Source: Treponema sp. (GTDB lineage: Bacteria > Spirochaetota > Spirochaetia > Treponematales > Treponemataceae). Taken from it: a stretch of DNA of 64,000 nt. The DNA lies in contig JAEESZ010000004.1 of the NCBI GenBank assembly GCA_016286535.1, forward strand, positions 124,001-188,000, given 5' to 3'. Every line of letters starts with the position of its first letter. Position 1 is the first letter of the stretch. Positions 1-64,000 of this stretch are shown piece by piece. The notes under the pieces were generated by a model. The model did not search any database. It was not told where the DNA came from and saw only the letters and a list, made by a program, of their open reading frames with translations. A program made the translations under genes and the position numbers.

Positions 1-473
1 ATTCCTTTTTTTATAGAAGATACAACAACATTCTGTACGTTTTGAATTTCTTTTTCGTAATCAGCAAGTCTCTGAGGATCAATCTGGGTTCTTACTGCGT
101 AAGAATCGAAAAAGTAAATATAACGTAAAAAAGCCGGCTGATTTTCAAGAAGCGAAGAAAATACTCCAAGTTCCTGTCTTAACTGCTCAAGTCCTGAAGC
201 ATTTTTAAAGGTTTCTTCCAGCATCGGTGGAATAATGCTTTCCCTCTGGTTTTCCCAGGCCCAGATAATTGTTCTTATGGCAATTTCATCCTTGGTTTCG
301 TAATAACGGTAAAGGGATGCAACACCAATTTCTGCCTTTTTTGCTATATCTGTCATGGCAACATTGTCTATACCGTTTACAGAAAAAAGCTCAAAGGCAC
401 AGGAAAGAATTCTGTTCATTCGGGCAAGTCTTAATTCATCTTTTTCTTCGTTATATTTTTCTTTTGCTGTCAT
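1..473 (-). CDS. TetR/AcrR-family transcriptional regulator (3' end outside window)
   Basis: The reading frame opens at the ATG at 473 and runs off the window start, giving 157 residues with no stop. The N-terminus is a TetR-type helix-turn-helix: residues about 15-60 carry ILSCAFELFSVNG, then VAMTDIAKKAEIGVASLYRYY, which is the usual TetR recognition helix pattern. The remainder would be the ligand and dimer domain. It starts 35 bases after the stop of the GT-B-like gene on the same strand, with an AAAGG ribosome site, so it is probably the last gene of the GH36 operon. A perfect palindrome at the operon promoter is the natural candidate for its operator, making it an autoregulated local repressor. 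Ligand unknown. Confidence 0.9.
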   Translation of the reverse strand, partial: MTAKEKYNEEKDELRLARMNRILSCAFELFSVNGIDNVAMTDIAKKAEIGVASLYRYYETKDEIAIRTIIWAWENQRESIIPPMLEETFKNASGLEQLRQELGVFSSLLENQPAFLRYIYFFDSYAVRTQIDPQRLADYEKEIQNVQNVVVSSIKKG

Positions 474-508
474 TTTTTTTAGCCTTTTATTATTTTAATC
501 ATTTTTTT

Positions 509-1987
509 TTAATCATTTATGCCAAGAGCAATTTTTACAGCCTTGTAGGCACCGTCATAAGTTCCAATTTTCTTCTGAGCGATAATTGAATTACACATAC
601 CTTCAATAAGTGCAGGTTCTTCAATAAGCTTTTTTACCATTGCGCTTGCATATTCAGGACTTTCGCATTCTGTTGTACCGTCTCCAAGTTCTGCAGAATG
701 AATTGCACCCCACATTTCGTGACCGCCGATTCTGCGTATAAAAAGTTTTGGAACAGGGTAGAAGGCAAGTTCACTTGGTTTTGTAATAAGAAGGTCACTG
801 GCCCTCATAAGAAGATTTGTGATATAAACTGCAGCAAAAATATCTTTATTGCAGAAAGCATGAATACCATAGCCACTGTCTTTATCTGAACCGTCAATTG
901 CAGCCTTTGCAAAATCAAGTTCCTCCTTCCAGTCGTTAAAGTGCCTTGTAACCATTACGCTCTTGTCACCAAGTTCAGGAATCATATTGTTCAGCATGGT
1001 CCAGACATTTTCATAATCTCCGCAGTTAATGTATATGCAGGCTTTGTTTTCTTTTACATAAGGTAAAAGAGTTTTTATCATTGCGGCAAAGAACTCGCCC
1101 TGAGCTCCGGCTCCGCCAATTGTAAACAAAAAGCGTAAAGGTTTTCCGTCTTTAATTCTTGCAATACGTTTTGCGCAGTCAGCTTCAATATTGCTTACAA
1201 TTTCATGGTCAATATAGTGGCCGGTCCAGACAAGACTTTTTTCATCCATTGGATTCAAAATCTTTTTTCCGTCAAAACCGCTGAGCATTCTGTAGCCCCA
1301 GTAGGCATTGTGAGTCTGAATTGTATGAACGGCTCCTTCGCTTAAGTGCAGTCCCATTGGCCAGTTGTCCGGAATTGCATTTACTACATTTGTCATTCCC
1401 GCATGAATGGCAGCCTGGCTTGGCCATACGTGGGTTGCAATAAAAGGTGTTTCCTTTGGAATTTCTCTAAAAAGTGGTGTCATCAGCTGGGCATTTATCT
1501 GATCTTTTGCATTGTAAGAAAGTTTTTTAAAGCCTTCATAATTCATAGGTTCCCAGAAAAGCTTGTTAAAAAGTTTTGATTTTTGAGAAAGCCTTGAGCC
1601 TAAAGAATATAAATCATTCTGGTAGCCTATGATTTTTGTACAGGTGGTCTCTGAAAAAGAGTTCAAATCAAACCATAAAGGCTGGTAGCCCAGAGAAGCT
1701 GCCGCACTTGCCATTGCCATTGAGATTCTGTAATGACCAAAGCCCATGCGGATATTTCCGATAACAAGGCTCTTGTCATTCATTTCTGAAGCAAAAGTGT
1801 CATTTTTATCATCTTTTTTGGTTACTATGGTCTTACAGTTAAAGGCTGGTGTTAAAACCTGATTATCCTGTAAGGCAAGATGATATTCTGCCTTTCTGTC
1901 ATCTGAAAATTTTCTGATGAATTTTTTCTGTTCTTTTAAGGCTTTTTTGTAGTCCTTATTTGAAATTTCGTTATTAAAAATCTTCAT
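509..1987 (-). CDS. Predicted GT-B-fold glycosyltransferase-like protein
   Basis: 492 residues, no signal peptide. A GFGHYR motif at about residues 82-87 resembles the G-x-GH motif at the start of MGDG-synthase and MurG-like GT-B enzymes. The segment near 395-425 (ITKPSELAFYPVPKLFI, then GGHE) resembles the C-terminal nucleotide-sugar pocket of the same fold, where a Lys-Pro-Ser/Gly-Gly-x-x-x-x-E pattern is usual. Its start lies inside the 3' end of the GH36 gene (14-base overlap) with an AAGGGGG ribosome site there, so translation is coupled. The donor and acceptor are not evident. An alternative is a GT-B-like sugar phosphorylase or a non-catalytic relative. Function is inferred only from these motifs and from context. 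Confidence 0.6.
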   Translation of the reverse strand: MKIFNNEISNKDYKKALKEQKKFIRKFSDDRKAEYHLALQDNQVLTPAFNCKTIVTKKDDKNDTFASEMNDKSLVIGNIRMGFGHYRISMAMASAAASLGYQPLWFDLNSFSETTCTKIIGYQNDLYSLGSRLSQKSKLFNKLFWEPMNYEGFKKLSYNAKDQINAQLMTPLFREIPKETPFIATHVWPSQAAIHAGMTNVVNAIPDNWPMGLHLSEGAVHTIQTHNAYWGYRMLSGFDGKKILNPMDEKSLVWTGHYIDHEIVSNIEADCAKRIARIKDGKPLRFLFTIGGAGAQGEFFAAMIKTLLPYVKENKACIYINCGDYENVWTMLNNMIPELGDKSVMVTRHFNDWKEELDFAKAAIDGSDKDSGYGIHAFCNKDIFAAVYITNLLMRASDLLITKPSELAFYPVPKLFIRRIGGHEMWGAIHSAELGDGTTECESPEYASAMVKKLIEEPALIEGMCNSIIAQKKIGTYDGAYKAVKIALGIND

Positions 1988-3665
1988 ATAACCCCCTTAC
2001 GTAATGATTATTTTTAGCAAGGCTTATTTCGCCCCTGTATTTTCCCGATTTTGACCAAACCTTATAAATATCCTTTCCTGTCTGGTAAACTGCAAATTCT
2101 TCCTTATCAAAAATTTTGATTAATTTTGCAACTTTCTCTGTTAATTCAATTTCTTCTTTTGAATTACAGGTAGCAGGATCATCTGCATACATAATCTGGC
2201 TTCCAAAAAGAATATTTACAGTTGCAATTAGAAGTTTTTCTGCATAAGTTAATGTACAGTTTTCCTTACGAATAAAAATTACATCCGGATCATTTGCAAA
2301 AATGATTTTATTCCATAAGGCTCTTCCAAGTGTGTCCTTTAAGTTTAAATATGCAGAGGTTCTACCATTCCAGCCGATAAACTTCATCAGCTTACTTTCC
2401 CAGTGCTGTAAAGTGTCGCAGCCGATTCTTGAAAGTGGCAGGTTGTTATAGCTTAATTCCATAGGATTTCCACAGCCTAAGTATGCTACATTTTCGCCCT
2501 TGTTATTAAAAACTCTTTTTGTAAGTACCTGAATGGCATTGTTAAAGGCCTGGTAAGAAGGGCAGGCCTTTTTATGTACTCCTTCCAGCATGCCGGCATA
2601 AAGAAAATCAAGTTTAAGATATCTGAAGCCCCAGGTATTGATTGCTTTATCAATCAGTTTATCAAGATGTTCAAGAACTTCATTCTGGCTTAAGTCAAGG
2701 CAGTAGAAGGTTGAGTTTGCACCCCATCTTGGATTCATTCCTGCAGGTACGAGATTACCTTTTTTATTTCGTAAAAGCCAGTGTGGATGGTCGGCTGCAA
2801 GTTTTGAACGTAAGTCAACAATAAATGGTGCAATCCAGAGGCCCGGAATGTAACCTTCGTCACTTATCATCTGAGTGATTTTTTCGGGTCCGGAAGGAAA
2901 GAGTTTTTTATTCCATTCCCAGTCTCCTAAGGCAATCTGGTAACCGTCATCAATCTGGAAAACCGGCTTGTCAAAATAATCAGACTTATTAAGAACTTTT
3001 ATAAGATTTTGTGTATCTTTTAAGGCCATTAAATCATCTGTAATTAATTTTTCATTGATTTTCTCATAGTGATTGTACCAGCTTTCCCAGCCCAGGGCAT
3101 TTTTTCCAAGAAAAGAAATCTGTTCAAAACGTGGACTGAAAAAGGGACTTTCTTTATTGCTGCTTCCAAAGATTTTTTCAAGCTTTTCTCTTGCGTCAAA
3201 ATAAGATGAGGCCTTGATAACTTCTATTTGAGCCATAAGGTCTCCTTTTTTCCATTCCTTGTCTTTATCTGCAAGTTCTACTGTTACGGTGTTTTCTTTT
3301 CTGTTGATTACAAACTGAACCGGTGGAAGTTTCTGATTCAGATTATTCAGGGAAGCAAAAATAAGATATTCCTCTTCGCATCTTAAATAAGTTATAAACT
3401 GGGCAAGAACAATATTTTTTGAGTATTCAAATTTTGATGAAGGGAAGGTAAGCCAGGTGTTCCACTGTCTGATTGCCTTATTTTTTAAAGAAGGTTGTTT
3501 TTTTCCCGGTTCAACTTCAAAGGCAGGATTCCATGACTGCCAGCCACCCAGGTTTATCCAGGCTTTTTTTGCATCTATAGTTTCGCTATAGTCGCGGATG
3601 TTAAAAAGGCCTGCGATTGTATTATTTTTAGCAGTATAATCTTCTGGACTTTTAAATGTAACCAT
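1974..3665 (-). CDS. GH36-family alpha-galactosidase (clan GH-D)
   Basis: 563 residues without a signal peptide, so probably cytoplasmic and acting on imported alpha-galactosides such as raffinose or galactomannan fragments. The catalytic barrel is clear: WESWYNHY, then FQIDDGYQ, GLWIAPF, and YLKLDFLYAG with the likely nucleophile near Asp353. RIGCDT near Asp417 is the likely acid/base. At about 350-420 these match the GH36 layout. It is shorter than the 700-residue GH36 enzymes because the N-terminal beta-supersandwich appears reduced. It is the first gene of a three-gene operon (GT-B-like protein and TetR regulator follow). The promoter and palindrome are at 3701-3754. Exact substrate is not shown by the sequence; alpha-galactosidase is the most likely activity. 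Confidence 0.85.
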   Translation of the reverse strand: MVTFKSPEDYTAKNNTIAGLFNIRDYSETIDAKKAWINLGGWQSWNPAFEVEPGKKQPSLKNKAIRQWNTWLTFPSSKFEYSKNIVLAQFITYLRCEEEYLIFASLNNLNQKLPPVQFVINRKENTVTVELADKDKEWKKGDLMAQIEVIKASSYFDAREKLEKIFGSSNKESPFFSPRFEQISFLGKNALGWESWYNHYEKINEKLITDDLMALKDTQNLIKVLNKSDYFDKPVFQIDDGYQIALGDWEWNKKLFPSGPEKITQMISDEGYIPGLWIAPFIVDLRSKLAADHPHWLLRNKKGNLVPAGMNPRWGANSTFYCLDLSQNEVLEHLDKLIDKAINTWGFRYLKLDFLYAGMLEGVHKKACPSYQAFNNAIQVLTKRVFNNKGENVAYLGCGNPMELSYNNLPLSRIGCDTLQHWESKLMKFIGWNGRTSAYLNLKDTLGRALWNKIIFANDPDVIFIRKENCTLTYAEKLLIATVNILFGSQIMYADDPATCNSKEEIELTEKVAKLIKIFDKEEFAVYQTGKDIYKVWSKSGKYRGEISLAKNNHYVRGLYEDF

Positions 3666-3700
3666 AACAGCTTCCTATTGAAATGATAGAGACTTAATAA

Positions 3701-3723
3701 AAGTGATAGTATTACTATCACTT
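3701..3723. promoter_or_regulatory. 23-bp perfect palindrome, likely repressor operator
   Basis: Two 11-base arms, AAGTGATAGTA and TACTATCACTT, are exact reverse complements around one central T. It lies directly downstream of the -10 box of the GH36 promoter, over the predicted transcription start. That position suits a repressor. The TetR-family gene in the same operon is the best candidate protein. The pairing of protein and site is inference. Confidence 0.75.
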
Positions 3724-3726
3724 ACT

Positions 3727-3754
3727 ATAATATCATAATTAAAAATGCTGTCAA
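3727..3754 (-). promoter_or_regulatory. Sigma-70 promoter of the GH36 operon
   Basis: Read on the minus strand: -35 TTGACA (3754-3749), 16-base spacer, -10 TATTAT (3732-3727). It lies in the 105-base gap after rlmN, so the GH36 operon has its own start. Confidence 0.75.
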
Positions 3755-3770
3755 TGATTTTTTTTTGCTT

Positions 3771-4799
3771 TTATTGATTATCTGCTTTTTTACTGACTCC
3801 CAGCTGACCGCAGGCACCGCCAATTTTTCTTCCGCGACGGGTTCTTAAAGTAACATTTAAGCCTTCTCTTTCTAAGAGACTGACAAACTTTTGTACTTCG
3901 TTTTTACCGGGTTCTGTAAAAGGCAGGCTTGAAACCGGATTCCAGGGAATAAGGTTTATGTTTACATCAGAATCAGCTGCAAAGTTTATAAGGTTTCTGG
4001 CTGATTTTTCGTCAGTGTTTGTGTCATGAAGTAAGGCTGCTTCCAGGGTGACTCTTTTACCTGATTTTTCTGCGTAATAGTCAATTGCCTTTTTAAGCTC
4101 GCTTAAAGGATTTCCGATTGTAACCGGCATTATTTCTTTTCTTAATTCTTCGTTGGCGGTGGTAAGGGAGACTGCAAGCCTGATGTGGGGGCCGTTATCT
4201 GCAAGATCATAAATACCTTTTACAATGCCGCAGGTAGAAAGGGTAATTCTCTTGGAAGAAAGGGCTCTTCCATCTTTATGACAGAGAATCTGAATTGCCT
4301 TTCTTATGGCAGAAAGATTCTGCATTGGTTCTCCCATTCCCATAAAAACGATGTTATCGAGTTTGCCTGCAATTTTTTCAAGGTACAAAAACTGCTCTAC
4401 TATTTCGTAAGCTTCCAGATTTCTTGAAAGTCCAAGAGTTCCTGTCATACAAAAAGCGCATTTCATGGCACAACCGGCCTGACAACTTACGCAGGCAGTT
4501 TTTCTGTCTTCTTTGTCGGTAAGTAAAACTGTTTCAACTGCATTATTGTCTGAAAGGGTAATCTGAAGCTTAATTGTTCCGTCCGGATCTTTTAAAATAT
4601 TAGAAACCTTTGAGGAACGTAAGAGGGCTTTTTCTTTAAGTTGATTTCTTAAATCAAGACTGAGATTGGTCATGGAATCAAAATCTTCAACTCCCTGACC
4701 AACCCATTTAAAAATTTGTTTTCCTCTAAAAGCCTGACCTAAGTCAAGCTTTTGAGTAATTTCATCGCTAAGTAAACCTGTAAGAACTATTTTATCCAT
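3771..4799 (-). CDS. rlmN: 23S rRNA (adenine2503-C2)-methyltransferase RlmN
   Basis: 342 residues, the usual RlmN length. It methylates C2 of A2503 in 23S rRNA, and in this family often also A37 of some tRNAs, by radical-SAM chemistry. The radical-SAM cluster cysteines are Cys110, Cys114 and Cys117 (CAMKCAFC). The family's second catalytic cysteine is in GGACGQLG near the C-terminus (about Cys330). FMGMGEPMQN is the conserved SAM-binding element. The start ATG lies 9 bases after the TPR gene stop, so the two are probably co-transcribed. Confidence 0.97.
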   Translation of the reverse strand: MDKIVLTGLLSDEITQKLDLGQAFRGKQIFKWVGQGVEDFDSMTNLSLDLRNQLKEKALLRSSKVSNILKDPDGTIKLQITLSDNNAVETVLLTDKEDRKTACVSCQAGCAMKCAFCMTGTLGLSRNLEAYEIVEQFLYLEKIAGKLDNIVFMGMGEPMQNLSAIRKAIQILCHKDGRALSSKRITLSTCGIVKGIYDLADNGPHIRLAVSLTTANEELRKEIMPVTIGNPLSELKKAIDYYAEKSGKRVTLEAALLHDTNTDEKSARNLINFAADSDVNINLIPWNPVSSLPFTEPGKNEVQKFVSLLEREGLNVTLRTRRGRKIGGACGQLGVSKKADNQ

Positions 4800-4808
4800 A
4801 ATTAAAAA

Positions 4809-5978
4809 CTAACTTCGATTGATTTTTTCGAGTGCAGTTCTAATTATGTTGTTTCGTCCGTCAGATTTCAAGTACTCTTCGAGAAGTTTTACAGCATCGT
4901 TCTTTCTGTTAAGACTTACATAACAGTCTGCAAGGTCGATGTATAATCTTCCGTTTCTTGGATCATTTTTAATAAGATTTTCAAATCTGGCTGCAGCCTG
5001 TTCAATATTGCCTTCCCCCTTACAGATTAAGGCAAGTCCAATTGCTGCATAAATATCAAAATCAATTTCGAGTGCCTTGTTGTAATATTCTTTAGCCTTG
5101 TCGTAGTTTCCTGTTGTTCTGAAGGCATCTCCTGCACGGGTAAGAATTACCTTGTTGTTAGGATCAATTTCAAGAATTTTATTCCAGTATTCAATTGATT
5201 TGTACTGCTGGTTCATACCCCGGTAGCAGTCTGCAAGACCGAAGAGGGCATAGAAGTTATGAGGTTCTCTTTCAAGGGCTTTTTCAAAATATGGAACTCC
5301 CTTGTCAAAAGTCTTTAATTTTCTATGGCAGTTTCCAATAGAAGTAAGAACACGAATATCTACGCTGTCTTTATTAATGTCATAAACTTTTGTCCAGTAA
5401 TAAAGAGCATCCTTATATTCCTTAAAATCATAGTTTAAGTGACCAAGACCAATTAAGGCATATGGATTATTTAATTCCATTTCAAGAACTTTCAGGTATA
5501 AATCTTTAGATTTCTTAAAATCGTGGATTTTTCTGTAGGCATCTGCAACTCTTGTAATTACTGTGATGTTTTTATCATCGTGAACAAGGTACTGCTGCCA
5601 TACATCAATAGCCTTGCTGAACTGATTTTGAGATTTGTAACAGTCAGCAAGTCCAAATAAAGCATAGTTATTTGAAGGATAGTAGTTGAGACATTTCTGA
5701 TAATACTTAATAGCAAGATCCATGTGGTTCTGTTTTCTTTCTGTATCACCAAGTCCTACCAGTGCGTAATTGTTATTTTCTTCAATTTCAAGAATTTCTT
5801 CAAAAGCGCTTTTTGCACCTTCAAAATCGTTTTCTTTAATCAGCTGATATCCGCGTTTAGAGATTTCTGTGATTTTTGCCAGGGTTTCATTTGTGTCGGC
5901 CGATTCCATTGGAGGCATCTGTGGCATCTGAAAATCATCTGGTAAGTAATTGTCATTTTCTGTAATACTATTTTGCAT
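4809..5978 (-). CDS. Tetratricopeptide-repeat protein
   Basis: 389 residues made almost entirely of TPR units from about residue 30 to 380. The recurring pattern is YALxGLxDCY, then YYxKxLExxPxN, at a period of about 34 residues, roughly nine to ten units. There is no signal peptide or membrane segment, so it is probably a cytoplasmic scaffold for protein contacts. A GAAAGGA ribosome site precedes the ATG. It sits between a small spirochaetal protein and rlmN on the same strand. Partner proteins cannot be told from the sequence. Confidence 0.85.
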   Translation of the reverse strand: MQNSITENDNYLPDDFQMPQMPPMESADTNETLAKITEISKRGYQLIKENDFEGAKSAFEEILEIEENNNYALVGLGDTERKQNHMDLAIKYYQKCLNYYPSNNYALFGLADCYKSQNQFSKAIDVWQQYLVHDDKNITVITRVADAYRKIHDFKKSKDLYLKVLEMELNNPYALIGLGHLNYDFKEYKDALYYWTKVYDINKDSVDIRVLTSIGNCHRKLKTFDKGVPYFEKALEREPHNFYALFGLADCYRGMNQQYKSIEYWNKILEIDPNNKVILTRAGDAFRTTGNYDKAKEYYNKALEIDFDIYAAIGLALICKGEGNIEQAAARFENLIKNDPRNGRLYIDLADCYVSLNRKNDAVKLLEEYLKSDGRNNIIRTALEKINRS

Positions 5979-6018
5979 AATTTTTATCCTTTCATCTTTT
6001 TTATATTTTATTCACTTT

Positions 6019-6381
6019 TTATTCAGTTTCTTTTATTAAAGAAGAGATAACTTTTGCTATATTTTCGTATATAGGTTCGCTGTCTCTTTTGTTATGGGCC
6101 AGATAATAGGCTTTTAAGGCCTTAAGGCTCTGGTTTTGATTCATATAGAAATCACCAACCCTTGTAAGACCGTCAGAATAGCCTGTCGTAATAAATATAC
6201 GTCTGGCATCTTCTATATTTCCATTGTTAAACATTGCATTGGCTTTTCTGTTTAGAATTACTTTCTGATCAGAAGATAGTCCAGAAACAGGATTGTCTGT
6301 GACTTTTATAAAACCATCAGGAGTTTGCTTTTGAGAAATATTTTGTTTTAAATTATTTTCTAACTCGTCTCTCTTTTTCAT
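6019..6381 (-). CDS. Conserved hypothetical protein, helical, 120 aa
   Basis: 120 residues, mostly charged and predicted helical, with no signal peptide. The segment from about residue 40 onward (NAMFNNGNIEDARRIFITTGYSDGL) looks like one or two degenerate TPR-like helical hairpins, in keeping with the downstream TPR gene 40 bases away. I do not recognise a named family. It is probably co-transcribed with the TPR protein and rlmN. Confidence 0.7.
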   Translation of the reverse strand: MKKRDELENNLKQNISQKQTPDGFIKVTDNPVSGLSSDQKVILNRKANAMFNNGNIEDARRIFITTGYSDGLTRVGDFYMNQNQSLKALKAYYLAHNKRDSEPIYENIAKVISSLIKETE

Positions 6382-6455
6382 TTATTGATAAACTTTCTTA
6401 TTCTTACTTAATAATATCATAAAATTCAATTATGTCAAAAGTTAATAAAATCTTT

Positions 6456-7001
6456 TCAGGATTTATATGTATAAAAATCAACTATAGAGCGGCCATAAAC
6501 CCTCTGGTCGCTTCTTGTTAATTTTCCAATTGTATCAGGCATAAAGTGTTCTTCCGGTCTGTGAACCAGAATTGTTCCTCCCTGATTTAATAAACCGTTT
6601 GTGTCGGCCTGCAATACCAGGTCTTCGTGAAATTTGTAGGGGAAGGGCGGATCAAAAAAGATGTAATCAAAACTGCTTTTGCATCTTTTTATAAAATATT
6701 CAACAGGCATAAAATGGCACTGTATTTTCACTCCGCATTCTTCCTGTGCAACTTTTACATTTTCTAAAACAGTATTTACTTTGATTCTGTCTTTTTCGCA
6801 AAGTTCAACTTTTGAAGCACCACGGCTTACTGCTTCTATTGCTATTGTTCCTGAACCGCTGAATAAATCCAGCCAGGATTTTCCGCTTAAATCTCCTAAA
6901 ATTGAAAAAACAGATTCTCTCATTCGGTCCATGGCCGGTCTGATTACTCCGTCAGGACACTTTATAATTCTTCCTTTTAATTTTCCACCGGTAATTCTCA
7001 T
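6456..7001 (-). CDS. rsmD: 16S rRNA (guanine966-N2)-methyltransferase RsmD
   Basis: 181 residues, standard RsmD length. It makes m2G966 in 16S rRNA using S-adenosylmethionine. The N-terminal MRITGGKLKGR is typical. SAM motif I is LDLFSGSGTIAIEA (about 44-57). The catalytic motif IV is DPPF (about 117-120). It starts 8 bases after the ankyrin gene stop and so is probably in the same transcript. Confidence 0.95.
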   Translation of the reverse strand: MRITGGKLKGRIIKCPDGVIRPAMDRMRESVFSILGDLSGKSWLDLFSGSGTIAIEAVSRGASKVELCEKDRIKVNTVLENVKVAQEECGVKIQCHFMPVEYFIKRCKSSFDYIFFDPPFPYKFHEDLVLQADTNGLLNQGGTILVHRPEEHFMPDTIGKLTRSDQRVYGRSIVDFYTYKS

Positions 7002-7009
7002 TGCTAAAC

Positions 7010-8851
7010 CTACTTTTTGTTTAATGCCCAGTAATTTTCGTCGTGTTTTAGCTTTGAATTCTTTGAAGCATATTCAAAGGCTGTTTTTCCTTCTGTAGAG
7101 CGGACTGTTGTAATACAGCCGTTATCAAGAAGAAGTTTTATTACATTTGTTGAATTTCCATATTGAGCGGCATACATTAAAGGAGTTTTTCCTTCGTAGA
7201 AGGTATTGAGCTGCAATGATTTTTCAAGGAAGAGCTTGATTTTTGCCATCTGAATATATTCAGGAATTAATGATGATGAAAGAATCTGGGTAAAAGCCTT
7301 TAATAATTCTTTTTCTGAAGTTGAATAATATTCCAGAAGCATTTTTAAAATCTGAGGATTGTTATTATAGCAGGCAGCTATTAAAAGGGCAGAGGAGTCA
7401 AAATTATTTTTTGCCTTAACATCTGCATCTGCATTAAGAAGTAAAGAAACTGTCTGAACGCCTTCCTGATATCTTACAGCGTACATTAAGGCAGTCCAGC
7501 CGTCTTTGTCTTTTGCATTTATGTCTGCTCCCGAATCTATAAGAAGTTTTAACTGCCATTCATTTCCAATTTTTGCAGCCTTCATGGCAAGAGTCTGGCC
7601 GTTTATATCTTTTTCATCAGGATTTTCAATTAATGGAGCTTCCTCATATTCATAATCTTCCGGAAGTTCTGCAGGTTCATCCTTCATGTAATCCTGAAGA
7701 TATTCCTTTTTGTAGCGTGGAACTTCTGTATTCTGATTTACATTTTCAAGAGCTTTTTTTATGGATTCTTCCTGCTCCTGTCTTTCTTTTTCTAATCTTT
7801 CCTGTTCCAGTCTTTCCTGCTCAAGTCTTTCCTGTTCCAGTCTCTCCTGTTCAAGACGTTCTTTTTCGAGTCTTTCCTGTTCAAGTCTTTCTTTTTCAAG
7901 GCGTTCTTTTTCTAATCTTTCCTGTTCTAAGCGTTCTTTTTCAAGACGCTCTTTTTCAAGGCGTTCCTGTTCAAGCCTTTCTCTTTCCAGTCTCTCCCTT
8001 TCGAGTCTTTCTTCTTCAAGACGTTTTTCTTCAAGTTCTATGGCAAGGTCTGTAGCAAAATCTGCAGTAGATCTTGAACCTTCATGTTTTACTGCAGGAT
8101 CGGTATTTTCTGTTGCTGCAGGAGTATTGCTTTTCTTTGCTTTTTTTGCCTCTTTGTCAGCTTTTGCTTTAGCTTCTTTTTCGGCTTTCTGTTTTGCAAG
8201 TTCGTCGGCTTTAGCCTTTTCTTTTGCTTCTTTATCTGCCTGCTGTTTTGCTAATTCTTCCTGTTTAGCTTTTTCTTTGGCTTCTTTTTCGGCTTTCTGT
8301 TTTGCAAGTTCTTCGGCTTTAGCCTTTTCTTTTGCCTCTTTTTCGGCCTGTTTTTTATTTTTACTGTCTTCTTTTACGCTGCTTTCTTCTTTTGTCGAAG
8401 AAACACTTGTGCTTACTGCTTCTTTTTCTGAAGAAGTTTTTTTAGAAGCTTCTTTTTTTGCCTGCTTGTCTTTTTCTTTCTGGAACTTTTTTTGTACTGA
8501 AGCTTTTGGTGTGGCATTGTATTTAGAACAGGCTTTTTCATAGTCTGTAAAGAATTCTTCCCAGATTCTGTTATAAATTTCTGAAAGTTTTTTAGAAGGT
8601 TTGTCGGTAACAATTTTTGAATTAAATGAAATACAGGTAAAGCCGTCTTCACTTATGCCTTCAGCAATCCAGACTGCTACAGTTTCTTCCAGAGAAAGAA
8701 AAGGTCCTTTTACTACAGTGGAAGGTTTATCTGATGAAACTCTGTTTATATAATATTTATCATCTTCAAGGTTTGTTTTTGCGGTAAGTGAAAAAACTGA
8801 TACAAAAGAAATCAAAATAAGTGATGTAATAAATCTTTTCCTATTATTCAT
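7010..8851 (-). CDS. Exported ankyrin-repeat protein with long charged heptad-like repeat
   Basis: 613 residues. A signal peptide (about 1-24, [21 protein letters not shown]) points to the periplasm or envelope. After a short N-terminal domain comes a Lys/Ala/Glu-rich stretch (about 115-235, repeats of [16 protein letters not shown]). Then follows a run of about 17 [10 protein letters not shown] pentads (about 275-365), likely one long single helix or coiled coil. From about residue 415 to the end there are ankyrin repeats ([17 protein letters not shown] and similar). This makes a stalk-plus-ankyrin layout. The start has no ribosome site and the -10 box is only 7 bases upstream, so the message may be leaderless. 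The repeat length may vary between strains. Function is unknown. Confidence 0.8.
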
Positions 8852-8858
8852 AGTAAAA

Positions 8859-8887
8859 ATTATAACTTATTAATGATTTTGTAACAA
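8859..8887 (-). promoter_or_regulatory. Promoter of the ankyrin/rsmD unit
   Basis: Minus strand: -35 TTGTTA (8887-8882), 17-base spacer, -10 TATAAT (8864-8859). The expected start of transcription is at about 8852, one base before the ATG at 8851. Confidence 0.75.
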
Positions 8888-8907
8888 CACTATATTTCTA
8901 CTTATTA

Positions 8908-8936
8908 TTGACCTAAAAAAGGATTTTAAGTATATT
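8908..8936 (+). promoter_or_regulatory. Promoter of the rpsF operon
   Basis: -35 TTGACC (8908-8913), 17-base spacer, -10 TATATT (8931-8936). It is divergent from the ankyrin promoter. It leaves a leader of about 160 bases before rpsF. Confidence 0.75.
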
Positions 8937-8949
8937 ATTAGAACCCCTT

Positions 8950-9085
8950 GGAAATCACGTTGATGATTTTCCTTGTCCATAAGGAGGAATAAAAGTTGCT
9001 TTATGCAGCTTTTATTTACAGTCTAGAATCGTCGATTTGAGGATTGTATTATTGTCCTCCGAACTTTTCTGCATAGTCAGAAAAA
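8950..9085 (+). promoter_or_regulatory. Structured 5' leader of rpsF operon (candidate ribosomal-protein autoregulation element)
   Basis: Four short hairpins can be drawn in the leader: 8950-8972 (GGAAATCA with TGATTTTCC), 8990-9014 (TAAAAGTTGC with GCAGCTTTTA), 9039-9059 (GAGGA with TCCTC), and 9066-9085 (TTTCTG with CAGAAA). A CCTCCGAAC segment follows the third stem. Many bacteria have an S6:S18-binding leader RNA at this place with a conserved CCG. Whether this is that element is a guess from position and the CCG only. Confidence 0.4.
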
Positions 9086-9101
9086 TATTCAGGAGATACT
9101 T

Positions 9102-9383
9102 ATGAAGAAGTATGAACTTATGACTATTTATCCATTAGATGATGAAAAGTCAAAAAAAGGTGCCGAAGACCTTAAAGCAACATTAACAAAATTTGGTGCT
9201 GAAATCGAAGAAGAAAAAGTTATTGGTGAACGTGATCTTACTTACGAAATCCAGAAACAGAAGAAAGGTAAATTCATTCTTTACACAATGAAATTAAATC
9301 CTGCAAAAGTTGTTGAGATTCAGAAAGAATTCAAAATCAATATGAATATTTTAAAATATCAGTTTGTAAAAATTGATGCTTAG
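9102..9383 (+). CDS. rpsF: 30S ribosomal protein S6
   Basis: 93 residues with the bacterial S6 start (MKKYELMTIYPL) and a central KxKxGKFILYTMKL strand. S6 binds 16S rRNA together with S18. First gene of the rpsF-ssb-rpsR-rplI cluster, which is the conserved bacterial order. An AGGAG ribosome site lies at 9091-9095. Confidence 0.97.
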   Translation: MKKYELMTIYPLDDEKSKKGAEDLKATLTKFGAEIEEEKVIGERDLTYEIQKQKKGKFILYTMKLNPAKVVEIQKEFKINMNILKYQFVKIDA

Positions 9384-9420
9384 TTTTTAAAAATCCATTG
9401 TAAAAAAATAAGGAGTTTAT

Positions 9421-9900
9421 ATGACAGATTTAAATCACGTAGTTCTTATTGGTCGTCTTACAAGAGATCTTGGTACTGATGAACGAAGTTTTGGATACGT
9501 TGCTAATGGTCAGGCTAGAGCTAATGTGAGTATTGCTGTTAATAGAAGCCGTAAAAATGGTGATCAATGGATTGATGAAGCTAATTATTTTGACGTTACT
9601 ATCTGGGGAAAAACAGCAGAAAATCTTAAACCTTATTTAACAAAGGGTAAAATGATTGCTGTAGATGGTTACCTGAAACAGGACCGCTGGGAAAAAGACG
9701 GTCAGAAAATGAGCAGGGTAAGCATCGTTGCTAATAACGTACAGTTGTTAGGCGGTCGTGATGGTGGCAGTGCTTCTGGTGCTCCTTCTTTTGGCGGACA
9801 GTTTGCAAATGCACAGCCAGCAAATAATTTCCAGAATAATTATCCACCAGAACCATATGGTGATACAGGAAACGACTTCCCTGAAGATATACCGTTCTAA
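9421..9900 (+). CDS. ssb: Single-stranded DNA-binding protein
   Basis: 159 residues. The N-terminal OB fold (about 1-110) begins LNHVVLIGRLTRDL and includes FDVTIWGKTAENL. A Gly/Asn/Pro-rich linker follows (about 115-150). The acidic tip ends EDIPF, the usual hook for replication partners (DxDIPF-like). It sits between rpsF and rpsR as in most bacteria. It protects single-stranded DNA during replication and repair. Confidence 0.97.
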   Translation: MTDLNHVVLIGRLTRDLGTDERSFGYVANGQARANVSIAVNRSRKNGDQWIDEANYFDVTIWGKTAENLKPYLTKGKMIAVDGYLKQDRWEKDGQKMSRVSIVANNVQLLGGRDGGSASGAPSFGGQFANAQPANNFQNNYPPEPYGDTGNDFPEDIPF

Positions 9901-9930
9901 TTACATTAAGAGATATATAGGAGAATAACT

Positions 9931-10260
9931 ATGTCTGAAGAAAATACACAGGAAATGGAAGAAAAACAGGATCAGGTAGCTGCAATGGAACAGGTTGCAA
10001 CTGTATCTGATGGCCGCGAAGATGAAAGAGATGGTCGTGCAAAGTCTAAGACTTACTTCCGCAAGAAGGTTTGCCGTTTCTGTGCAAACAAAGCAAAAAT
10101 TGATTACAAAGATGCAGATGCACTTCGCCGCTATATGACAGAAAGAGGTAAGATTCTTCCTCGCCGCATTACTGGTACTTGTGCAAAACATCAGCGCGAA
10201 CTTGCAAAAGCAATCAAACGTGCACGTTCTATCAGCTTGTTACCATTCGTAGCAGACTAA
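9931..10260 (+). CDS. rpsR: 30S ribosomal protein S18 with acidic N-terminal extension
   Basis: 109 residues, longer than the usual 70-80. The S18 core is residues about 43-109: FRKKVCRFC, then [22 protein letters not shown]. The first 40 residues are an acidic Glu/Gln-rich extension ([15 protein letters not shown]). The ATG at 9931 has an AGGAG site, and no later ATG fits before the core, so the extension seems real. S18 pairs with S6 in the small subunit. Confidence 0.96.
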
Positions 10261-10322
10261 TTAAATTGCAAATTAATGTCCGGTTCATACTCCGAGCCGG
10301 ATAAAATAAACAGGAGCTTGAA

Positions 10323-10829
10323 ATGAAAGTAATTCTTAACGTAGATGTTAAAAGTCTTGGTGAAGAAGGCGACGTAAAAAACGTAGCAAACGGATATGCT
10401 CGTAACTATCTTCTTCCTAGAAATCTTGCTGTACCTTACAACGAAGCTACAGTATTAATTTTTGAAGCTAAAAAAGCTGAAATTGAAGCACGCAAAGAGC
10501 AGAAAAGAAAAGATTCTGCAAGCCTTAAAGAAAAACTTGAAGCAGCCGCAATTGAAATCACAATGCCAGCAGCAGCTAACGGAAAACTTTTTGGTGCTGT
10601 TACATCAAACATTGTTGCAGAAACACTTGCAAAACTTGGTTTTGATATTGAACGCAAACGCATCGAAATTCCTGGCAGCTCAATTAAGACTGTAGGAAAC
10701 TACAAGGCTTCTGTAAAACTTTACGAAGCTCAGGTTGCAGAAATTCACATTGCTGTAAAAGCTCAGGCTTCTGACGGTAAAGCTGTAGAAGAAAAAGCTG
10801 AAGCAAAAGCAGAAGAAAAAGCTGAATAA
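10323..10829 (+). CDS. rplI: 50S ribosomal protein L9
   Basis: 168 residues; L9 is usually about 150. The N-terminal RNA-binding domain is typical (MKVILNVDVKSLGEEGDVKNVANGYARNYLLPR). A long connecting helix and C-terminal domain (LFGAVTSNIVAETL) follow. The last 15 residues are an added Glu-Lys-Ala tail (EEKAEAKAEEKAE). The 62-base gap before it contains a hairpin (10279-10301, TCCGGTTC with GAGCCGGA) and an AGGAG site. Confidence 0.97.
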   Translation: MKVILNVDVKSLGEEGDVKNVANGYARNYLLPRNLAVPYNEATVLIFEAKKAEIEARKEQKRKDSASLKEKLEAAAIEITMPAAANGKLFGAVTSNIVAETLAKLGFDIERKRIEIPGSSIKTVGNYKASVKLYEAQVAEIHIAVKAQASDGKAVEEKAEAKAEEKAE

Positions 10830-10865
10830 TTTATCAGTTTTTTTAATTATGCTGTAAAATATAAG

Positions 10866-10896
10866 GGCTGGATTTTATTTTATCCAGCCTTTTTTT
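10866..10896 (+). terminator. Intrinsic terminator after rplI
   Basis: Stem GGCTGGAT (10866-10873) and ATCCAGCC (10882-10889), 8-base loop, then seven T. It separates the ribosomal-protein cluster from dnaB. Confidence 0.85.
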
Positions 10897-10933
10897 ATCA
10901 ACAAATAGTTTTATTAAAAAAGAGGAGAAAATA

Positions 10934-12250
10934 ATGGACGACATATTAAAAGATAAAGTACCACCACATAACATTGAAGCTGAACAGGCCTTACTGGGTG
11001 CTATTTTACTTGATTCAAAAAGAATGACAGATGTTGTAGCAAAACTGCGTCCAGAAAAATTTTATTCTCTTCAAAATCAGTTGATTTATGCAGCCCTGGA
11101 AAAATTAAATAAACAGGATGTTACAATTGACTCCCTTGCATTAATTAATGAACTTACCATAGAAGGAAAACTGGAACAGGCAGGTGGAGCTGCCTATATT
11201 GCTTCTTTAACTGATGTTGTTCCTTCTGCCGCAAATATTGAATACTACGCCGGCATTGTCGTTGACCGTTCAATCCGCCGCGAATTAATAAAAATTTCTT
11301 CTGAAGTAAAAGCTTCTGCTTTTGAAATTGGCCGTGAAGGAGCCACAATTGTAGATGAAGCAGAAAGAAAAATCTTCTCCCTTGCAGAAAAAAATGAAAC
11401 TGCAGAGATTCATTCTGCAAAAGATGTAATGATCAGGGAATTTGAAATTATTGAAGCAAGATATAACAGTAAGGATACCTTTACCGGTGTTCCTACCGGT
11501 TTTGCCACCCTTGATAACTATACTTCAGGCTTTCAAAAATCAGAACTTATTATTATTGGTGCCCGACCTTCCATCGGTAAAACAGCCCTTGCTCTTTCCA
11601 TGATGCAGCATATTGCAGTTGAAAGAAAAATTGAATGCGGTTTCTTTTCTCTTGAAATGCCTTACGAATCAATTGGTATGCGTATTCTTTCTCAGGAAGC
11701 AAGAGTTCCTATGCAGAAAATCAGGACCGGAAGAATTAAACCGGCAGATGTTCAGAAAATTCAGGATGCAGCAGGCCGCTGGTATGAAGCACCTTTGTAC
11801 ATTGTTGATACTCCAAATATGAGGCTGCTCGAATTACGTGCAGTTGCAAGACGAATGGTAGTTCATCAGCACGTAAAAATTATTTTTATTGACTATATTG
11901 GTTTAATTACCTCGGATGATACTAAAAAAGAGCAGTGGGAACAGATTTCTGATATTTCTAAATCTTTGAAAGCTCTTGCCCGTGAACTGGAAATTCCTAT
12001 TGTTGCCCTTTGTCAGGTTGCCCGTTCTGCCGAAGGTGAAGAGCCAAACCTTGCCCAGTTACGTGGATCGGGTTCCATTGAACAGGATGCCGATGTTGTT
12101 ATGTTCCTGCACAGGGACCGCTTAAAGGAAGAGACTCCTGCGCAGGAGGCAAAAATTATTCTGGCTAAGCAGCGTAACGGTGCGACAGGAGATATCCCTA
12201 TTATGTTCATTCCGGCTTACTCAAAATTTGAGAACAGTCAGAACGAATAA
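10934..12250 (+). CDS. dnaB: Replicative DNA helicase DnaB
   Basis: 438 residues, a full-length DnaB with no intein. It is the hexameric helicase that opens the replication fork. The N-terminal domain begins PPHNIEAEQALLGAILLD. The linker is followed by the RecA-like motor: Walker A GARPSIGKT (about 210-218), Walker B IIFIDYIGLI, and the arginine-finger region ending LAKQRNGATGD. The ATG has a strong AGAGGAG site. It follows the rplI terminator, so it needs read-through or its own start. Its stop is one base from the convergent beta-mannosidase stop. Confidence 0.98.
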   Translation: MDDILKDKVPPHNIEAEQALLGAILLDSKRMTDVVAKLRPEKFYSLQNQLIYAALEKLNKQDVTIDSLALINELTIEGKLEQAGGAAYIASLTDVVPSAANIEYYAGIVVDRSIRRELIKISSEVKASAFEIGREGATIVDEAERKIFSLAEKNETAEIHSAKDVMIREFEIIEARYNSKDTFTGVPTGFATLDNYTSGFQKSELIIIGARPSIGKTALALSMMQHIAVERKIECGFFSLEMPYESIGMRILSQEARVPMQKIRTGRIKPADVQKIQDAAGRWYEAPLYIVDTPNMRLLELRAVARRMVVHQHVKIIFIDYIGLITSDDTKKEQWEQISDISKSLKALARELEIPIVALCQVARSAEGEEPNLAQLRGSGSIEQDADVVMFLHRDRLKEETPAQEAKIILAKQRNGATGDIPIMFIPAYSKFENSQNE

Positions 12251-12251
12251 T

Positions 12252-14759
12252 TTAATAAGTTTCCCTTAAGTGTTTAATACTGAACGAGGCTTCAAACTGT
12301 GAAAGGCTTATCTTGTCTTTTGCTTTGAAGCTTACAGTCTTTTTTTCATTTCCTTTAAGACAGAACATATTGTCAGAGAAAATACCCCTTATATTGTCAC
12401 TGTCCAGACTTAAATAGAAGGCCGGCAGTTTTGAATAAAGGGTGATTTCGAATTCATCATCTTTTTCTTTAATCTGATATTCAATGTCTGTTTCTGGAAG
12501 CTTGCAGTATTTGTATTTAGCAGGAAATACTACAGCATCTCTTTTTTGAACTTTTCCCAGATTATCTGTCCAACTGTATTCAGCGTAAATAAAGTATGAA
12601 TCAGAATCGTTTGTATCAATATTTTTTGTAAAGAAATCTGTTTTATCATCTTTTTTTACATTTACTGTCTTTTTTAAAGGCTTTGCATACTGGCTTCCGT
12701 CAAATTTAATAAAACTGATTGTTACATCAGCTTTTATTCTGGAATTTGTGTCATTGAGCATGATGGCATGAAGCTTTTTATCTTTAATAAAAAGAGAAAG
12801 ATAAACATTTTCAAAGAATTTTTTTGATTCATAATGAAGAAGCTTCCACTTTCCTCCATATTCAATAGAACTCCAGGAAGGACCCGGCCATACATCATTT
12901 GTCTGCCAGATTAAAGCTCCCATACAGTGAGGTTTCAGGCTTCTCCACCAGTCTACAGCTGTTTTTATGGCAAGGGCCTGCTGTAACTGACTTAAATAAA
13001 CCATATTTTCAAAGCCGTTTGGAAACTGGAAGTAGCGGCTGAAGTTTTCGAGCATAATTGAGTTTCCGCTTGGCGAACGCTGATGATATTCCATAAGGTG
13101 ACTTGTAAAGTTCTGGTCTTCCTTAGAGGCAAATTTATTTATACAGGCAAGAGAAGGAAAGGACTCATAACCAAATTCAGAAACAAATCTTGGCCTGATA
13201 GTCATATAGTTTTCTTTATCTTTCTTTTCGTGCCATACAGACCAGTAGTGCATGTCGCCCTTATTATCTGTGTGCCAGTTATCATCAAAATCATCTGGAC
13301 CTGCAGAAGGAGAGCTTGCCCAGTAGAGTCTTTTTTTATCGTATTCCCTTAATTTATTTGGTATAAGAACAGAGTAAAGTTTTATATAATCTGCCAGATA
13401 GCGCTCTCTGTGTGCAATAGAATCCGGGAACCAGCCTAAGGCTCCGAAGTTTTCGTTGTTTCCGCACCATAAGCCTATACAGGCATGTGACTGAAGGCGG
13501 GGAATCTGATAAGTTAATTCTTTTTCTACTTCGCCAAAGAAGTCTGCACTTGCAGGGTAGGTGGCACAGGCAAACATAAAATCCTGCCATACAATAATTC
13601 CGAGTAAATCGCACAAATCATAAAAATCTTCGTTTTCGTAAATTCCACCGCCCCATACACGGATACAGTTCTGATTTGCCTTTACTACAGATTCCAGTAA
13701 ATCCTGGTAGTTTTCTTTTGTGTAGCGGGAAGGAAGGGAATCGAGAGGAATCCAGTTGCTGCCTTTTGCAAAAATCTTTCTTCCAAGATTTTCAAAATAA
13801 AGGCTTCTGCCCGGTTTTCCTTCATCAAAATCTTTTTCGCTGACACATTTAAGTGTTGAAAAACAAATATTTTTATTTAATTCAAGCTTACCGCTGGCGG
13901 AATCGTTTGTGCAGATATTGAGTTTATAAATCTCATTGTATTTGAGGCCTTCTTCCTGCAGTTGCGAACTTGTTTTCCAGACTTTCGGATTTTTTACTGT
14001 AAGGTCTGCTTCAAAAGTATTCAGTCCCTTATGAAGATTTACTTCTTTTGTAACAGTAACGCTTTCAATATCTGAACCTGAAATTGTAAAGTCAAAGACT
14101 TTTTTCTGCTCTTCAAAAGCGTAGTAAGCTGCTTTTACATGAGCCTGCCAGATATTCTTTTTGCCCTGCTCGTAATCAATAAGGGCATAATCAAACTGGC
14201 CGTCTTTTACCTGTTCAATAAAAAAATCATCGTAAATTCCGCTTACCATAATGCAGGGACCCCAGTCCCAGCCGCCGTTACACTGGCATTTTCTTACAAG
14301 ATTTCTGTTTGGTGAATAAACATCATACTTCATGTAAGGAACAGGATAAGGTAAGTTGTCTTCAATTTCTTCGGCTTTTCGTTCTGTAGATTCAAAAAGA
14401 ATTTTTATTGTATTAGCACCGTTTTTTACATAATCTGTAATGTCAAAACGATAGCGGGTAAAGGCGTTTTGTCCCTTTCCGGCAACTTTATTGTTAATGT
14501 AAAGGGTAAAGAAGGTGTCGGCCTGGCTTAACTGTAGAATTGCCCTTGCATTTTCAATCTGATTAAATTCAAAAGTTCTTTCAATTGTCCAGTCAGTATT
14601 GCCAACCCAGCGGACTTTCTTTTCGTTAAAACCGTAAAAGGGGTCTGGAATCAGATTGTTTTTTAGAAGGGCAGAGTGAAAATCTCCAGGTATTGCTGCC
14701 TTAGTTTTAATTTTTTCTCCGCTTAAATTCCACTCTCCATTCAGTAATGTAATGTTCAT
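12252..14759 (-). CDS. GH2 beta-mannosidase
   Basis: 835 residues, no signal peptide, so probably cytoplasmic. It removes terminal beta-mannose from manno-oligosaccharides. The order of domains is that of GH2 beta-mannosidases: sugar-binding jelly roll (starts NGEWNLSGEKIK), Ig-like domain, then the barrel. IRVWGGGIYENEDFYDLCD and IVWQDFMFAC are hallmark segments. The likely acid/base is Glu436 (WCGNNENF) and the nucleophile Glu528 (FVSEFGYES). LIWQTNDVWPGPSWSSIEY is also typical. With the GH36 enzyme in this window it fits galactomannan use. A hairpin terminator lies only 12 bases before the ATG, leaving almost no space for a promoter. Confidence 0.93.
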   Translation of the reverse strand: MNITLLNGEWNLSGEKIKTKAAIPGDFHSALLKNNLIPDPFYGFNEKKVRWVGNTDWTIERTFEFNQIENARAILQLSQADTFFTLYINNKVAGKGQNAFTRYRFDITDYVKNGANTIKILFESTERKAEEIEDNLPYPVPYMKYDVYSPNRNLVRKCQCNGGWDWGPCIMVSGIYDDFFIEQVKDGQFDYALIDYEQGKKNIWQAHVKAAYYAFEEQKKVFDFTISGSDIESVTVTKEVNLHKGLNTFEADLTVKNPKVWKTSSQLQEEGLKYNEIYKLNICTNDSASGKLELNKNICFSTLKCVSEKDFDEGKPGRSLYFENLGRKIFAKGSNWIPLDSLPSRYTKENYQDLLESVVKANQNCIRVWGGGIYENEDFYDLCDLLGIIVWQDFMFACATYPASADFFGEVEKELTYQIPRLQSHACIGLWCGNNENFGALGWFPDSIAHRERYLADYIKLYSVLIPNKLREYDKKRLYWASSPSAGPDDFDDNWHTDNKGDMHYWSVWHEKKDKENYMTIRPRFVSEFGYESFPSLACINKFASKEDQNFTSHLMEYHQRSPSGNSIMLENFSRYFQFPNGFENMVYLSQLQQALAIKTAVDWWRSLKPHCMGALIWQTNDVWPGPSWSSIEYGGKWKLLHYESKKFFENVYLSLFIKDKKLHAIMLNDTNSRIKADVTISFIKFDGSQYAKPLKKTVNVKKDDKTDFFTKNIDTNDSDSYFIYAEYSWTDNLGKVQKRDAVVFPAKYKYCKLPETDIEYQIKEKDDEFEITLYSKLPAFYLSLDSDNIRGIFSDNMFCLKGNEKKTVSFKAKDKISLSQFEASFSIKHLRETY

Positions 14760-14771
14760 GTTTTCCTCATT

Positions 14772-14804
14772 AAAAAAAGCACGCTCCTGTTATGAAGCGT
14801 GCTT
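14772..14804 (-). terminator. Intrinsic terminator after the P83/100 gene
   Basis: Minus strand: stem AAGCACGCT/AGCGTGCTT (9 bp, 14796-14804 with 14777-14785) followed by seven U (14778-14772). It lies between the P83/100 stop and the beta-mannosidase ATG, 12 bases before the latter. Confidence 0.85.
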
Positions 14805-14832
14805 AATTTTATATATAATTTAGTTTTGGCCT

Positions 14833-16404
14833 TTATTTAGCATCTACAGTGCTTGAAGCAGGACTTATAGGAGAAAGGTCTTTTAAGTCGAGTAAAAGAA
14901 GTTTTCCGTTAGTTCCTGTAACAACAATTCCTGAATCTGTTACTGTAATTGGTGTTGCCGACATAACCTGTACGCTTGAATTTAACTTAAGGGTAAGGTT
15001 TTCGTCGAATTTTCCAACTGTATATTCGCCGTCTTTATTAATTACACAGTAATAATCTTCTCCTTCTTTTACAAGAACAGAGTTTGCCGCAATATTTTCG
15101 TTACTTTCACCGTTAATTTCCATTGTTTCAACGTCGATTGTAACAAGCTTAATTGCAGTGTTTGAACCTTCTTCGCCGGCAATTGCAATAAAGTTTGTTG
15201 AACCTTTATAAATTGTACGGCTTCTGATTTCTGTGATAGGTGAGTTCTTAATAACCACACCAGTATCAGAGTTGAATTTAACAAGGCGGGAAAGAAGACT
15301 GCTTTCGTTAGAAATAATAATACCATAATCAGAAGGCATTTTTTCTGCTTCAGCCTGAGCCTTTTGAACTTCCTGCTGGTCTTTAGCAATTTCCTTGCGT
15401 TCGCTCTGGGCTTCAGTCTGTTTTTTATCTGCTATGGTCTGCTGTTCTGAAGCTTCCTGTCTGGCTTCTTCAGTTTTTGCAGCCTGTTCTTCTTCTTTTT
15501 TCTCCTGTTCTTCTAACTTTTCTTCAGCTTCCTTTGCTTCCTGCTGGGCAGCTTTATCTTCAGGATTTTTTTCTGCAATTTCTTTCTTTTCTTCTGCTTC
15601 TTTCTTTAACTCTTCAGTCTTTTCTTTTTCTTCGTCGAGTTTTTTCTGTTCTACAGTTGCCTGTTTCTGAGCTTCTTTTGCTTTTTCTGAAGCATCTTCA
15701 GCTTCTCTTTCCTTAAGGTCAACCATGTCTTTTCGGCTTTCAATATTTTTATCATCATCTTCTTTCATAGATTCAACAACTTTTGTGTCGCTGATTACAG
15801 ATGTATCTACAGTTGAAAGACCGCCGTCAGTAACATTGAATAAAGGAATTACAATTTCTGAATGTCCCGGCCAGTCCTTGTAGTTTACTGAAAGACCGCA
15901 GTCTGAAGCAGAAAGATTGTTAATTACAATGTCTTTATATTTTGTTTTGAAATAATCAAGATTTGAACGGTAAACAGCATTGTAAACTGTTACAAAGACT
16001 GCAAGTGTGTCTGCATCTTTTTCTGAATATCCGTAAGCTGATGATAAGTAAGCACTTATAATTCTTCTAAGGTTATTGATATGGTCAACAGTAGCATCTG
16101 CACCAATAAAAATAATATCTGCATCAAGTTTTCCGCTATTATTATCTACTGCGTGAACAACGTAATATTTTGCTTTGTTTCCAGTGCTTGTATTCTGACT
16201 AAGGTCTTTAGAAATTACAATTCCCATTCCTGAACCAATTCCCTTAATTGCAGAAATAGAATCTATAACCTTGTGGGGACCGTTATAGTTGATAAATTCA
16301 ATAGTTGTTGAAGTACTTTTGATTTCTTCTTCATCAACTTCAAGACCAAATAATGATGATAAAGCAAACAGAGCTGCTAAAGTTATTAATAAACTCTTTT
16401 TCAT
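14833..16404 (-). CDS. P83/100-like periplasmic spirochaete protein
   Basis: 523 residues. Signal peptide at about 1-20 (KKSLLITLAALFALSSLFG). The N-terminal globular part (about 21-215) has IEFINYNGPHKVIDSISAIKGIG, which I recognise from the P83/100 antigen family of Borrelia and Treponema. The middle (about 230-350) is a Lys/Glu/Ala coiled coil (KEAQKQATVEQKKLDEEKE). The C-terminus (about 355-520) looks like beta-propeller strands. The role of the family is unsettled. The ATG has an AAAGGTGGA ribosome site and an extended -10 promoter at 16435-16443. A terminator follows the stop. Confidence 0.85.
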   Translation of the reverse strand: MKKSLLITLAALFALSSLFGLEVDEEEIKSTSTTIEFINYNGPHKVIDSISAIKGIGSGMGIVISKDLSQNTSTGNKAKYYVVHAVDNNSGKLDADIIFIGADATVDHINNLRRIISAYLSSAYGYSEKDADTLAVFVTVYNAVYRSNLDYFKTKYKDIVINNLSASDCGLSVNYKDWPGHSEIVIPLFNVTDGGLSTVDTSVISDTKVVESMKEDDDKNIESRKDMVDLKEREAEDASEKAKEAQKQATVEQKKLDEEKEKTEELKKEAEEKKEIAEKNPEDKAAQQEAKEAEEKLEEQEKKEEEQAAKTEEARQEASEQQTIADKKQTEAQSERKEIAKDQQEVQKAQAEAEKMPSDYGIIISNESSLLSRLVKFNSDTGVVIKNSPITEIRSRTIYKGSTNFIAIAGEEGSNTAIKLVTIDVETMEINGESNENIAANSVLVKEGEDYYCVINKDGEYTVGKFDENLTLKLNSSVQVMSATPITVTDSGIVVTGTNGKLLLLDLKDLSPISPASSTVDAK

Positions 16405-16434
16405 AAATCCACCTTTAAGATATTCAGTTCATAT

Positions 16435-16443
16435 ATTATAACA
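16435..16443 (-). promoter_or_regulatory. Extended -10 promoter of the P83/100 gene
   Basis: Minus strand TGT-TATAAT, 30 bases before the ATG. A weak -35 (TTTAGT) lies 16 bases further upstream. Confidence 0.6.
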
Positions 16444-16483
16444 CAGATTATTTTAAACTAAAAGTATTACTTTCCTTTATCTT

Positions 16484-18265
16484 CTATAAATCAAGCTGAC
16501 CGATTTTTTTTAGCGTATCTCTTGCATAAGTTCTTGTTGAAGCAGAGTAGTTTGGAAAGAGAAAATTCTGAAGAATTTCCTTGCCCTTGCTGTTAAAGGC
16601 CGGTCTTCCCATAAAAGCGCAGACAGAATATACAGAGTCGCAGATTGACGCTATAAGGGCTTCTTCCCGGTAGTTAGTTTTTTTTGCAAGAACTTCAAGG
16701 GCTGCAAGAATATTGCCCTCCGGATCATAGCCGAAGCTTTTTATTCCGCCAAGAAGATTCTGCAGTGTACCCTTGTTCTGGATTTTTTGTATAAAGTTTG
16801 CTTCATAATTTATAAAACTTGAGGAAGAAAACATAGTAATCTGCTTTACCAGGTTTTCTGTTGCCATTGAATCCAGGTCAAAAATAGACTGATTTTTGTT
16901 GGTTTTCTGGCTTGTGTTTACGTAGCCTTTATAAACTTCCAGAGCTGACATTAATTCAGAAATATATTCTGCTTCTTTAGGACCATAATTTCCCTTACTA
17001 AGCTCCTGCAGTCTTTTTTCTGAAGCCACATCGCTTTCAATTTTTGATTGGAAAATATACTCAAAATCTGAAGTATCTATATTGTACCAGTCAGAATAAG
17101 TTTTATCTTTTGCCTTAGTCTTTTTTCTTGTGATTGTCTGGCTTACCCTGTAGGAATTAAGGGTCCAGTTTGTACCGCAGAAAGTCAGATAATTGTCGTT
17201 ATTGTAAAAAAGATAATTCCAGTCCAGTTTTGATTTTTTTGCAGGCAGTAGAGCGCTCCAGTTTTCTAAGCCCTGATGGTTGTAAAAATATCCTTTACTG
17301 TTGTCTGCAAGGAAGATGCCGGAAGAATTAAAAATCACTTTTGTAAGTTCATAGCCTTTTATGTCTGAAACCTTAAATGAAGCTAATATACTTCCGTCGT
17401 CGGGATTAATTTTATAAAGGGTAAGGGAAGAGGAACATGGCAGCAGGTAATATACAAAATCTGTATCATTGCATACTAAAAAATCTGATTTTTGAATTTG
17501 AAGAGCGTCAAAACTTCCCTGATTTTCTTTTTGTAAAACCCATTTGTTTTTTGAAAGTTTGTCTTCAAGCGAAAAGTAACCGGCTCCGCCATCTGCAAAG
17601 GTAAGGAAGATGCCTTTTTCGTTGGAAGCGGCCTTTAAAACCTGGCCCGAAAATATGATTTCCTCAATAATTTCTCCAAAAGGAGAGATTCTTACTCCCT
17701 TCGTTTTTCCGTCTATAGTTTTTTCCAGGAAGGCTACAAGACTTCCGTCAGGCAGAGTCTGTAAAGGGATTTTTAATAAAGCTTCAGTCTGAAGCTTCCA
17801 TTTTGTAAGGCCTGTAATTCCAAGACATTCAATCTGGCTGTTGCCACAGATATAAAAGCGGCCGTCCCAGCCGTAGGAAGGTTCGCTGGATAGCTGGAAG
17901 GACAGATTTTTTGTCCATAGTTCGCAGCCGCTTGGATTCAGAAGCGTTAGTTTTTTATTGTTGTCTGTAACAATGAGTAAAAAATTATCTGGTAAAAGAT
18001 ATATTTTTGAATCCCGGATTTTATTTATGCTTTTTTCCCATAAAAGCAGGCCGGAATTTGTATAGCTTTGTAAAAGTTTTGAATCTGTTAAAAGGGTAAA
18101 ACCGTAGGAAGTGACTACCGGCTCAGTAATAACTTTACCCGGAAGGACGATTGACCAGGAGGTGTTCAGATTATTCAAAACTTCGTTTGAAAAAAGGCCG
18201 GTCACAGCCGGAAAGAGAAAAAAAGAAATAAAGAAAAGCTTTTTTAAATATTTATGTTTAATCAT
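16484..18265 (-). CDS. Exported PQQ-type beta-propeller protein
   Basis: 593 residues from the ATG at 18265. A TTG four codons upstream would overlap the previous stop, so the ATG is preferred. An N-terminal signal sequence (about 6-26, KKLFFISFFLFPAVTGLF) precedes repeated propeller blades (about 35-370) with patterns such as NTSWSIVLPGKV, LLLWEKSINK, GCELWTKNL and GLTKWKLQT, as in quinoprotein-like propellers. No quinone-site residues are evident. The C-terminal 200 residues are helical and include several HEAT-like hairpins. Likely a periplasmic scaffold. It begins one base after the upstream methyltransferase stop, so the two form an operon. Confidence 0.75.
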   Translation of the reverse strand: MIKHKYLKKLFFISFFLFPAVTGLFSNEVLNNLNTSWSIVLPGKVITEPVVTSYGFTLLTDSKLLQSYTNSGLLLWEKSINKIRDSKIYLLPDNFLLIVTDNNKKLTLLNPSGCELWTKNLSFQLSSEPSYGWDGRFYICGNSQIECLGITGLTKWKLQTEALLKIPLQTLPDGSLVAFLEKTIDGKTKGVRISPFGEIIEEIIFSGQVLKAASNEKGIFLTFADGGAGYFSLEDKLSKNKWVLQKENQGSFDALQIQKSDFLVCNDTDFVYYLLPCSSSLTLYKINPDDGSILASFKVSDIKGYELTKVIFNSSGIFLADNSKGYFYNHQGLENWSALLPAKKSKLDWNYLFYNNDNYLTFCGTNWTLNSYRVSQTITRKKTKAKDKTYSDWYNIDTSDFEYIFQSKIESDVASEKRLQELSKGNYGPKEAEYISELMSALEVYKGYVNTSQKTNKNQSIFDLDSMATENLVKQITMFSSSSFINYEANFIQKIQNKGTLQNLLGGIKSFGYDPEGNILAALEVLAKKTNYREEALIASICDSVYSVCAFMGRPAFNSKGKEILQNFLFPNYSASTRTYARDTLKKIGQLDL

Positions 18266-18266
18266 T

Positions 18267-19484
18267 TTATATTCCAAATACTACAAGACTTTCTATATGG
18301 CTGGTGTTAGGGTAAAAATCAAGGAAATAAATCTCCTTTATTTTATAACCTGCCTTTACCAGAGCGGCGCAGTCTCTTGCCTGAGTTGCAGGGTCGCAGG
18401 AAAGGGCACAGAGCTCTTTAATTTTTGCCTTACACAAATAATCCAGAACAGCCTTTTCCATACCGCTTCTTGGAGGATCTACTACACAGGCATCAAAAGG
18501 AGGCAGAGAAGAGGCGCAGGTTTTTACCCAGTTTTCGCCGCTTAAACCATAACTTATATGTTTTTTGCCGGAAAGATTTTTTTCTGCAAAAACAAGAGCG
18601 TCTCTATTGTGTTCAACAAGCACGACATTTTCATATTTATCTGCAAGGAAGGCGGAAATTGAACCGCAGCCTGCATATAAATCTAAAACAGAAGCTCCAC
18701 CCTTAAGACAATCACAAATCAGTTTAGTTACTTTTTCAAAGACAAAAAGATTTGACTGGAAAAAGCCCCTTACATCAAAAGAGATTTCCTTATCATTGAG
18801 CAGGACACTTACGGTATTTTCTTCGCTCTGAACTGTACCCGCAAAATAGTGATTCTGCTTGATTTTGAGCTTCTTTTTAGAGTTTTTATTAACTTGTATT
18901 GTTTTTTCTACAGGTTTTTCGTCAGTTATTATAACTTTATTGTCTGTACAGCCTGCCTTTACAACCTTTTCGCTTCCAAAAAGATGTATTCGTCCCTGTG
19001 GTCTTTTGTCTGCACTGGTACTTTCAAGGTATTCGTTTACAGGTTTTTCTGCACACAGACACTCTTCAATTGGAACAACCATGTTGGAATTCTTTTTGGA
19101 AAGTCCGCCGTTATTAAGCTGAAAGCGGGAACGGTAATTAAACTGTGGTCCCGAAATAATTTTTATTTCTGTATTAAGTTCAATTCCGTTTTTTATGAAG
19201 ATATCTTCTAAAATTTTTGCTCTGAGCTTTTGCTGGTATTCGTAATCAATATGCATCATATTGCAGCCGCCGCATTTTTCGTAATAAGGGCAGGCGGGGC
19301 TTACTCTGTAAGGGGATGCCTTAAGGATTTTTAGAATTCTTGCATTATCGTAATCTTTTTTTGATTCAGTAATTTCTACCTCAAGATTTTCCTCAGGCAT
19401 TGAAAAGGGAACAAAAATTGTTTTTCCGTCAATTTTTGCAATTGAATTTCCCCCAAAAACGGTTTTTTCTGTTACAATATTCAT
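18267..19484 (-). CDS. RlmD/TrmA-family RNA (uracil-5-)-methyltransferase
   Basis: 405 residues from the ATG at 19484. A longer frame to 19565 exists but would overlap the divergent hydrolase gene and adds residues unlike the family. A TRAM domain is at the start (VTEKTVFGGNSIAKIDGKTIFVP in two parts). A 4Fe-4S site follows in ACPYYEKCGGC. The SAM motif is VLDLYAGCGSISAF. The catalytic cysteine is in LSCDPATQARD. It adds a methyl group to C5 of a uridine in 23S rRNA or tRNA. The exact target cannot be fixed by eye. Confidence 0.9.
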   Translation of the reverse strand: MNIVTEKTVFGGNSIAKIDGKTIFVPFSMPEENLEVEITESKKDYDNARILKILKASPYRVSPACPYYEKCGGCNMMHIDYEYQQKLRAKILEDIFIKNGIELNTEIKIISGPQFNYRSRFQLNNGGLSKKNSNMVVPIEECLCAEKPVNEYLESTSADKRPQGRIHLFGSEKVVKAGCTDNKVIITDEKPVEKTIQVNKNSKKKLKIKQNHYFAGTVQSEENTVSVLLNDKEISFDVRGFFQSNLFVFEKVTKLICDCLKGGASVLDLYAGCGSISAFLADKYENVVLVEHNRDALVFAEKNLSGKKHISYGLSGENWVKTCASSLPPFDACVVDPPRSGMEKAVLDYLCKAKIKELCALSCDPATQARDCAALVKAGYKIKEIYFLDFYPNTSHIESLVVFGI

Positions 19485-19515
19485 ATATTCAATTTTATCA
19501 TTTTTGGAGCATGTT

Positions 19516-20463
19516 ATGCAAATTAAAAGCTTTTTTAAAACAATGAAAGATGATGCAAAAGTCAAGGTTAATTACTGGCTTTGTGATGAAGATGTTGAAT
19601 TAAAAGGAATAATTGTACTGCACCACGGACTTGCAGAACATTCTTTAAGATATGACCGCTTTGGTTCAATTTTGACAGAAAACGGATATATGCTGGTTGC
19701 CCATGATGTAAGGGGCCACGGCTACACTGCAGAAAATGCAGAAAGAGAAAATACCGGAAAATTCGGAAAATTAAAGGATAAGGATGGTTTTAACCGGGCC
19801 GTAGAAGATTTACAGGAAATTATAAGTCAGGTTAAAAGTGAATATCCTGGAAAAAAAGTTATTGTAATGGGACATTCTTTTGGTTCCTTTGTAACACAGC
19901 GCTTTATTCAAAAATACAGTGATTTAGTAGATGCCTGTATTTTGTGCGGAACTTCATATATGCCTCAGGCTCTTACTCATGCAGCACATGCAATGGCCTG
20001 CACCGTAAGATTCTTTACAGGAAAAAATCATTATTCCCCTTTGCTTTCAAAACTTTCTTTTTCCGGCTACGATAAAAGAATTGAAGATAAGTTTAGTCCA
20101 AATGCCTGGATTTCTGCAAACAAAGAAAATGTAATGATGTATGATTCAGATAAATGGTGTGGTTTTGCCCTTACAACTTCTTTCTTCTGCGATTTAACTT
20201 ATGGTCTTAATCAGATTGGAAAAATCAAGAATATCAAAAAAATCCGTAAGGATTTACCGGTCTTCTTTATTTACGGCTCAGAAGATCCTGTTGGAAATTA
20301 CGGCCAGTCAATAAAGACTCTTTATTCAATTTACGAGAAGCAGGGAATCAAAAATCTTTGTATTAAAGAATATGAGGGTGACCGCCACGAAATTTTGAAC
20401 GAAAAAGACAAAGAAAAGGTCGAGGCAGATATTTTAGAATATCTTGCTAACTTGACTAAATAA
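19516..20463 (+). CDS. Alpha/beta hydrolase, monoacylglycerol-lipase-like
   Basis: 315 residues from the ATG at 19516; the frame extends to a TTG at 19504, but the TTGGAG ribosome site at 19504-19509 fits the ATG. It has a serine-hydrolase fold: oxyanion segment HHGLAEHSLRY, nucleophile elbow GHSFGS (about Ser121), acid near YGSEDPVG, and catalytic His in GDRHEIL. These match the lysophospholipase/monoacylglycerol lipase group. No signal peptide. Likely hydrolyses lipid esters in the cytoplasm. The substrate is not certain. Confidence 0.88.
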   Translation: MQIKSFFKTMKDDAKVKVNYWLCDEDVELKGIIVLHHGLAEHSLRYDRFGSILTENGYMLVAHDVRGHGYTAENAERENTGKFGKLKDKDGFNRAVEDLQEIISQVKSEYPGKKVIVMGHSFGSFVTQRFIQKYSDLVDACILCGTSYMPQALTHAAHAMACTVRFFTGKNHYSPLLSKLSFSGYDKRIEDKFSPNAWISANKENVMMYDSDKWCGFALTTSFFCDLTYGLNQIGKIKNIKKIRKDLPVFFIYGSEDPVGNYGQSIKTLYSIYEKQGIKNLCIKEYEGDRHEILNEKDKEKVEADILEYLANLTK

Positions 20464-20489
20464 AGGTCATAAAGGTATTATTTTTCATC

Positions 20490-21572
20490 GTGTTATACAG
20501 ATATGGAACGGACAAAAATGGAAAGCTTGTAAAAAAAGCTGTCGTTTATACAAAAGACGAACATTTGATTTCCCTGGAAAATATAGATATTGATGCTCTT
20601 CAAATTATAAACCGCTTAAGAGATGCGGGCTGTACTTCTTATATTGTAGGGGGTGCTGTCCGCGACCTCATAGTCGGAAATAAGCCAAAAGATTTTGATA
20701 TTGTTACAGATGCAACTCCTTCCAAAATAAAAAGGGTTTTCAGAAACTCAAGAATTATTGGAAGAAGATTCCGTCTGGTTCACGTTGTTTTTGGCACAAA
20801 GATTTTTGAAGTAAGTACTTTCCGTTCTAATGCCGAAGGTTCCGTAGGTAACGAATTTGGAACTATTGAACAGGATGTTTTAAGAAGAGATTTTACAATC
20901 AATGCCCTTTATTATGATCCTCTGCAGGAAGTTGTAATAGATTATGTAGACGGAATGAAAGATATAAAAAAACATATCTTAAGACCGGTAATTTCCATCG
21001 ATACAATTTTTGTGGAAGATCCTGTTAGAATGCTCAGGGCCATAAAATACAGCGCTACAACTCATGCAAAAATGGGACATAATCTCAGAAAAAAGATCTG
21101 CAATTCGGCAGAACTTTTAACTCAGATTTCTCCTTCGCGCCTGACCGAAGAACTTTTAAAAATCATAAACAGCCCTTACGCGGACGAAATCATTTCTGAA
21201 GCCATTCAGACAGATTTGTTTATTTACCTGCAGCCCTCTGCAGCAGCCTTACTGGACGCCAACAAGGAATACGAGAGAAAATACCTTTCGAGCATATCTG
21301 AACTTGCAAAATTAAACCTTCAGGATTCAGGTGTAAGGCTTGGAATTAAATTAAAATATCTTATCAGAGATTTTATAGAAACTTTAACAGACTGGCCAAA
21401 AGAGATTCAGGGAAAAACCTCTTCAACAGAGCTTTTTGCAAAAACCTGGAAGCAGTGCAGAAATTTTGTTTTGCCAATGAATCCTGTAAGAAAAGAGCTG
21501 GAATATGCTGTAAAATCAAGTTTGAAAGACCTTGGTGTAAATATAAGTTTAAAGTCGCTTAAGAAGATTTAG
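20490..21572 (+). CDS. pcnB: Class II poly(A) polymerase / CCA-adding-type nucleotidyltransferase
   Basis: 360 residues from a GTG start. The nucleotidyltransferase core is YIVGGAVRDLIVG, then KPKDFDIVT, with metal ligands at about Asp68 and Asp70. RRDFTINALYYD and EDPVRMLRAIKY are family hallmarks. The RIIGRRFRLVHVVFG segment favours the PcnB (poly(A) polymerase) branch over CCA enzymes, but the two are hard to separate by eye. It adds A residues to RNA 3' ends or CCA to tRNA. Confidence 0.85.
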   Translation: MLYRYGTDKNGKLVKKAVVYTKDEHLISLENIDIDALQIINRLRDAGCTSYIVGGAVRDLIVGNKPKDFDIVTDATPSKIKRVFRNSRIIGRRFRLVHVVFGTKIFEVSTFRSNAEGSVGNEFGTIEQDVLRRDFTINALYYDPLQEVVIDYVDGMKDIKKHILRPVISIDTIFVEDPVRMLRAIKYSATTHAKMGHNLRKKICNSAELLTQISPSRLTEELLKIINSPYADEIISEAIQTDLFIYLQPSAAALLDANKEYERKYLSSISELAKLNLQDSGVRLGIKLKYLIRDFIETLTDWPKEIQGKTSSTELFAKTWKQCRNFVLPMNPVRKELEYAVKSSLKDLGVNISLKSLKKI

Positions 21573-21625
21573 TTATGTTCGCGTGGCTTTGCCCGCGCAT
21601 TTCATACCCGCGCATCTCTGCTTTT

Positions 21626-22513
21626 CTAAACTGTTTTTTCTTCTTTTGTCATTGTAATTTTATCGATTACGATACTTACTTCTTCAATCAGAATACCCGT
21701 ACAAAACTCAATTTTGTCTATGATATGCTGCTGCAGGCGGTGAACCTTACCGGTAAGCTGGGTTCCAAAAGGAACATCGAGAATTACAACAAGGCGGTAG
21801 CCCCTGGAATCTTTTTTAATATTTATTTTTTTGACTTTTATTTCGCTGTCACATTCGTTTACACAATGCATTGTCATTTGAATTAAAGCCGCTTCAGAAA
21901 TTTCAATTCTTCCTTTTTTAGAAAATTCCGGCTGGACAATGGATTTTTCTACCAGTTTTCCCTTTCCCTTAATTTTAAAGAAATTGTGCTTATTAAAAAA
22001 ATCCCTCATGGAATCTGAAAAAATCTGAGGATACTTTTTTCTTACTTCTACGGAAGGAACCGGAATAACGTGTTTTCCCTCTACATGACGTGATTTTTGA
22101 GCTTTTTCAATTTCTTCCGGAGTAGCAATTTCTTCTATGTGGATAATTTTTTGTGGCTGGGGCAGCTGCAGTCTGATTGCAATTTTAGAAACCATCTTTT
22201 CTGAAGTACCAATTAAAAGAAGTCTTTTAATGTGATTTTTTCTTAAAACCTTGGCTACAGAATCCCTGTGGTCTTTATCATCAAAAAGGGCAACCCTTAC
22301 AGCACCCATATAAGTTTTTTCGCGTTTTGCCGAACGACCAGCAATAATTTTATCGTCTTCAATTAAAAGACCGTCATCTATAATGGCATGAATATTATTC
22401 TGTTCTGCAAGTATCTTAGCATGATAACTTTTTCCCGTGCCGCTTTCTCCAACCAGGGCGTAAACAACAATTTTTGAGAATTTCATACTAAGTTTTTCCA
22501 TGAAGTTAGACAT
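21626..22513 (-). CDS. P-loop protein with C-terminal Asp23/Gls24-like domain
   Basis: 295 residues. The N-terminus has a Walker A motif, VGESGTGKS (about 21-29), in a short P-loop domain (about 13-140) without a clear ABC or kinase signature. The C-terminal 100 residues (RIEISEAALIQMTMHCVNEC, then DVPFGTQL, then IEEVSIVIDKI) resemble the Asp23/Gls24 alkaline-shock fold. Such a fusion is odd because Asp23 proteins normally lack ATPase domains. It starts 7 bases after the RluA gene on the same strand. There is no clear ribosome site; alternative ATGs are at 22501 and 22486. Function unknown, possibly envelope related. Confidence 0.7.
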   Translation of the reverse strand: MSNFMEKLSMKFSKIVVYALVGESGTGKSYHAKILAEQNNIHAIIDDGLLIEDDKIIAGRSAKREKTYMGAVRVALFDDKDHRDSVAKVLRKNHIKRLLLIGTSEKMVSKIAIRLQLPQPQKIIHIEEIATPEEIEKAQKSRHVEGKHVIPVPSVEVRKKYPQIFSDSMRDFFNKHNFFKIKGKGKLVEKSIVQPEFSKKGRIEISEAALIQMTMHCVNECDSEIKVKKINIKKDSRGYRLVVILDVPFGTQLTGKVHRLQQHIIDKIEFCTGILIEEVSIVIDKITMTKEEKTV

Positions 22514-22520
22514 ATTTTTA

Positions 22521-23528
22521 TTATAATCTGTAATTTTTTATTCCACAATAATTTAAAAAATTTTCGAACTCGGAAGGCAGGGGAGCTGTAATTTCCGGGG
22601 GCAGGCCCTGTGGCAGTTCCGGCTGAAGTTTTTGTGGCAGTTCCGGCTGAAGGTTTGGCTCAAAAGTGAGGCAGCGGGCATGTAAAAAAAAGTCCTGCTT
22701 AAAAGCAGTAAGCTTACTTCCCCCATAGGCGGTGTCTCCTAAAAGTGGGTAGCCCCTGCTTGCGCACTGGGAGCGAATCTGGTGGGTTCTGCCGCTTTCT
22801 ATAAATATTTTTGCAAGTGTTACGGGGACTTTATTAAAATAAGCCTGTGTAAGGGGGATGGCCCTTGTAAGGGCAAGCTTTTCGTTTTCATCTTCTTTTG
22901 TATGGCTTACTTTTACCCGGTTAAAGCCGTATTCTGTTTCCTGGCCTTTTGAAATGTAATCTTCCATTTGAAGAGTATCTTTTAAGTGACCTTCAAGCAC
23001 GGCAAGATATTCTTTTTTAATCTTATGAGTCTTTATGTTTTCGCTGAAATATCTTGCTCCCTTAAGGCTTAAAGAAAAGGTCAGAATGCCTGTGGTTTTT
23101 CTGTCCAGGCGGTGCAGGGGCCCCGGATTAAAGGACAGAGACTGATCTGTAAAATTTTCCCTGTAATAATCCTTTACCTGCTGGTCCAGCGAAGTTTCTG
23201 AACCGTGGACTAAAAGATCATAGGGTTTATTTATGAATAATAAATCCGGAGTCTGTAAAATAATGTATTTTTTATCAAGAGGATGAGCTTTTTTTGTACT
23301 GTCTTTTTTATCATCACTTTGTAAAAAAAGATGAGCAGCTATATTTATGACATCATTTTTTTGTATGCGGTAGTTTTCTTTTGTTTTTCTGGAATTTACC
23401 TTAATAAAACCATTTCTTATATTTTTATAAACAAGAGAGAGGGGGAGTCCGGGTAAAAAATTCCTGATTACTTTATCAATTCTTCTGTCCAGATCGTTTT
23501 CTGAGGTGTTAAAATTTTTGTAATCCAT
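22521..23528 (-). CDS. RluA-family 23S rRNA/tRNA pseudouridine synthase
   Basis: 335 residues. An S4-like RNA-binding domain (about 10-75) precedes the catalytic domain. The active-site Asp is in HRLDRKTTGIL. ESGRTHQIRSQCASRGYPLLGDTAYGG (in part) is the usual C-terminal motif. It converts uridine to pseudouridine in structured RNA; the closest by layout is RluC/RluD. Near the C-terminus a proline-rich insert is encoded by a 24-base tandem duplication (22609-22656). It probably forms an operon with the P-loop/Asp23 gene. Confidence 0.9.
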   Translation of the reverse strand: MDYKNFNTSENDLDRRIDKVIRNFLPGLPLSLVYKNIRNGFIKVNSRKTKENYRIQKNDVINIAAHLFLQSDDKKDSTKKAHPLDKKYIILQTPDLLFINKPYDLLVHGSETSLDQQVKDYYRENFTDQSLSFNPGPLHRLDRKTTGILTFSLSLKGARYFSENIKTHKIKKEYLAVLEGHLKDTLQMEDYISKGQETEYGFNRVKVSHTKEDENEKLALTRAIPLTQAYFNKVPVTLAKIFIESGRTHQIRSQCASRGYPLLGDTAYGGSKLTAFKQDFFLHARCLTFEPNLQPELPQKLQPELPQGLPPEITAPLPSEFENFLNYCGIKNYRL

Positions 23529-23605
23529 ACTTTATTATAATACTCTAAAATATTTTATTGCTACTAGTAAAAATAGAGTTTGGGTGATAAAATTGTTATA
23601 TCATT

Positions 23606-24100
23606 ATGGATAAATCGTTGCCCTTAATTAGCATTCAAATAAAGTTGTTTTTTCAAAGTCCTATTTTTGTTGCCTGTTTTTGCAGCTGGTTTGGTGCCCA
23701 GTTCATAAAGACTGCCATCAATCTTTGTTACGGAAAAGTAAAATCATTTAAACAGCTTATAGAACTGATGATGGTTAAGACCGGAGGCATGCCTTCCAGC
23801 CATTCAGCTCTTGTTACAGCCCTTGCAACATCGATTGGAATCAGAAATGGATTAAACTCAGATATCTTTTTTGTATCAGCAGTTTTCTGGGCAGTTGTAA
23901 TCAGAGATGCCTTTGGTGTACGCCGCTCAAACGGAATGGGCATAAAAAGAATTAACGAATTATCTGAAGATCTTTCTAAAAAAAATCTTATAGAACCTTA
24001 TAAACCTTTAAAAGAAGTAAACGGGCATAAACCTATGGAAGTAGTCTGCGGCTGTTTTTTGGGATTGTTCATTGCTTTAGGCTGTACCTTACTTAAATGA
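23606..24100 (+). CDS. Divergent PAP2-family (DUF212) membrane protein
   Basis: 164 residues with four or so hydrophobic segments. The MVKTGGMPSSHSALVTAL motif and RDAFGVRRSNG are signatures of the DUF212/divergent PAP2 family, which is distantly related to lipid phosphatases. The role is unknown. Its stop overlaps the next start by 4 bases (ATGA), so it is translationally coupled to the 457-residue membrane protein and the RNF-like genes. Confidence 0.88.
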   Translation: MDKSLPLISIQIKLFFQSPIFVACFCSWFGAQFIKTAINLCYGKVKSFKQLIELMMVKTGGMPSSHSALVTALATSIGIRNGLNSDIFFVSAVFWAVVIRDAFGVRRSNGMGIKRINELSEDLSKKNLIEPYKPLKEVNGHKPMEVVCGCFLGLFIALGCTLLK

Positions 24101-25470
24101 AAAAATATTTAATCTTTATTTCGCCCCTCATTTTTCTGCTTTCCCTTGTAATGCTTTTCTGTTTTAAAACAGTACCAAAAGGTAAATTGTGGGACAGTTA
24201 CAGCATCCTCTACATGCCCCTGGAAAGTCACGAGGACCAGGTTCTGGAAGTTTTTAAAGAACTTGAAATTAATGAGCATTTTGAACTTTCGAATCAGTAT
24301 ATTCCACTTAATTATTCAGCCTTTTCTCCAGAAATTACAATGCTGCGTCTTAATTCCACCTCTCAGGATTTTTCTTACCTTACAAAACGCAATGCATATT
24401 TTTTTGATAAATCGGGTAAATACAAATTATTTTATATTCCGTCAAAATATAAAAAATCCTTAAAAAACTGTCAGACTCTTCTTGCCAAAAAGGGCATTAA
24501 GGCCGGTATTGATGCTTCAGCTTCCTATCCTTTTGCCGTTGCCCTGATAAGCCTGCTGCTTTTTATCTTTCTAAGCCTTTATTCAAAAAACAGGACAATT
24601 TTTATTGCGGGTGCTTTTCCTCTGCTTGTCTTTGCTTTTACAAATCCTTTTTATTCTGCTGCCGCAGCCTATTGTCTTATAGTGTTAAGCCTCTTTTTAT
24701 TTTCTAACGTTTTTGAAAGAAAGGGCTGGCTTTCCTTCCTGCTTGCAAACTACTTTATTCCGCTTTTACTTTTTTTTGCCCTTCTGCTTGCCTTTGCTTC
24801 AAGCTTAAAATGCGCTTTTATGTTTATAATCAGCCTGTGTGCAAGTGTAAGCGGCATTTATTATCTTGTCTGCATAAAAGATTATTTAAAAAATAAAAAA
24901 TCTTTTGTTCCGGTTTATATCAGGCCGGCCAGAAAGGTTTCTTTATATGCAGAAAAAAAATCACAGACAATGATTCTTTTAATCAGCTCCCTTGTGTTTT
25001 TGACTGCAATTTCCATTATTTCTAATACGGGTCTGGTAAGTGCTGGTTTTTCTAAAATTTCTTTACCGGCCGCTAACGGTGGGAAGGGGGAACTTGTAAA
25101 TCTTAATGATTATTATGATTTTGCCTGGAATGTTTCAGCTTTGCCATACCGTTCGCTCAATAAAAGTTCCGACAAAAATTATATTGAGTATCCCCGCTAC
25201 AGCGACAACGGAAACAAAATTACCGAAAATAAACTTATAAAAGCTTATAACCAGAATTATAAAAATCAGCTTTTTGACCAGATAGATTTACTGCCTTTTA
25301 ATGCAATAGAAAAGGTCTTGAAATCTCAGAAAAATCTTGAAAAAGCCGGCTACACAAAGAGTGCTTCCTTAACAACAGGAATTTTTGCAATAATAATGAT
25401 GTTTATAAGTCTATCCATATTACTATTTATTTATATTTCTAGTATTATAAGAAAAGGTGCAAAAGGATGA
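24097..25470 (+). CDS. Unrecognised multi-span membrane protein, first partner of the RNF-like operon
   Basis: 457 residues. One membrane segment at about 4-22, then a hydrophilic domain (about 25-145), about five to six membrane segments (about 145-260 and 285-310), a second hydrophilic domain (about 315-425), and a last membrane segment (about 428-450). It has no cysteine ligand pattern or recognisable family. It overlaps both neighbours by 4 bases (ATGA), and so is made with RnfC. This suggests an accessory subunit or assembly factor for the complex. Function is not known to me. Confidence 0.75.
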   Translation: MKKYLIFISPLIFLLSLVMLFCFKTVPKGKLWDSYSILYMPLESHEDQVLEVFKELEINEHFELSNQYIPLNYSAFSPEITMLRLNSTSQDFSYLTKRNAYFFDKSGKYKLFYIPSKYKKSLKNCQTLLAKKGIKAGIDASASYPFAVALISLLLFIFLSLYSKNRTIFIAGAFPLLVFAFTNPFYSAAAAYCLIVLSLFLFSNVFERKGWLSFLLANYFIPLLLFFALLLAFASSLKCAFMFIISLCASVSGIYYLVCIKDYLKNKKSFVPVYIRPARKVSLYAEKKSQTMILLISSLVFLTAISIISNTGLVSAGFSKISLPAANGGKGELVNLNDYYDFAWNVSALPYRSLNKSSDKNYIEYPRYSDNGNKITENKLIKAYNQNYKNQLFDQIDLLPFNAIEKVLKSQKNLEKAGYTKSASLTTGIFAIIMMFISLSILLFIYISSIIRKGAKG

Positions 25471-26768
25471 TAACATATACAGCCAATAATTCACTGCAGG
25501 ATTATAAATATACTCAGACTGCATTTTTACCACATAATCTTCTTGTTCCTCTTTCCCAGGATTCAGGCCATACCTGTAAGAGTCTTGTAAAAAGCGGAGA
25601 CCGGGTTTCTGAAGGTCAGATTATTGCAAGGGCAGATGATTATTTAGATATTACAATTCATTCTCCTCTTCCGGGAACCATACTTGATGTAGAAGCCTGT
25701 GTTAGTCCAAACGGAAAACTTGAGCATGCCATAAGAATAGAAATGGAAGGAAAGTTTTCTTACCTTGGTAAAAAACTTGAAGCTGCAGACTGGCAGAAAA
25801 TGTCTTCTTCCGAAATCATAAGAAAAATCAGGGAAAAAAGCCTGGTAAACACCTTTAAAACTAATGAACCTGTGAATCTTGCATCCCAGATAGAAAAGGC
25901 AAAAAAAGCACAGGCACTTATTGTAAGATTATTTGATGAAGATCCTACCAGAATTACAGATTCCCTTGTTTTTAAGTTTTATTTTGACCAGATAGTTACA
26001 GGCTCTCAGATTCTTGCAAAGGCAATGGGCTTTAATAAAATTGTTTTTGCAATTAATAAGGAATTAAAGAATAAGGATGAATATCTTTCAAAAGAACTTT
26101 CTGATATTCATTTTCTTGAGATGGGAATTGTACGCTATCCTTGTGGAACTCCAAGAGAAATCTGTTCTGCTTTTTCAAGAAACCTAAAAAAGACAAAGGA
26201 TTTTGTAATTACAAAAAATGATTTGTTTATAGATTCATCAACTGCCTACGATATTTATAAGGCTGTTGTAATGGATATTCCATCCATGAGTAAGCTAGTG
26301 CATTTTTCCGGTAACTGCCTTTATGCATCCTGCCTGCTTGAAGTAAAAATTGGAACTACCTTCAGGGATATTGTAAATCAGCTGGGAGGTTTTGCTAAAA
26401 AGCCTGCCTTAGTTATTGTAAACGGTGCCCTTAGTGGAGTTTCTGTTTCAGATTTAGATGTTCCTGTTACAAAATACGTAAAATCGGTTACTTTTAACAG
26501 CAGTAAATCCTTTACAGATGAACACATTTATTCCTGCATAAACTGCGGAGACTGCCGTGCTGCCTGCCCGGTACATATTTCTCCTGATATTATTTACAAC
26601 AATGCAGTAAATTTTAAGGAATTACCTGAGCAGATAGAAAAATCTACCTTTGCCTGCATAGACTGCGGCCGCTGTAATACAGTTTGCCCTGCACGTCTTC
26701 CTCTCTGCCAGTCAATTTCGGTAGTAAAACAGAGATTAATCAATAAAAATAAAGAGGAAAAACAATAA
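25467..26768 (+). CDS. rnfC: RnfC-like subunit, NADH/FMN motif not found
   Basis: 433 residues, about the length of RnfC. The C-terminus has two ferredoxin motifs: CINCGDCRAACP (about 357-368) and CIDCGRCNTVCP (about 396-407). The N-terminal barrel-sandwich domain (HNLLVPLSQDSGHTCKSLV, then HSPLPGTI) and the SLBB-like region (FRDIVNQLGGF) fit RnfC. The expected flavin/NADH motif GxGGAGFPT should fall near 125-145. There the sequence reads KSLVNTFKTNEPV instead, and the usual ECEP motif is DEDP. So this subunit keeps iron-sulfur sites but probably not the NADH site. Ends 11 bases before rnfD. Confidence 0.85.
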   Translation: MITYTANNSLQDYKYTQTAFLPHNLLVPLSQDSGHTCKSLVKSGDRVSEGQIIARADDYLDITIHSPLPGTILDVEACVSPNGKLEHAIRIEMEGKFSYLGKKLEAADWQKMSSSEIIRKIREKSLVNTFKTNEPVNLASQIEKAKKAQALIVRLFDEDPTRITDSLVFKFYFDQIVTGSQILAKAMGFNKIVFAINKELKNKDEYLSKELSDIHFLEMGIVRYPCGTPREICSAFSRNLKKTKDFVITKNDLFIDSSTAYDIYKAVVMDIPSMSKLVHFSGNCLYASCLLEVKIGTTFRDIVNQLGGFAKKPALVIVNGALSGVSVSDLDVPVTKYVKSVTFNSSKSFTDEHIYSCINCGDCRAACPVHISPDIIYNNAVNFKELPEQIEKSTFACIDCGRCNTVCPARLPLCQSISVVKQRLINKNKEEKQ

Positions 26769-26779
26769 AAGGAATAACT

Positions 26780-27856
26780 ATGACAAAAAAGAATAAGTTA
26801 AAAAGCCGCGAAATTTCCATGCGTCCCTTTGTCTATTTAAGACCTTCAATTTCTGAAATTTCCATAAGATTTTTAGTTTTATTGTCTCTTTATGTAATCA
26901 TGCTTTTGTGCACAAAAAGCTATTCTGCCTTTCTTGTTGTTTTGACTTCAGTTTTAGGCTCTCTTTGTGCCGCTTCCTTAAACTTTTTAATTTTTAAGGA
27001 GCCTCCTTTCCACGCAATAACAATCCTTAATCAGGGCTTAATAATCGGCCTTTTACTGCCTGAGCATTATCCGGTTCTGGTTGTTTTCTTTCTTACATTT
27101 TTTACTCTTTTTGTTTCCCGCTGTCTTATTTTTAAGAGCATAAATTCATGGCTGAATATTGCGGCAGTTGCGGTAATTATGGCCTGGTTTGTAGGAAAAA
27201 AATATTTCCCTTCCTTTCTGGTAACTTCAGATTTACTTGCCGTAAGAAATCCTTCCGTTTATCTTATCGAAAACGGAATTTTCCCAATTTATGATTTTGA
27301 CCGCACTGTAATTTCTTTCTTAAACGAAAAGATTTTTTCACTGCTGCATGTAACAGTTCCCGAAGGTTTTGTCTCTCTGCTCTGGGATTCAAAATCTGCA
27401 ATTCCTGCCTTCAGATTTAATCTTCTTACAATAATCTGTTCTATCATTGTTTTTTCAGACAAGGCTTTCAGTTCAAGCATTCCTTGTCTTTTCCTCCTTG
27501 TTTACAGCCTTTTAGTAAGACTTTTTGCACCTTTAATTAACGGGGGAGCTTTTAACCAGGGAGATATTATTCTTGCCTTACTTTCAAGCGGAACTCTTTT
27601 CTGCCTGGTATTTATGCTTCAGTGGTTCGGTACAACACCGGTAACTCTGGGCGGAAAAATTGCCTATGGAATATTATCTGGAATTTTATATTTTATAATC
27701 GTTGGACTTGGAACCAGCCCTATAGGTATGGTTTATACCGTTCTTATTATGAATATCATTAATCTTATAATCAGATCTCTTGAAGAGCAGAAAAATACAA
27801 AAATTATGGATAACGTTGTATTAACACATCCTGTTGCCGTAAGCGAGGAAAAATAA
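26780..27856 (+). CDS. rnfD: RnfD-like membrane subunit, flavinylation motif not evident
   Basis: 358 residues with about nine to ten membrane segments. RnfD/NqrB order and size fit, and FVYLRPSIS and LNQGLIIGLLLPE match conserved early segments. The flavin attachment motif (S-G-A-T) expected near the middle is not seen. The nearest segment is DSKSAIPAFRFN (about 206-217), which has no threonine in the right place. LINGGAFNQGDIILALLSSGTLF is the conserved late segment. In the usual complex RnfD carries covalent FMN and moves ions. The loss is my reading by eye. Confidence 0.8.
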   Translation: MTKKNKLKSREISMRPFVYLRPSISEISIRFLVLLSLYVIMLLCTKSYSAFLVVLTSVLGSLCAASLNFLIFKEPPFHAITILNQGLIIGLLLPEHYPVLVVFFLTFFTLFVSRCLIFKSINSWLNIAAVAVIMAWFVGKKYFPSFLVTSDLLAVRNPSVYLIENGIFPIYDFDRTVISFLNEKIFSLLHVTVPEGFVSLLWDSKSAIPAFRFNLLTIICSIIVFSDKAFSSSIPCLFLLVYSLLVRLFAPLINGGAFNQGDIILALLSSGTLFCLVFMLQWFGTTPVTLGGKIAYGILSGILYFIIVGLGTSPIGMVYTVLIMNIINLIIRSLEEQKNTKIMDNVVLTHPVAVSEEK

Positions 27857-27857
27857 A

Positions 27858-28313
27858 TTGGACGACAAGATTTATAAGACATATTTTATTAAGCTTGGAA
27901 TTTTTACTCTTTTTATAGCAATAATTCTTGGAATTCTGATTTATTCTTCAGTACTTTCAAGAAAATCCTGGCAGAAAAATTTAAGAAGCAGTGTAGAAAA
28001 GGTTTTAGACGAAGCTGATTCCAATACCTGGATTGTTGGAAATTATGTACCGCTTAATAATACCTTTACAATTAATGCTGCCTGCTACGAAGTAAATAAC
28101 AGAAAATCCGGCCTTCCTTACAAGGCAATTATAATTAGAGTTACAACCTTTTATGGTCCTGTAGCCCTGGTTTTTACAATTGATGAGGATGAAAATGTTG
28201 AGTTTAAGGGTGTTTCTTCCTTACACGGAAGAATTGCTTCAAACTTGTCTCTGAATAAGTATTCCAAAAGAATTGAGTACTGGGAAACTAGAATTCCTTA
28301 TATCTTAAAGTAG
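27858..28313 (+). CDS. rnfG: Short RnfG-like subunit, lacks the C-terminal flavin motif
   Basis: 151 residues from a TTG start with a GAGG ribosome site. RnfG proteins are usually 190-210. An N-terminal membrane anchor (about 11-33) precedes the first half of an FMN_bind-like domain (YKAIIIRVTTFYGPVALVFTI). The protein stops soon after HGRIASNLSLNKYSKRIEYW, before the place where the flavin threonine (SGAT) motif should be. Only 8 bases separate its stop from rnfE, so there is no room for a frameshifted remainder. Confidence 0.8.
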   Translation: MDDKIYKTYFIKLGIFTLFIAIILGILIYSSVLSRKSWQKNLRSSVEKVLDEADSNTWIVGNYVPLNNTFTINAACYEVNNRKSGLPYKAIIIRVTTFYGPVALVFTIDEDENVEFKGVSSLHGRIASNLSLNKYSKRIEYWETRIPYILK

Positions 28314-28321
28314 GTTTTAAA

Positions 28322-28939
28322 ATGAGGATGAATAAAACACAAATTTACATAGCAGCTTACCTTGCAATTTTAATTCCCACACCAGGAAGATTTGTTTATG
28401 GCTTAACCATAATGCTCGAAATACTTCTTCTTGCAGCCGTAGGCTTATTAATGAACGCCCTTATAAAACAGCTTAAAATGGAAAAACTTAGAACTGCAAT
28501 TTTATTAACAACTATGGTTGCTTTTTCTATTTTTTACCGTCAGTTATTTACAATTTTTCAGACCGAATTATCTTTAACTTTAGGTTATATTTTTTATCTG
28601 CCTGCAGTTTCTCTTTTTACCATTGGTTTACTTTACGAAGATAAAGACAAAACAATAATCGAAAGAGCAGGGCTTTTATTTACCAAGGTTGCCATCTTCT
28701 GCATTTCGGGATTATTCTTCTTTTTATTCCGTGATATTGCAGGCTTTGGAACCTTTACTTTCTACGGTCCAAACCATCAGATTATTGAAAAGGTACTTTT
28801 TAATCCAGAGACAGTAGGAATCTTTACTTTCTTTGCTTCTATTCCCGGAGCCCTTATACTTTCGGGTCTTGCTCTTTTTGTAAACATTCTGGCCCGCCAG
28901 CAGCTGGATATTCTTGAAAAAGGGGAGGCTAACAAATGA
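28322..28939 (+). CDS. rnfE: RnfE-like membrane subunit without the expected cysteines
   Basis: 205 residues with about six membrane segments. It fits RnfE by order, size and topology. RnfA/RnfE/NqrD/NqrE proteins carry two conserved cysteines (in LGLCP and NCAILGR segments) that hold the intramembrane 2Fe-2S cluster. Here the matching segments read IPTPGRFVYG and YLPAVSLFTIGLL, with no cysteine. The only cysteine is near residue 132 and is out of place. Stop overlaps rnfA by 4 bases. Confidence 0.75.
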   Translation: MRMNKTQIYIAAYLAILIPTPGRFVYGLTIMLEILLLAAVGLLMNALIKQLKMEKLRTAILLTTMVAFSIFYRQLFTIFQTELSLTLGYIFYLPAVSLFTIGLLYEDKDKTIIERAGLLFTKVAIFCISGLFFFLFRDIAGFGTFTFYGPNHQIIEKVLFNPETVGIFTFFASIPGALILSGLALFVNILARQQLDILEKGEANK

Positions 28940-29499
28940 TTTATTTAGACACCTTTGCCTTTTATACCTTATTCAGTTCGGCAGTATTATTTTATGGAAT
29001 TGGAATAAATAAAATCTCTGATTTTGACAGCGATTTAAGAAATAACATATCCCTCTTAATCAAAATGATTCTCACCATTATGCTTACATCACTTTTAAGC
29101 TGGGGAGTTATAAAAATCGTTCTTATTCCTTTAAAACTTGTTGAGCTTTATCCTTTAATTGCACTTTTAATTTTTATTTGTGTAAATGTACTTTTTGAAG
29201 TTATTGTAAGGCTTGTAAGCGGAAAAGTTTCTTCAGAATTCATCATTTCTTATCTGATTGTTCTGCTTTCCATTTCAGAAAGTATTTCCTTACTGAATTC
29301 TATGATTATTTGTGCCGGCTGTTTTGTTTCTTTCCTTTTACTCTGGCCATTTGTTACAACTTTCCGTAACAAACTTCGCTCTAACGGAAACAGCCTGAAT
29401 GCAAGTTACTACAGTCTTTTATTTTTATTCCTTGCATTATTAATTATAATCATTTCTGTTTTTGATGTTTCATGGCTTAATGCGGGGGTAATAGAATGA
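28936..29499 (+). CDS. rnfA: RnfA-like membrane subunit without the expected cysteines
   Basis: 187 residues with six membrane segments. Position and topology fit RnfA. The first conserved segment, usually LGICPFLG, reads FYGIGINKIS. The second, usually NCAVLGVAL, reads LSISESISLL. So neither cluster cysteine is in place. Cys64, Cys122 and Cys127 (approximate) lie in other helices. The start overlaps rnfE and the stop overlaps rnfB by 4 bases each. Confidence 0.72.
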   Translation: MIYLDTFAFYTLFSSAVLFYGIGINKISDFDSDLRNNISLLIKMILTIMLTSLLSWGVIKIVLIPLKLVELYPLIALLIFICVNVLFEVIVRLVSGKVSSEFIISYLIVLLSISESISLLNSMIICAGCFVSFLLLWPFVTTFRNKLRSNGNSLNASYYSLLFLFLALLIIIISVFDVSWLNAGVIE

Positions 29500-30104
29500 T
29501 TTTACCAATTTTACTTTTTATTTTAATCATACTGGTTATTTGTGTAACAATTGTTTTTTTATTTTACATTTTATTGCCAACTCTCGAAAAACAGGGCTAT
29601 AAAACTTCAGATTCAATTGTTTCTGCTACAGAAAAGTATTACGAAATCACTCTGGATACAGAGATTAAGTCTTCTGATTCAAAGGCTCTGGTGCTTTGTT
29701 CCTGCAAAAAGACTTTTCAGCTTCCTTCAATTAATTTTAAGGAACAGTATACCTGCTTTATGGTAAAATCCATGCATGGTTCTGGAACAGACTGTAAATA
29801 TGCCTGTATTGGTTTAGGAGACTGTGCAAAAGTTTGTCCGCAAAAGGCAATCAGCATAGTAAACAGAACGGCAGTAGTAAGCAGTCTTTGTATAGGCTGT
29901 GGAAAATGTCTTACAGTTTGTCCTCAGAACATTATAAAACTTGTACCAAAAGATACAAAAAGCATTGTTTTATGTAATAACAATCAGGCAAAGGAAATTA
30001 CTTCCTGTTCAGATTTTGGAAAGACAGAAAATGTTTCATGGAATGCATCAAAAGGCTTTAAAATCTGGGAATATTGTTATAGAATATTAAAAGGTAAAAA
30101 ATAA
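29496..30104 (+). CDS. rnfB: RnfB-like ferredoxin subunit, N-terminal cluster domain absent
   Basis: 202 residues. N-terminal membrane anchor (about 3-26). RnfB normally has next a 4Fe-4S domain (NCGxCG...C). This is missing; residues 27-62 have no cysteine. After ALVLCSCKKTF comes the typical C-terminal ferredoxin: CKYACIGLGDCAKVCP (about 99-114) and CIGCGKCLTVCP (about 131-142). So it keeps two clusters and loses one. It is the last gene of the operon, as RnfB is in rnfCDGEAB clusters. It would be the ferredoxin-facing subunit. Confidence 0.85.
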   Translation: MILPILLFILIILVICVTIVFLFYILLPTLEKQGYKTSDSIVSATEKYYEITLDTEIKSSDSKALVLCSCKKTFQLPSINFKEQYTCFMVKSMHGSGTDCKYACIGLGDCAKVCPQKAISIVNRTAVVSSLCIGCGKCLTVCPQNIIKLVPKDTKSIVLCNNNQAKEITSCSDFGKTENVSWNASKGFKIWEYCYRILKGKK

Positions 30105-30182
30105 ATTTAAGCCTTAAGGGGAAAGGTTTAATATTAAAAAAAATGAGTCAGGATTGTTTTGGTGGGGCAGTCTGTATGAGAA

Positions 30183-32156
30183 ATGGAATTTGTATACGTC
30201 AGCTTCAGTCTAAAGTTAAATGAATCAGGTTTTGAGACTTCCAGTTCATTTGATAAAGATTACAAAACAATTTATGCGCCTCTTATAAAATTTTTGTTTT
30301 CTCATCCAAATTTTAAATTCTCATTATCTTTTACCGGTCCGGAAATTGAATATTTTAAAAAGCGTCACAACGAACTTTTTACAGTATGTAAAACCCTTAT
30401 AGACAGAAATCAGATAGAGATTCTAGGCGGCGGTTTTTATAATCCAATACTTCCTTTGCTTTCTTCTGTAGACAGAAACGGTCAGCTTGATAAACTTTCT
30501 TTAGAAATAAGACAGAATTTTGGAAAAAGACCAAGAGGAGCCGTTTTATTCGCAGATATCTGGGATTCTTCTTTAGTTGCAACCTTAGAAAGCTGCGGTT
30601 TTGAATATGTTTTACTTGATTCAAATATTGTTCCTGCAGAAAAAAGAAAGATGCTTCCTTTAATTATGTCAGATCTGGGAAAAAAGGTAGATATTTATCC
30701 TGAATACTCAAACATGATTGCTTCTTCAAAAGTGACTGTTGATGATTTTGTTTTAAATATAATTAAGGACAGCGAAAAAATAGAAAAAAAGGACGATTAT
30801 TTTCAGTTTTCTCCGGACAGAATTATAAATATTTCCTTAAGCCATGAAGAACTTCAGATTTTACTTGAAAATAAATGGTTCGAAAAACTTGATTCTTATT
30901 TAAAAGATAATCCGGATACAAAATTAAAGCTTGCAACTACAGGCGATTTTCATAAAAATCATCAGACCAAGCTTCCATGTTATATTCATAACGGAGTAAA
31001 TAAAAAACTCTCGCAGGTTTACAATGATGCTTCTTCTATTAATGAGATTTTAGATTCCCTTCCTTTAAGCCGTGCTTTATACAACAGAATTATTTATGTT
31101 GCCTTAATGCTTAATCAGAATAAAGGGGACAAAATAAGAAAAATTGCTGCCAGAGAAATGCTGTGGAAGGCACAGAATGGGCTTTCTTTAATATATTCTG
31201 TCCAGAATGTTTCGATGAATTTTAAATGCAGGCAGGCTTCTTACAAAGCTCTTGTAGAAGCAGAAAAAATACTTCGCCAGGACGGAAATTTTAAAGAGTC
31301 AATCATCTGCTTTGATTATAATTTTGACGGTAATAACGAATATGTCTGCCGCATGGAAAATTATTTTGCATATGTTTCTTTAATAAGCGGGGCTATCAGG
31401 GAACTGGATGTTTTTAAAAACTCCGGAAATTATGCAGATAATTTAAGCCGGCTTGAAAAATATGATACTTATGATGATGCTTACCAGAGGGGAATCTTCG
31501 TAGATCATCTTTTTAATGAAGTTCAGTTCGAAAGTTATGTTAATTCCCTTCCTTCGGGAGACGGAGTTTTTTCAAGAATCCGTTACAGTGAATTAAAATT
31601 TTCGCGTCATCATAACGAAATTCAGCTTTCGGCAAATGCCTTATTTGGTGCAACAAAGCAGCCGATTTACCTTAGAAAAAAATATATTGTAAATTCAAAC
31701 GGAATGAACGTTCAGTATATTATTAAAAACCTGAGTAATAAGCCTTTAGTCGCAAAGTTTGCCGTTGAATCTAATTTTGCAAATCCTTCTTTTGATGCAG
31801 AAAATCCTGCTTATTTTAACGTAGAAGTTGCAGACTGCGATTATGTAAGATTACTCGATTCAAAAAAATCTACAAAAGATTTATATAAAAAGGGCAAATT
31901 AAAGAATGTAGATGTAGTAAGACTCAGTGACTTACAAAACGGAGTTTCTTTTGCCTTTGAGCCAAACGAAAACTGCGGCTATAACTTTAATCCTATAATT
32001 TTTAACCGCCCTGACGGAAAAAACGGAAAACTTATACCTGTTCAGAATACCTTTGTTTCTACACTTTACTGGGATATCAACATTGAATCCGGAATGGAAA
32101 CAGAAAAAAACATCAACTTTACTATCTCTTCAATAAAGAAAGAAAAGCAGAAATAA
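30183..32156 (+). CDS. GH57-like protein with DUF1926-type C-terminus, catalytic residues apparently missing
   Basis: 657 residues. The N-terminal part (about 1-300) is a GH57 barrel: FYNPILPLLSSVDRNGQ and the FGKRPRGAVLF region match 4-alpha-glucanotransferases of that family. The C-terminal half (about 380-655) is the DUF1926-type beta domain. In active enzymes the nucleophile Glu sits in a TERVW segment. Here it reads FADIWD, with no Glu. The acid/base segment (DDGEKFG) seems replaced by SHEELQI. So it may be a non-catalytic relative that binds alpha-glucan. 78 bases after rnfB. Activity must be treated as unknown. Confidence 0.7.
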   Translation: MEFVYVSFSLKLNESGFETSSSFDKDYKTIYAPLIKFLFSHPNFKFSLSFTGPEIEYFKKRHNELFTVCKTLIDRNQIEILGGGFYNPILPLLSSVDRNGQLDKLSLEIRQNFGKRPRGAVLFADIWDSSLVATLESCGFEYVLLDSNIVPAEKRKMLPLIMSDLGKKVDIYPEYSNMIASSKVTVDDFVLNIIKDSEKIEKKDDYFQFSPDRIINISLSHEELQILLENKWFEKLDSYLKDNPDTKLKLATTGDFHKNHQTKLPCYIHNGVNKKLSQVYNDASSINEILDSLPLSRALYNRIIYVALMLNQNKGDKIRKIAAREMLWKAQNGLSLIYSVQNVSMNFKCRQASYKALVEAEKILRQDGNFKESIICFDYNFDGNNEYVCRMENYFAYVSLISGAIRELDVFKNSGNYADNLSRLEKYDTYDDAYQRGIFVDHLFNEVQFESYVNSLPSGDGVFSRIRYSELKFSRHHNEIQLSANALFGATKQPIYLRKKYIVNSNGMNVQYIIKNLSNKPLVAKFAVESNFANPSFDAENPAYFNVEVADCDYVRLLDSKKSTKDLYKKGKLKNVDVVRLSDLQNGVSFAFEPNENCGYNFNPIIFNRPDGKNGKLIPVQNTFVSTLYWDINIESGMETEKNINFTISSIKKEKQK

Positions 32157-32203
32157 AAAAAAACTGCCTGAAAATGAAGTTTACTTCAAAATCAGACAGT
32201 TTT
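32157..32203 (-). terminator. Terminator of the small lipoprotein gene
   Basis: A long hairpin: AAACTG and CTGA (32161-32171) pair with TCAG and CAGTTT (32192-32202), with an inner TGAAG/CTTCA pairing. On the minus strand it is followed by eight U. It may also act on the plus strand for the GH57-like gene, where four T follow. Confidence 0.75.
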
Positions 32204-32231
32204 AAGTAATCAGAAAAACTGTTTTTTCAAA

Positions 32232-32720
32232 CTATTCAATTTTTACACTGATATAGCTGAAAGTTAATTTTTCAAGCATTGTTCCCCACTGTGGTCCTTT
32301 GATGAAGAAGTATGTACTTGGTGCATATGGTTCAAGAACATAAGTTACATCAAAATCGCCGCTTGCAAGGTTTTCAAATGCAAAGTCTGTAACAACATTT
32401 GAGTTTGTTGTCTGGTTGTCATCAACAGTCCAGCTTCTGAATCCAGATTTACCATTGTTAGTTCCCTTTACGTGAACTGTGATTTTGTTACCATCATCTA
32501 CTTCCTGTGGTAATCTGATCTGGAAATATTCACCGCCATCGATTGTAAGTTTATCAGCTTTTGCATCGTATTTTACTGCAAATTCATCAACTGTTTCCCA
32601 TGTAGAAAGGTCGAGTTTTACTCCACCGTCAGTTGTTGCCGATGATTTTCCTTTGTTGCATGAATTAAAAGCAAACAAAGAAACCATAATGAATAAACCT
32701 GCTAAAAGTGTTTTTTTCAT
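32232..32720 (-). CDS. Small surface or periplasmic lipoprotein, beta-sandwich-like
   Basis: 162 residues. The signal peptide ends in a lipobox-like LFAFNSC (Cys20), so a lipoprotein is likely. The remainder (about 35-160) alternates hydrophobic strands (KLTIDGGEYFQIRLP, ITVHVKGTNNGKSGF) in a jelly-roll style, which resembles carbohydrate-binding modules, though no family is certain. A TGGAGGAA ribosome site is at the right distance from the ATG. Divergent from the OmpA gene. Confidence 0.75.
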   Translation of the reverse strand: MKKTLLAGLFIMVSLFAFNSCNKGKSSATTDGGVKLDLSTWETVDEFAVKYDAKADKLTIDGGEYFQIRLPQEVDDGNKITVHVKGTNNGKSGFRSWTVDDNQTTNSNVVTDFAFENLASGDFDVTYVLEPYAPSTYFFIKGPQWGTMLEKLTFSYISVKIE

Positions 32721-32814
32721 TCCATTTCCTCCATTTTATTATAATTTTATTATAAACCTAAAAATGTAAAAATACATAGGGGAAAAAGATTATGTTTTAT
32801 GATAAAATAAATGT

Positions 32815-33978
32815 ATGAAAAAAAGATACGGATTTTTCACTTTTTTCTTTTTTGTTTTTACGGCACTTTTAAGCAGTCAAAATTATATTTATACAGAAAG
32901 AACAGATTTACGCCGTTATGATAATTCAAAATATGTGGGACTTGTAAGCAGGGAAGTTTCTGCCTTTATTTGTCCATCTTTAAAAGAGGATTATTCCCTC
33001 TATAACGGAAACTTTTTTATAAAACAGCAGACAAAAAGAGCAGCAAATGATGTAAACAAGGGAATAAACGATAATATTGATTCAGTTTTTAAAATCTATA
33101 AGGATGGAAAATTCGAAATGCTGGAAGATAATGGATATCCTTCTTTAAGAAACTTTCCGTCCATAACAAAAAATGATTTTGTAAAAGGAGATTCCTGGTC
33201 TTCTTATAGTCAGAGAGCGGTAGACCCCCTTGAAAAAGGCCTTTTTACAAAAATTCCCCTTTATGTTCAGTATACTTATACAAATGATTTGATTTTCCAT
33301 AATGAAGAGTGTATGGAGCTCCATGCAGTCTGGGCCACAAGATACGGAAATACCGCACCTTCTGTTTATTTTGACCCGGATGGAGATTCTGAACTTGAAA
33401 AGGCTCTTGGAAAGCATGATGCAAAAATCTATCTTAGCAAAAAGACCGGCTATGCCTTACTGGTAAGCGACAGAGTTGATGAAACTTTTTTTTATAAAGA
33501 CGGAAAAAATGTAAATTTTAAAGGCACAATTTCAATTTTTACAGAATATCCTCCGGCAATAAACGAAGACGAAATCAATCCATATTTACAGGAACTTGTA
33601 AAAGAAAATATCGCTTATGAAAAGACAGAAAAGGGAAGACGGCTTTCTATACAAAATCTTCAGTTTGAGCCGGATTCTGCAAAACTTTTAAGAGGTGAAG
33701 AAGAAAGAATTAATAAAATTGCAAATCTGCTTAAAAAACTTCCGGCAAAAACACAGTTCTTAATTGAAGGTCATACGGCAAGAGTTGGAAGCGAGGAAGG
33801 AGAATATGAACTTTCTTTAGAAAGAGCCCATGCCATAGCCGGAGCGCTGATTCAAAAAGGAATTGCTGCAGAAAGAATTATCTGCAAGGGGTACGGAGGT
33901 TCTTTACCGCTGGCTTCTAACGAAAATGAGGAAGGAAGAGCAAAAAACAGACGTGTTGAAATTACTATTTTAGAATAG
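32815..33978 (+). CDS. OmpA-family outer-membrane/peptidoglycan-associated protein
   Basis: 387 residues. Signal peptide at about 1-20. The N-terminal half (about 21-270) has no family I recognise. The C-terminal 110 residues are a standard OmpA domain: LQFEPDSAKLL, LIEGHTARVGSEEGEYELSLERA (in part), GYGGSLPLASNENEEGRAKNRRVEI (in part). It would bind peptidoglycan and link it to the outer membrane. No ribosome site is obvious; a -10-like TATGAT at 32798-32803 lies 11 bases upstream, so a very short leader is possible. Confidence 0.88.
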   Translation: MKKRYGFFTFFFFVFTALLSSQNYIYTERTDLRRYDNSKYVGLVSREVSAFICPSLKEDYSLYNGNFFIKQQTKRAANDVNKGINDNIDSVFKIYKDGKFEMLEDNGYPSLRNFPSITKNDFVKGDSWSSYSQRAVDPLEKGLFTKIPLYVQYTYTNDLIFHNEECMELHAVWATRYGNTAPSVYFDPDGDSELEKALGKHDAKIYLSKKTGYALLVSDRVDETFFYKDGKNVNFKGTISIFTEYPPAINEDEINPYLQELVKENIAYEKTEKGRRLSIQNLQFEPDSAKLLRGEEERINKIANLLKKLPAKTQFLIEGHTARVGSEEGEYELSLERAHAIAGALIQKGIAAERIICKGYGGSLPLASNENEEGRAKNRRVEITILE

Positions 33979-34004
33979 ATATAATATAAAAAAAGGAAGG
34001 AAAA

Positions 34005-34712
34005 ATGACAGAAGAAGATAAAAACCAGCTTTTTACCGATTGTTATGAAATGCTGGATATTTTTAGTGAATATACTACAGTACAGGCAAACGGAACCTTT
34101 GTGGTTGAGTCTGTAAAGCCCTGTATTCAGCAGATGTGTAATTACATTATAAAAGAGCCTCTTGAACTGCAGGCCCTGAATAATTTTTTAGATACAACCG
34201 ATTTCTGGACAGCACCAGCTTCTACCCGTTTTCACGGAGATTTTAAGGGAGGCTTAAGCTTACATTCCCTTATGGTAATAAAACAAAGTCTTGTTTTTGC
34301 AAAACCTGTACTGGAAAATTATTTTAGCAGTAAGGGAAGCGAAAAAATCAGCATAACTGCAAAAGATATTTTTCTTGCAGCCCTCTGTCACGATTTTTGT
34401 AAGACAAATTTTTATGGCGTTGAATACAGAAATGTAAAGGATATTACCGGAAACTGGATTAAACAGCCTTTTTTTAAGTCCCGTTCAGATAACCGTAATT
34501 TAGGCCACGGAAATGAATCTGTCTTAATGATGCTTAAGATTTTTCCGTCTTATATAGATAACCGCATGGTTTTAGAAGCTGTAAGCCGTCATATGGGCTT
34601 TAGTGATTTAAGCGAAAGCGAAAAATATAATTATTCAAATTTTCTTGAAAATCCTCTGGTAATTCTCTTGCAGCTTGCCGACCAGACAGCGGCCAACTGG
34701 ATTGGCGCATAG
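34005..34712 (+). CDS. HD-domain phosphohydrolase-like protein
   Basis: 235 residues, cytoplasmic. Metal ligands of the HD superfamily are visible: His in FHGDFKGGLSLHSLM and the HD pair in LAALCHDFCKTN, with a later His/Asp region (VSRHMGF, QLADQTA). A GGAAGG ribosome site precedes the ATG. The substrate is not indicated. Related HD proteins hydrolyse nucleotides or phosphate esters. Confidence 0.8.
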   Translation: MTEEDKNQLFTDCYEMLDIFSEYTTVQANGTFVVESVKPCIQQMCNYIIKEPLELQALNNFLDTTDFWTAPASTRFHGDFKGGLSLHSLMVIKQSLVFAKPVLENYFSSKGSEKISITAKDIFLAALCHDFCKTNFYGVEYRNVKDITGNWIKQPFFKSRSDNRNLGHGNESVLMMLKIFPSYIDNRMVLEAVSRHMGFSDLSESEKYNYSNFLENPLVILLQLADQTAANWIGA

Positions 34713-34725
34713 GGGCGGGATTAAA

Positions 34726-34747
34726 CAGCCTGCCTTGAGGCGGGCTG
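34726..34747 (+). terminator. Possible terminator-like hairpin after the HD gene
   Basis: Stem CAGCCTGCC/GGCGGGCTG (one G-U pair) with loop TTGA. There is no strong U tract after it (CTTTCTGTTT some 10 bases on), so termination is uncertain. Confidence 0.4.
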
Positions 34748-34779
34748 ATGCTGGCCTTTCTGTTTAAGGAATTTAAAAA

Positions 34780-34797
34780 TACTAAAGTTATTTAGTA
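34780..34797. promoter_or_regulatory. Dyad TACTAAA-N4-TTTAGTA upstream of kor promoter
   Basis: A perfect 7-4-7 inverted repeat, ending 8 bases before the -35 box. Similar dyads occur at 43396-43413 and 47179-47196. Likely a binding site of a regulator, with one of the XRE-cupin proteins as candidate. Confidence 0.55.
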
Positions 34798-34805
34798 AAA
34801 CTGTA

Positions 34806-34834
34806 TTGAATAAATACGGGTATTTTTGTATATT
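34806..34834 (+). promoter_or_regulatory. Promoter of the kor operon
   Basis: -35 TTGAAT (34806-34811), 17-base spacer, -10 TATATT (34829-34834). The leader would be about 45 bases with TAGGAG at 34875-34880 before korD. Confidence 0.7.
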
Positions 34835-34885
34835 ATATATAGTTTTAGAATATAGCCCTTAGTGGGCCTTACATTAGGAGTTTGT

Positions 34886-35098
34886 ATGGCTAAAGGAAGA
34901 CCTTTAATCAACAAAGAGCGTTGTAAGGGCTGCGGTCTATGTAACCGCGTTTGCCCTAAAAAGATTCTTGAAATGTCAAAAGAAACAAACGGACAGGGAG
35001 TATCTTTTCCTGTATGTATTGATGAGGCAAGCTGTATTGCCTGCAGTATGTGTGCAACTATGTGCCCGGACTGCGTTATAGAAATTGAGGCAGAATAA
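34886..35098 (+). CDS. korD: 2-oxoacid:ferredoxin oxidoreductase, ferredoxin subunit
   Basis: 70 residues from the ATG at 34886; a longer frame to 34862 lacks a ribosome site, while TAGGAG sits just before 34886. Two 4Fe-4S motifs are visible: CKGCGLCNRVCP and CIACSMCATMCP. It passes electrons from the enzyme to ferredoxin. First gene of a D-A-B-C operon like that of 2-oxoglutarate or branched-chain 2-oxoacid oxidoreductases. Its stop shares one base with the korA start. Confidence 0.93.
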   Translation: MAKGRPLINKERCKGCGLCNRVCPKKILEMSKETNGQGVSFPVCIDEASCIACSMCATMCPDCVIEIEAE

Positions 35099-36156
35099 TG
35101 GCAGAAAAAGTTTTAATGAAAGGAAATGAGGCAATAGGCGAAGCTGCAGTAAGAGCAGGCTGTCGTTTTTATTTTGCCTATCCTATTACTCCACAGAATG
35201 AAATTCCAGCATATATGGCAAAAAGACTTCCGGAGGTAGGGGGAACCTTCCTTCAGGCAGAAAGTGAACTTGCCGCAATCAATATGGTAATGGGAGCCAG
35301 TGCAGCCGGTGCCCGCTGTATGACATCATCTTCTTCTCCAGGAATCTCTTTGAAGCAGGAAGGTATTTCTTACATTTCCGGAGCCCAGCTTCCAGCAGTT
35401 GTTGTAAACATGATGCGTGGTGGACCTGGTCTTGGAAACATTTCCGGTGCCCAGGGAGACTACTTTCAGGCAACCCGCGGTGGTGGAAACGGTGACTATC
35501 ATGTAGTTGTTATTGCACCGGGAACTGTTCAGGAAATGGCAGACTGTACTGTAAAAGCTTTTGAAATTGCAGATAAATACCGCGTACTTTGTATGATTTT
35601 AGGAGACGGTTATCTTGGACAGATGTCTGAGCCTTGTATTCTTCCAGACTTTGTAGAAAAGCTTCCAGAAAAACCATGGGCACTTACAGGAAAAACTCCA
35701 GACCGCAAACAGAATAAACTTATGTCTTTAAAGCTTTCTGGCGTTGACGGCGAATTAAACGCTCATACAAAAGCACTTTTTGAAAATTACCAGAAGATTC
35801 AGGACAATGAAACAATGTCTGAAAGTTTTATGTGTGATGATGCAGATTTTGTTTTGACAGGATACGGTACTTGTGCCCGCGTTTGTAAAAAAGTTGTAAA
35901 AATGCTTCGCGAACAGGGAATTAAGGCTGGTCTTTTCCGTCCAATCACACTCTGGCCATTCCCACAGAAGGAACTTGAAGCTGCCTGTGCAAAAGCTAAA
36001 AAGATTCTTACAGTAGAAATGTCTATGGGTCAGATGGTTCAGGACATCAAACTTTATTCAGGTCACAAAGTAAGTGATGTTGATTTCTATGGTGAACCAG
36101 GAGGAATTATTCCTTCTGTAGATGCTATTATTGAGAAGGTAAAGAGCTATGTCTAA
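35098..36156 (+). CDS. korA: 2-oxoacid:ferredoxin oxidoreductase, alpha subunit (Kor/Vor type)
   Basis: 352 residues. The pyrimidine-binding domain has GNEAIGEAAVRAGCRFYFAYPITPQNE (in part) and MTSSSSPGISLKQEGISY. Together with korB it binds thiamine diphosphate and cleaves a 2-oxoacid to an acyl-CoA and CO2, reducing ferredoxin. Many spirochaete homologues are annotated as VorB (3-methyl-2-oxobutanoate). Choice between 2-oxoglutarate and branched-chain substrate cannot be made by eye. Overlaps korB by 8 bases. Confidence 0.93.
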   Translation: MAEKVLMKGNEAIGEAAVRAGCRFYFAYPITPQNEIPAYMAKRLPEVGGTFLQAESELAAINMVMGASAAGARCMTSSSSPGISLKQEGISYISGAQLPAVVVNMMRGGPGLGNISGAQGDYFQATRGGGNGDYHVVVIAPGTVQEMADCTVKAFEIADKYRVLCMILGDGYLGQMSEPCILPDFVEKLPEKPWALTGKTPDRKQNKLMSLKLSGVDGELNAHTKALFENYQKIQDNETMSESFMCDDADFVLTGYGTCARVCKKVVKMLREQGIKAGLFRPITLWPFPQKELEAACAKAKKILTVEMSMGQMVQDIKLYSGHKVSDVDFYGEPGGIIPSVDAIIEKVKSYV

Positions 36157-36937
36157 GAAATATGAATTTCCAAAATCAATGATTGACGTGCCTACACACT
36201 ACTGTGGTGGCTGTGGACATGGAATCGTACATAAACTTATTTGTCAGGTAATTGATGAAATGAATATTCAACAGGATGTTCTTTTAGTTGCTCCTGTAGG
36301 ATGTGCAGTATATGCCTACAACTATATAAATGTAGATTCCTGCGAAGCTGCTCACGGACGTGCTCCTGCAGTTGCAACCGGTATGAAACGCGTTCATCCT
36401 GACAAGCTGGTAATCAGCTACCAGGGAGACGGTGACCTTCTTGCAATTGGTACTGCAGAAACAGTTCATGCTGCAAACCGCGGAGAAAACATCACCGTAA
36501 TCTTTATTAACAATGCAATTTACGGTATGACAGGCGGTCAGATGGCTCCAACTTCACTGGTTGGTCAGGTTACAAAGACAACACCTTTTGGCCGTAATGC
36601 TGAAGAAGTAGGATATCCAATCCGTGCCTGTGAGCTTTTAAATACTCTGGTTGAACCAAAATATATTGAACGCGTTGCAGTTTACGATGTTCCTCATATT
36701 AACAAGGCAAAGGCTGCTATTAAAAAGGCTTTGACTTATCAGAAAGAAGGAAAGGGCTACAGCTTTGTAGAAGTTCTTTCTATGTGTCCTACAAACTGGG
36801 GTGTTGCACCAACAGTTGCTGCAGACTGGGTAAAAGATCAGATGGAACCTTATTATCCTCTTGGAGTTTTCCGTGATATTCCTGCTGGAGTAGTGCCAGA
36901 AGCTGCCACACCAAAAGCTGGTGTGGTAAGTAAATAA
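36149..36937 (+). CDS. korB: 2-oxoacid:ferredoxin oxidoreductase, beta subunit (TPP-binding)
   Basis: 262 residues. THYCGGCGHGIVHK and the thiamine diphosphate motif GDGD (in SYQGDGDLLAIG) with INNAIYGMTGGQ are typical. It is the catalytic subunit holding thiamine diphosphate. In the related operons korC comes next. Here a repeat and a GxxExxY gene separate the two. Confidence 0.94.
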   Translation: MSKKYEFPKSMIDVPTHYCGGCGHGIVHKLICQVIDEMNIQQDVLLVAPVGCAVYAYNYINVDSCEAAHGRAPAVATGMKRVHPDKLVISYQGDGDLLAIGTAETVHAANRGENITVIFINNAIYGMTGGQMAPTSLVGQVTKTTPFGRNAEEVGYPIRACELLNTLVEPKYIERVAVYDVPHINKAKAAIKKALTYQKEGKGYSFVEVLSMCPTNWGVAPTVAADWVKDQMEPYYPLGVFRDIPAGVVPEAATPKAGVVSK

Positions 36938-37020
36938 TAGGAACAGGATATAAAGATATTTAGGATATCTAAGATAAGGATTAACAAAGATACAAAAGAT
37001 ATTAAAGATTAAAAAGATAA
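36936..37020 (+). repeat. Left flank repeat of the GxxExxY element
   Basis: An AGGAT/AAGAT-rich stretch that begins directly after the korB stop (ATAGGAACAGGATATAAAG). It shares its opening with the repeat that begins right after korC (ATAGGAACAAGATGTATAGG). ATTAACAAAGAT (36979-36990) is the exact reverse complement of 37466-37477 on the other side of the gene. Confidence 0.65.
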
Positions 37021-37038
37021 AAGGAGACTAGCAGAGAT

Positions 37039-37407
37039 TTGATAGATGAAGATATTACAGAAAAAATAATAGGGGCTGCTTATAAAGTTGCGAATACTTT
37101 AGGTGCTGGATTTCTTGAAAAGGTTTATGAAAATGCACTTGCGATTGAACTTAAGAAATCTAGATTAAGTGTAAAACAACAATATTCACTTCCGGTTTAT
37201 TATGAAGACCAACTTGTTGGTAATTATTTTGCTGATTTGTTAGTTGAAGATTCTGTAATTGTAGAATTAAAAGCAGTTAGAGAACTTGTTCCTGAGTTTT
37301 CTGCACAGGTTATCAATTATTTAAAGGCTGCCAGAATAAACACAGGCTTGCTGATAAATTTTGGAAAGCCAAAAATTGAGATAAAGAGATTATATAATAA
37401 TAAATAA
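37039..37407 (+). CDS. GxxExxY-family protein inserted between korB and korC
   Basis: 122 residues from a TTG start with AAGGAG upstream. The name-giving motif is GFLEKVY (Gly24, Glu27, Tyr30). FADLLVEDSVIVELKAV has the spacing of a PD-(D/E)xK nuclease core (Asp near 67, Glu76-x-Lys78). The family is common in spirochaetes and other gut bacteria and of unknown role. Imperfect inverted repeats flank it on both sides. Its place inside an operon that is normally contiguous suggests insertion. It does not resemble the metabolic genes around it. Confidence 0.88.
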   Translation: MIDEDITEKIIGAAYKVANTLGAGFLEKVYENALAIELKKSRLSVKQQYSLPVYYEDQLVGNYFADLLVEDSVIVELKAVRELVPEFSAQVINYLKAARINTGLLINFGKPKIEIKRLYNNK

Positions 37408-37500
37408 TTATAAATCCTTTTCATCCTGTTCATCTTGTTTTTAATTAATCTTTTTTATCCTTTTCATCTTTGTTAATTTAGTTAATTTAGTTAATTTTGT
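37408..37500 (-). repeat. Right flank repeat of the GxxExxY element
   Basis: A pyrimidine-rich stretch (ATCCTTTTCATCCTGTTCAT and more) that is largely the inverse of the left flank. It includes ATCTTTGTTAAT (37466-37477), an exact inverse of 36979-36990. Then GTTAATTTA is repeated three times (37472-37498), the last copy imperfect. Confidence 0.65.
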
Positions 37501-37522
37501 TTTGCCTTTTTGGAGTTTATAT

Positions 37523-38074
37523 ATGACAACTGAAATAATTTTTGCGGGATTTGGTGGTCAGGGTGTTATTCTTGCCGGAAAAATCCTTACACTTGCCGGA
37601 ATGAGCGAAGATAAATACGTTTCACACATTCCATCTTACGGTGCAGAAATGCGCGGTGGAACAGCTAACTGTTCTGTAATTGTTAGTGATGAAGAAGTTG
37701 CTTCTCCTGTAATTGAAAAGCCGGATGTAGTTGTTGCCTTGAATAAGCCTTCTATGACCAAGTTTGAACAGTGGCTTAAACCTGGCGGACTTTTGATTTA
37801 CAATTCATCATTAATTGATATTGAACCAAGCCGTAAAGATATCCGCACACTGGCACTTCCAGCAAACGAAATTGCAGCAGAAACAAATAATGCCCGTGGT
37901 GCTAACATGGTTGTTCTTGGCTGTCTTGCAAAAGTATGCCCTGGTATGATTAGCGGAGTAAAACCATTTGAATATGCCCTTGATGAAGCAATTTCTGCCC
38001 GCAACAAGAAGTTTAATCCAATCAATATTGCAACAATTGAGGCTGCTTATAACAAGGATTACGATATAAAATAG
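37523..38074 (+). CDS. korC: 2-oxoacid:ferredoxin oxidoreductase, gamma subunit
   Basis: 183 residues from the ATG at 37523; the upstream extension lacks family residues and TGGAG at 37511-37515 fits the ATG. FGGQGVILAGKIL, HIPSYGAEMRGGTANC and VALNKPSMTKFEQWL are typical of the gamma subunit, which closes the catalytic complex. Separated from korB by the GxxExxY insertion. A repeat starts at the last base of its stop. Confidence 0.94.
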   Translation: MTTEIIFAGFGGQGVILAGKILTLAGMSEDKYVSHIPSYGAEMRGGTANCSVIVSDEEVASPVIEKPDVVVALNKPSMTKFEQWLKPGGLLIYNSSLIDIEPSRKDIRTLALPANEIAAETNNARGANMVVLGCLAKVCPGMISGVKPFEYALDEAISARNKKFNPINIATIEAAYNKDYDIK

Positions 38075-38195
38075 GAACAAGATGTATAGGATGTTCAGGA
38101 TATTAATATTGGGAACAAGATATACAGGATGTTTAGGATATTAATGTTCGGAACAAGATATACAATACATCCTTTTTATCCTGTCTATCTTGTTT
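38074..38195 (+). repeat. 38-base direct repeats with inverted end, ORF-less relative of the GxxExxY flanks
   Basis: Units at 38074-38110 and 38112-38148 and a partial third at 38150-38163 share GGAACAAGATxTAxAGGATG. The segment 38167-38195 (ATCCTTTTTATCCTGTCTAT and more) is an inverted copy; AACAAGATATACAGGAT matches its inverse at 16 of 17 positions. The same sequence theme flanks the GxxExxY gene. Confidence 0.7.
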
Positions 38196-38222
38196 AAAAT
38201 AATATATTAAGTGAGGTTAAAT

Positions 38223-38798
38223 ATGAGTGAAAAAAACAAAATTGGTGCTAAAGTAAAACTGGTTCGCGAAAACCGCAAACTTTCTATTGAAGATGTTTCT
38301 GAACGCACAAATCTAAGCGTTGAACAGATTGCCAGCATTGAAGACGGTTCTCTGGTACCAAATCTAACTCCACTTATTAAAATTGCCCGCGTTCTTGGTG
38401 TAAGACTGGGAACCTTTATGGATGATGATGAAAATCTTGGTCCTGTAGTTACAAAAGCACAGGATAAAAAGGAAGTTACCCGCTTTTCTGACAGAGGAAA
38501 CGCAGTTAATTCTGATCTTGATTTTTATACTCTTTCCCAGAACAAAGCCGGCCGTCACATGGATCCATTTATTATTGATATTTTCCCAGGTTCAGAAGAA
38601 GAAGTAAAGCTTTCTACCCACGAAGGTGAAGAATTTATTTACGTTCTTGAAGGTAAGGTCGAAATTCTTTACGGAAAAGACAAATATGAGCTTGAAAAGG
38701 GAGATTCAATTTATTATGAATCTATAGTTGCTCATCATGTTCATTCACATGGAAGCGAAAAGGCAAAAATCCTGGCAGTAATTTATACTCCAGCTTAA
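38223..38798 (+). CDS. XRE-family regulator with C-terminal cupin domain
   Basis: 191 residues from the ATG at 38223 (GTGAGG ribosome site at 38211-38216). Helix-turn-helix at about 7-65 (IGAKVKLVRENRKLSIEDVSERTNLS in part). Cupin at about 115-188 (HEGEEFIYVLEGKVEILYG, GDSIYYES, HHVHSHGSEKAKILAVIY in part). Such proteins sense a small molecule in the cupin pocket. It follows korC and may be co-transcribed with it. It is a paralogue of the regulator at 47294. Confidence 0.9.
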   Translation: MSEKNKIGAKVKLVRENRKLSIEDVSERTNLSVEQIASIEDGSLVPNLTPLIKIARVLGVRLGTFMDDDENLGPVVTKAQDKKEVTRFSDRGNAVNSDLDFYTLSQNKAGRHMDPFIIDIFPGSEEEVKLSTHEGEEFIYVLEGKVEILYGKDKYELEKGDSIYYESIVAHHVHSHGSEKAKILAVIYTPA

Positions 38799-38817
38799 TA
38801 GGCAATCGGCCTTTCAT

Positions 38818-39021
38818 ATGGACGACAAAGAATATTACAGCCTTATGAACCGCTCTTCCTCCTGGGCGCTTCAGCAGGCTTTAAAAAAGAAAAACAAAAA
38901 TCCACACAAAAAGCCTGCAGATAATCTTTCTGCAGGCAATTCATCATATACCCACCTTGAAGCCTTGCAGGGCAGCGCCGACGCCCAGATGCTAATGGAA
39001 AAGGCCAGAGAAGACGAATAA
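38818..39021 (+). CDS. Small hypothetical protein, 67 aa
   Basis: 67 residues, 19 bases after the XRE-cupin gene. Contains MNRSSSWALQQALKKKNKNPHKKP, then an acidic end. No membrane segment and no known motif. Reading frame and position support a real gene, but it is short. Confidence 0.5.
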   Translation: MDDKEYYSLMNRSSSWALQQALKKKNKNPHKKPADNLSAGNSSYTHLEALQGSADAQMLMEKAREDE

Positions 39022-39031
39022 AAAAGAAAGT

Positions 39032-39061
39032 TTGACAAACTGCAAAAAGTGCTAATATACT
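39032..39061 (+). promoter_or_regulatory. Promoter of the LRR lipoprotein gene
   Basis: -35 TTGACA (39032-39037), 18-base spacer, -10 TATACT (39056-39061). The start of transcription should fall at or next to the ATG at 39068. Confidence 0.65.
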
Positions 39062-39067
39062 TTTTAT

Positions 39068-40732
39068 ATGATTAATTATAAAAAGTTATTTAGTATCGTT
39101 TCAAAAAGTATTGTTGTTTTTTCTATTGTGTTTTGTTCATGTAAAATCAATGTTACTCCAAAGCCTGCAGAAAATCCTCTTCCTTCAAATTATATTTATG
39201 TTAAAGATTTTTCCACTTATGTAGAAAACAGCGAAGAAACAGAAGTTTCCGTTCATATTTTAGATAAAGATCCTGATTTAAGTATAATTAGAAAAGGACT
39301 TGATGCTAATAAAAACAAAATGCTTAGCATTGATTTATCTGAATGTACTGATTTGATTATTATAAATAATAAAGATTTTATATGCTGTAATAATATTAAA
39401 TCTATTATTTTACCAGAAAGCATTACTTCAATAGAGCCAGTTGCATTTAGACAATGTACATACCTGGAATCTATAAACATTCCTTCAGCTATAATAAAAC
39501 TTGGGATTGAAACTTACGATAAATTTGGTAATTTAGCTGATAACGTATTATCAGGAATTTTTGAAGATTGTTTTTCTTTAAAAAATGTAATTTTAAATGA
39601 AGGTTTAGAAGAAATTGGTGAAAGTACATTCTCAAATTGTAATAACTTAAAATCAATTAATTTTCCATCTACCTTAAAAAAAATACATTCGTATGCTTTT
39701 TATAACACAAGTTTTGAATCATTAATAATACCAGATAATGTTGAATGCATTAAGAATAATGCATTTAGACAATGCAAACAATTAGAAAATGTATATATTG
39801 GTTCAGAAGTAAAATCAATAGATGGAAATCCCTTTGTCAGATGTTATGCACTGAAAAATATAAGAATTGATGAAAAAAATTTATTTTATAAAACAATTGA
39901 TAATAGTATTTATTCTGGCGATTTAAGGAAATTAATTTTTTATAATTATAATTCAACACATACAATTCCTGATACTTGTGAGGTAATCGGAAAAGAATCT
40001 TTTACTGATAATAATTATTTAACAACAATATTATTGCCTTCAAATTTAAAATCTATTGAAGAATTTGCTTTTTTTCAATGTTTACATTTAGAAGATATTA
40101 TAATTCCTGATAGTGTTGTAGAAATGGAACCAGAAGTATTTGATAGCTGTAGAAGTCTTACAAAAGTAAAATTATCTGCTAAATTAACATATCTACCACT
40201 GGGGGTATTTGCCTGTTGTAAAAATTTGGAAGAAATTGATATTCCTGATAGTGTTGAAATTATTTATAATGACGCTTTTTTTTACTGCGAAAAACTTAAA
40301 AATGTAAGATTTCATGAAGGATTGAAAACTATAAACCGTTCTGTATTTGGATATTGTTCGTCTTTGGAAAATCTTTCTTTGCCCGCTGGTTTAGAAGCTT
40401 TTTCTCTTACTGGTTTGGAAACTACAAAAATTAAAGAACTAAGAATACCTGGTAGTGTTCACGAAATAAGAGATTTTGATCTTATAGAAAAAATAGTTAT
40501 TGAAGAAGGTCAAAGCAATATTAATTTAATATCTGTAGATAGAGATTCAAAATTAAAAGAAATTTACCTTCCAAAATCTTTAAATACAATCCCTGATAAA
40601 GCTTTTGAAGATACAATTAATTTAACAGACGTTTATTATGCAGGAAGTGAAAAAGACTGGAATAAGATAGATATAGGATTTTTTAATACTTATTTATACA
40701 AGGCGTCAATACATTATAAAGTAAAATATTAA
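39068..40732 (+). CDS. BspA-type leucine-rich-repeat surface lipoprotein
   Basis: 554 residues. A lipoprotein-like signal peptide ends near Cys23-Cys25 (VFCSCKINV). From about residue 85 to 540 there are about 15 LRR_5-type units, with YAFYNTSFESLIIPDNVECIK, NAFRQCKQLENV and similar patterns of about 23 residues. BspA-like proteins of Treponema and Bacteroidetes bind host or bacterial surfaces. The gene looks more AT-rich than its neighbours (many ATA, AAA, TTA codons), which may point to transfer. It seems to lack a ribosome site. Confidence 0.85.
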   Translation: MINYKKLFSIVSKSIVVFSIVFCSCKINVTPKPAENPLPSNYIYVKDFSTYVENSEETEVSVHILDKDPDLSIIRKGLDANKNKMLSIDLSECTDLIIINNKDFICCNNIKSIILPESITSIEPVAFRQCTYLESINIPSAIIKLGIETYDKFGNLADNVLSGIFEDCFSLKNVILNEGLEEIGESTFSNCNNLKSINFPSTLKKIHSYAFYNTSFESLIIPDNVECIKNNAFRQCKQLENVYIGSEVKSIDGNPFVRCYALKNIRIDEKNLFYKTIDNSIYSGDLRKLIFYNYNSTHTIPDTCEVIGKESFTDNNYLTTILLPSNLKSIEEFAFFQCLHLEDIIIPDSVVEMEPEVFDSCRSLTKVKLSAKLTYLPLGVFACCKNLEEIDIPDSVEIIYNDAFFYCEKLKNVRFHEGLKTINRSVFGYCSSLENLSLPAGLEAFSLTGLETTKIKELRIPGSVHEIRDFDLIEKIVIEEGQSNINLISVDRDSKLKEIYLPKSLNTIPDKAFEDTINLTDVYYAGSEKDWNKIDIGFFNTYLYKASIHYKVKY

Positions 40733-40746
40733 ATACTTCCTGACGC

Positions 40747-40779
40747 AAAAAAAGGATGACTAAAATTAATTAGTCATCC
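40747..40779 (-). terminator. Bidirectional terminator between convergent lipoprotein genes
   Basis: Stem GGATGACTAA/TTAGTCATCC (10 bp, 40754-40763 with 40770-40779). On the minus strand it is followed by seven U. On the plus strand by CTTTCTT, so it probably serves both genes. Confidence 0.8.
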
Positions 40780-40809
40780 CTTTCTTGATGTGTTTTTATA
40801 TCAATGAAA

Positions 40810-43305
40810 TTAATTTAATGAAAATGTGTGGATTGGGATACTGTTGTAATAATAATATCCAGAAGTAGATACACATTTTATAATTTGATTTTCTGTATCA
40901 ATTGCGTAATGATAAACATTGTTATCAGAATCTGATTGTGGGTAAGTGCTTTGACCTTTTACACTTGTGGCTGATATATATGTTGTGCGAATTTCTCCAC
41001 ATAATTTTTTATAAAGATCTGAATAATTATTTAAGAATTGGGCAAAGAGTGTATATTCTGGAATTGTTGGAATATACCAGTTGTTTGTAAAATTTTCTTC
41101 AAGATTAGTTGAATATAAAGAATCTGAAAAAAGTGCTCCATAGTTTATAATATCTTTATAAAGTGGATAATTGTTTCCATTCATAGAATAACCATTAAGA
41201 ATTCTGTTAATTATATCTTCTGTTAAAGATGTATTTCCTGTTGAAAGCCCGTTAGCAAATGTCGCTTCAGAAATAGGTAATGTTGAACTTGTTTCTTTTT
41301 GAATAATGACATCATTATTGGTTGCTGGAATTTCATATGTAGGAAAATTTTCTACTTGAGTTAAATCAAAGCTTGTGTCTCCATTGTTTGATATCTTTGT
41401 TTGCGTAGTAAAGTAATTATTATAGGTTTTTGTTCCAACCATTAAATTTACTGCTCCCAGTAAGTCATCTTCTGTACCTGCATAAAATACAATACCTGCA
41501 AGTGAGCTTCTCATCTGGTAGGTAAGGTAAGGGTAGTTTTCTGGTCTTACACGGCTATTATCTGCAAATACAAGGTCTCCAATCTGAACTGGATCCGCTT
41601 CCTCAAGTATGTAATCAACTTCGTTTAGTACTCCTTCTTCGTTGATGTACCAGTTTGTTTGAGTATCACCCCCTGTTGGATTTACACAGAATTTAGAAAA
41701 GCAATTTTCAAGAATTGATGTGTCAGAGTTTGCACAATTGATTATTGTTGAACCTCCATTGGCAGAATAAAGAGTTATTAAAGCCGCGGTTTCTGCATCG
41801 GTTGTTAATTCGCTGTCCAGTGTAATATTTATACTTGAATTTAAGTATATATCATTTGAAGGGTCTACATAAGCATTTTCTGAAAAATGAAGGTTTGTAA
41901 CTTGACCAGAATTACTATTATCACTGTAAATTGCTGAACCATTGTTGTCAGCTGTATTATCTTTTATTTCCCCTCCAGCTAAATAAATAGAAGTTGTATT
42001 ACTAACAAGGTTAGAGTAAATTGCACCTCCATTATATGCAGAGCAAGAAGTTATACTTCCTCCATTAATAGAAACGCTTCCTCCTTTCATATAAATTGCA
42101 CCACCACCTTCTGATGTACTTGTTGCAGAACATTCTGAAATAAAAGCATTATTGCTTAAAGAAAATGAATTGTGTAAATTTGTCATATAAATAGCGCCCC
42201 CGGAAGTAGCATGACAATCTGTAATTGAAGATGAATCTTTCATGGAAACTGAACCATAGTCTATGTCAATAGCCGTGTTATTATAGCCATTTATCGATGC
42301 ATTACCTTGCATTGTTAGAGATCCTCTCCAAAGCAAGACAGCTCTTATCTCAGTACTTAATCCTTCTAAGCTTGTTCCATAAGCAAGCGTTACATCTGGG
42401 CTTAAAGTATTTCCATTTTGACCAAGTTGAATTGTTGCCTGACTTCCACTAGTAGACTGAATTTTTATATTTGTAAAAATAATCGGAGTAGTTGTTCCTA
42501 TTGTTATATTTGTTGAATCCTGGTTAATAGCTGTCATGTCAGGATTAAGGCTTGAAATTGTAATAGATTCTTTTACCTTTCCAGATAAATTGTCACCCTT
42601 TGTTACTGGATCTCCAAAGAATATACTTTGATTAAAACTGGCTTCTTCCCCATATCCTGTAAGAATAATTTCGTAATTGTCATTTTGATTTCCGTATTCA
42701 GCAATCCAGTCTATAGCTGACTGAATATAAACAAAGCCTGTAGATGGAGTTTTTCCATCATTTTTGATAGTCACTAAATTTCCATTCTCATCTTCGATTC
42801 CATAAGTTTCTCTTTCTAATGCATTTTCAATAAAAGAAGATTCATTTTGAAATCCTTCATCATACCTTACGTAAATCTTCTTGGTTAATTCCTTCATAAT
42901 AATCTTTATGGTATTTGGGCCGCCGCCAATTGTTTTTTTATTACTTGTACCTTTGTAAAGTATGTATTTTGAATTTTCAGGGTCATCATCATTTGTAATT
43001 ATATAGGCTTCAACAGTTACCTGTATTTTTGTTCCTACCGGAATTTCGTCCTGTTCATAGTATGGCTTTTCCGTAAGATTAAGGGTAACAGGTTCGTCTA
43101 GAAGTCCGTCAATGGTTAATTTAGCATATACATCTTTTTCTTCTTCAAGATATGTATCAATTAGATTCCTTGAAGTGGATGGACTGCCTTTTAGGCTGGT
43201 AAAATCTAAAAAAATGGATCCACTTTTGTTTGCAGAAAAATTGCACGAAGCAAGAACTGCAATAAATAAAAAGGTAAAAACTGGTAAAAATTTTGATTTA
43301 AACAT
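40810..43305 (-). CDS. Large lipoprotein with beta-helix-like repeats
   Basis: 831 residues from the ATG at 43305; AGGAG (minus strand, 43317-43313) is 8 bases before it. Lipobox-like VLASC at about 17-21. The N-terminal domain (about 25-170) is a beta-sandwich. Residues about 255-500 are repeated strand turns rich in Gly, Ser and Asn (GGAIYMTN, GGAIYMKGG, NNGSAIYSDNS), as in right-handed parallel beta-helix proteins of the polymorphic outer-membrane type. No catalytic residues are evident. The C-terminal part is unlike any family I know. Probably a surface protein. Confidence 0.75.
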   Translation of the reverse strand: MFKSKFLPVFTFLFIAVLASCNFSANKSGSIFLDFTSLKGSPSTSRNLIDTYLEEEKDVYAKLTIDGLLDEPVTLNLTEKPYYEQDEIPVGTKIQVTVEAYIITNDDDPENSKYILYKGTSNKKTIGGGPNTIKIIMKELTKKIYVRYDEGFQNESSFIENALERETYGIEDENGNLVTIKNDGKTPSTGFVYIQSAIDWIAEYGNQNDNYEIILTGYGEEASFNQSIFFGDPVTKGDNLSGKVKESITISSLNPDMTAINQDSTNITIGTTTPIIFTNIKIQSTSGSQATIQLGQNGNTLSPDVTLAYGTSLEGLSTEIRAVLLWRGSLTMQGNASINGYNNTAIDIDYGSVSMKDSSSITDCHATSGGAIYMTNLHNSFSLSNNAFISECSATSTSEGGGAIYMKGGSVSINGGSITSCSAYNGGAIYSNLVSNTTSIYLAGGEIKDNTADNNGSAIYSDNSNSGQVTNLHFSENAYVDPSNDIYLNSSINITLDSELTTDAETAALITLYSANGGSTIINCANSDTSILENCFSKFCVNPTGGDTQTNWYINEEGVLNEVDYILEEADPVQIGDLVFADNSRVRPENYPYLTYQMRSSLAGIVFYAGTEDDLLGAVNLMVGTKTYNNYFTTQTKISNNGDTSFDLTQVENFPTYEIPATNNDVIIQKETSSTLPISEATFANGLSTGNTSLTEDIINRILNGYSMNGNNYPLYKDIINYGALFSDSLYSTNLEENFTNNWYIPTIPEYTLFAQFLNNYSDLYKKLCGEIRTTYISATSVKGQSTYPQSDSDNNVYHYAIDTENQIIKCVSTSGYYYYNSIPIHTFSLN

Positions 43306-43395
43306 TTTTTTATCTCCTAACAAATTATTATATAGTAAGAAGTAGAAAAATAAAAGATAAAAATGTGCGGGTAAGGGTGGTTTGTAATTTACATA

Positions 43396-43413
43396 TACTA
43401 AAAATATTTAATA
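43396..43413. promoter_or_regulatory. Dyad TACTAAA-N4-TTTAATA upstream of acyl-CoA synthetase promoter
   Basis: 7-4-7 dyad with one mismatch. It starts 34 bases before the -35 box, exactly the distance seen for the copy at 47179. Twenty bases (43395-43414) are identical to 47178-47197. Confidence 0.55.
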
Positions 43414-43429
43414 TATTTAAACTTTTATA

Positions 43430-43458
43430 TTGCACATTCCGTAATTTTTTTATATTAT
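43430..43458 (+). promoter_or_regulatory. Promoter of the first acyl-CoA synthetase gene
   Basis: -35 TTGCAC (43430-43435), 17-base spacer, -10 TATTAT (43453-43458). Transcription should begin at about the ATG at 43466. Confidence 0.7.
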
Positions 43459-43465
43459 TTGACCT

Positions 43466-45112
43466 ATGATAGAATTAACTTTAAGCCAATTATTACGTGA
43501 AAAAACACAGGAAAATCCATCTCAGGAATTTATGGTATACGCTGACCGCGATTTACGTTTTACATACGCTCAGTTTGATAAGCGTGTTGATGATCTTGCC
43601 TGCGGCCTATATGCAATTGGTGTTAGAAAAGGTGATAATGTTGGTATCTGGGCAACAAATGTTCCGGACTGGCTTACTTATATGTTTGCATGTGCCCGTC
43701 TTGGCGCAGTTGCAGTTACAGTTAATACTTCTTATAAACTTCATGAACTTGAATATCTTGTAAAACAGGCTGATCTTACAACTCTTTGTCTTACCGACGG
43801 TGTAAAAGATTCAAATTATGTAAGCATGATTAAAGAGCTGGTTCCAGAGCTTGATGAATACGAGCGCGGCTGCTTAAAATCAAAACGATTCCCATGCCTT
43901 AAAAATGTAGTTTTTATGGGACCTGAAAAATATCGTGGTCTTTATTCAACTCCGGAACTTCTGCTTCTGGGACAGCATGTTGATATAGAAATTATTCACG
44001 ATATTGAAGCTGCCGTTACTCCTGAAGATGTTGTAAACATGCAGTATACTTCCGGAACCACAGGCTTTCCTAAAGGTGTTATGCTTACAAGCCGCAATAT
44101 CATAAATGACGGTTTTATTATTGGTGAGCGTATGCGCTATACTTCAAAAGATAAGCTCTGCCTTGTAGTACCTCTTTTCCATTGTTTTGGTATTGTACTT
44201 GGCGTTATGGCCGTTCTTACCCATGGCGGTACTCACGTTCTTCTTGAAAGTTTTGATCCTCTTGTTGCCCTTGCTTCAATTCAAAAAGAAAAATGTACTT
44301 CGCTTTATGGCGTACCTACAATGTTCATTGCAGAATTAAATCATCCTATGTTCAGCATGTTTGATTTGTCTTCTTTACGTACTGGAATTATGGCCGGTTC
44401 GGGAGTTCCTGTTGAACTGATGAAGCGTGTTAATGACGAAATGCACATGACAGAAATTACATCAGTTTATGGACTTACAGAAACCAGCCCTGGTATGACT
44501 CAGACCCACTGGAATGACAGTCTTGAAGTTCGTGCCACAACTGTCGGCGATGCTTTTGAAGGAATTGACGTAAAGGTTCTTGATCCTGAAACCGGAAAAG
44601 AGTGTCCAGTTGGAGTGCAGGGAGAAATGTGCTGTAAGGGCTGGAACGTTATGAAAGGCTATTACAAAATGCCTGAAGCTACTGCAGAAACAATAGATGC
44701 TAACGGTTACCTTCATTCCGGAGACCTTGGCGTAAAAGACGAAAACGGAAATTACCGCATTACCGGCCGTATTAAAGATATGATTATTCGTGGTGGTGAA
44801 AATATTTATCCTCGCGAAATTGAAGAGTTCCTGGCTCAGATGCCTGAAATTAAAGATATACAGGTTGCGGCTGTAAAATCTGAACGTTACGGTGAAATTA
44901 CCGGTGCATTTATTATCCTGCACGAAGGAAAAACTCTTACTGAACAGGATGTAATTGAGTTCTGCCGCGACAAGCTTTCTAAGTTCAAGTGGCCTCAGCT
45001 TATCATGTTCATGGATGAGTTCCCAATGACAGGTTCAGGTAAAATCCAGAAATTCAAACTTACCGAAATTGGTACAAAGTACCGCCGGGAAGTTTTGAAG
45101 GTTCAGGATTAA
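43466..45112 (+). CDS. AMP-forming acyl-CoA synthetase
   Basis: 548 residues. The AMP-binding motif is [11 protein letters not shown] (about 194-204), with [10 protein letters not shown] and a C-terminal catalytic Lys in GSGKIQKF. It activates a carboxylic acid with ATP and CoA. The gene has no ribosome site and probably a leaderless message. A shared dyad stands upstream. The gene is followed 2 bases later by a Cys-rich protein. Chain length cannot be told; short- or medium-chain acids are plausible from general similarity. Confidence 0.92.
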
Positions 45113-45114
45113 AT

Positions 45115-46035
45115 ATGACCGAAAGCAGGGGGAGTCTTTGCTATCCCTTAGCCCGGTATTCTTTGCCGGGCCTTTTTGAATTTTATGAACTTTACAGGCT
45201 CTTTCTTCCTTTGTGGCGCAGCAAACGCGAATGGTTTTACCCCTGGGCCACGATAGATTCAATTTACGGTTCTCCCTCAGATTGTCTCTGGGCTGGCGGC
45301 AGGGCAGCTTTTGGTCAGGCAAAAACAGACGAGGTTCTTGAACTTGTAAATGAATACAAAATTTCTGCCCGTCTTACCTTAAGCAATTCACTTTTAACTA
45401 AAGACCATCTTGATGATAAAAAGTGCAATGCCTTGTGCCGGGCTTTTGAAAAAACTGAAGTTCCCTCCGGTGTAATTGTTCATTCTGATTTACTGGCTGA
45501 ATATTTAAAAAGCTCTTATCCGTCTCTTTATCTTATTTCTTCTACCACAAAAGTTCTTACAGATTTTAAAGATTTTGAAGCTGAATTAGGTCGAAAAGAT
45601 TTTTCTTACGTTGTTCCTGATTTTCGCCTGAATAAGGCATTTGAAAAACTTTCGGCTTTGAATCAGGCTTATAAAGATAAAGTGGAGTTTCTCTGTAACG
45701 AATGCTGTGACTTTTACTGCAAGGAAAGAAAGCTCTGCTACGAAAATGTGAGCCGAAAAAATCTTGGGGAAGAGGTGCCTGAACACCGCTGCAGGGCCCC
45801 GGACGGCGAGGGTGGCTATCGTTTTTCTCTTGCAATGAAAAATCCTTCTTTTATAAGCATAGAAGATATTCAAAATGTCTACCTTCCAATGGGCTTTTCT
45901 AATTTTAAGATTGAAGGCCGGGGACTTGGTTCTGCCCTTGTTCTGGAATTCCTTTTATATTATCTTACAAAGCCGGAAGCTCATCTGCAGGTTAGGGAAG
46001 CTCTTTACCTTGATTCTATGCTGGACTTATTCTAG
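45115..46035 (+). CDS. Conserved cysteine-rich protein, possibly U32-related
   Basis: 306 residues, translationally linked to the acyl-CoA synthetase (2-base gap). A cysteine cluster, CNECCDFYCKERKLC (about 195-209), then HRC (about 222-224), could bind a metal or iron-sulfur cluster. The C-terminal NVYLPMGFSNFKIEGRGL resembles the end of the barrel in U32 (PrtC-like) proteins. No firm family. It may be an iron-sulfur enzyme acting on the product of the neighbour. This is a guess. Confidence 0.65.
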   Translation: MTESRGSLCYPLARYSLPGLFEFYELYRLFLPLWRSKREWFYPWATIDSIYGSPSDCLWAGGRAAFGQAKTDEVLELVNEYKISARLTLSNSLLTKDHLDDKKCNALCRAFEKTEVPSGVIVHSDLLAEYLKSSYPSLYLISSTTKVLTDFKDFEAELGRKDFSYVVPDFRLNKAFEKLSALNQAYKDKVEFLCNECCDFYCKERKLCYENVSRKNLGEEVPEHRCRAPDGEGGYRFSLAMKNPSFISIEDIQNVYLPMGFSNFKIEGRGLGSALVLEFLLYYLTKPEAHLQVREALYLDSMLDLF

Positions 46036-46086
46036 ACATATCTGTAAAATCTAACAAAATATTATTTTTGGGAAATACAGCTTTTT

Positions 46087-47166
46087 ATGAACTCTAATTT
46101 TATAGTCCTTATTCCTTCTTACCAGCCGGAAGCGGTTCTTCTTGAACTGGTAGAAAAACTCATAAAAAATGATTTTATGAAAATCATCATTGTAGATGAC
46201 GGAAACTGTCAGTGTAAAAAATCAGATGAATATAAGGCAATTTTTGACAGGACAGAAGCTGCAGGGGCTTTTTTATTACATCATGAAAAAAATCAGGGAA
46301 AGGGACAGGCCTTAAAAACAGGTTTTAATTACATTGTAGAAAACTTTCCTGAATGTCAGGGAGTAATTACTGTTGACTGCGATGGTCAGCATCTTTGTGA
46401 AGATGTATTAAAAATCAGTCAGGCTTTAAATGAAAATCCTCAAAAATTAATTATTGGTGTAAGGGATTTAAAAGATAAAAAGAGTCCTTTGACTTCAAGA
46501 ATAGGAAACCGGCTTGCAGCTGCCTTCTTCAGGTTTTCAACAGGAAAAAAATGCAGCGATACCCAGTCAGGATTAAGGGGAATTCCAAAGTCTTTGTTTA
46601 AGCTTGCCTGCGAAGACGAAGGAAGCCGCTATGAATACGAAACTAATTTTTTAAGCGATTCTGTAATAAAAACCGGCCTTGTAGAAGTTCCTGTTACGGG
46701 TATATTTTTTACAAACGGAAACTACAGCCACTATAAACCGCTTACAGATACTTTCCGCCTTTATGGCCGCTTCTTAAAATTCTGTACATCAAGTTTTATT
46801 GCCTTTATTGTTGATTTTTTTGTTTTTTTAGAGCTGAATGCCTGGCTTGAACGTTACGGTATAAAAAGTGTAAGAGTCATTTTTATTGCAACCGCCATGG
46901 CCCGCTTTATTTCGAGTATAGTTGCATACCTTATAAATGCCCTCTGGAGTTTTAAGGGAAGGGGGAAAACAAAAAAGAAGGGCTATCAGTTCTTTAAGTT
47001 TTTCCTTTTATGGGCTTTTATTGTAGTTGTAAATTCCCTGATTGTTTTCCTTTTGCAAAAACTTTTCCTGCCTCTTGCTCTGGCAAAACTTACCGCCAAC
47101 GTAATTACCTTCTTTGTAAATTATCTTGGTCAGCATAACTGGGTATTTGTAGAAAAGAAAAAGTAA
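46087..47166 (+). CDS. Family-2 glycosyltransferase fused to a GtrA-like membrane domain
   Basis: 359 residues. The N-terminal GT2 domain (about 1-215) starts FIVLIPSYQPEAVLLELVEK and has VDCDGQHL as the metal-binding D-x-D-like motif. The C-terminal part (about 230-355) has four membrane segments in the GtrA pattern (FCTSSFIAFIVDFFVFL, NVITFFVNYLGQHNWVF). Such fusions make or flip polyprenyl-linked sugars for surface glycans. The acceptor is not evident. Confidence 0.88.
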   Translation: MNSNFIVLIPSYQPEAVLLELVEKLIKNDFMKIIIVDDGNCQCKKSDEYKAIFDRTEAAGAFLLHHEKNQGKGQALKTGFNYIVENFPECQGVITVDCDGQHLCEDVLKISQALNENPQKLIIGVRDLKDKKSPLTSRIGNRLAAAFFRFSTGKKCSDTQSGLRGIPKSLFKLACEDEGSRYEYETNFLSDSVIKTGLVEVPVTGIFFTNGNYSHYKPLTDTFRLYGRFLKFCTSSFIAFIVDFFVFLELNAWLERYGIKSVRVIFIATAMARFISSIVAYLINALWSFKGRGKTKKKGYQFFKFFLLWAFIVVVNSLIVFLLQKLFLPLALAKLTANVITFFVNYLGQHNWVFVEKKK

Positions 47167-47178
47167 GAACTTTAAGAA

Positions 47179-47196
47179 TACTAAAAATATTTAATA
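47179..47196. promoter_or_regulatory. Dyad TACTAAA-N4-TTTAATA upstream of XRE-cupin promoter
   Basis: Same 7-4-7 dyad as at 43396, with 20 identical bases in the core and the same 34-base distance to the -35 box. It precedes the second XRE-cupin regulator, which would fit autoregulation. Confidence 0.55.
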
Positions 47197-47212
47197 TTAT
47201 TTAAAAAATCTA

Positions 47213-47241
47213 TTGAAATTTCCTCTTTTTTTATATATTAT
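47213..47241 (+). promoter_or_regulatory. Promoter of the second XRE-cupin gene
   Basis: -35 TTGAAA (47213-47218), 17-base spacer, -10 TATTAT (47236-47241). AAAGGAG at 47282-47288 follows in the leader. Confidence 0.7.
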
Positions 47242-47293
47242 ACTAAAAGACTTATACTTACGGACATAATAATTGTGTCTTAAAGGAGAATAT

Positions 47294-47845
47294 ATGAACG
47301 AGGAGATCAAGGCTGTAGCAGACCGTTTAATCGGTCTGCGTGAAATTATGGATGTATCTGTAGAAGAAGCTGCAGGTGTTTGTGGTGTTTCAATAGAGCA
47401 GTACAAAAAATACGAAAGTGGTACTGTAGATATTCCTGTTGGAATTCTCCAGTCTATGTCTAAAAAATACGGTATTGATCTTGGTACTCTTATTTCTGGT
47501 AAAGAACCTCATATGCATTTTTATTGTCTTACAAAAAAAGATAAGGGGCTTTCTGTAGACAGAAGAAATGATTACAAGTATCAGGCACTGGCAGCAGGCT
47601 TCCAGAATAGAAAGGCAGATCCATTTATAGTTTCAATAACACCGGAAGAAACAAGAGAAATTCATTTTAATTCTCATCCTGGTCATGAATTTGAATACAT
47701 GATTGAAGGTTCCATGAAGCTGGTTATTGATGGAAAAGAAATGGTTCTTGAAGAAGGAGATTCTGTATATTTTGATGCAACAAAGCCACATGGTATGCAG
47801 GCTCTAAATGATAAGAAAGCTAAATTTTTAGCGATAATTATCTAA
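47294..47845 (+). CDS. XRE-family regulator with C-terminal cupin domain (second copy)
   Basis: 183 residues from the ATG at 47294; the frame extends upstream but AGGAG at 47284-47288 fixes the start. Helix-turn-helix at about 5-62 (AAGVCGVSIEQYKKYESG). Cupin at about 110-180 (HPGHEFEYMIEGSMKLVIDG in part, GDSVYFDA, KPHGMQALND). It precedes an acyl-CoA synthetase, with a long hairpin between. The first copy at 38223 follows the kor operon. The pairing suggests sensing of an acyl compound. Confidence 0.9.
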   Translation: MNEEIKAVADRLIGLREIMDVSVEEAAGVCGVSIEQYKKYESGTVDIPVGILQSMSKKYGIDLGTLISGKEPHMHFYCLTKKDKGLSVDRRNDYKYQALAAGFQNRKADPFIVSITPEETREIHFNSHPGHEFEYMIEGSMKLVIDGKEMVLEEGDSVYFDATKPHGMQALNDKKAKFLAIII

Positions 47846-47857
47846 TGAAATAGATTG

Positions 47858-47959
47858 TGAAAAATCTGTCTGTGGGACGCAGGCAAAAATTAAGGAGGTC
47901 CCGCAGGCGGGAGATACCTTGATTTTTGCCGTCGCTGGGACCCGCAGACAGATTTTTCA
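47858..47959. repeat. 102-base nested inverted repeat between XRE-cupin and acyl-CoA synthetase genes
   Basis: Outer arms TGAAAAATCTGTCTGTGGG (47858-47876) and CCCGCAGACAGATTTTTCA (47941-47959) pair with one G-U. Inner arms AGGCAAAAATTAAGG and CCTTGATTTTTGCC pair next. A GC-rich tip (CCCGC/CGGG) closes it. The loop side holds AAGGAGGT, a perfect ribosome-binding sequence without a start codon after it. It may be an attenuator or RNA switch, or a small palindromic mobile repeat. Confidence 0.75.
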
Positions 47960-47974
47960 AAAGGATATTGATAT

Positions 47975-49669
47975 ATGTTAGAAGATTTTCTAGAAAGAAC
48001 AGAGTTTAAAGATTATAAAGATTTTTTTGAGAATTACAAAATAAAGGTACCACAGAATTTCAACTTCGGTTACGATGTTGTTGATGTTCTTGCAAAAAGA
48101 AGTCCGGATGCCACCGCCTTTATCTGGTGTAATGATAATAATGAAGAATTACGCATGTCTTTTGGCGGACTTAAAGAAAGAACAGACCGTGCTGCTGCTT
48201 ATTTCCGCAGCATAGGAATTAAACGCGGTGACTTTGTTATGCTTATTTTACAGCGCCGCTATGAATTCTGGATTTCGATTGTTGCCCTTCATAAAATTGG
48301 AGCTGCCGTTATTCCTGCAACCCACATGCTTACAAAAGAAGACATCATTTTCCGCTGTAATGCCGCTTACATTAAGGCAGTTGTGGCAGTAGACCATCGT
48401 GAACTTTTTACCTACATAGAAGAAGCTCAGAAGGAATGTCCTTCGCTTAAAACTCTTGTTGCAGTTCCTCCTTTTGGAATTGACCAGGGAATGAGTGATG
48501 ATTTTAAGGCAAAACATCCTTTATGGCTGGACTTTACAGAGGGTTGTAAAAATGTAGGCGAGGGCGACTTAAAGGAATTTCACGCCCTCAAACGTGAAGA
48601 AATCAGTAAAAATGATGATATCCTTCTTGCTTACTTTACTTCAGGAACAACAAGTCATCCAAAACTTGTTTCTCATAACTATCTTTATCCTCTTGGACAC
48701 ATTGTTACAGCCAGCTACTGGCAGCAGGTTCAGAAGGGAGGTCTCCACCTTACAGTTGCAGATACCGGCTGGGGAAAGGCTGTATGGGGAAAACTCTATG
48801 GTCAGTGGATTGCTGAATGTTCTGTATTTATTTATGACTATCACGATAAATTTAAGCCAATCGATCTTATCAAACAGATTGAAAAACATCATATCACCTC
48901 TTTCTGTGCGCCACCTACAATTTACCGCTTCTTAATTCAGGAAGATTTGAGCAAGTATGATTTCTCATCTTGTCTGCACTGGTCTACAGCGGGGGAACCT
49001 CTTTCCGAAGAAGTATTCAACAAGTGGAAGGAAATTACCGGAAAAGAAATCCGCGAAGGTTTTGGTCAGACAGAAACAACTTTGTCGCTTTTCAACTATG
49101 GAAATGAACGCATAAAGCCGGGCAGTCTTGGAAAACCTGCTCCATATTACAACGTAACTTTAATTGATGAAGACGGAAACGAAGTAGAAGACGGTGAAGT
49201 TGGAGAAATTGTTGTAGATATGTCTAAGGGTAATTTCCCCGGCCTCTTTATGGAATACTTTGGAGATCCTGCAAAAACAAAGGCTGTAATGCATGACGGT
49301 TACTATCACACATCTGATAACGCATGGCGCGATGAAGACGGATATTTCTGGTTCACCGGCCGTAACGATGATGTTATTAAATGTTCAGGTTACCGCATCG
49401 GAACTTTTGAAGTAGAATCAGTTCTTATGCAGCATCCTGCAGTTGTTGAATGTGCTGTTACCGCAGCTCCTGATCCTGTTCGAGGTCAGGTAGTAAAGGC
49501 TACAATCATTCTTGCAAAAGGCTATGAGCCAAGTGATGAACTTGTAAAGGATATTCAGAACTTTGTAAAGAAAACAACAGCTCCTTATAAATATCCTAGA
49601 ATTGTTGATTTTGTAAAAGAACTGCCAAAAACAATTTCTGGAAAAATCAAGAGAAAGGATATTAAGTAA
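47975..49669 (+). CDS. AMP-forming acyl-CoA synthetase (medium-chain type)
   Basis: 564 residues. The AMP-binding motif is YFTSGTTSHPK (about 219-229). HWSTAGEPLSEEVFNKW, EGFGQTETT and SGKIKRKDIK at the C-terminus match the ACSM-like (medium-chain or aryl) group. It activates a carboxylic acid to acyl-CoA. With the first synthetase and kor it would form the acyl-CoA side of the module. The ribosome site (AAAGGATA) lies just after the long hairpin, so the hairpin may affect translation. Confidence 0.92.
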   Translation: MLEDFLERTEFKDYKDFFENYKIKVPQNFNFGYDVVDVLAKRSPDATAFIWCNDNNEELRMSFGGLKERTDRAAAYFRSIGIKRGDFVMLILQRRYEFWISIVALHKIGAAVIPATHMLTKEDIIFRCNAAYIKAVVAVDHRELFTYIEEAQKECPSLKTLVAVPPFGIDQGMSDDFKAKHPLWLDFTEGCKNVGEGDLKEFHALKREEISKNDDILLAYFTSGTTSHPKLVSHNYLYPLGHIVTASYWQQVQKGGLHLTVADTGWGKAVWGKLYGQWIAECSVFIYDYHDKFKPIDLIKQIEKHHITSFCAPPTIYRFLIQEDLSKYDFSSCLHWSTAGEPLSEEVFNKWKEITGKEIREGFGQTETTLSLFNYGNERIKPGSLGKPAPYYNVTLIDEDGNEVEDGEVGEIVVDMSKGNFPGLFMEYFGDPAKTKAVMHDGYYHTSDNAWRDEDGYFWFTGRNDDVIKCSGYRIGTFEVESVLMQHPAVVECAVTAAPDPVRGQVVKATIILAKGYEPSDELVKDIQNFVKKTTAPYKYPRIVDFVKELPKTISGKIKRKDIK

Positions 49670-49697
49670 AGAGAAAAATAATTTTATATAAAACAAA

Positions 49698-49726
49698 TTG
49701 TATAAAATTTCTAATAGTGTTATATT
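49698..49726 (+). promoter_or_regulatory. Promoter of the ABC-transporter operon
   Basis: -35 TTGTAT (49698-49703), 17-base spacer, -10 TATATT (49721-49726). AGAGGAAT lies before the ATG at 49744. Confidence 0.7.
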
Positions 49727-49743
49727 CACTTCAGAGGAATATT

Positions 49744-51018
49744 ATGAAGAAGATTTTTAAAATTTTTACTATTCTTGTTGCTGTATCTTTTGCCTTTGTT
49801 TCTTGTGCAAAAAGTTCACAAAAAGCTGTAACTGTAGAAATCTGGCATACCTACAACGGTAGTCAGGAAGAAGGTTTAAACAAAATTGCAGAAGCTTTTA
49901 ATGAATCACAGAACAAATACTTTGTAAAAGTAATGGCTCAGGATTACACAGGTTTCGCTGATAGTGTATATAATGCTGTTGCAAATAAAATTGGTCCAAG
50001 CATTATTTTTAATTACGGAACTACTGCCGTAGATTATGCAAACGAAGGTCTTGCAGTTGATATCCGTAAATATATTGAAGAAGATAAAAAGAAGGGTGAT
50101 ACTTCAATGCAGGATATTATTGATTCTCTTCCTCCTGCAATGAAAACTGACGTTATGGGCTTTGCCGACGGCGGTTACTATTATCTTCCAGGCTGTACAA
50201 CAGGTCCTGTTCTTTTTTACAACAAAACATATTTTGACCAGCTTGGTTTAAATCCACCTGCCACCTGGGACGAGCTCGAAAAGGTAAGTAAAACAATCTA
50301 CCAGAAGCTCAACATTCCAGCCTTCCATGCAGATGGTCTTGTTGATATTATCCAGACTTTAATCATGCAGAATAATCTTGGCTACATCGATACAAAAAAT
50401 AAAAAGGTTACTTTTGCCGGCGACAAAATGGTAGAAATCTACCAGTGGTATGCTGATATGTGTAAAAAAGGATATTTTTCTTTTAATACAATCGGCCGCT
50501 ATGCTTCAGAAGATTTAAGCAATGGTGATATTGCCATGTTCTCTGGTTCCTGTGTAAATGACCAGTATATTCAGATTGCAAACGGTGAATTAGGAATGGC
50601 TCCTTTACCACGTGCAATCGGCGATAATACTTTCTATACTGGCTGGAACCGTGGTCCAATTTTCTTAATGCAGTCAGAAGAAGTAAACCGTGGTGCTTAT
50701 GAATTCATCAAGTTCTTCCTTAAACCGGAAAACAACGCTCAGTGGGCAATGTCTAACTCGGCACTTTCTCCATACGGAACAACCCAGCAGCTGCCTTCTT
50801 ACCAGGAATACTTAGACAACCTTCCTGAAACAAAGGCACTTCCTTATGTTCAGGCAAACCTCGATATATCAGGTTCTTTCCCTAACGTAACCGGTTCTGC
50901 TGCTGTAAGACGCTATCTTGAAGAATATCTTAATAATGTTGTTGACGGAAAACTTTCTGCTGCAGAAGCCGTTAAAAAGCTTGAAGAAGATTGTAACAAA
51001 GCTTTAAATAATCTCTAA
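49744..51018 (+). CDS. Sugar/glycerol-phosphate-type ABC transporter substrate-binding lipoprotein
   Basis: 424 residues from the ATG at 49744. The signal ends in FAFVSC (lipobox Cys about 21). The core (VEIWHTYNGSQEEGLNKIAEAFNES in part, FADGGYYYLPGC, FYNKTYFDQLGLNPPATWDELEK in part) is that of the UgpB/MalE class. The closest by eye are glycerol-3-phosphate binding proteins. First gene of a four-gene operon with the ATPase and two permeases. The ligand is not certain. Confidence 0.9.
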   Translation: MKKIFKIFTILVAVSFAFVSCAKSSQKAVTVEIWHTYNGSQEEGLNKIAEAFNESQNKYFVKVMAQDYTGFADSVYNAVANKIGPSIIFNYGTTAVDYANEGLAVDIRKYIEEDKKKGDTSMQDIIDSLPPAMKTDVMGFADGGYYYLPGCTTGPVLFYNKTYFDQLGLNPPATWDELEKVSKTIYQKLNIPAFHADGLVDIIQTLIMQNNLGYIDTKNKKVTFAGDKMVEIYQWYADMCKKGYFSFNTIGRYASEDLSNGDIAMFSGSCVNDQYIQIANGELGMAPLPRAIGDNTFYTGWNRGPIFLMQSEEVNRGAYEFIKFFLKPENNAQWAMSNSALSPYGTTQQLPSYQEYLDNLPETKALPYVQANLDISGSFPNVTGSAAVRRYLEEYLNNVVDGKLSAAEAVKKLEEDCNKALNNL

Positions 51019-51024
51019 GAATAA

Positions 51025-52062
51025 ATGAAAGTAACTTTAGAAAACATATCAAAAAATTTTGGTCACACTAAGGCTGTAAATAATTTTTCTGCAGTTTTAC
51101 CGGACGGGAACCTTATTTGTCTTTTAGGTCCCTCTGGCTGCGGAAAAACTACAATCTTAAATATGCTTTGCGGAATTCTTAATCCTACAAGCGGAAAAAT
51201 ATTTTTTGATAATGAAGATGTTACTGCTTTACCTTCAGATTTAAGGGGTATTGGAATGGTTTTTCAAAACTATGCCCTTTACCCCCACATGTCTGTTTTA
51301 GAAAATATCTGCTTCCCGCTGGAAGTTCAAAAAGTTCCCAAAAAAGAAAGAAAAGAAAGGGCAGAGGAGATTGCCCGTCTGGTGCATGTTGAAGAACTGC
51401 TTTCCCGTTTTCCGGGGGAATTAAGCGGCGGACAGCAGCAGAGGGTTGCAATTGCAAGAGCCCTTGTAAAAAAGCCAAAGCTTCTTTTAATGGATGAACC
51501 TCTTTCAAATCTTGATGCAAGATTAAGACTGGAAATGAGGGAAGAAATCAGACGGATACAGATAGAAACCGGCGTTACAACAGTTTTTGTTACCCATGAT
51601 CAGGATGAGGCTATGGCCATTTCTGATAACATCATCCTTTTAAAAGAGGGGCAGATGGTGCAGGAAGGTAAATGCCAGGACTTATACAATAATCCGGCAA
51701 ATCAGTTTGTTGCAGATTTTCTTGGAAACCCTCCTGTAAATAAAATTGAAATTACTGAAGAACTGGAAAAAGCCCTTAAAAAGACTCTGCCTGCAATTGC
51801 AGAATTAAAAAAATCACATTCCCTTATTCTTGCTGTAAGACCGGAGTCTTTTCTTTTTGGAAAAAAAGGCCTTGAAGCAAAGGTTTTAAACATAAGTCAG
51901 ATGGGAAAAGAGCAGATTTTAACCCTTTCTTTGTATGGAAATAATGTAAGGGCAATTTTAAACAGTGATGATGAGTTTGAAGACGGTCAAATAATTAATC
52001 TTTCTTTTAAAGAGAAAGGACTTTTCCTTTTTGATAAGGCTACAGGAGAAAGATTATTTTGA
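51025..52062 (+). CDS. ABC transporter ATP-binding protein (UgpC/MsmK type)
   Basis: 345 residues. Walker A GPSGCGKTT (about 35-43), signature LSGGQQQR, Walker B LLLMDEPLSNLD and a C-terminal regulatory domain of about 100 residues, as in UgpC/MalK proteins. It drives uptake of the operon's sugar-type ligand. It starts 6 bases after the binding protein and overlaps the next gene by 4. Confidence 0.93.
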   Translation: MKVTLENISKNFGHTKAVNNFSAVLPDGNLICLLGPSGCGKTTILNMLCGILNPTSGKIFFDNEDVTALPSDLRGIGMVFQNYALYPHMSVLENICFPLEVQKVPKKERKERAEEIARLVHVEELLSRFPGELSGGQQQRVAIARALVKKPKLLLMDEPLSNLDARLRLEMREEIRRIQIETGVTTVFVTHDQDEAMAISDNIILLKEGQMVQEGKCQDLYNNPANQFVADFLGNPPVNKIEITEELEKALKKTLPAIAELKKSHSLILAVRPESFLFGKKGLEAKVLNISQMGKEQILTLSLYGNNVRAILNSDDEFEDGQIINLSFKEKGLFLFDKATGERLF

Positions 52063-52961
52063 ACTTAAAACTAAGAAAGTTTTATAACAGAATTGAACCC
52101 TTTGTTTATCTTTTTCCTTTTATGCTGGGAATCCTGATTTTTATTTTATATCCTGTCATAAATGTTTTTTTACTTTCTTTTAAAGAAAAATATTCTTACT
52201 TAAGAAATACTTACGCAGGCTGGAACTTTCAAAACTATCACGAAATTTTTGCAGATCCTAAATTCCGCTCTGCCATGATAAATACCTTTCTTTATGTTTT
52301 ATTTGTTGTTCCCTTAAGCACTGCTCTTGCCGTAGTTTTAGGAACCCTGCTTAATTCAAAAATTAAGGGAATTGCAATTTTTCAAACTGCCTTTTTTATG
52401 CCCATGGTAACAAGTATTACTGCCGTGGGAATTATATGGCGTTTTATGTACAACAAAAACTACGGAATTATAAACTGGTTTTTAGGCCTTTTTGGAGTAG
52501 AAAAAATAGGCTGGGTTGTAGATTCTTCCTGGTCCCTTACCGCCTTAATTATTTTTGGTGTATGGAATATTTTACCCTTTACAATCATTCTGATTCTTTC
52601 GGGTCTGCAGAATATTAATCCCCTTTACTATACGGCAGCCAGAGTTGACGGAGCAAAAAGCCTGAGGATTTTCTTTAGAATTACAGTTCCTCTTCTTTCT
52701 CCTACCATTTTTTTAGTTTCGATTATTAATACAATTTCATGTTTTAAGGTTTTTAGTGAACTTTATCCGCTTTTTAACGGTAAACCCGGGCCTTATTACA
52801 ATTTGTATACAGTTGTTTATTATATAAGATATGCAATGATGGAAAGACGTGAATATGGAGTTGCGGCTGCAGCGGCTGTAATTTTATTTTTATGTGTTTT
52901 CCTTTTTACATTAATTCAGCTTTATCTTCAAAAACAGATGAGAAGGCGGGGAATAAGATAA
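52059..52961 (+). CDS. ABC transporter permease (UgpA type)
   Basis: 300 residues, six membrane segments. Begins LKLRKFYNRIEPFVYLFPFML. The cytoplasmic coupling loop (YYTAARVDGAKSLRIFFRITVPLL) is the conserved EAA motif of MalF/UgpA permeases. Uses a TTG start overlapping the ATPase stop by 4 bases. One half of the channel. Confidence 0.92.
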   Translation: MNLKLRKFYNRIEPFVYLFPFMLGILIFILYPVINVFLLSFKEKYSYLRNTYAGWNFQNYHEIFADPKFRSAMINTFLYVLFVVPLSTALAVVLGTLLNSKIKGIAIFQTAFFMPMVTSITAVGIIWRFMYNKNYGIINWFLGLFGVEKIGWVVDSSWSLTALIIFGVWNILPFTIILILSGLQNINPLYYTAARVDGAKSLRIFFRITVPLLSPTIFLVSIINTISCFKVFSELYPLFNGKPGPYYNLYTVVYYIRYAMMERREYGVAAAAAVILFLCVFLFTLIQLYLQKQMRRRGIR

Positions 52962-52962
52962 T

Positions 52963-53787
52963 ATGAAAGGTCAGCTGCTTAGAAAATCATTAATTTATAT
53001 TGTTTTAACTCTTTTTGCCCTTATAATGGTTTTTCCTTTTATCTGGATGCTGCTTGGAGCTTTTAAAACTCGTGCAGAAATTATTGCAAATCCTCCGACC
53101 TTTTTTCCTCACGACATTACTTTTTCTAATTTTTCAGAAGCTTTTTCAAAGGCTCCCTTTGCAAAATATTTTTTTAATTCCATCATTGTAATGATTGCAA
53201 ATACTTTGCTTACTGCTCTTACAACAATATTCGGCGCTTTTGTATTTTCAAGACTAAATTTTCCATTTAAATCTTTTGTATTTTCTCTGCTCCTTTCTTT
53301 AATGATGATTCCTTTTGAGATGCTTATTATTACAAACTATACAACCATTGTAAAAATGCATCTTTACAATACACTGCCGGCCTTAATTCTGCCTTTTATC
53401 TCTAATATTTTTTATACCTATATATTAAAAAACTTTTTTGACACAATTCCAGACAGCCTTTATTATTCTGCAAAAATAGACGGCGCTTCCAACTGGAAAT
53501 TCCTCTGGCGCATTATGGTTCCTCTTGCAAAGCCATCACTTTTTACAATAATCCTCTTAAATGCCCTGTCTTCCTGGAATTCCTTTATGTGGCCTCTATA
53601 TATAACATCAGATGCTTCTTCAAGAACCCTTCCTTACGGACTTCAGGTTTTTACTACAGAAGCAGGTTCTTATCCTGAGCTTTTAATGGCCGCTTCTACC
53701 GTCATCATTCTTCCTATGCTCATCTTATTTTTAATTGCCAGAAAATACATAATTACAGGGGTTTCCCGCGGCGGAATTAAAGCATAA
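52963..53787 (+). CDS. ABC transporter permease (UgpE type)
   Basis: 274 residues, six membrane segments. The EAA motif is YYSAKIDGASNWKFLWRIMVPL (two parts). FPFIWMLLGAFKTRAEI is typical of UgpE/MalG. Second half of the channel; starts 1 base after the first permease. Last gene of the operon. Confidence 0.92.
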   Translation: MKGQLLRKSLIYIVLTLFALIMVFPFIWMLLGAFKTRAEIIANPPTFFPHDITFSNFSEAFSKAPFAKYFFNSIIVMIANTLLTALTTIFGAFVFSRLNFPFKSFVFSLLLSLMMIPFEMLIITNYTTIVKMHLYNTLPALILPFISNIFYTYILKNFFDTIPDSLYYSAKIDGASNWKFLWRIMVPLAKPSLFTIILLNALSSWNSFMWPLYITSDASSRTLPYGLQVFTTEAGSYPELLMAASTVIILPMLILFLIARKYIITGVSRGGIKA

Positions 53788-53808
53788 AGAACAAAAAATC
53801 AAATGACA

Positions 53809-53837
53809 TTGAAATGAATCCTTTTTATTACTATAAT
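53809..53837 (+). promoter_or_regulatory. Promoter of trpS
   Basis: -35 TTGAAA (53809-53814), 17-base spacer, -10 TATAAT (53832-53837). The leader is about 25 bases with AAGGATGA. Confidence 0.8.
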
Positions 53838-53868
53838 ATTTGCATAAATTTTAAGTAAGGATGATGCT

Positions 53869-54969
53869 ATGAGTGAAGAAATCCAGTACACAGACATAAA
53901 TAAAAGCTTTGAAGCAGCTTTAGAAAGAAGCCGCAAAATTGAAGAAGATTTAACCAAAAATCCAAAAAAATATAGAGTTCTTACAGGCGACCGCCCAACA
54001 GGACGTCTTCATATTGGTCACTATTTTGGTTCTATTCAAAATAGAGTTCGCCTTGCTAACATGGGTGTTCCTACCATGATTTTAATTGCAGATTACCAGG
54101 TATTAACAGATCATGATGCATACCAGGAAATCAGCCAGAACACCAAACAGCTTGTAATTGACTATCTTGCAGCCGGAATTAATCCTGAAAAACAGGATGT
54201 AATTATTTATCCTCATTCTTATGTTCCTGAATGTAACCAGCTTATGATTCCATTCTTGACTCTTGTTTCAAATGCAGAACTGAGCCGTAACCCAACCGTA
54301 AAGGAAGAAATTGAATCTGCCGGTCTTAAAAACGTAAATGCCGGAATGTATACATATCCTGTTCATCAGGCCTGCGATATACTTTTCTGCAAGGGAAATG
54401 TTGTACCTGTAGGAAAAGATCAGCTTCCTCACCTTGAAATGACAAGAACAATTGCCAACCGCTTTAATAAAAAATTCTGTCTTGATGCAGGTAAAGAACC
54501 TGTATTCCCTGAACCACAGGCCCTGCTTTCTAAAACTCCAATGATTCTTGGCCTGGACGGAAGCCAGAAAATGAGTAAGTCCCGCGGTAATGCCGTAATG
54601 CTTTCTGCTACAGAAGATGAAACTGCAAAACTCATTAAAAAGGCAAAAACTGATCAGGACAGAAACATCACTTATGATCCTGTAAACAGACCTGAAGTTG
54701 CAAACCTTCTTATGCTTATTTCTCTTTGTACAGGAGAAGCACCTGATGCAATTGCTGCAAGAATTGGTGACGGTGGTGGAGGAATGTTAAAAGCCCAGCT
54801 TACCGAAGCATTGAACGAAAAACTCAGACCTTTAAGAGCAGAAAGAGCAAGACTCGAAGCTGATCCTGAGTATATCCGCAAGGTTCTTCTTAAGGGTGCA
54901 GAACGCGCCCGCGAAATTGGTATTCAGACTCTTGAAGAAGTTCGCGAAAGAATGAACATGGTTATCTAG
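53869..54969 (+). CDS. trpS: Tryptophanyl-tRNA synthetase
   Basis: 366 residues, with about 35 residues added at the N-terminus compared with typical TrpRS. Class I motifs: LHIGHYFGS (HIGH at about 48-51) and KMSKSRG (about 234-240). SNAELSRNPTVKEE is also typical. It charges tRNA-Trp. It has its own promoter. metG follows 52 bases later. Confidence 0.96.
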   Translation: MSEEIQYTDINKSFEAALERSRKIEEDLTKNPKKYRVLTGDRPTGRLHIGHYFGSIQNRVRLANMGVPTMILIADYQVLTDHDAYQEISQNTKQLVIDYLAAGINPEKQDVIIYPHSYVPECNQLMIPFLTLVSNAELSRNPTVKEEIESAGLKNVNAGMYTYPVHQACDILFCKGNVVPVGKDQLPHLEMTRTIANRFNKKFCLDAGKEPVFPEPQALLSKTPMILGLDGSQKMSKSRGNAVMLSATEDETAKLIKKAKTDQDRNITYDPVNRPEVANLLMLISLCTGEAPDAIAARIGDGGGGMLKAQLTEALNEKLRPLRAERARLEADPEYIRKVLLKGAERAREIGIQTLEEVRERMNMVI

Positions 54970-55021
54970 ACCATAATTTACAAAAAATAAGACAAGAAAA
55001 TATAATTTTTGAGGTTTTTAA

Positions 55022-57340
55022 ATGAATAGAAGACTTATTACAGCCGCTTTACCTTACGTAAATAATATTCCGCATTTAGGAAATATAATTCAGTCTCTTT
55101 CCGGAGATGTTTTTGCAAGATTCTGCCGTAACCGCGGTTATGATACTTTGTATGTTTGTGGTGTAGACGAATACGGAACTGCCACAGAAACAAAGGCACT
55201 TGAAGAAAAAAAATCTCCACGTGAACTTTGTGATTATTACTACAACGAGCATTTAAAAATCTACAAGTGGTTTAACATCAACTTTGATAAATTCGGCCGT
55301 ACATCTAACGAACAGTGTACAGAAATTACCCAGGGCCTTTTTAACGACCTGGATAAAGCTGGCCTTATTCATGAACATGTAAATAAACAGCTTTTCTGTC
55401 CACATTGTAATATGTTCCTTGCAGACCGCTATGTTGACGGAACCTGTCCAAAATGTGGTTCTACAAAGGCCCGCGGAGACCAGTGTGATGAATGTGGTTC
55501 TCTTTTGGATCCTGTTGAATTAAAAGAACCAAAATGTCATACCTGCGGTTCAACTCCAGAAGTTCGCGAAACAAAACATCTCTATATTGACCTTCCAAAC
55601 TTAAGCGGAAAATTAAATGAATGGATGGAAGGAGTCAGCAAAGAAGGAAAATGGTCAGACAATGCCATCAACATTACAAAAGCCTGGATTCGCGACGGCT
55701 TAAATGAAAGGGCAATTACCCGCGACTTAAAATGGGGTATTCCGGTTCCAAAAGAAGGCTATGAAAACAAGGTTTTCTATGTATGGTTTAATGCCCCAAT
55801 CGGTTACATTTCCATTACAAAACAACTGGCAGATGAATTAAAGAAGGCCGGAAAAGAAAGCTTTGACTGGAAGAGCTGGTGGATTCCTTCAGAAAGTGAA
55901 GAAGCTAAAAATAAAGAAAAGGTAGATTTGTTCCAGTTCATTGGAAAAGATAACATTCCTTTCCACACGGTTATTTTCCCTGCAACTATGCTGGGGTCTC
56001 CTCACGACTGGACAAAACTTTATCATATGTCTTCAACCGAATACATGAATTACGAAGGCGGAAAATTCTCTAAGAGCCGCGGAGTAGGTGTATTTGGAAG
56101 TGATGCAATTGAAACAGGAATTCCTGCAGATGCATGGCGTTTCTATATTTTCTATAACAGACCAGAAAAACAGGACTTCCAGTTCACTTGGAAAGATTTC
56201 ATGGAAAAATTAAACAGTGAACTTATTGGAAATCTTGGAAACCTTGTAAACAGAACTCTCTTATTTGTAAATAAATATTATGACGGAAAGATTCCTCAGG
56301 CCTGCGAAGATACAGAACTCTGGACAAAGGTTAGGGAACTTGAGAAAAAAGCAACCGACTATCTTGAATGGGCAGAATTAAAGGATGCTTTCCACACAAT
56401 GTTCGAAATTGCAGATATCTGTAATAAAAAATTCCAGGCAACTGAACCATGGAAGGCAAGAACAGAAAATCCACAGGTGGCAGAAAGTTTAATTTACAAT
56501 CTTTCTTACGTAATCAAAGATTTAATGATTATGATGAATCCATACATGCCTGAATATACACAGAAGATTATGTCTTACTTTGGTAAGACTATTCAGGAAA
56601 AGAAAGTTGGAATGGAAACTCTTGAAGGACTTACCTGGAACGACCTTGGTAAGCTGGAAGGCCTTTCTGACATTGGACCAACCGAAGTTTACTTCAAACC
56701 AATGGATCAGAAAACTATGATTGCTTTACGCGATAAATACAGCGGAAAGAACAATAAGGCTTCAAATGAAAACAAAGAAAAACAGCCTAAAAAGGCAGAA
56801 AAGAAAAATACAGAACCTGAAGTTTTACCATTAGACCAGCAGGCTGCTTTCTTTAATGCAAATATCGAACTTACTGTTGCAAAAATTACAGATGTAAAGC
56901 CAAATCCTGAAGGAGAAAAACTTTACATTGAAACTCTTGATGACGGAAGCGGAAGTCCACGTACAATTCAGTCAGGACTCAGAATGTACTTAAAGGAATC
57001 TGATTTACTTGGAAAGCATGTAATTATTGCAAGTAATCTTGCTCCTCGTACAATGAGAGGGGTAGAAAGCCGCGGTATGCTTCTTGCAGGCGACTACAAA
57101 GATGCAGACGGAAAAGATTGTGTTGAAGTTCTTGATGCTTCATGGGCTAAGCCTGGAACAAAGGTTGTACTCGAAGGTGCAGATGTAAATGCTCAGAAAA
57201 AGGCAGAAATTAATGCCGGAGAATTCTTCTCTGTACAGATTATGGCTAAAGACGGACTTGTTCAGATTGCAGGTAAAAAACTCCTTGCAGATGGTAAAGA
57301 AATAAAAACTCAGAATGCCCTTAATTCTGAAATAGGCTAA
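55022..57340 (+). CDS. metG: Methionyl-tRNA synthetase with C-terminal tRNA-binding domain
   Basis: 772 residues. PYVNNIPHLGN (HIGH variant) and KFSKS (about 347-351) are the class I motifs. A zinc-binding knuckle region has several CxxC pairs (CPHCNMF, CPKCGS, CDECGS, CHTCGS). A Lys-rich linker (about 580-605) leads to an EMAP/Trbp-type OB domain (about 615-725) and a short tail. It charges initiator and elongator tRNA-Met. Confidence 0.97.
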   Translation: MNRRLITAALPYVNNIPHLGNIIQSLSGDVFARFCRNRGYDTLYVCGVDEYGTATETKALEEKKSPRELCDYYYNEHLKIYKWFNINFDKFGRTSNEQCTEITQGLFNDLDKAGLIHEHVNKQLFCPHCNMFLADRYVDGTCPKCGSTKARGDQCDECGSLLDPVELKEPKCHTCGSTPEVRETKHLYIDLPNLSGKLNEWMEGVSKEGKWSDNAINITKAWIRDGLNERAITRDLKWGIPVPKEGYENKVFYVWFNAPIGYISITKQLADELKKAGKESFDWKSWWIPSESEEAKNKEKVDLFQFIGKDNIPFHTVIFPATMLGSPHDWTKLYHMSSTEYMNYEGGKFSKSRGVGVFGSDAIETGIPADAWRFYIFYNRPEKQDFQFTWKDFMEKLNSELIGNLGNLVNRTLLFVNKYYDGKIPQACEDTELWTKVRELEKKATDYLEWAELKDAFHTMFEIADICNKKFQATEPWKARTENPQVAESLIYNLSYVIKDLMIMMNPYMPEYTQKIMSYFGKTIQEKKVGMETLEGLTWNDLGKLEGLSDIGPTEVYFKPMDQKTMIALRDKYSGKNNKASNENKEKQPKKAEKKNTEPEVLPLDQQAAFFNANIELTVAKITDVKPNPEGEKLYIETLDDGSGSPRTIQSGLRMYLKESDLLGKHVIIASNLAPRTMRGVESRGMLLAGDYKDADGKDCVEVLDASWAKPGTKVVLEGADVNAQKKAEINAGEFFSVQIMAKDGLVQIAGKKLLADGKEIKTQNALNSEIG

Positions 57341-57353
57341 CAGGAAGTATAAA

Positions 57354-58586
57354 TTGAAGTTACATCAGATTATAAACAGTCTTCTGGAAACAGACTTATA
57401 TAAGTTTTCAATGGGTCAGGCAATATATCATCAGTATCCTTCTTACAAAACAAGGTGGACTTTTAAATGCAGAAATACAGACGTAAAGTTCACTAAAGAA
57501 ATGGTAGAAGAAATTAAAGAACAGATTCACACTTACTGTTCTTTAAGATTCAATAAAGAAGAGCTTAAATATCTTGCTAAAATTGAATGGCTGCATGAAG
57601 ATTATATTGAACATCTTCAGATATGGAAGCCACGCTTTGAAGATTTTGAAATTTCTACAGATTCTCCTTGCGGACTTTTCCTTGAAGCAAACGGAACCTG
57701 GCTTAATACTTCAATGTATGAAATTCCTGTTCTTGCCATTATAAATGAAGTCTATTTTAGAATGGCTTATAATTATGATGAACTTTTTGAACAGTATAAA
57801 AGAAAACTCAAAGAAAAAACTCAGTGGCTCATTGACGGAACTTACAATATTGGAGTTTTCTCTGAATTCGGTTTAAGAAGAAGACTTTCTGCAGAAGCCC
57901 AGGATTTAGCCGTTAAAACTCTATGCGAAAATAATAAGAATTTTAAAGATTCAAAATGTCTTGGAACTTCAAATGTTTACCTTGCCATGAAGTATAACGT
58001 TGTTCCTGTTGGAACCATGGCTCATGAGTTTGTTATGTGTGTAGGGCAGGGAAATCCTATGTATAATCCTGCATATTCCAACAAGCTTGCAATGAAGTCC
58101 TGGACAGATGAATACGGTGTATTAAACGGAACATACCTTACAGATACAATTGGTGATGAAGTATGCCATAGAGACATGGAATATACTTATTCAATCCTCT
58201 TTGGTGGTGTAAGACACGATTCCGGAGACCCTTACAAGTGGGGCGAAGAATGGATTAAACACTATCAGAGCTACTACAACAAGTATCATGATGAAAGGGT
58301 AAATCCAAAAAACAAGACTCTTCTTTTCAGCGACAGTCTTGACTTCCCAAGAGCTTCGGCCCTCTATTCTCACTTTAAAGACAGAATTAAGGTAGGCTTT
58401 GGAATTGGAACTTATATTGCCAACGATACAGATGTAGAAGCTTTAAATATTGTTATGAAGGTTTCTGAATGTAATGGACGCCCTGTAGCAAAACTTTCTA
58501 ATGCAGACAGTAAGACAATGTGTAAGGATGATGCCTACATTGAGTATCTTCATAAAACTATAGACTGGAGAATAACACACGAATAA
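57354..58586 (+). CDS. pncB: Nicotinate phosphoribosyltransferase
   Basis: 410 residues from a TTG start with AGGAAG before it. SLLETDLYKFSMGQAIYHQYP is the PncB opening. GTSNVYLAMKYNVVPVGTMAHEFVM (in part) and GGVRHDSGDPYKWGEEWI hold the phosphoribosyl and active-site segments. Makes nicotinate mononucleotide from nicotinate and PRPP in the NAD salvage pathway. Lies 13 bases after metG. Confidence 0.95.
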   Translation: MKLHQIINSLLETDLYKFSMGQAIYHQYPSYKTRWTFKCRNTDVKFTKEMVEEIKEQIHTYCSLRFNKEELKYLAKIEWLHEDYIEHLQIWKPRFEDFEISTDSPCGLFLEANGTWLNTSMYEIPVLAIINEVYFRMAYNYDELFEQYKRKLKEKTQWLIDGTYNIGVFSEFGLRRRLSAEAQDLAVKTLCENNKNFKDSKCLGTSNVYLAMKYNVVPVGTMAHEFVMCVGQGNPMYNPAYSNKLAMKSWTDEYGVLNGTYLTDTIGDEVCHRDMEYTYSILFGGVRHDSGDPYKWGEEWIKHYQSYYNKYHDERVNPKNKTLLFSDSLDFPRASALYSHFKDRIKVGFGIGTYIANDTDVEALNIVMKVSECNGRPVAKLSNADSKTMCKDDAYIEYLHKTIDWRITHE

Positions 58587-58589
58587 GCC

Positions 58590-59855
58590 ATGTTTGACAT
58601 AAAAGTAACACCAATAGCAGAATCTAAAAAGCCTAATGAGGGCAGTTTTTTACAGACACCTTTCTGGTGTTCTTTTAAGCAAAGACACGGCTGGTCTTAT
58701 TCAAGATTTCTGGTTGAAGCAGAATTGAATTCTGAATATCAGAAGATGCTTGAAGATGAAGGCTGTTCCAGAGCTTCTGCTGCAGATAATATTTATAAAA
58801 AAACTTTTGAACTTGCCATCTTAAACAGAAGTTTTGCAAAAGGTATTTTTAATATCTGTTATATTCCTTTGGCACCTGCTTTATTTTTTAAATGTACAGA
58901 CCAGAAAGAAATTGATGCCGCTCTGGAGGGGGATGAAAACTCTGTTTTTAAGGAAGAACTGGTTACCCCTGAAACACAGACAATTGAGTTTGCTCATTTT
59001 ATCAAAGAACTTTCCCTGCAGCTTAAAAAGGAACTTCCTGCAAATACAATCCTTATAAGATACGATCCTGATATTACCTTCTACAATACGGAAGACAGAG
59101 ATTTATTTAATTATGGCTTAAGAACGGTGGCTTTTGCCGATAAGATAAAGCTTAAGAAGAGTAAGGTGGATATTCAGCCGCCAGATTCAACTCTGGTAGA
59201 TTTAACCTGCAGCGAAGACGAAATGCTTTCCCGCATGCATGCAAAATGGCGTTATAACATACGTTTAAGCGAAAAAAAAGGCGTAATTGTAAAAAAATAC
59301 CTGGGAAATGATATGAACTTGTCTGAAAAACTGGACAAATTCTATGAATTAACCAAAGAAACAAACGCCAGAGACGGAAATGCAAGACATGCCCTGTCTT
59401 ATTACAAAGATTTAATTATCTCTTCAATTAAAGAAATAGAAGAAGGAAAAGATTCTCCTTTAGTTTCTTTATATATAGCTGAACACGAAGGTGAAGAAAT
59501 TGCTTCAATAATGACTCTTTTCACTAAAACAGAAAGTATTTACCTTTATGGGGCTTCTTCAAATAAAAAGAGAAATCTTATGCCTAATCATCTTTTGCAG
59601 TGGACTGCCATGAAAGATGCAAAAGCATATGGTTCTTCTTACTATGATATGTATGGTATGCCTCCGGAAGGAAAAGACGAAAAGCACCCTATGCATGGAC
59701 TTTACATGTTTAAGGCTAATTTTGGAGGCCAGAATATACACCGCACAGGCAGCTGGGATTATCCTTTGAAGGCGGTTTACGGCCTATACAAAATGGCAGA
59801 AGTTACCAGAGCCTGGTGGCATAAAAAGGTAATTAAAAAATTAAAGGGGCGCTAG
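58590..59855 (+). CDS. FemAB-family aminoacyltransferase-like protein
   Basis: 421 residues. Two GNAT-like halves: QTPFWCSFKQRHGW and LIRYDPDITFYNTEDRDLFN in the first, and MHAKWRYNIRLSEKKGV with LYGASSNKKRNLMPNHLLQW in the second. These are FemX/FemA patterns, enzymes that add amino acids to the peptidoglycan bridge. Three bases after pncB. Its last 15 bases overlap the convergent thioesterase. Confidence 0.85.
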   Translation: MFDIKVTPIAESKKPNEGSFLQTPFWCSFKQRHGWSYSRFLVEAELNSEYQKMLEDEGCSRASAADNIYKKTFELAILNRSFAKGIFNICYIPLAPALFFKCTDQKEIDAALEGDENSVFKEELVTPETQTIEFAHFIKELSLQLKKELPANTILIRYDPDITFYNTEDRDLFNYGLRTVAFADKIKLKKSKVDIQPPDSTLVDLTCSEDEMLSRMHAKWRYNIRLSEKKGVIVKKYLGNDMNLSEKLDKFYELTKETNARDGNARHALSYYKDLIISSIKEIEEGKDSPLVSLYIAEHEGEEIASIMTLFTKTESIYLYGASSNKKRNLMPNHLLQWTAMKDAKAYGSSYYDMYGMPPEGKDEKHPMHGLYMFKANFGGQNIHRTGSWDYPLKAVYGLYKMAEVTRAWWHKKVIKKLKGR

Positions 59856-60239
59856 TCTGCAGCCTGTAGTATTTACTACAGCAACCAGATTTCCTTCTTT
59901 ATCTGTTAAATCTATCTGGTAAAAACAGATGCTTCTTCCGTTTTTAAGGAGTTTTGCCTCGGCATATAATTCATCTCCTTTTACCGAACGAAGATAATTT
60001 ATAGTACTGCTGCTTGTTACTACCTTATTTATATTATCATTTGTTGCTACAGCAAAGGCAAAATCTGCAGTGGTAAAATAAGCTCCGCCCATTAAAAAGC
60101 CAAGTCCATTCAGGTGGCGGTCTTCAATCTTAAGCTTTACTTTTGCAGTGTTTTCTCCAACAGAAATAATTTCAAGTCCCGTAGTTTCTACTGCAAAACG
60201 GTCCTGTTTAAAAAATTCTTTTTTTTCTTCAAGTGTCAT
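59841..60239 (-). CDS. PaaI-like hotdog-fold thioesterase
   Basis: 132 residues. HLNGLGFLMGGAYFTTADFAFAVATN (in part) is the PaaI/4HBT core; Asp in ADFAFA and the GG loop are the usual catalytic surroundings. It hydrolyses an acyl-CoA, perhaps a medium-chain or aryl one as in the synthetases of this window. Converges with FemAB with a 15-base overlap and follows the ATP-grasp gene after 23 bases. Confidence 0.87.
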   Translation of the reverse strand: MTLEEKKEFFKQDRFAVETTGLEIISVGENTAKVKLKIEDRHLNGLGFLMGGAYFTTADFAFAVATNDNINKVVTSSSTINYLRSVKGDELYAEAKLLKNGRSICFYQIDLTDKEGNLVAVVNTTGCRLAPL

Positions 60240-60262
60240 ATTTTTTCCTTTTATAAATTATT

Positions 60263-61639
60263 TTATTTTAATTTTTCAAGCATTAAAAGGGCTTTTTCAT
60301 AAAAACTTTCATCAATCAAAGCTTTAAAACTGGTCTTCAGGTAATCAAGGTTTTCTTTCAGGCTTTTTCCTTCTTCGCAGATGATTACATCGCAGTAGCC
60401 TTCTTCTCTTTTTTGTTTTGCCCCGTCATTCTTTGTCTGGTTGATTTCTTTTATAAAGGGAAGGGCTGCAAGCTCTTTTTTAGTTTTTTCATCCAGCAGG
60501 GGAAGTTTAATCGAAAAGACTTTTTCTTCTCTAATATTTTTATAATAATCCTTTACCTGAGCATTAATAATAAGATCAAAATAAGTTTTATTGCAGGAAG
60601 AGCAAATCAGATTTGTCATTCCGCTTAATCTTGGGTTTATTTCAATAATAAACCATTTGCTTCCGTCAAAAACTAAATCCACCTGGGCAATTCCATCAAT
60701 CTCTAAAAGCTCTGCAAGTCTTTCTATTTCGCTTTTTAATTCCTTTATTTTATAAGATTCAGAGTTAAAGGGCCCTGCTTTTATGCTCTGTTTTGGACTT
60801 GTAATCATATACTGGTTCAGGCTTAGCATAAAGGGTGACGAGATATAGTAATTTCCCCGGCTTCCGTATATTTCAAGACCAAAGTGCTGGCCCTTTATTA
60901 ATTCCTGTATGATTTTATCTCCGTTATTTTTTTTAGATAAAAGATAGGCTTTTGCGCTCTTATAAGTGGTTAATACTTCTGCTCCATAACTGCTTAGCCC
61001 GCATGAATCCTTAATAATTATTGGAAAAGTAAGATTTTCAACTTTTTCAAGAATATCTTCGGCATAAACATTTTCAACTAAATCCTGCTTTGCTTTATGG
61101 GCAAGAAATAATTCATGATTTACATAAAGACTTTCAGGGCTTATAAAATTATTGGAAGCTAAAAAGCCGCTGGTTAATTTTTTGTCAAAGCAAATGTTTT
61201 GACATGTGATGCTGTTTGTAATAACTTTGATATTCTTCTGCCTTAAATATTTTGCAATATGGGCATCTTTTATTCCCTGCCAGTCAAAGGGTTTATAAAA
61301 GGCTGAAAAAGAAACGGCCAGGTCTGCTTTTTCTTTTATTATTTCTTCTGCAAAGTCGCGGCTGCTTATATTCTGATTCAGGATTTTATATTTTACGTTT
61401 GGAAGCCGGTCAACCTTTCCCTGCCTGTCTAAATCAAGCAGAAAAAGGGCAGGCAGCTGAGAAATTATAATAATTTCATTTTCGCCGCTGGAAGCAGAAG
61501 AAGCAGCAGAGGAAGAAGATGATGATGTGTAAGAAGCAATAAAGGATTTAAGTTTATTTTTGCAGGAAGGATAGAATTCGTAGTGAAAAAGTTCTGCATC
61601 GTATTTCGTTGAATTTGAATTATAGAGTATAATTTTCAT
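60263..61639 (-). CDS. ATP-grasp ligase of unknown substrate
   Basis: 458 residues. The ATP-grasp core is at about 190-345: FPIIIKDSCGLSSYGAEVL, then IIQELIKGQHFGLEIYG and IDGIAQVDLVFDGSKWFIIEINPRLSGMTNL (in part), the last with the metal ligands. The N-terminal part has a Ser/Ala tract (about 40-50). Such proteins join a carboxyl group to an amine, using ATP. Partner and product are not known. Divergent from plsC. Confidence 0.82.
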   Translation of the reverse strand: MKIILYNSNSTKYDAELFHYEFYPSCKNKLKSFIASYTSSSSSSAASSASSGENEIIIISQLPALFLLDLDRQGKVDRLPNVKYKILNQNISSRDFAEEIIKEKADLAVSFSAFYKPFDWQGIKDAHIAKYLRQKNIKVITNSITCQNICFDKKLTSGFLASNNFISPESLYVNHELFLAHKAKQDLVENVYAEDILEKVENLTFPIIIKDSCGLSSYGAEVLTTYKSAKAYLLSKKNNGDKIIQELIKGQHFGLEIYGSRGNYYISSPFMLSLNQYMITSPKQSIKAGPFNSESYKIKELKSEIERLAELLEIDGIAQVDLVFDGSKWFIIEINPRLSGMTNLICSSCNKTYFDLIINAQVKDYYKNIREEKVFSIKLPLLDEKTKKELAALPFIKEINQTKNDGAKQKREEGYCDVIICEEGKSLKENLDYLKTSFKALIDESFYEKALLMLEKLK

Positions 61640-61646
61640 AATAATA

Positions 61647-61655
61647 TGTTATAAT
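61647..61655 (+). promoter_or_regulatory. Extended -10 promoter of plsC
   Basis: TGT-TATAAT; no convincing -35 at the usual distance. AGGGAG at 61663-61668 precedes the ATG. Confidence 0.55.
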
Positions 61656-61673
61656 TAAATCTAGGGAGATTTT

Positions 61674-62417
61674 ATGAATTTATTTTATTATATACTTGCT
61701 CTACTTTCAATAATGGCAGGAGCATTTGTTTTATTTCATTTAAGTGTTATTTTAATTCTGATTATTTTTGCACTTCCAGTCAGTACAAAAAAGACCTACG
61801 ATAAACCATCGCCCCTTTATCACAATCTTTTTAATTTTGCCTACTGGTATCTGATTTTTTCTTCAAGAACAAGAGTTCATGTTACAGGGCTTGAAAAAAT
61901 CCCTCAGGGTGAAAACTTTATGTTTATTTCGAATCATCGTTCAAAATTTGACAATATGATTCACAGCTACTGCATGAAAAAATACAATCTTTCTTTTATT
62001 TCAAAAAAAGAAAATTTTAAGATTCCAATTGGAAAGCATTATATGGCAAGAAACTGTTACTTAAGCCTGGACAGAAATAATGTAAGGCAAGGGGCAGAAG
62101 TTATTGCCACTGCTATTAATTATATAAAGGAAGGTATAACTAATATTGGCGTTTTTCCTGAAGGTACAAGATCAAATGACTTACAGGTACACGAGTTTCA
62201 TGCCGGAACTTTTAAAATTGCGGTAAGGGCAAACTGTCCAATTGTTGTAGGGGTTATTCAGGGAACTGAAAATATCCATAAATATTTTCCTTTACGAAAA
62301 TCTGATGTTTATTTTGATATAGTTGAAGTCATTAAGCCCGAAGACTTTTCTGATATGAATACTATACAAATTGCCGAAAGGTGTCAAAAAATAGTTGAGA
62401 AAAATCTAAAAAAATAA
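61674..62417 (+). CDS. plsC: 1-acyl-sn-glycerol-3-phosphate acyltransferase
   Basis: 247 residues. A membrane anchor at about 12-37. The acyltransferase motif NHRSKFD (His88, Asp93) and FPEGTRS (about 159-165) are diagnostic of the PlsC family. It makes phosphatidic acid from lysophosphatidic acid. A lipid kinase follows 53 bases later. Confidence 0.93.
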   Translation: MNLFYYILALLSIMAGAFVLFHLSVILILIIFALPVSTKKTYDKPSPLYHNLFNFAYWYLIFSSRTRVHVTGLEKIPQGENFMFISNHRSKFDNMIHSYCMKKYNLSFISKKENFKIPIGKHYMARNCYLSLDRNNVRQGAEVIATAINYIKEGITNIGVFPEGTRSNDLQVHEFHAGTFKIAVRANCPIVVGVIQGTENIHKYFPLRKSDVYFDIVEVIKPEDFSDMNTIQIAERCQKIVEKNLKK

Positions 62418-62470
62418 GATAATAGCAAGATATAAATGTTTGTTATATAAAAATGTAATTTGGAGGAAGT

Positions 62471-63337
62471 ATGGTTTATATTTTTATGAATCCTTTGGCA
62501 AACAACCACAAAGGAGAAGAAGCAACAGAACAAGCTAAAACATTATTTGATCAGCAGAGTGTAAAAATTGTTGATGTAAGACACATTACCAATGTTCCGG
62601 CTTTTATTGCAAAACTTGCAGCTGACGACAAAATTGTAATTGCTGGTGGTGACGGAACAGTTGCCCGCTTTATTGATGCAGTTTATGATTTGAATTTGAC
62701 ACAGCAGGTTTATCTGTATCCTGCTGGAAGTGGAAATGATTTTTACAACGACATTAAAGATCGTTATCCGCCTGACACAAAACTTTTCCCATTAAATGAA
62801 TATATGAAGGATCTTCCGGAGGTTGTTGTAAACGGAACTTACCGTCGTTTTATTAATGGTATTGGCTTTGGTATTGATGGATATGTTTGCGAAAAAGCAG
62901 ATATTGAACGCGAAAAATCAACAAAAAGAATTAATTATACAAAGATTGCCATTAAGGGCTGTCTTTACGACTATAAACGTGCAAATGCTACAGTAACTGT
63001 AGATGGCGTTACAAAGACCTATAAAAACGTATTTATGGTTCCTTGTATGATGGGTAGATACTATGGCGGTGGTATGATGATTGCCCCAATGCAGGACAGA
63101 AAGAATGCAGAAAAAACTGTTTCTTGTGTTGTCTGGAGGGGAAGCCGTCTTGGTACTTTATTAAGATTTAATACTGTTTACACTGGAAAACAGGTAAAAT
63201 ACAAAAAAGCATATGAAGTAAGATCCGGTCATTCCATAAAGGTTGTTTTTGAAAAACCTTGTGCCTTACAGATTGATGGAGAAACTTTCAGAAATGTTTT
63301 AAGTTACTCTGTTACATTCCATAATCACGACAAATAA
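62471..63337 (+). CDS. Diacylglycerol/lipid kinase-family protein
   Basis: 288 residues. GGDGTVARF (about 59-67) and PAGSGNDFYNDI are the nucleotide-binding motifs of the DagK catalytic domain (YegS/DgkB group). NGIGFGIDGYVCE and CALQIDGE follow in the C-terminal beta-sandwich. It phosphorylates a lipid, probably diacylglycerol, and goes with plsC in membrane lipid metabolism. Confidence 0.92.
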   Translation: MVYIFMNPLANNHKGEEATEQAKTLFDQQSVKIVDVRHITNVPAFIAKLAADDKIVIAGGDGTVARFIDAVYDLNLTQQVYLYPAGSGNDFYNDIKDRYPPDTKLFPLNEYMKDLPEVVVNGTYRRFINGIGFGIDGYVCEKADIEREKSTKRINYTKIAIKGCLYDYKRANATVTVDGVTKTYKNVFMVPCMMGRYYGGGMMIAPMQDRKNAEKTVSCVVWRGSRLGTLLRFNTVYTGKQVKYKKAYEVRSGHSIKVVFEKPCALQIDGETFRNVLSYSVTFHNHDK

Positions 63338-63340
63338 TTT

Positions 63341-63562
63341 ATGACACTAGAAGAATTCCGCTACATCGTTGATATAAAAAAAGTATTAGAGTTTACCTAC
63401 AAGGGAAAAGCTTACAATCTTAGATATGGTTCCGACGAAAAAGGAGAATATTTAAGATTTGGAGAAGTCTTCCTTGAAAAAAATTATTATTCTCTGGGAG
63501 AATTTTTAAATACAGCCAGAGTGGAAAACTCTTTTTTCAAAGATTTATTGGAAATTCTTTAA
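63341..63562 (+). CDS. Small hypothetical protein, 73 aa
   Basis: 73 residues, 3 bases after the lipid kinase and so probably co-translated. Small beta-strand-and-helix pattern (EFTYKGKAYNLRYGS, EYLRFGEVFLE). No cysteine, no membrane segment, no known family. Confidence 0.6.
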   Translation: MTLEEFRYIVDIKKVLEFTYKGKAYNLRYGSDEKGEYLRFGEVFLEKNYYSLGEFLNTARVENSFFKDLLEIL

Positions 63563-63582
63563 TAAAATGCTATAAATTAAAC

Positions 63583-64000
63583 ATGTCTATAAAAACTCAA
63601 ATTGACATGACCAGGGGACCGATTTTTTCCAAACTGCTGGAATTTTCGGTTCCTTTAATTTTTTCCAGTATCCTTCAGCTTCTCTTTAATGCAGCAGATA
63701 TAATTGTTGTCGGTCGTTTTGCCGGCGACACATCTCTTGCTGCCGTAGGTTCTACAAGTTCCCTTATAAATCTTTTAGTAAACCTTTTTATGGGACTTTC
63801 TGTTGGAACAAATGTAATTGCTGCAAATTACTTTGGACAGGGAAACCGGGAAGAATTACAGAATACCGTTCATACTTCGATGCTGCTATCTTTAATAAGC
63901 GGTGTGATATTAACCTTTACCGGTGTTATTTTTGCAAAGCCTATTTTATATTTAATGCAGAGCCCCCAGGATGTTTTAAATCTTTCTGCGGTTTACCTGC
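63583..64000 (+). CDS. MATE-family efflux transporter (cut by window end)
   Basis: 139 residues are present, starting ATG at 63583, and the frame is open to the edge. DMTRGPIFSKLLEFSVPLIFSSILQLLFNAADIIVVGRFAG (in part) is the classic MATE N-terminus. The first three or four membrane segments are visible. Drives export of drugs or cations with Na+ or H+. Confidence 0.9.
   Translation, partial: MSIKTQIDMTRGPIFSKLLEFSVPLIFSSILQLLFNAADIIVVGRFAGDTSLAAVGSTSSLINLLVNLFMGLSVGTNVIAANYFGQGNREELQNTVHTSMLLSLISGVILTFTGVIFAKPILYLMQSPQDVLNLSAVYL

Follow-up and report, generated by a model that had tools for sequence, protein, structure and literature searches.

A cofactor-stripped RNF-like operon of Treponema at the ancestral RNF locus of its class, probably kept for a different job

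Gene content and homology of the locus

The window analysed here is a 64,000-nucleotide stretch of Treponema sp. DNA, and its positions 25467–30104 encode homologues of RnfC, RnfD, RnfG (probable), RnfE, RnfA and RnfB, in that order, as six open and tightly coupled frames on the forward strand. RNF is a ferredoxin:NAD+ oxidoreductase composed of RnfABCDGE, with structures represented by 7zc6, 8ahx, 8rb9 and 9eri. Upstream, on the same strand, lie a DUF212 (divergent PAP2) gene (23606..24100; PF02681, 1.9e-39), which is the constant 5′ neighbour in most loci read across the class, and a gene for a 457-residue membrane protein (24097..25470) that belongs to no Pfam family. The RnfC-like protein (433 residues, 25467..26768) is recognised by Pfam RnfC_N and Fer4, with a Complex1_51K score under the Pfam cut-off, while the RnfD-like protein (26780..27856) matches PF03116 (NQR2_RnfD_RnfE, 3e-30) and the RnfB-like protein (29496..30104) matches Fer4. 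No Pfam match was obtained for the shortened RnfG-like protein (27858..28313, with a TTG start) or for the RnfE-like (28322..28939) and RnfA-like (28936..29499) membrane subunits. The constant 3′ neighbour throughout the class is a GH57 alpha-glucanotransferase-like gene (30183..32156, forward strand; PF03065, 6.6e-23). Inspection of the operon's reading frames found no nqrF.

Profile–profile alignment using hhalign matched the C, D, E, A and B proteins each to its own canonical counterpart best (E-values of 3e-45, 1e-21, 2e-9, 2e-6 and 8e-26, respectively), with probabilities of 96% for RnfE and 90% for RnfA. For the RnfG-like protein, homology to RnfG was undetectable by hhalign from the copies of this Treponema's own taxonomic family, and only the G copy of family f2 bridges weakly to RnfG (61%). 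Structures were predicted as single chains. The RnfG-like model (pLDDT 88.5) gave RnfG (8rb9_G) as its first Foldseek match (probability 0.80, E 0.07), and RnfG and NqrC were among its top structural matches, with a VIA Z of about 6. The coordinates, frames and gene order of the original prediction were all reproduced by this analysis, and hhalign supports the identity of five of its six subunits.

The AF2 model of the 457-residue protein (pLDDT 87.9) has the predicted layout TM1, periplasmic domain, TM2 to TM6, TM7, periplasmic domain, TM8. Its structural matches are mostly to MmpL, SecDF, AcrB and Patched, and all are weak. The best Foldseek E-value was 0.03, with none under 0.001, and RND proteins made up the majority of the 50 top VIA rows, at Z 6.3–7.7, under the tool's caution level. 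Charged columns conserved at 90% or more (R98, D104, D139, R208 and E405) all fall outside the predicted TM helices, and the orthologue columns hold no conserved acidic residue inside those helices. The model thus weakly suggests an RND-type membrane fold, apparently lacking a conserved proton relay. A Pfam or NCBIfam assignment was tried and rejected, as of 24 members just one gave a match, to RseC_MucC at chance level; outside the class, no homologue was found except for one marginal match.

Cofactor sites lost and retained

The motif comparison drew on about ten canonical copies of related genomes, together with copies from the class, order and family, and conservation was assessed over 87–97 orthologues. 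In the RnfC-like protein, the GxGGAxFP and ECEP motifs for NADH and FMN are lost and replaced by invariant NTF and RLFDEDP motifs, while all eight Cys of the two 4Fe-4S clusters are present in 80 of 80 sequences. The flavin Thr is lost from both the RnfD-like protein, which has gained an invariant WDxxxxIPAFRFN block, and the RnfG-like protein, where the whole FMN-binding Thr region is absent. Both Cys are gone from each of the RnfE-like and RnfA-like subunits, which removes all four ligands of the membrane [2Fe-2S] cluster. The RnfB-like protein has lost its first, N-terminal 4Fe-4S domain and is left with one two-cluster ferredoxin domain, in which seven Cys are invariant and the eighth, the first in sequence, is conserved at 70%. 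Every cofactor loss initially proposed for the six subunits was borne out by alignment with the canonical copies, as was the survival of two clusters in each of C and B. A canonical RNF with overlooked motifs is ruled out by the same alignments and orthologues, and similar orthologue lengths rule out a frameshift that hides the motifs.

The Rnf complex of A. woodii loses all ferredoxin:NAD activity when the cysteines of A/E, the Thr of RnfG or the riboflavin residues of RnfD are mutated (PMC11889175). With the NADH site, the FMN sites of C, D and G and the A/E [2Fe-2S] site all lost, the known electron path, which runs from the cytoplasm via A/E, then G and D, to C, is absent. The residue losses therefore make ferredoxin:NAD+ activity with ion pumping unlikely for the stripped operon, as had been anticipated.

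It is improbable that the membrane core is instead a redox pump using other cofactors, such as a non-covalent flavin, a haem or a quinone. In favour of such a pump, the riboflavin Asn of RnfD is kept (N126, equivalent to N123), so that D may still bind a flavin non-covalently, and two loci from another family (f5) keep the riboflavin Asp too; in the genus studied here, that Asp (equivalent to A. woodii D249, PMC11889175) is replaced. However, across the 87–97 orthologues, D, G, E and the 457-residue protein have no column in which Cys or His is conserved at 60% or more, and A has one, at 70%. A/E have also lost the sole transmembrane transfer site that is known. Conserved acids in the RnfA-like subunit are E70, E101 and E115.

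Ancestry, selection and distribution

The stripped operon occupies the ancestral RNF locus of its spirochaete class and is not a new paralogue. The arrangement DUF212, 457-residue protein, rnfCDGEAB and GH57 is syntenic class-wide (20 class-level loci were read), and in many families it retains all cofactor sites. In an RnfD tree, copies from this locus and second copies separate at 99.8% support; tree and synteny together rule out a recent duplicate of the canonical (C12) operon. A single-clade loss of the A/E cysteines was rejected (p 1.4e-5), and RNF at this locus has been stripped several times independently. Cofactor loss proceeded stepwise across lineages. Five loci of the same genus, and several other families, have no RnfB between A and GH57, and in one locus (L191) all of RNF is gone. 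The constant survivors are always the two 4Fe-4S clusters of RnfC and the D-G-E-A membrane core.

Such stepwise loss, extending to RnfB or the whole complex, could also describe a pseudo-operon in which RNF is slowly decaying, but this is very improbable. Median dN/dS is 0.03 for C, 0.05 for D, 0.09 for G, 0.08 for E, 0.04 for A, 0.05 for B and 0.08 for the 457-residue protein, so that seven of seven genes lie between 0.03 and 0.09. Frames are long and intact in nearly all loci read, and the new motifs are invariant. Stripped orthologues fill the family, where 139 of 145 genomes carry the linked 457-residue gene. Given these family-wide orthologues and low dN/dS medians, the stripped operon is not decaying, in agreement with the original prediction. 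Both the loss of cofactors and purifying selection on the stripped RNF are well supported.

A canonical rnf operon, the presence of which had been suggested as a check, lies on another contig of the same genome, and many genomes carry both operons. This co-occurrence would fit a structural or assembly partner of canonical RNF that forms mixed complexes or regulates the pump. Such a role is strongly contradicted and very doubtful, as some near-complete genomes in which Pfam recognises no Rnf-Nqr subunit at all still keep the stripped operon (G018, 99% complete; G034, 96%; G020, 95%; G028, 97%). The flavin transferase ApbE is missing from G018, G034 and a genome of another family, G037, so covalent flavoproteins are not made by that route in these three.

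Possible function and relation to known systems

Across the class, the 457-residue gene is conserved alongside the locus, which favours the coupling to the complex proposed at the outset. The coupling itself is suggested by synteny, and there are exceptions in both directions, as G037 keeps the complex without the protein and L191 keeps the protein with no complex at the locus. We infer that the complex has a new task. The somewhat favoured reading is that an RNF scaffold which lost its membrane redox path was kept for something else, perhaps a transport task performed under Fe-S control with the RND-like partner. The D-G-E-A core would have given up ion pumping by electron energy and would provide that partner with a membrane scaffold or a conformational module. 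The only clusters left are cytoplasmic, two in C always and two in B often, and this Fe-S arm, made up of C and, where it exists, B, may bind a cytoplasmic partner or sense redox state. It could thereby control the membrane module, for example in gated transport of an ion or an envelope component, with NTF and RLFDEDP in C and WDxxxxIPAFRFN in D as likely new interfaces. The cytoplasmic partner need not be ferredoxin, because RnfB is missing in several lineages; RnfB is the ferredoxin-docking subunit, and the ferredoxin-binding complex suggested earlier stays putative, whereas the RnfC clusters are never missing.

The Rsx system of E. coli reduces SoxR. By a comparable route, C and B might take electrons from ferredoxin and deliver them, at the surface of the membrane, to an acceptor in the cytoplasm, with the core as an anchor. 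The invariance of eight Cys in C and seven in B, when all else is lost, speaks for such purely cytoplasmic transfer, which we nevertheless consider unlikely: B is absent from the five same-genus loci and the several families, five integral or anchored subunits at dN/dS 0.04–0.09 seem much for an anchor, and the locus holds no acceptor gene.

Returning to the scaffold reading, a tentative extension is that a redox pump was turned, several times independently in one class, into a complex without a membrane redox path that works with an RND-like protein, the ancestral redox-active RNF having already been bifunctional. RNF and NQR are regarded as electron-driven ion pumps, with the flavins and membrane [2Fe-2S] cluster held to be indispensable. 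A family-wide, cofactor-stripped RNF under strong selection shows that the complex is selected for a function which can be separated from electron transfer across the membrane, and the natural intermediates offer an ordered series of cofactor losses. The question of a second RNF role becomes testable in spirochaetes whose copy at this locus is still redox-complete. Genomes such as G018 and G034, if annotated by gene name, would be assigned an RNF pump that they probably lack. In the open-access literature, we found no cofactor-free RNF or RNF-linked RND protein in spirochaetes.

The RND superfamily (MmpL, SecDF, AcrB, Patched) resembles the 457-residue protein in predicted topology but has 12 TM helices against about eight in the model, and proton-driven RND pumps conserve TM acids, of which this protein has none. 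RNF shares with the stripped operon homologous C, D, E, A and B subunits, a probable G judged by gene position and weak structural matches, the order C-D-G-E-A-B and the two RnfC 4Fe-4S clusters, and the orthologous locus in other families of the class is a full RNF. Unlike the stripped operon, RNF has the NADH/FMN site of C, the flavin Thr of D and G, the A/E [2Fe-2S] cysteines and an RnfB with its first 4Fe-4S domain, which in the stripped form is gone or lost with the whole of B; the stripped operon adds the new invariant C and D motifs and the RND-like gene upstream. Two-subunit Nqr/Rnf-like complexes also have an NqrB/RnfD-like subunit without the flavinylation Thr, but with a fused NAD-binding domain, a retained G-like flavin and no C, E, A or B (PMC11334425). 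Na+-NQR is likewise a derivative of RNF, in which NqrA no longer has RnfC's NADH/FMN sites and RnfB has disappeared (PMC4014512). Na+-NQR has NqrF, which the stripped operon lacks, and it keeps the membrane flavins and [2Fe-2S] cluster while having lost the 4Fe-4S clusters of C; the stripped operon is the reverse.

Locus layout and subunit assignment

The window (G000:C16:124001-188000) lies in the draft genome, 2.55 Mb long and 93% complete, of a treponeme that counts Treponema bryantii among its relatives. The stripped locus within it comprises a DUF212 gene (window 23606-24100), a gene for a 457-residue membrane protein (24097-25470), six genes arranged C-D-G-E-A-B that overlap or nearly abut one another (25467-30104), and a GH57 gene (30183-32156). 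The DUF212 and GH57 genes flank the locus throughout the class (L175-L194 and window 23606-32156). C, D and B are the sole operon subunits recognised by Pfam. In profile-profile comparisons using same-genus alignments, C, D, E, A and B each gave their own canonical spirochaete Rnf counterpart as best match, while G had no sequence match among the canonical Rnf subunits. For the predicted model of G (pLDDT 88.5), a Foldseek search of 350,542 chains ranked A. vinelandii RnfG first, and ~140 of the 151 residues of G can be aligned with RnfG/NqrC chains (Z 5-6). We tentatively assign G as RnfG from these modest structural scores and, in part, from operon position.

The AlphaFold2 model of the 457-residue protein (73 sequences; pLDDT 87.9, pTM 0.75) runs from TM1 through a periplasmic α/β domain, five TMs, TM7 and periplasmic strands to TM8. 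Foldseek ranks an MmpL-type protein (prob 0.85, E 0.03) and SecDF highest, and the top 50 VIA matches are mostly Patched, AcrB, NPC1, SecDF and MmpL (Z 6.3-7.7). Because the Foldseek and VIA scores lie under the caution limits of the tools, we treat the predicted RND-like character as a lead only. None of its conserved charged residues (R98, D104, D139, R208 and E405) falls within a predicted TM helix, and this speaks against an RND pump driven by protons.

Cofactor sites lost and kept

The original prediction held that most redox cofactor sites had been lost, and alignment with ~10 canonical copies bears this out. GxGGAxFP and ECEP are absent from C, the flavin Thr is absent from both D and G, both cluster Cys are gone from E and both from A, and B has lost its N-terminal cluster. 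At the riboflavin contacts of D, the Asn is kept and the Asp replaced. Among 87-97 distinct same-genus orthologues, D, G, E and the 457-residue protein have no Cys or His column at 60% or above, and A has just one (C129, 70%). Eight Cys of C are 99-100% conserved; in B, the ferredoxin domain has seven Cys at 100% and an eighth at 70%, with C87, outside this domain, also at 100%. The eight RnfC Cys are present in 80/80 sequences compared, stripped or not.

The RNF electron route runs from B through A/E, G and D to C. Judged from the sequences, no membrane station of this route is left, save possibly a non-covalent flavin in D. Ferredoxin-dependent NAD reduction in A. woodii is abolished when the A/E cysteines, the RnfG Thr or the RnfD riboflavin contacts are mutated (PMC11889175). 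At L074 and L075 (family f5), D lacks the FMN Thr and keeps both riboflavin contact positions (Asn, Asp), possibly representing an intermediate with non-covalent flavin only.

In same-genus copies, near-invariant N128-T129-F130 and R154..D157.D159 have arisen in C close to its lost motifs, and D has a W202-D203....I208-P-A-F-R-F-N block. That these blocks are both new and invariant points to a fresh interface or ligand and not to relics.

Selection, spread and origin

The 457-residue gene is found in 139/145 genomes of the family. The adjoining operon was read in 31 same-genus loci, nine other-genus loci of the family and 80 further loci, which take in T. bryantii, T. ruminis, T. parvum, T. 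saccharophilum and T. zioleckii; some loci are shared between the two same-genus sets. Median dN/dS between close pairs is 0.03 for C, 0.05 for D, 0.09 for G, 0.08 for E, 0.04 for A, 0.05 for B and 0.08 for the 457-residue gene. This range of 0.03-0.09 across all seven genes, with the family-wide spread, supports the earlier view that the operon is not decaying. At L023 and L052 (G030) the 457-residue gene is interrupted into two frames, by assembly error or a true break.

The canonical rnf operon sought elsewhere in the genome is present on contig C12, with all motifs intact. The stripped operon does not depend on canonical RNF or on ApbE, which attaches flavin covalently: four near-complete genomes (G018, G020, G028 and G034) keep it with Pfam-recognisable Rnf-Nqr subunits absent, and G018 and G034 also lack ApbE. 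G037, from another family, has neither ApbE nor canonical copies, and the Thr is missing from its D.

The arrangement DUF212, 457-residue-like gene, C-D-G-E-A-(B) and GH57 recurs in all 11 loci read from other families of the order (allowing for the 457-residue gene missing in L073, some missing B genes, and contig ends) and also at class-level loci. The 457-residue profile matches 91/148 class genomes and 51/78 genera, with one marginal match outside the class. Most class-level families read have an RNF with all cofactor sites at this locus; L188, in a one-contig genome, scores above the Pfam thresholds of Complex1_51K, FMN_bind, Rnf-Nqr (twice) and FeS. In the RnfD tree, locus copies and second copies (including the C12 operon) split at 99.8% SH-aLRT. 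Together, the class-wide locus and this tree rule out a young duplicate and indicate that this operon is the class's own long-standing RNF, passed down vertically.

Within the order, cofactor sites are missing in steps. In family f2 (L072) both the D Thr and the G Thr are still present, as is the full set of four A/E Cys, with C weakened. In f3 and f4 the C site is gone and the G Thr mostly gone, while the D Thr mostly remains, together with most A/E Cys and a complete B; L076 and L071 keep less. Nearly all sites are lost in f5 and the window's own family, and in other class families L180, L185, L190, L192 and L193 are stripped to differing degrees. On a tree built from the two flanking genes, DUF212 and GH57, A/E cysteine loss requires several changes; a single clade of all A/E-cysteine losers was rejected (p 1.4e-5, on a tree with uneven branch support).

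Several lineages lack RnfB in the stretch from RnfA to GH57 or the next gene: L047, L052, L053, L056 and L062, and likewise L074-L076, L078, L079, L190, L192 and L193; the RnfC clusters are all kept. At L191 (2369-6004, G213) DUF212, the RND-like gene and GH57 are immediate neighbours in that order and rnf genes are absent, the locus having lost its RNF part and retained the RND-like gene. L073 (G037) has a stripped RNF locus, and the RND-like gene is found nowhere in that genome at the threshold of the profile. This gene is also absent from strongly reduced genomes, namely G078 (1.1 Mb, same family) and the 1.0-1.5 Mb genomes of class family f24.

Possible function and relation to known systems

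The genes of this conserved complex are under strong selection, it has no known transmembrane electron path, and its remaining Fe-S clusters lie solely on the cytoplasmic side. The membrane core and the RND-like protein may form one module, the state of which would be set by the Fe-S arm; in this specific form the proposal is tentative, and somewhat unlikely to be right. The chief alternative is that C and B transfer electrons or act as a reductant purely in the cytoplasm, with the core as an anchor, although this reading is weakened by the loss of B in several lineages.

The stripped complex is an RNF descendant that fails most of the defining RNF features. The open-access papers searched gave no account of a cofactor-free RNF, nor of a DUF212/457-residue/rnf/GH57 locus. 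Two-subunit Nqr/Rnf-like complexes without the RnfD Thr are already known (PMC11334425), but, unlike here, the flavin of their G-like subunit is kept and the other four subunits are absent. NQR retained its membrane cofactors, whereas NqrA, which descends from RnfC, lost both the 4Fe-4S ligands and the NADH/FMN sites (PMC4014512). The stripped operon shows the opposite pattern, in that the RnfC Cys are kept while the membrane sites are lost.
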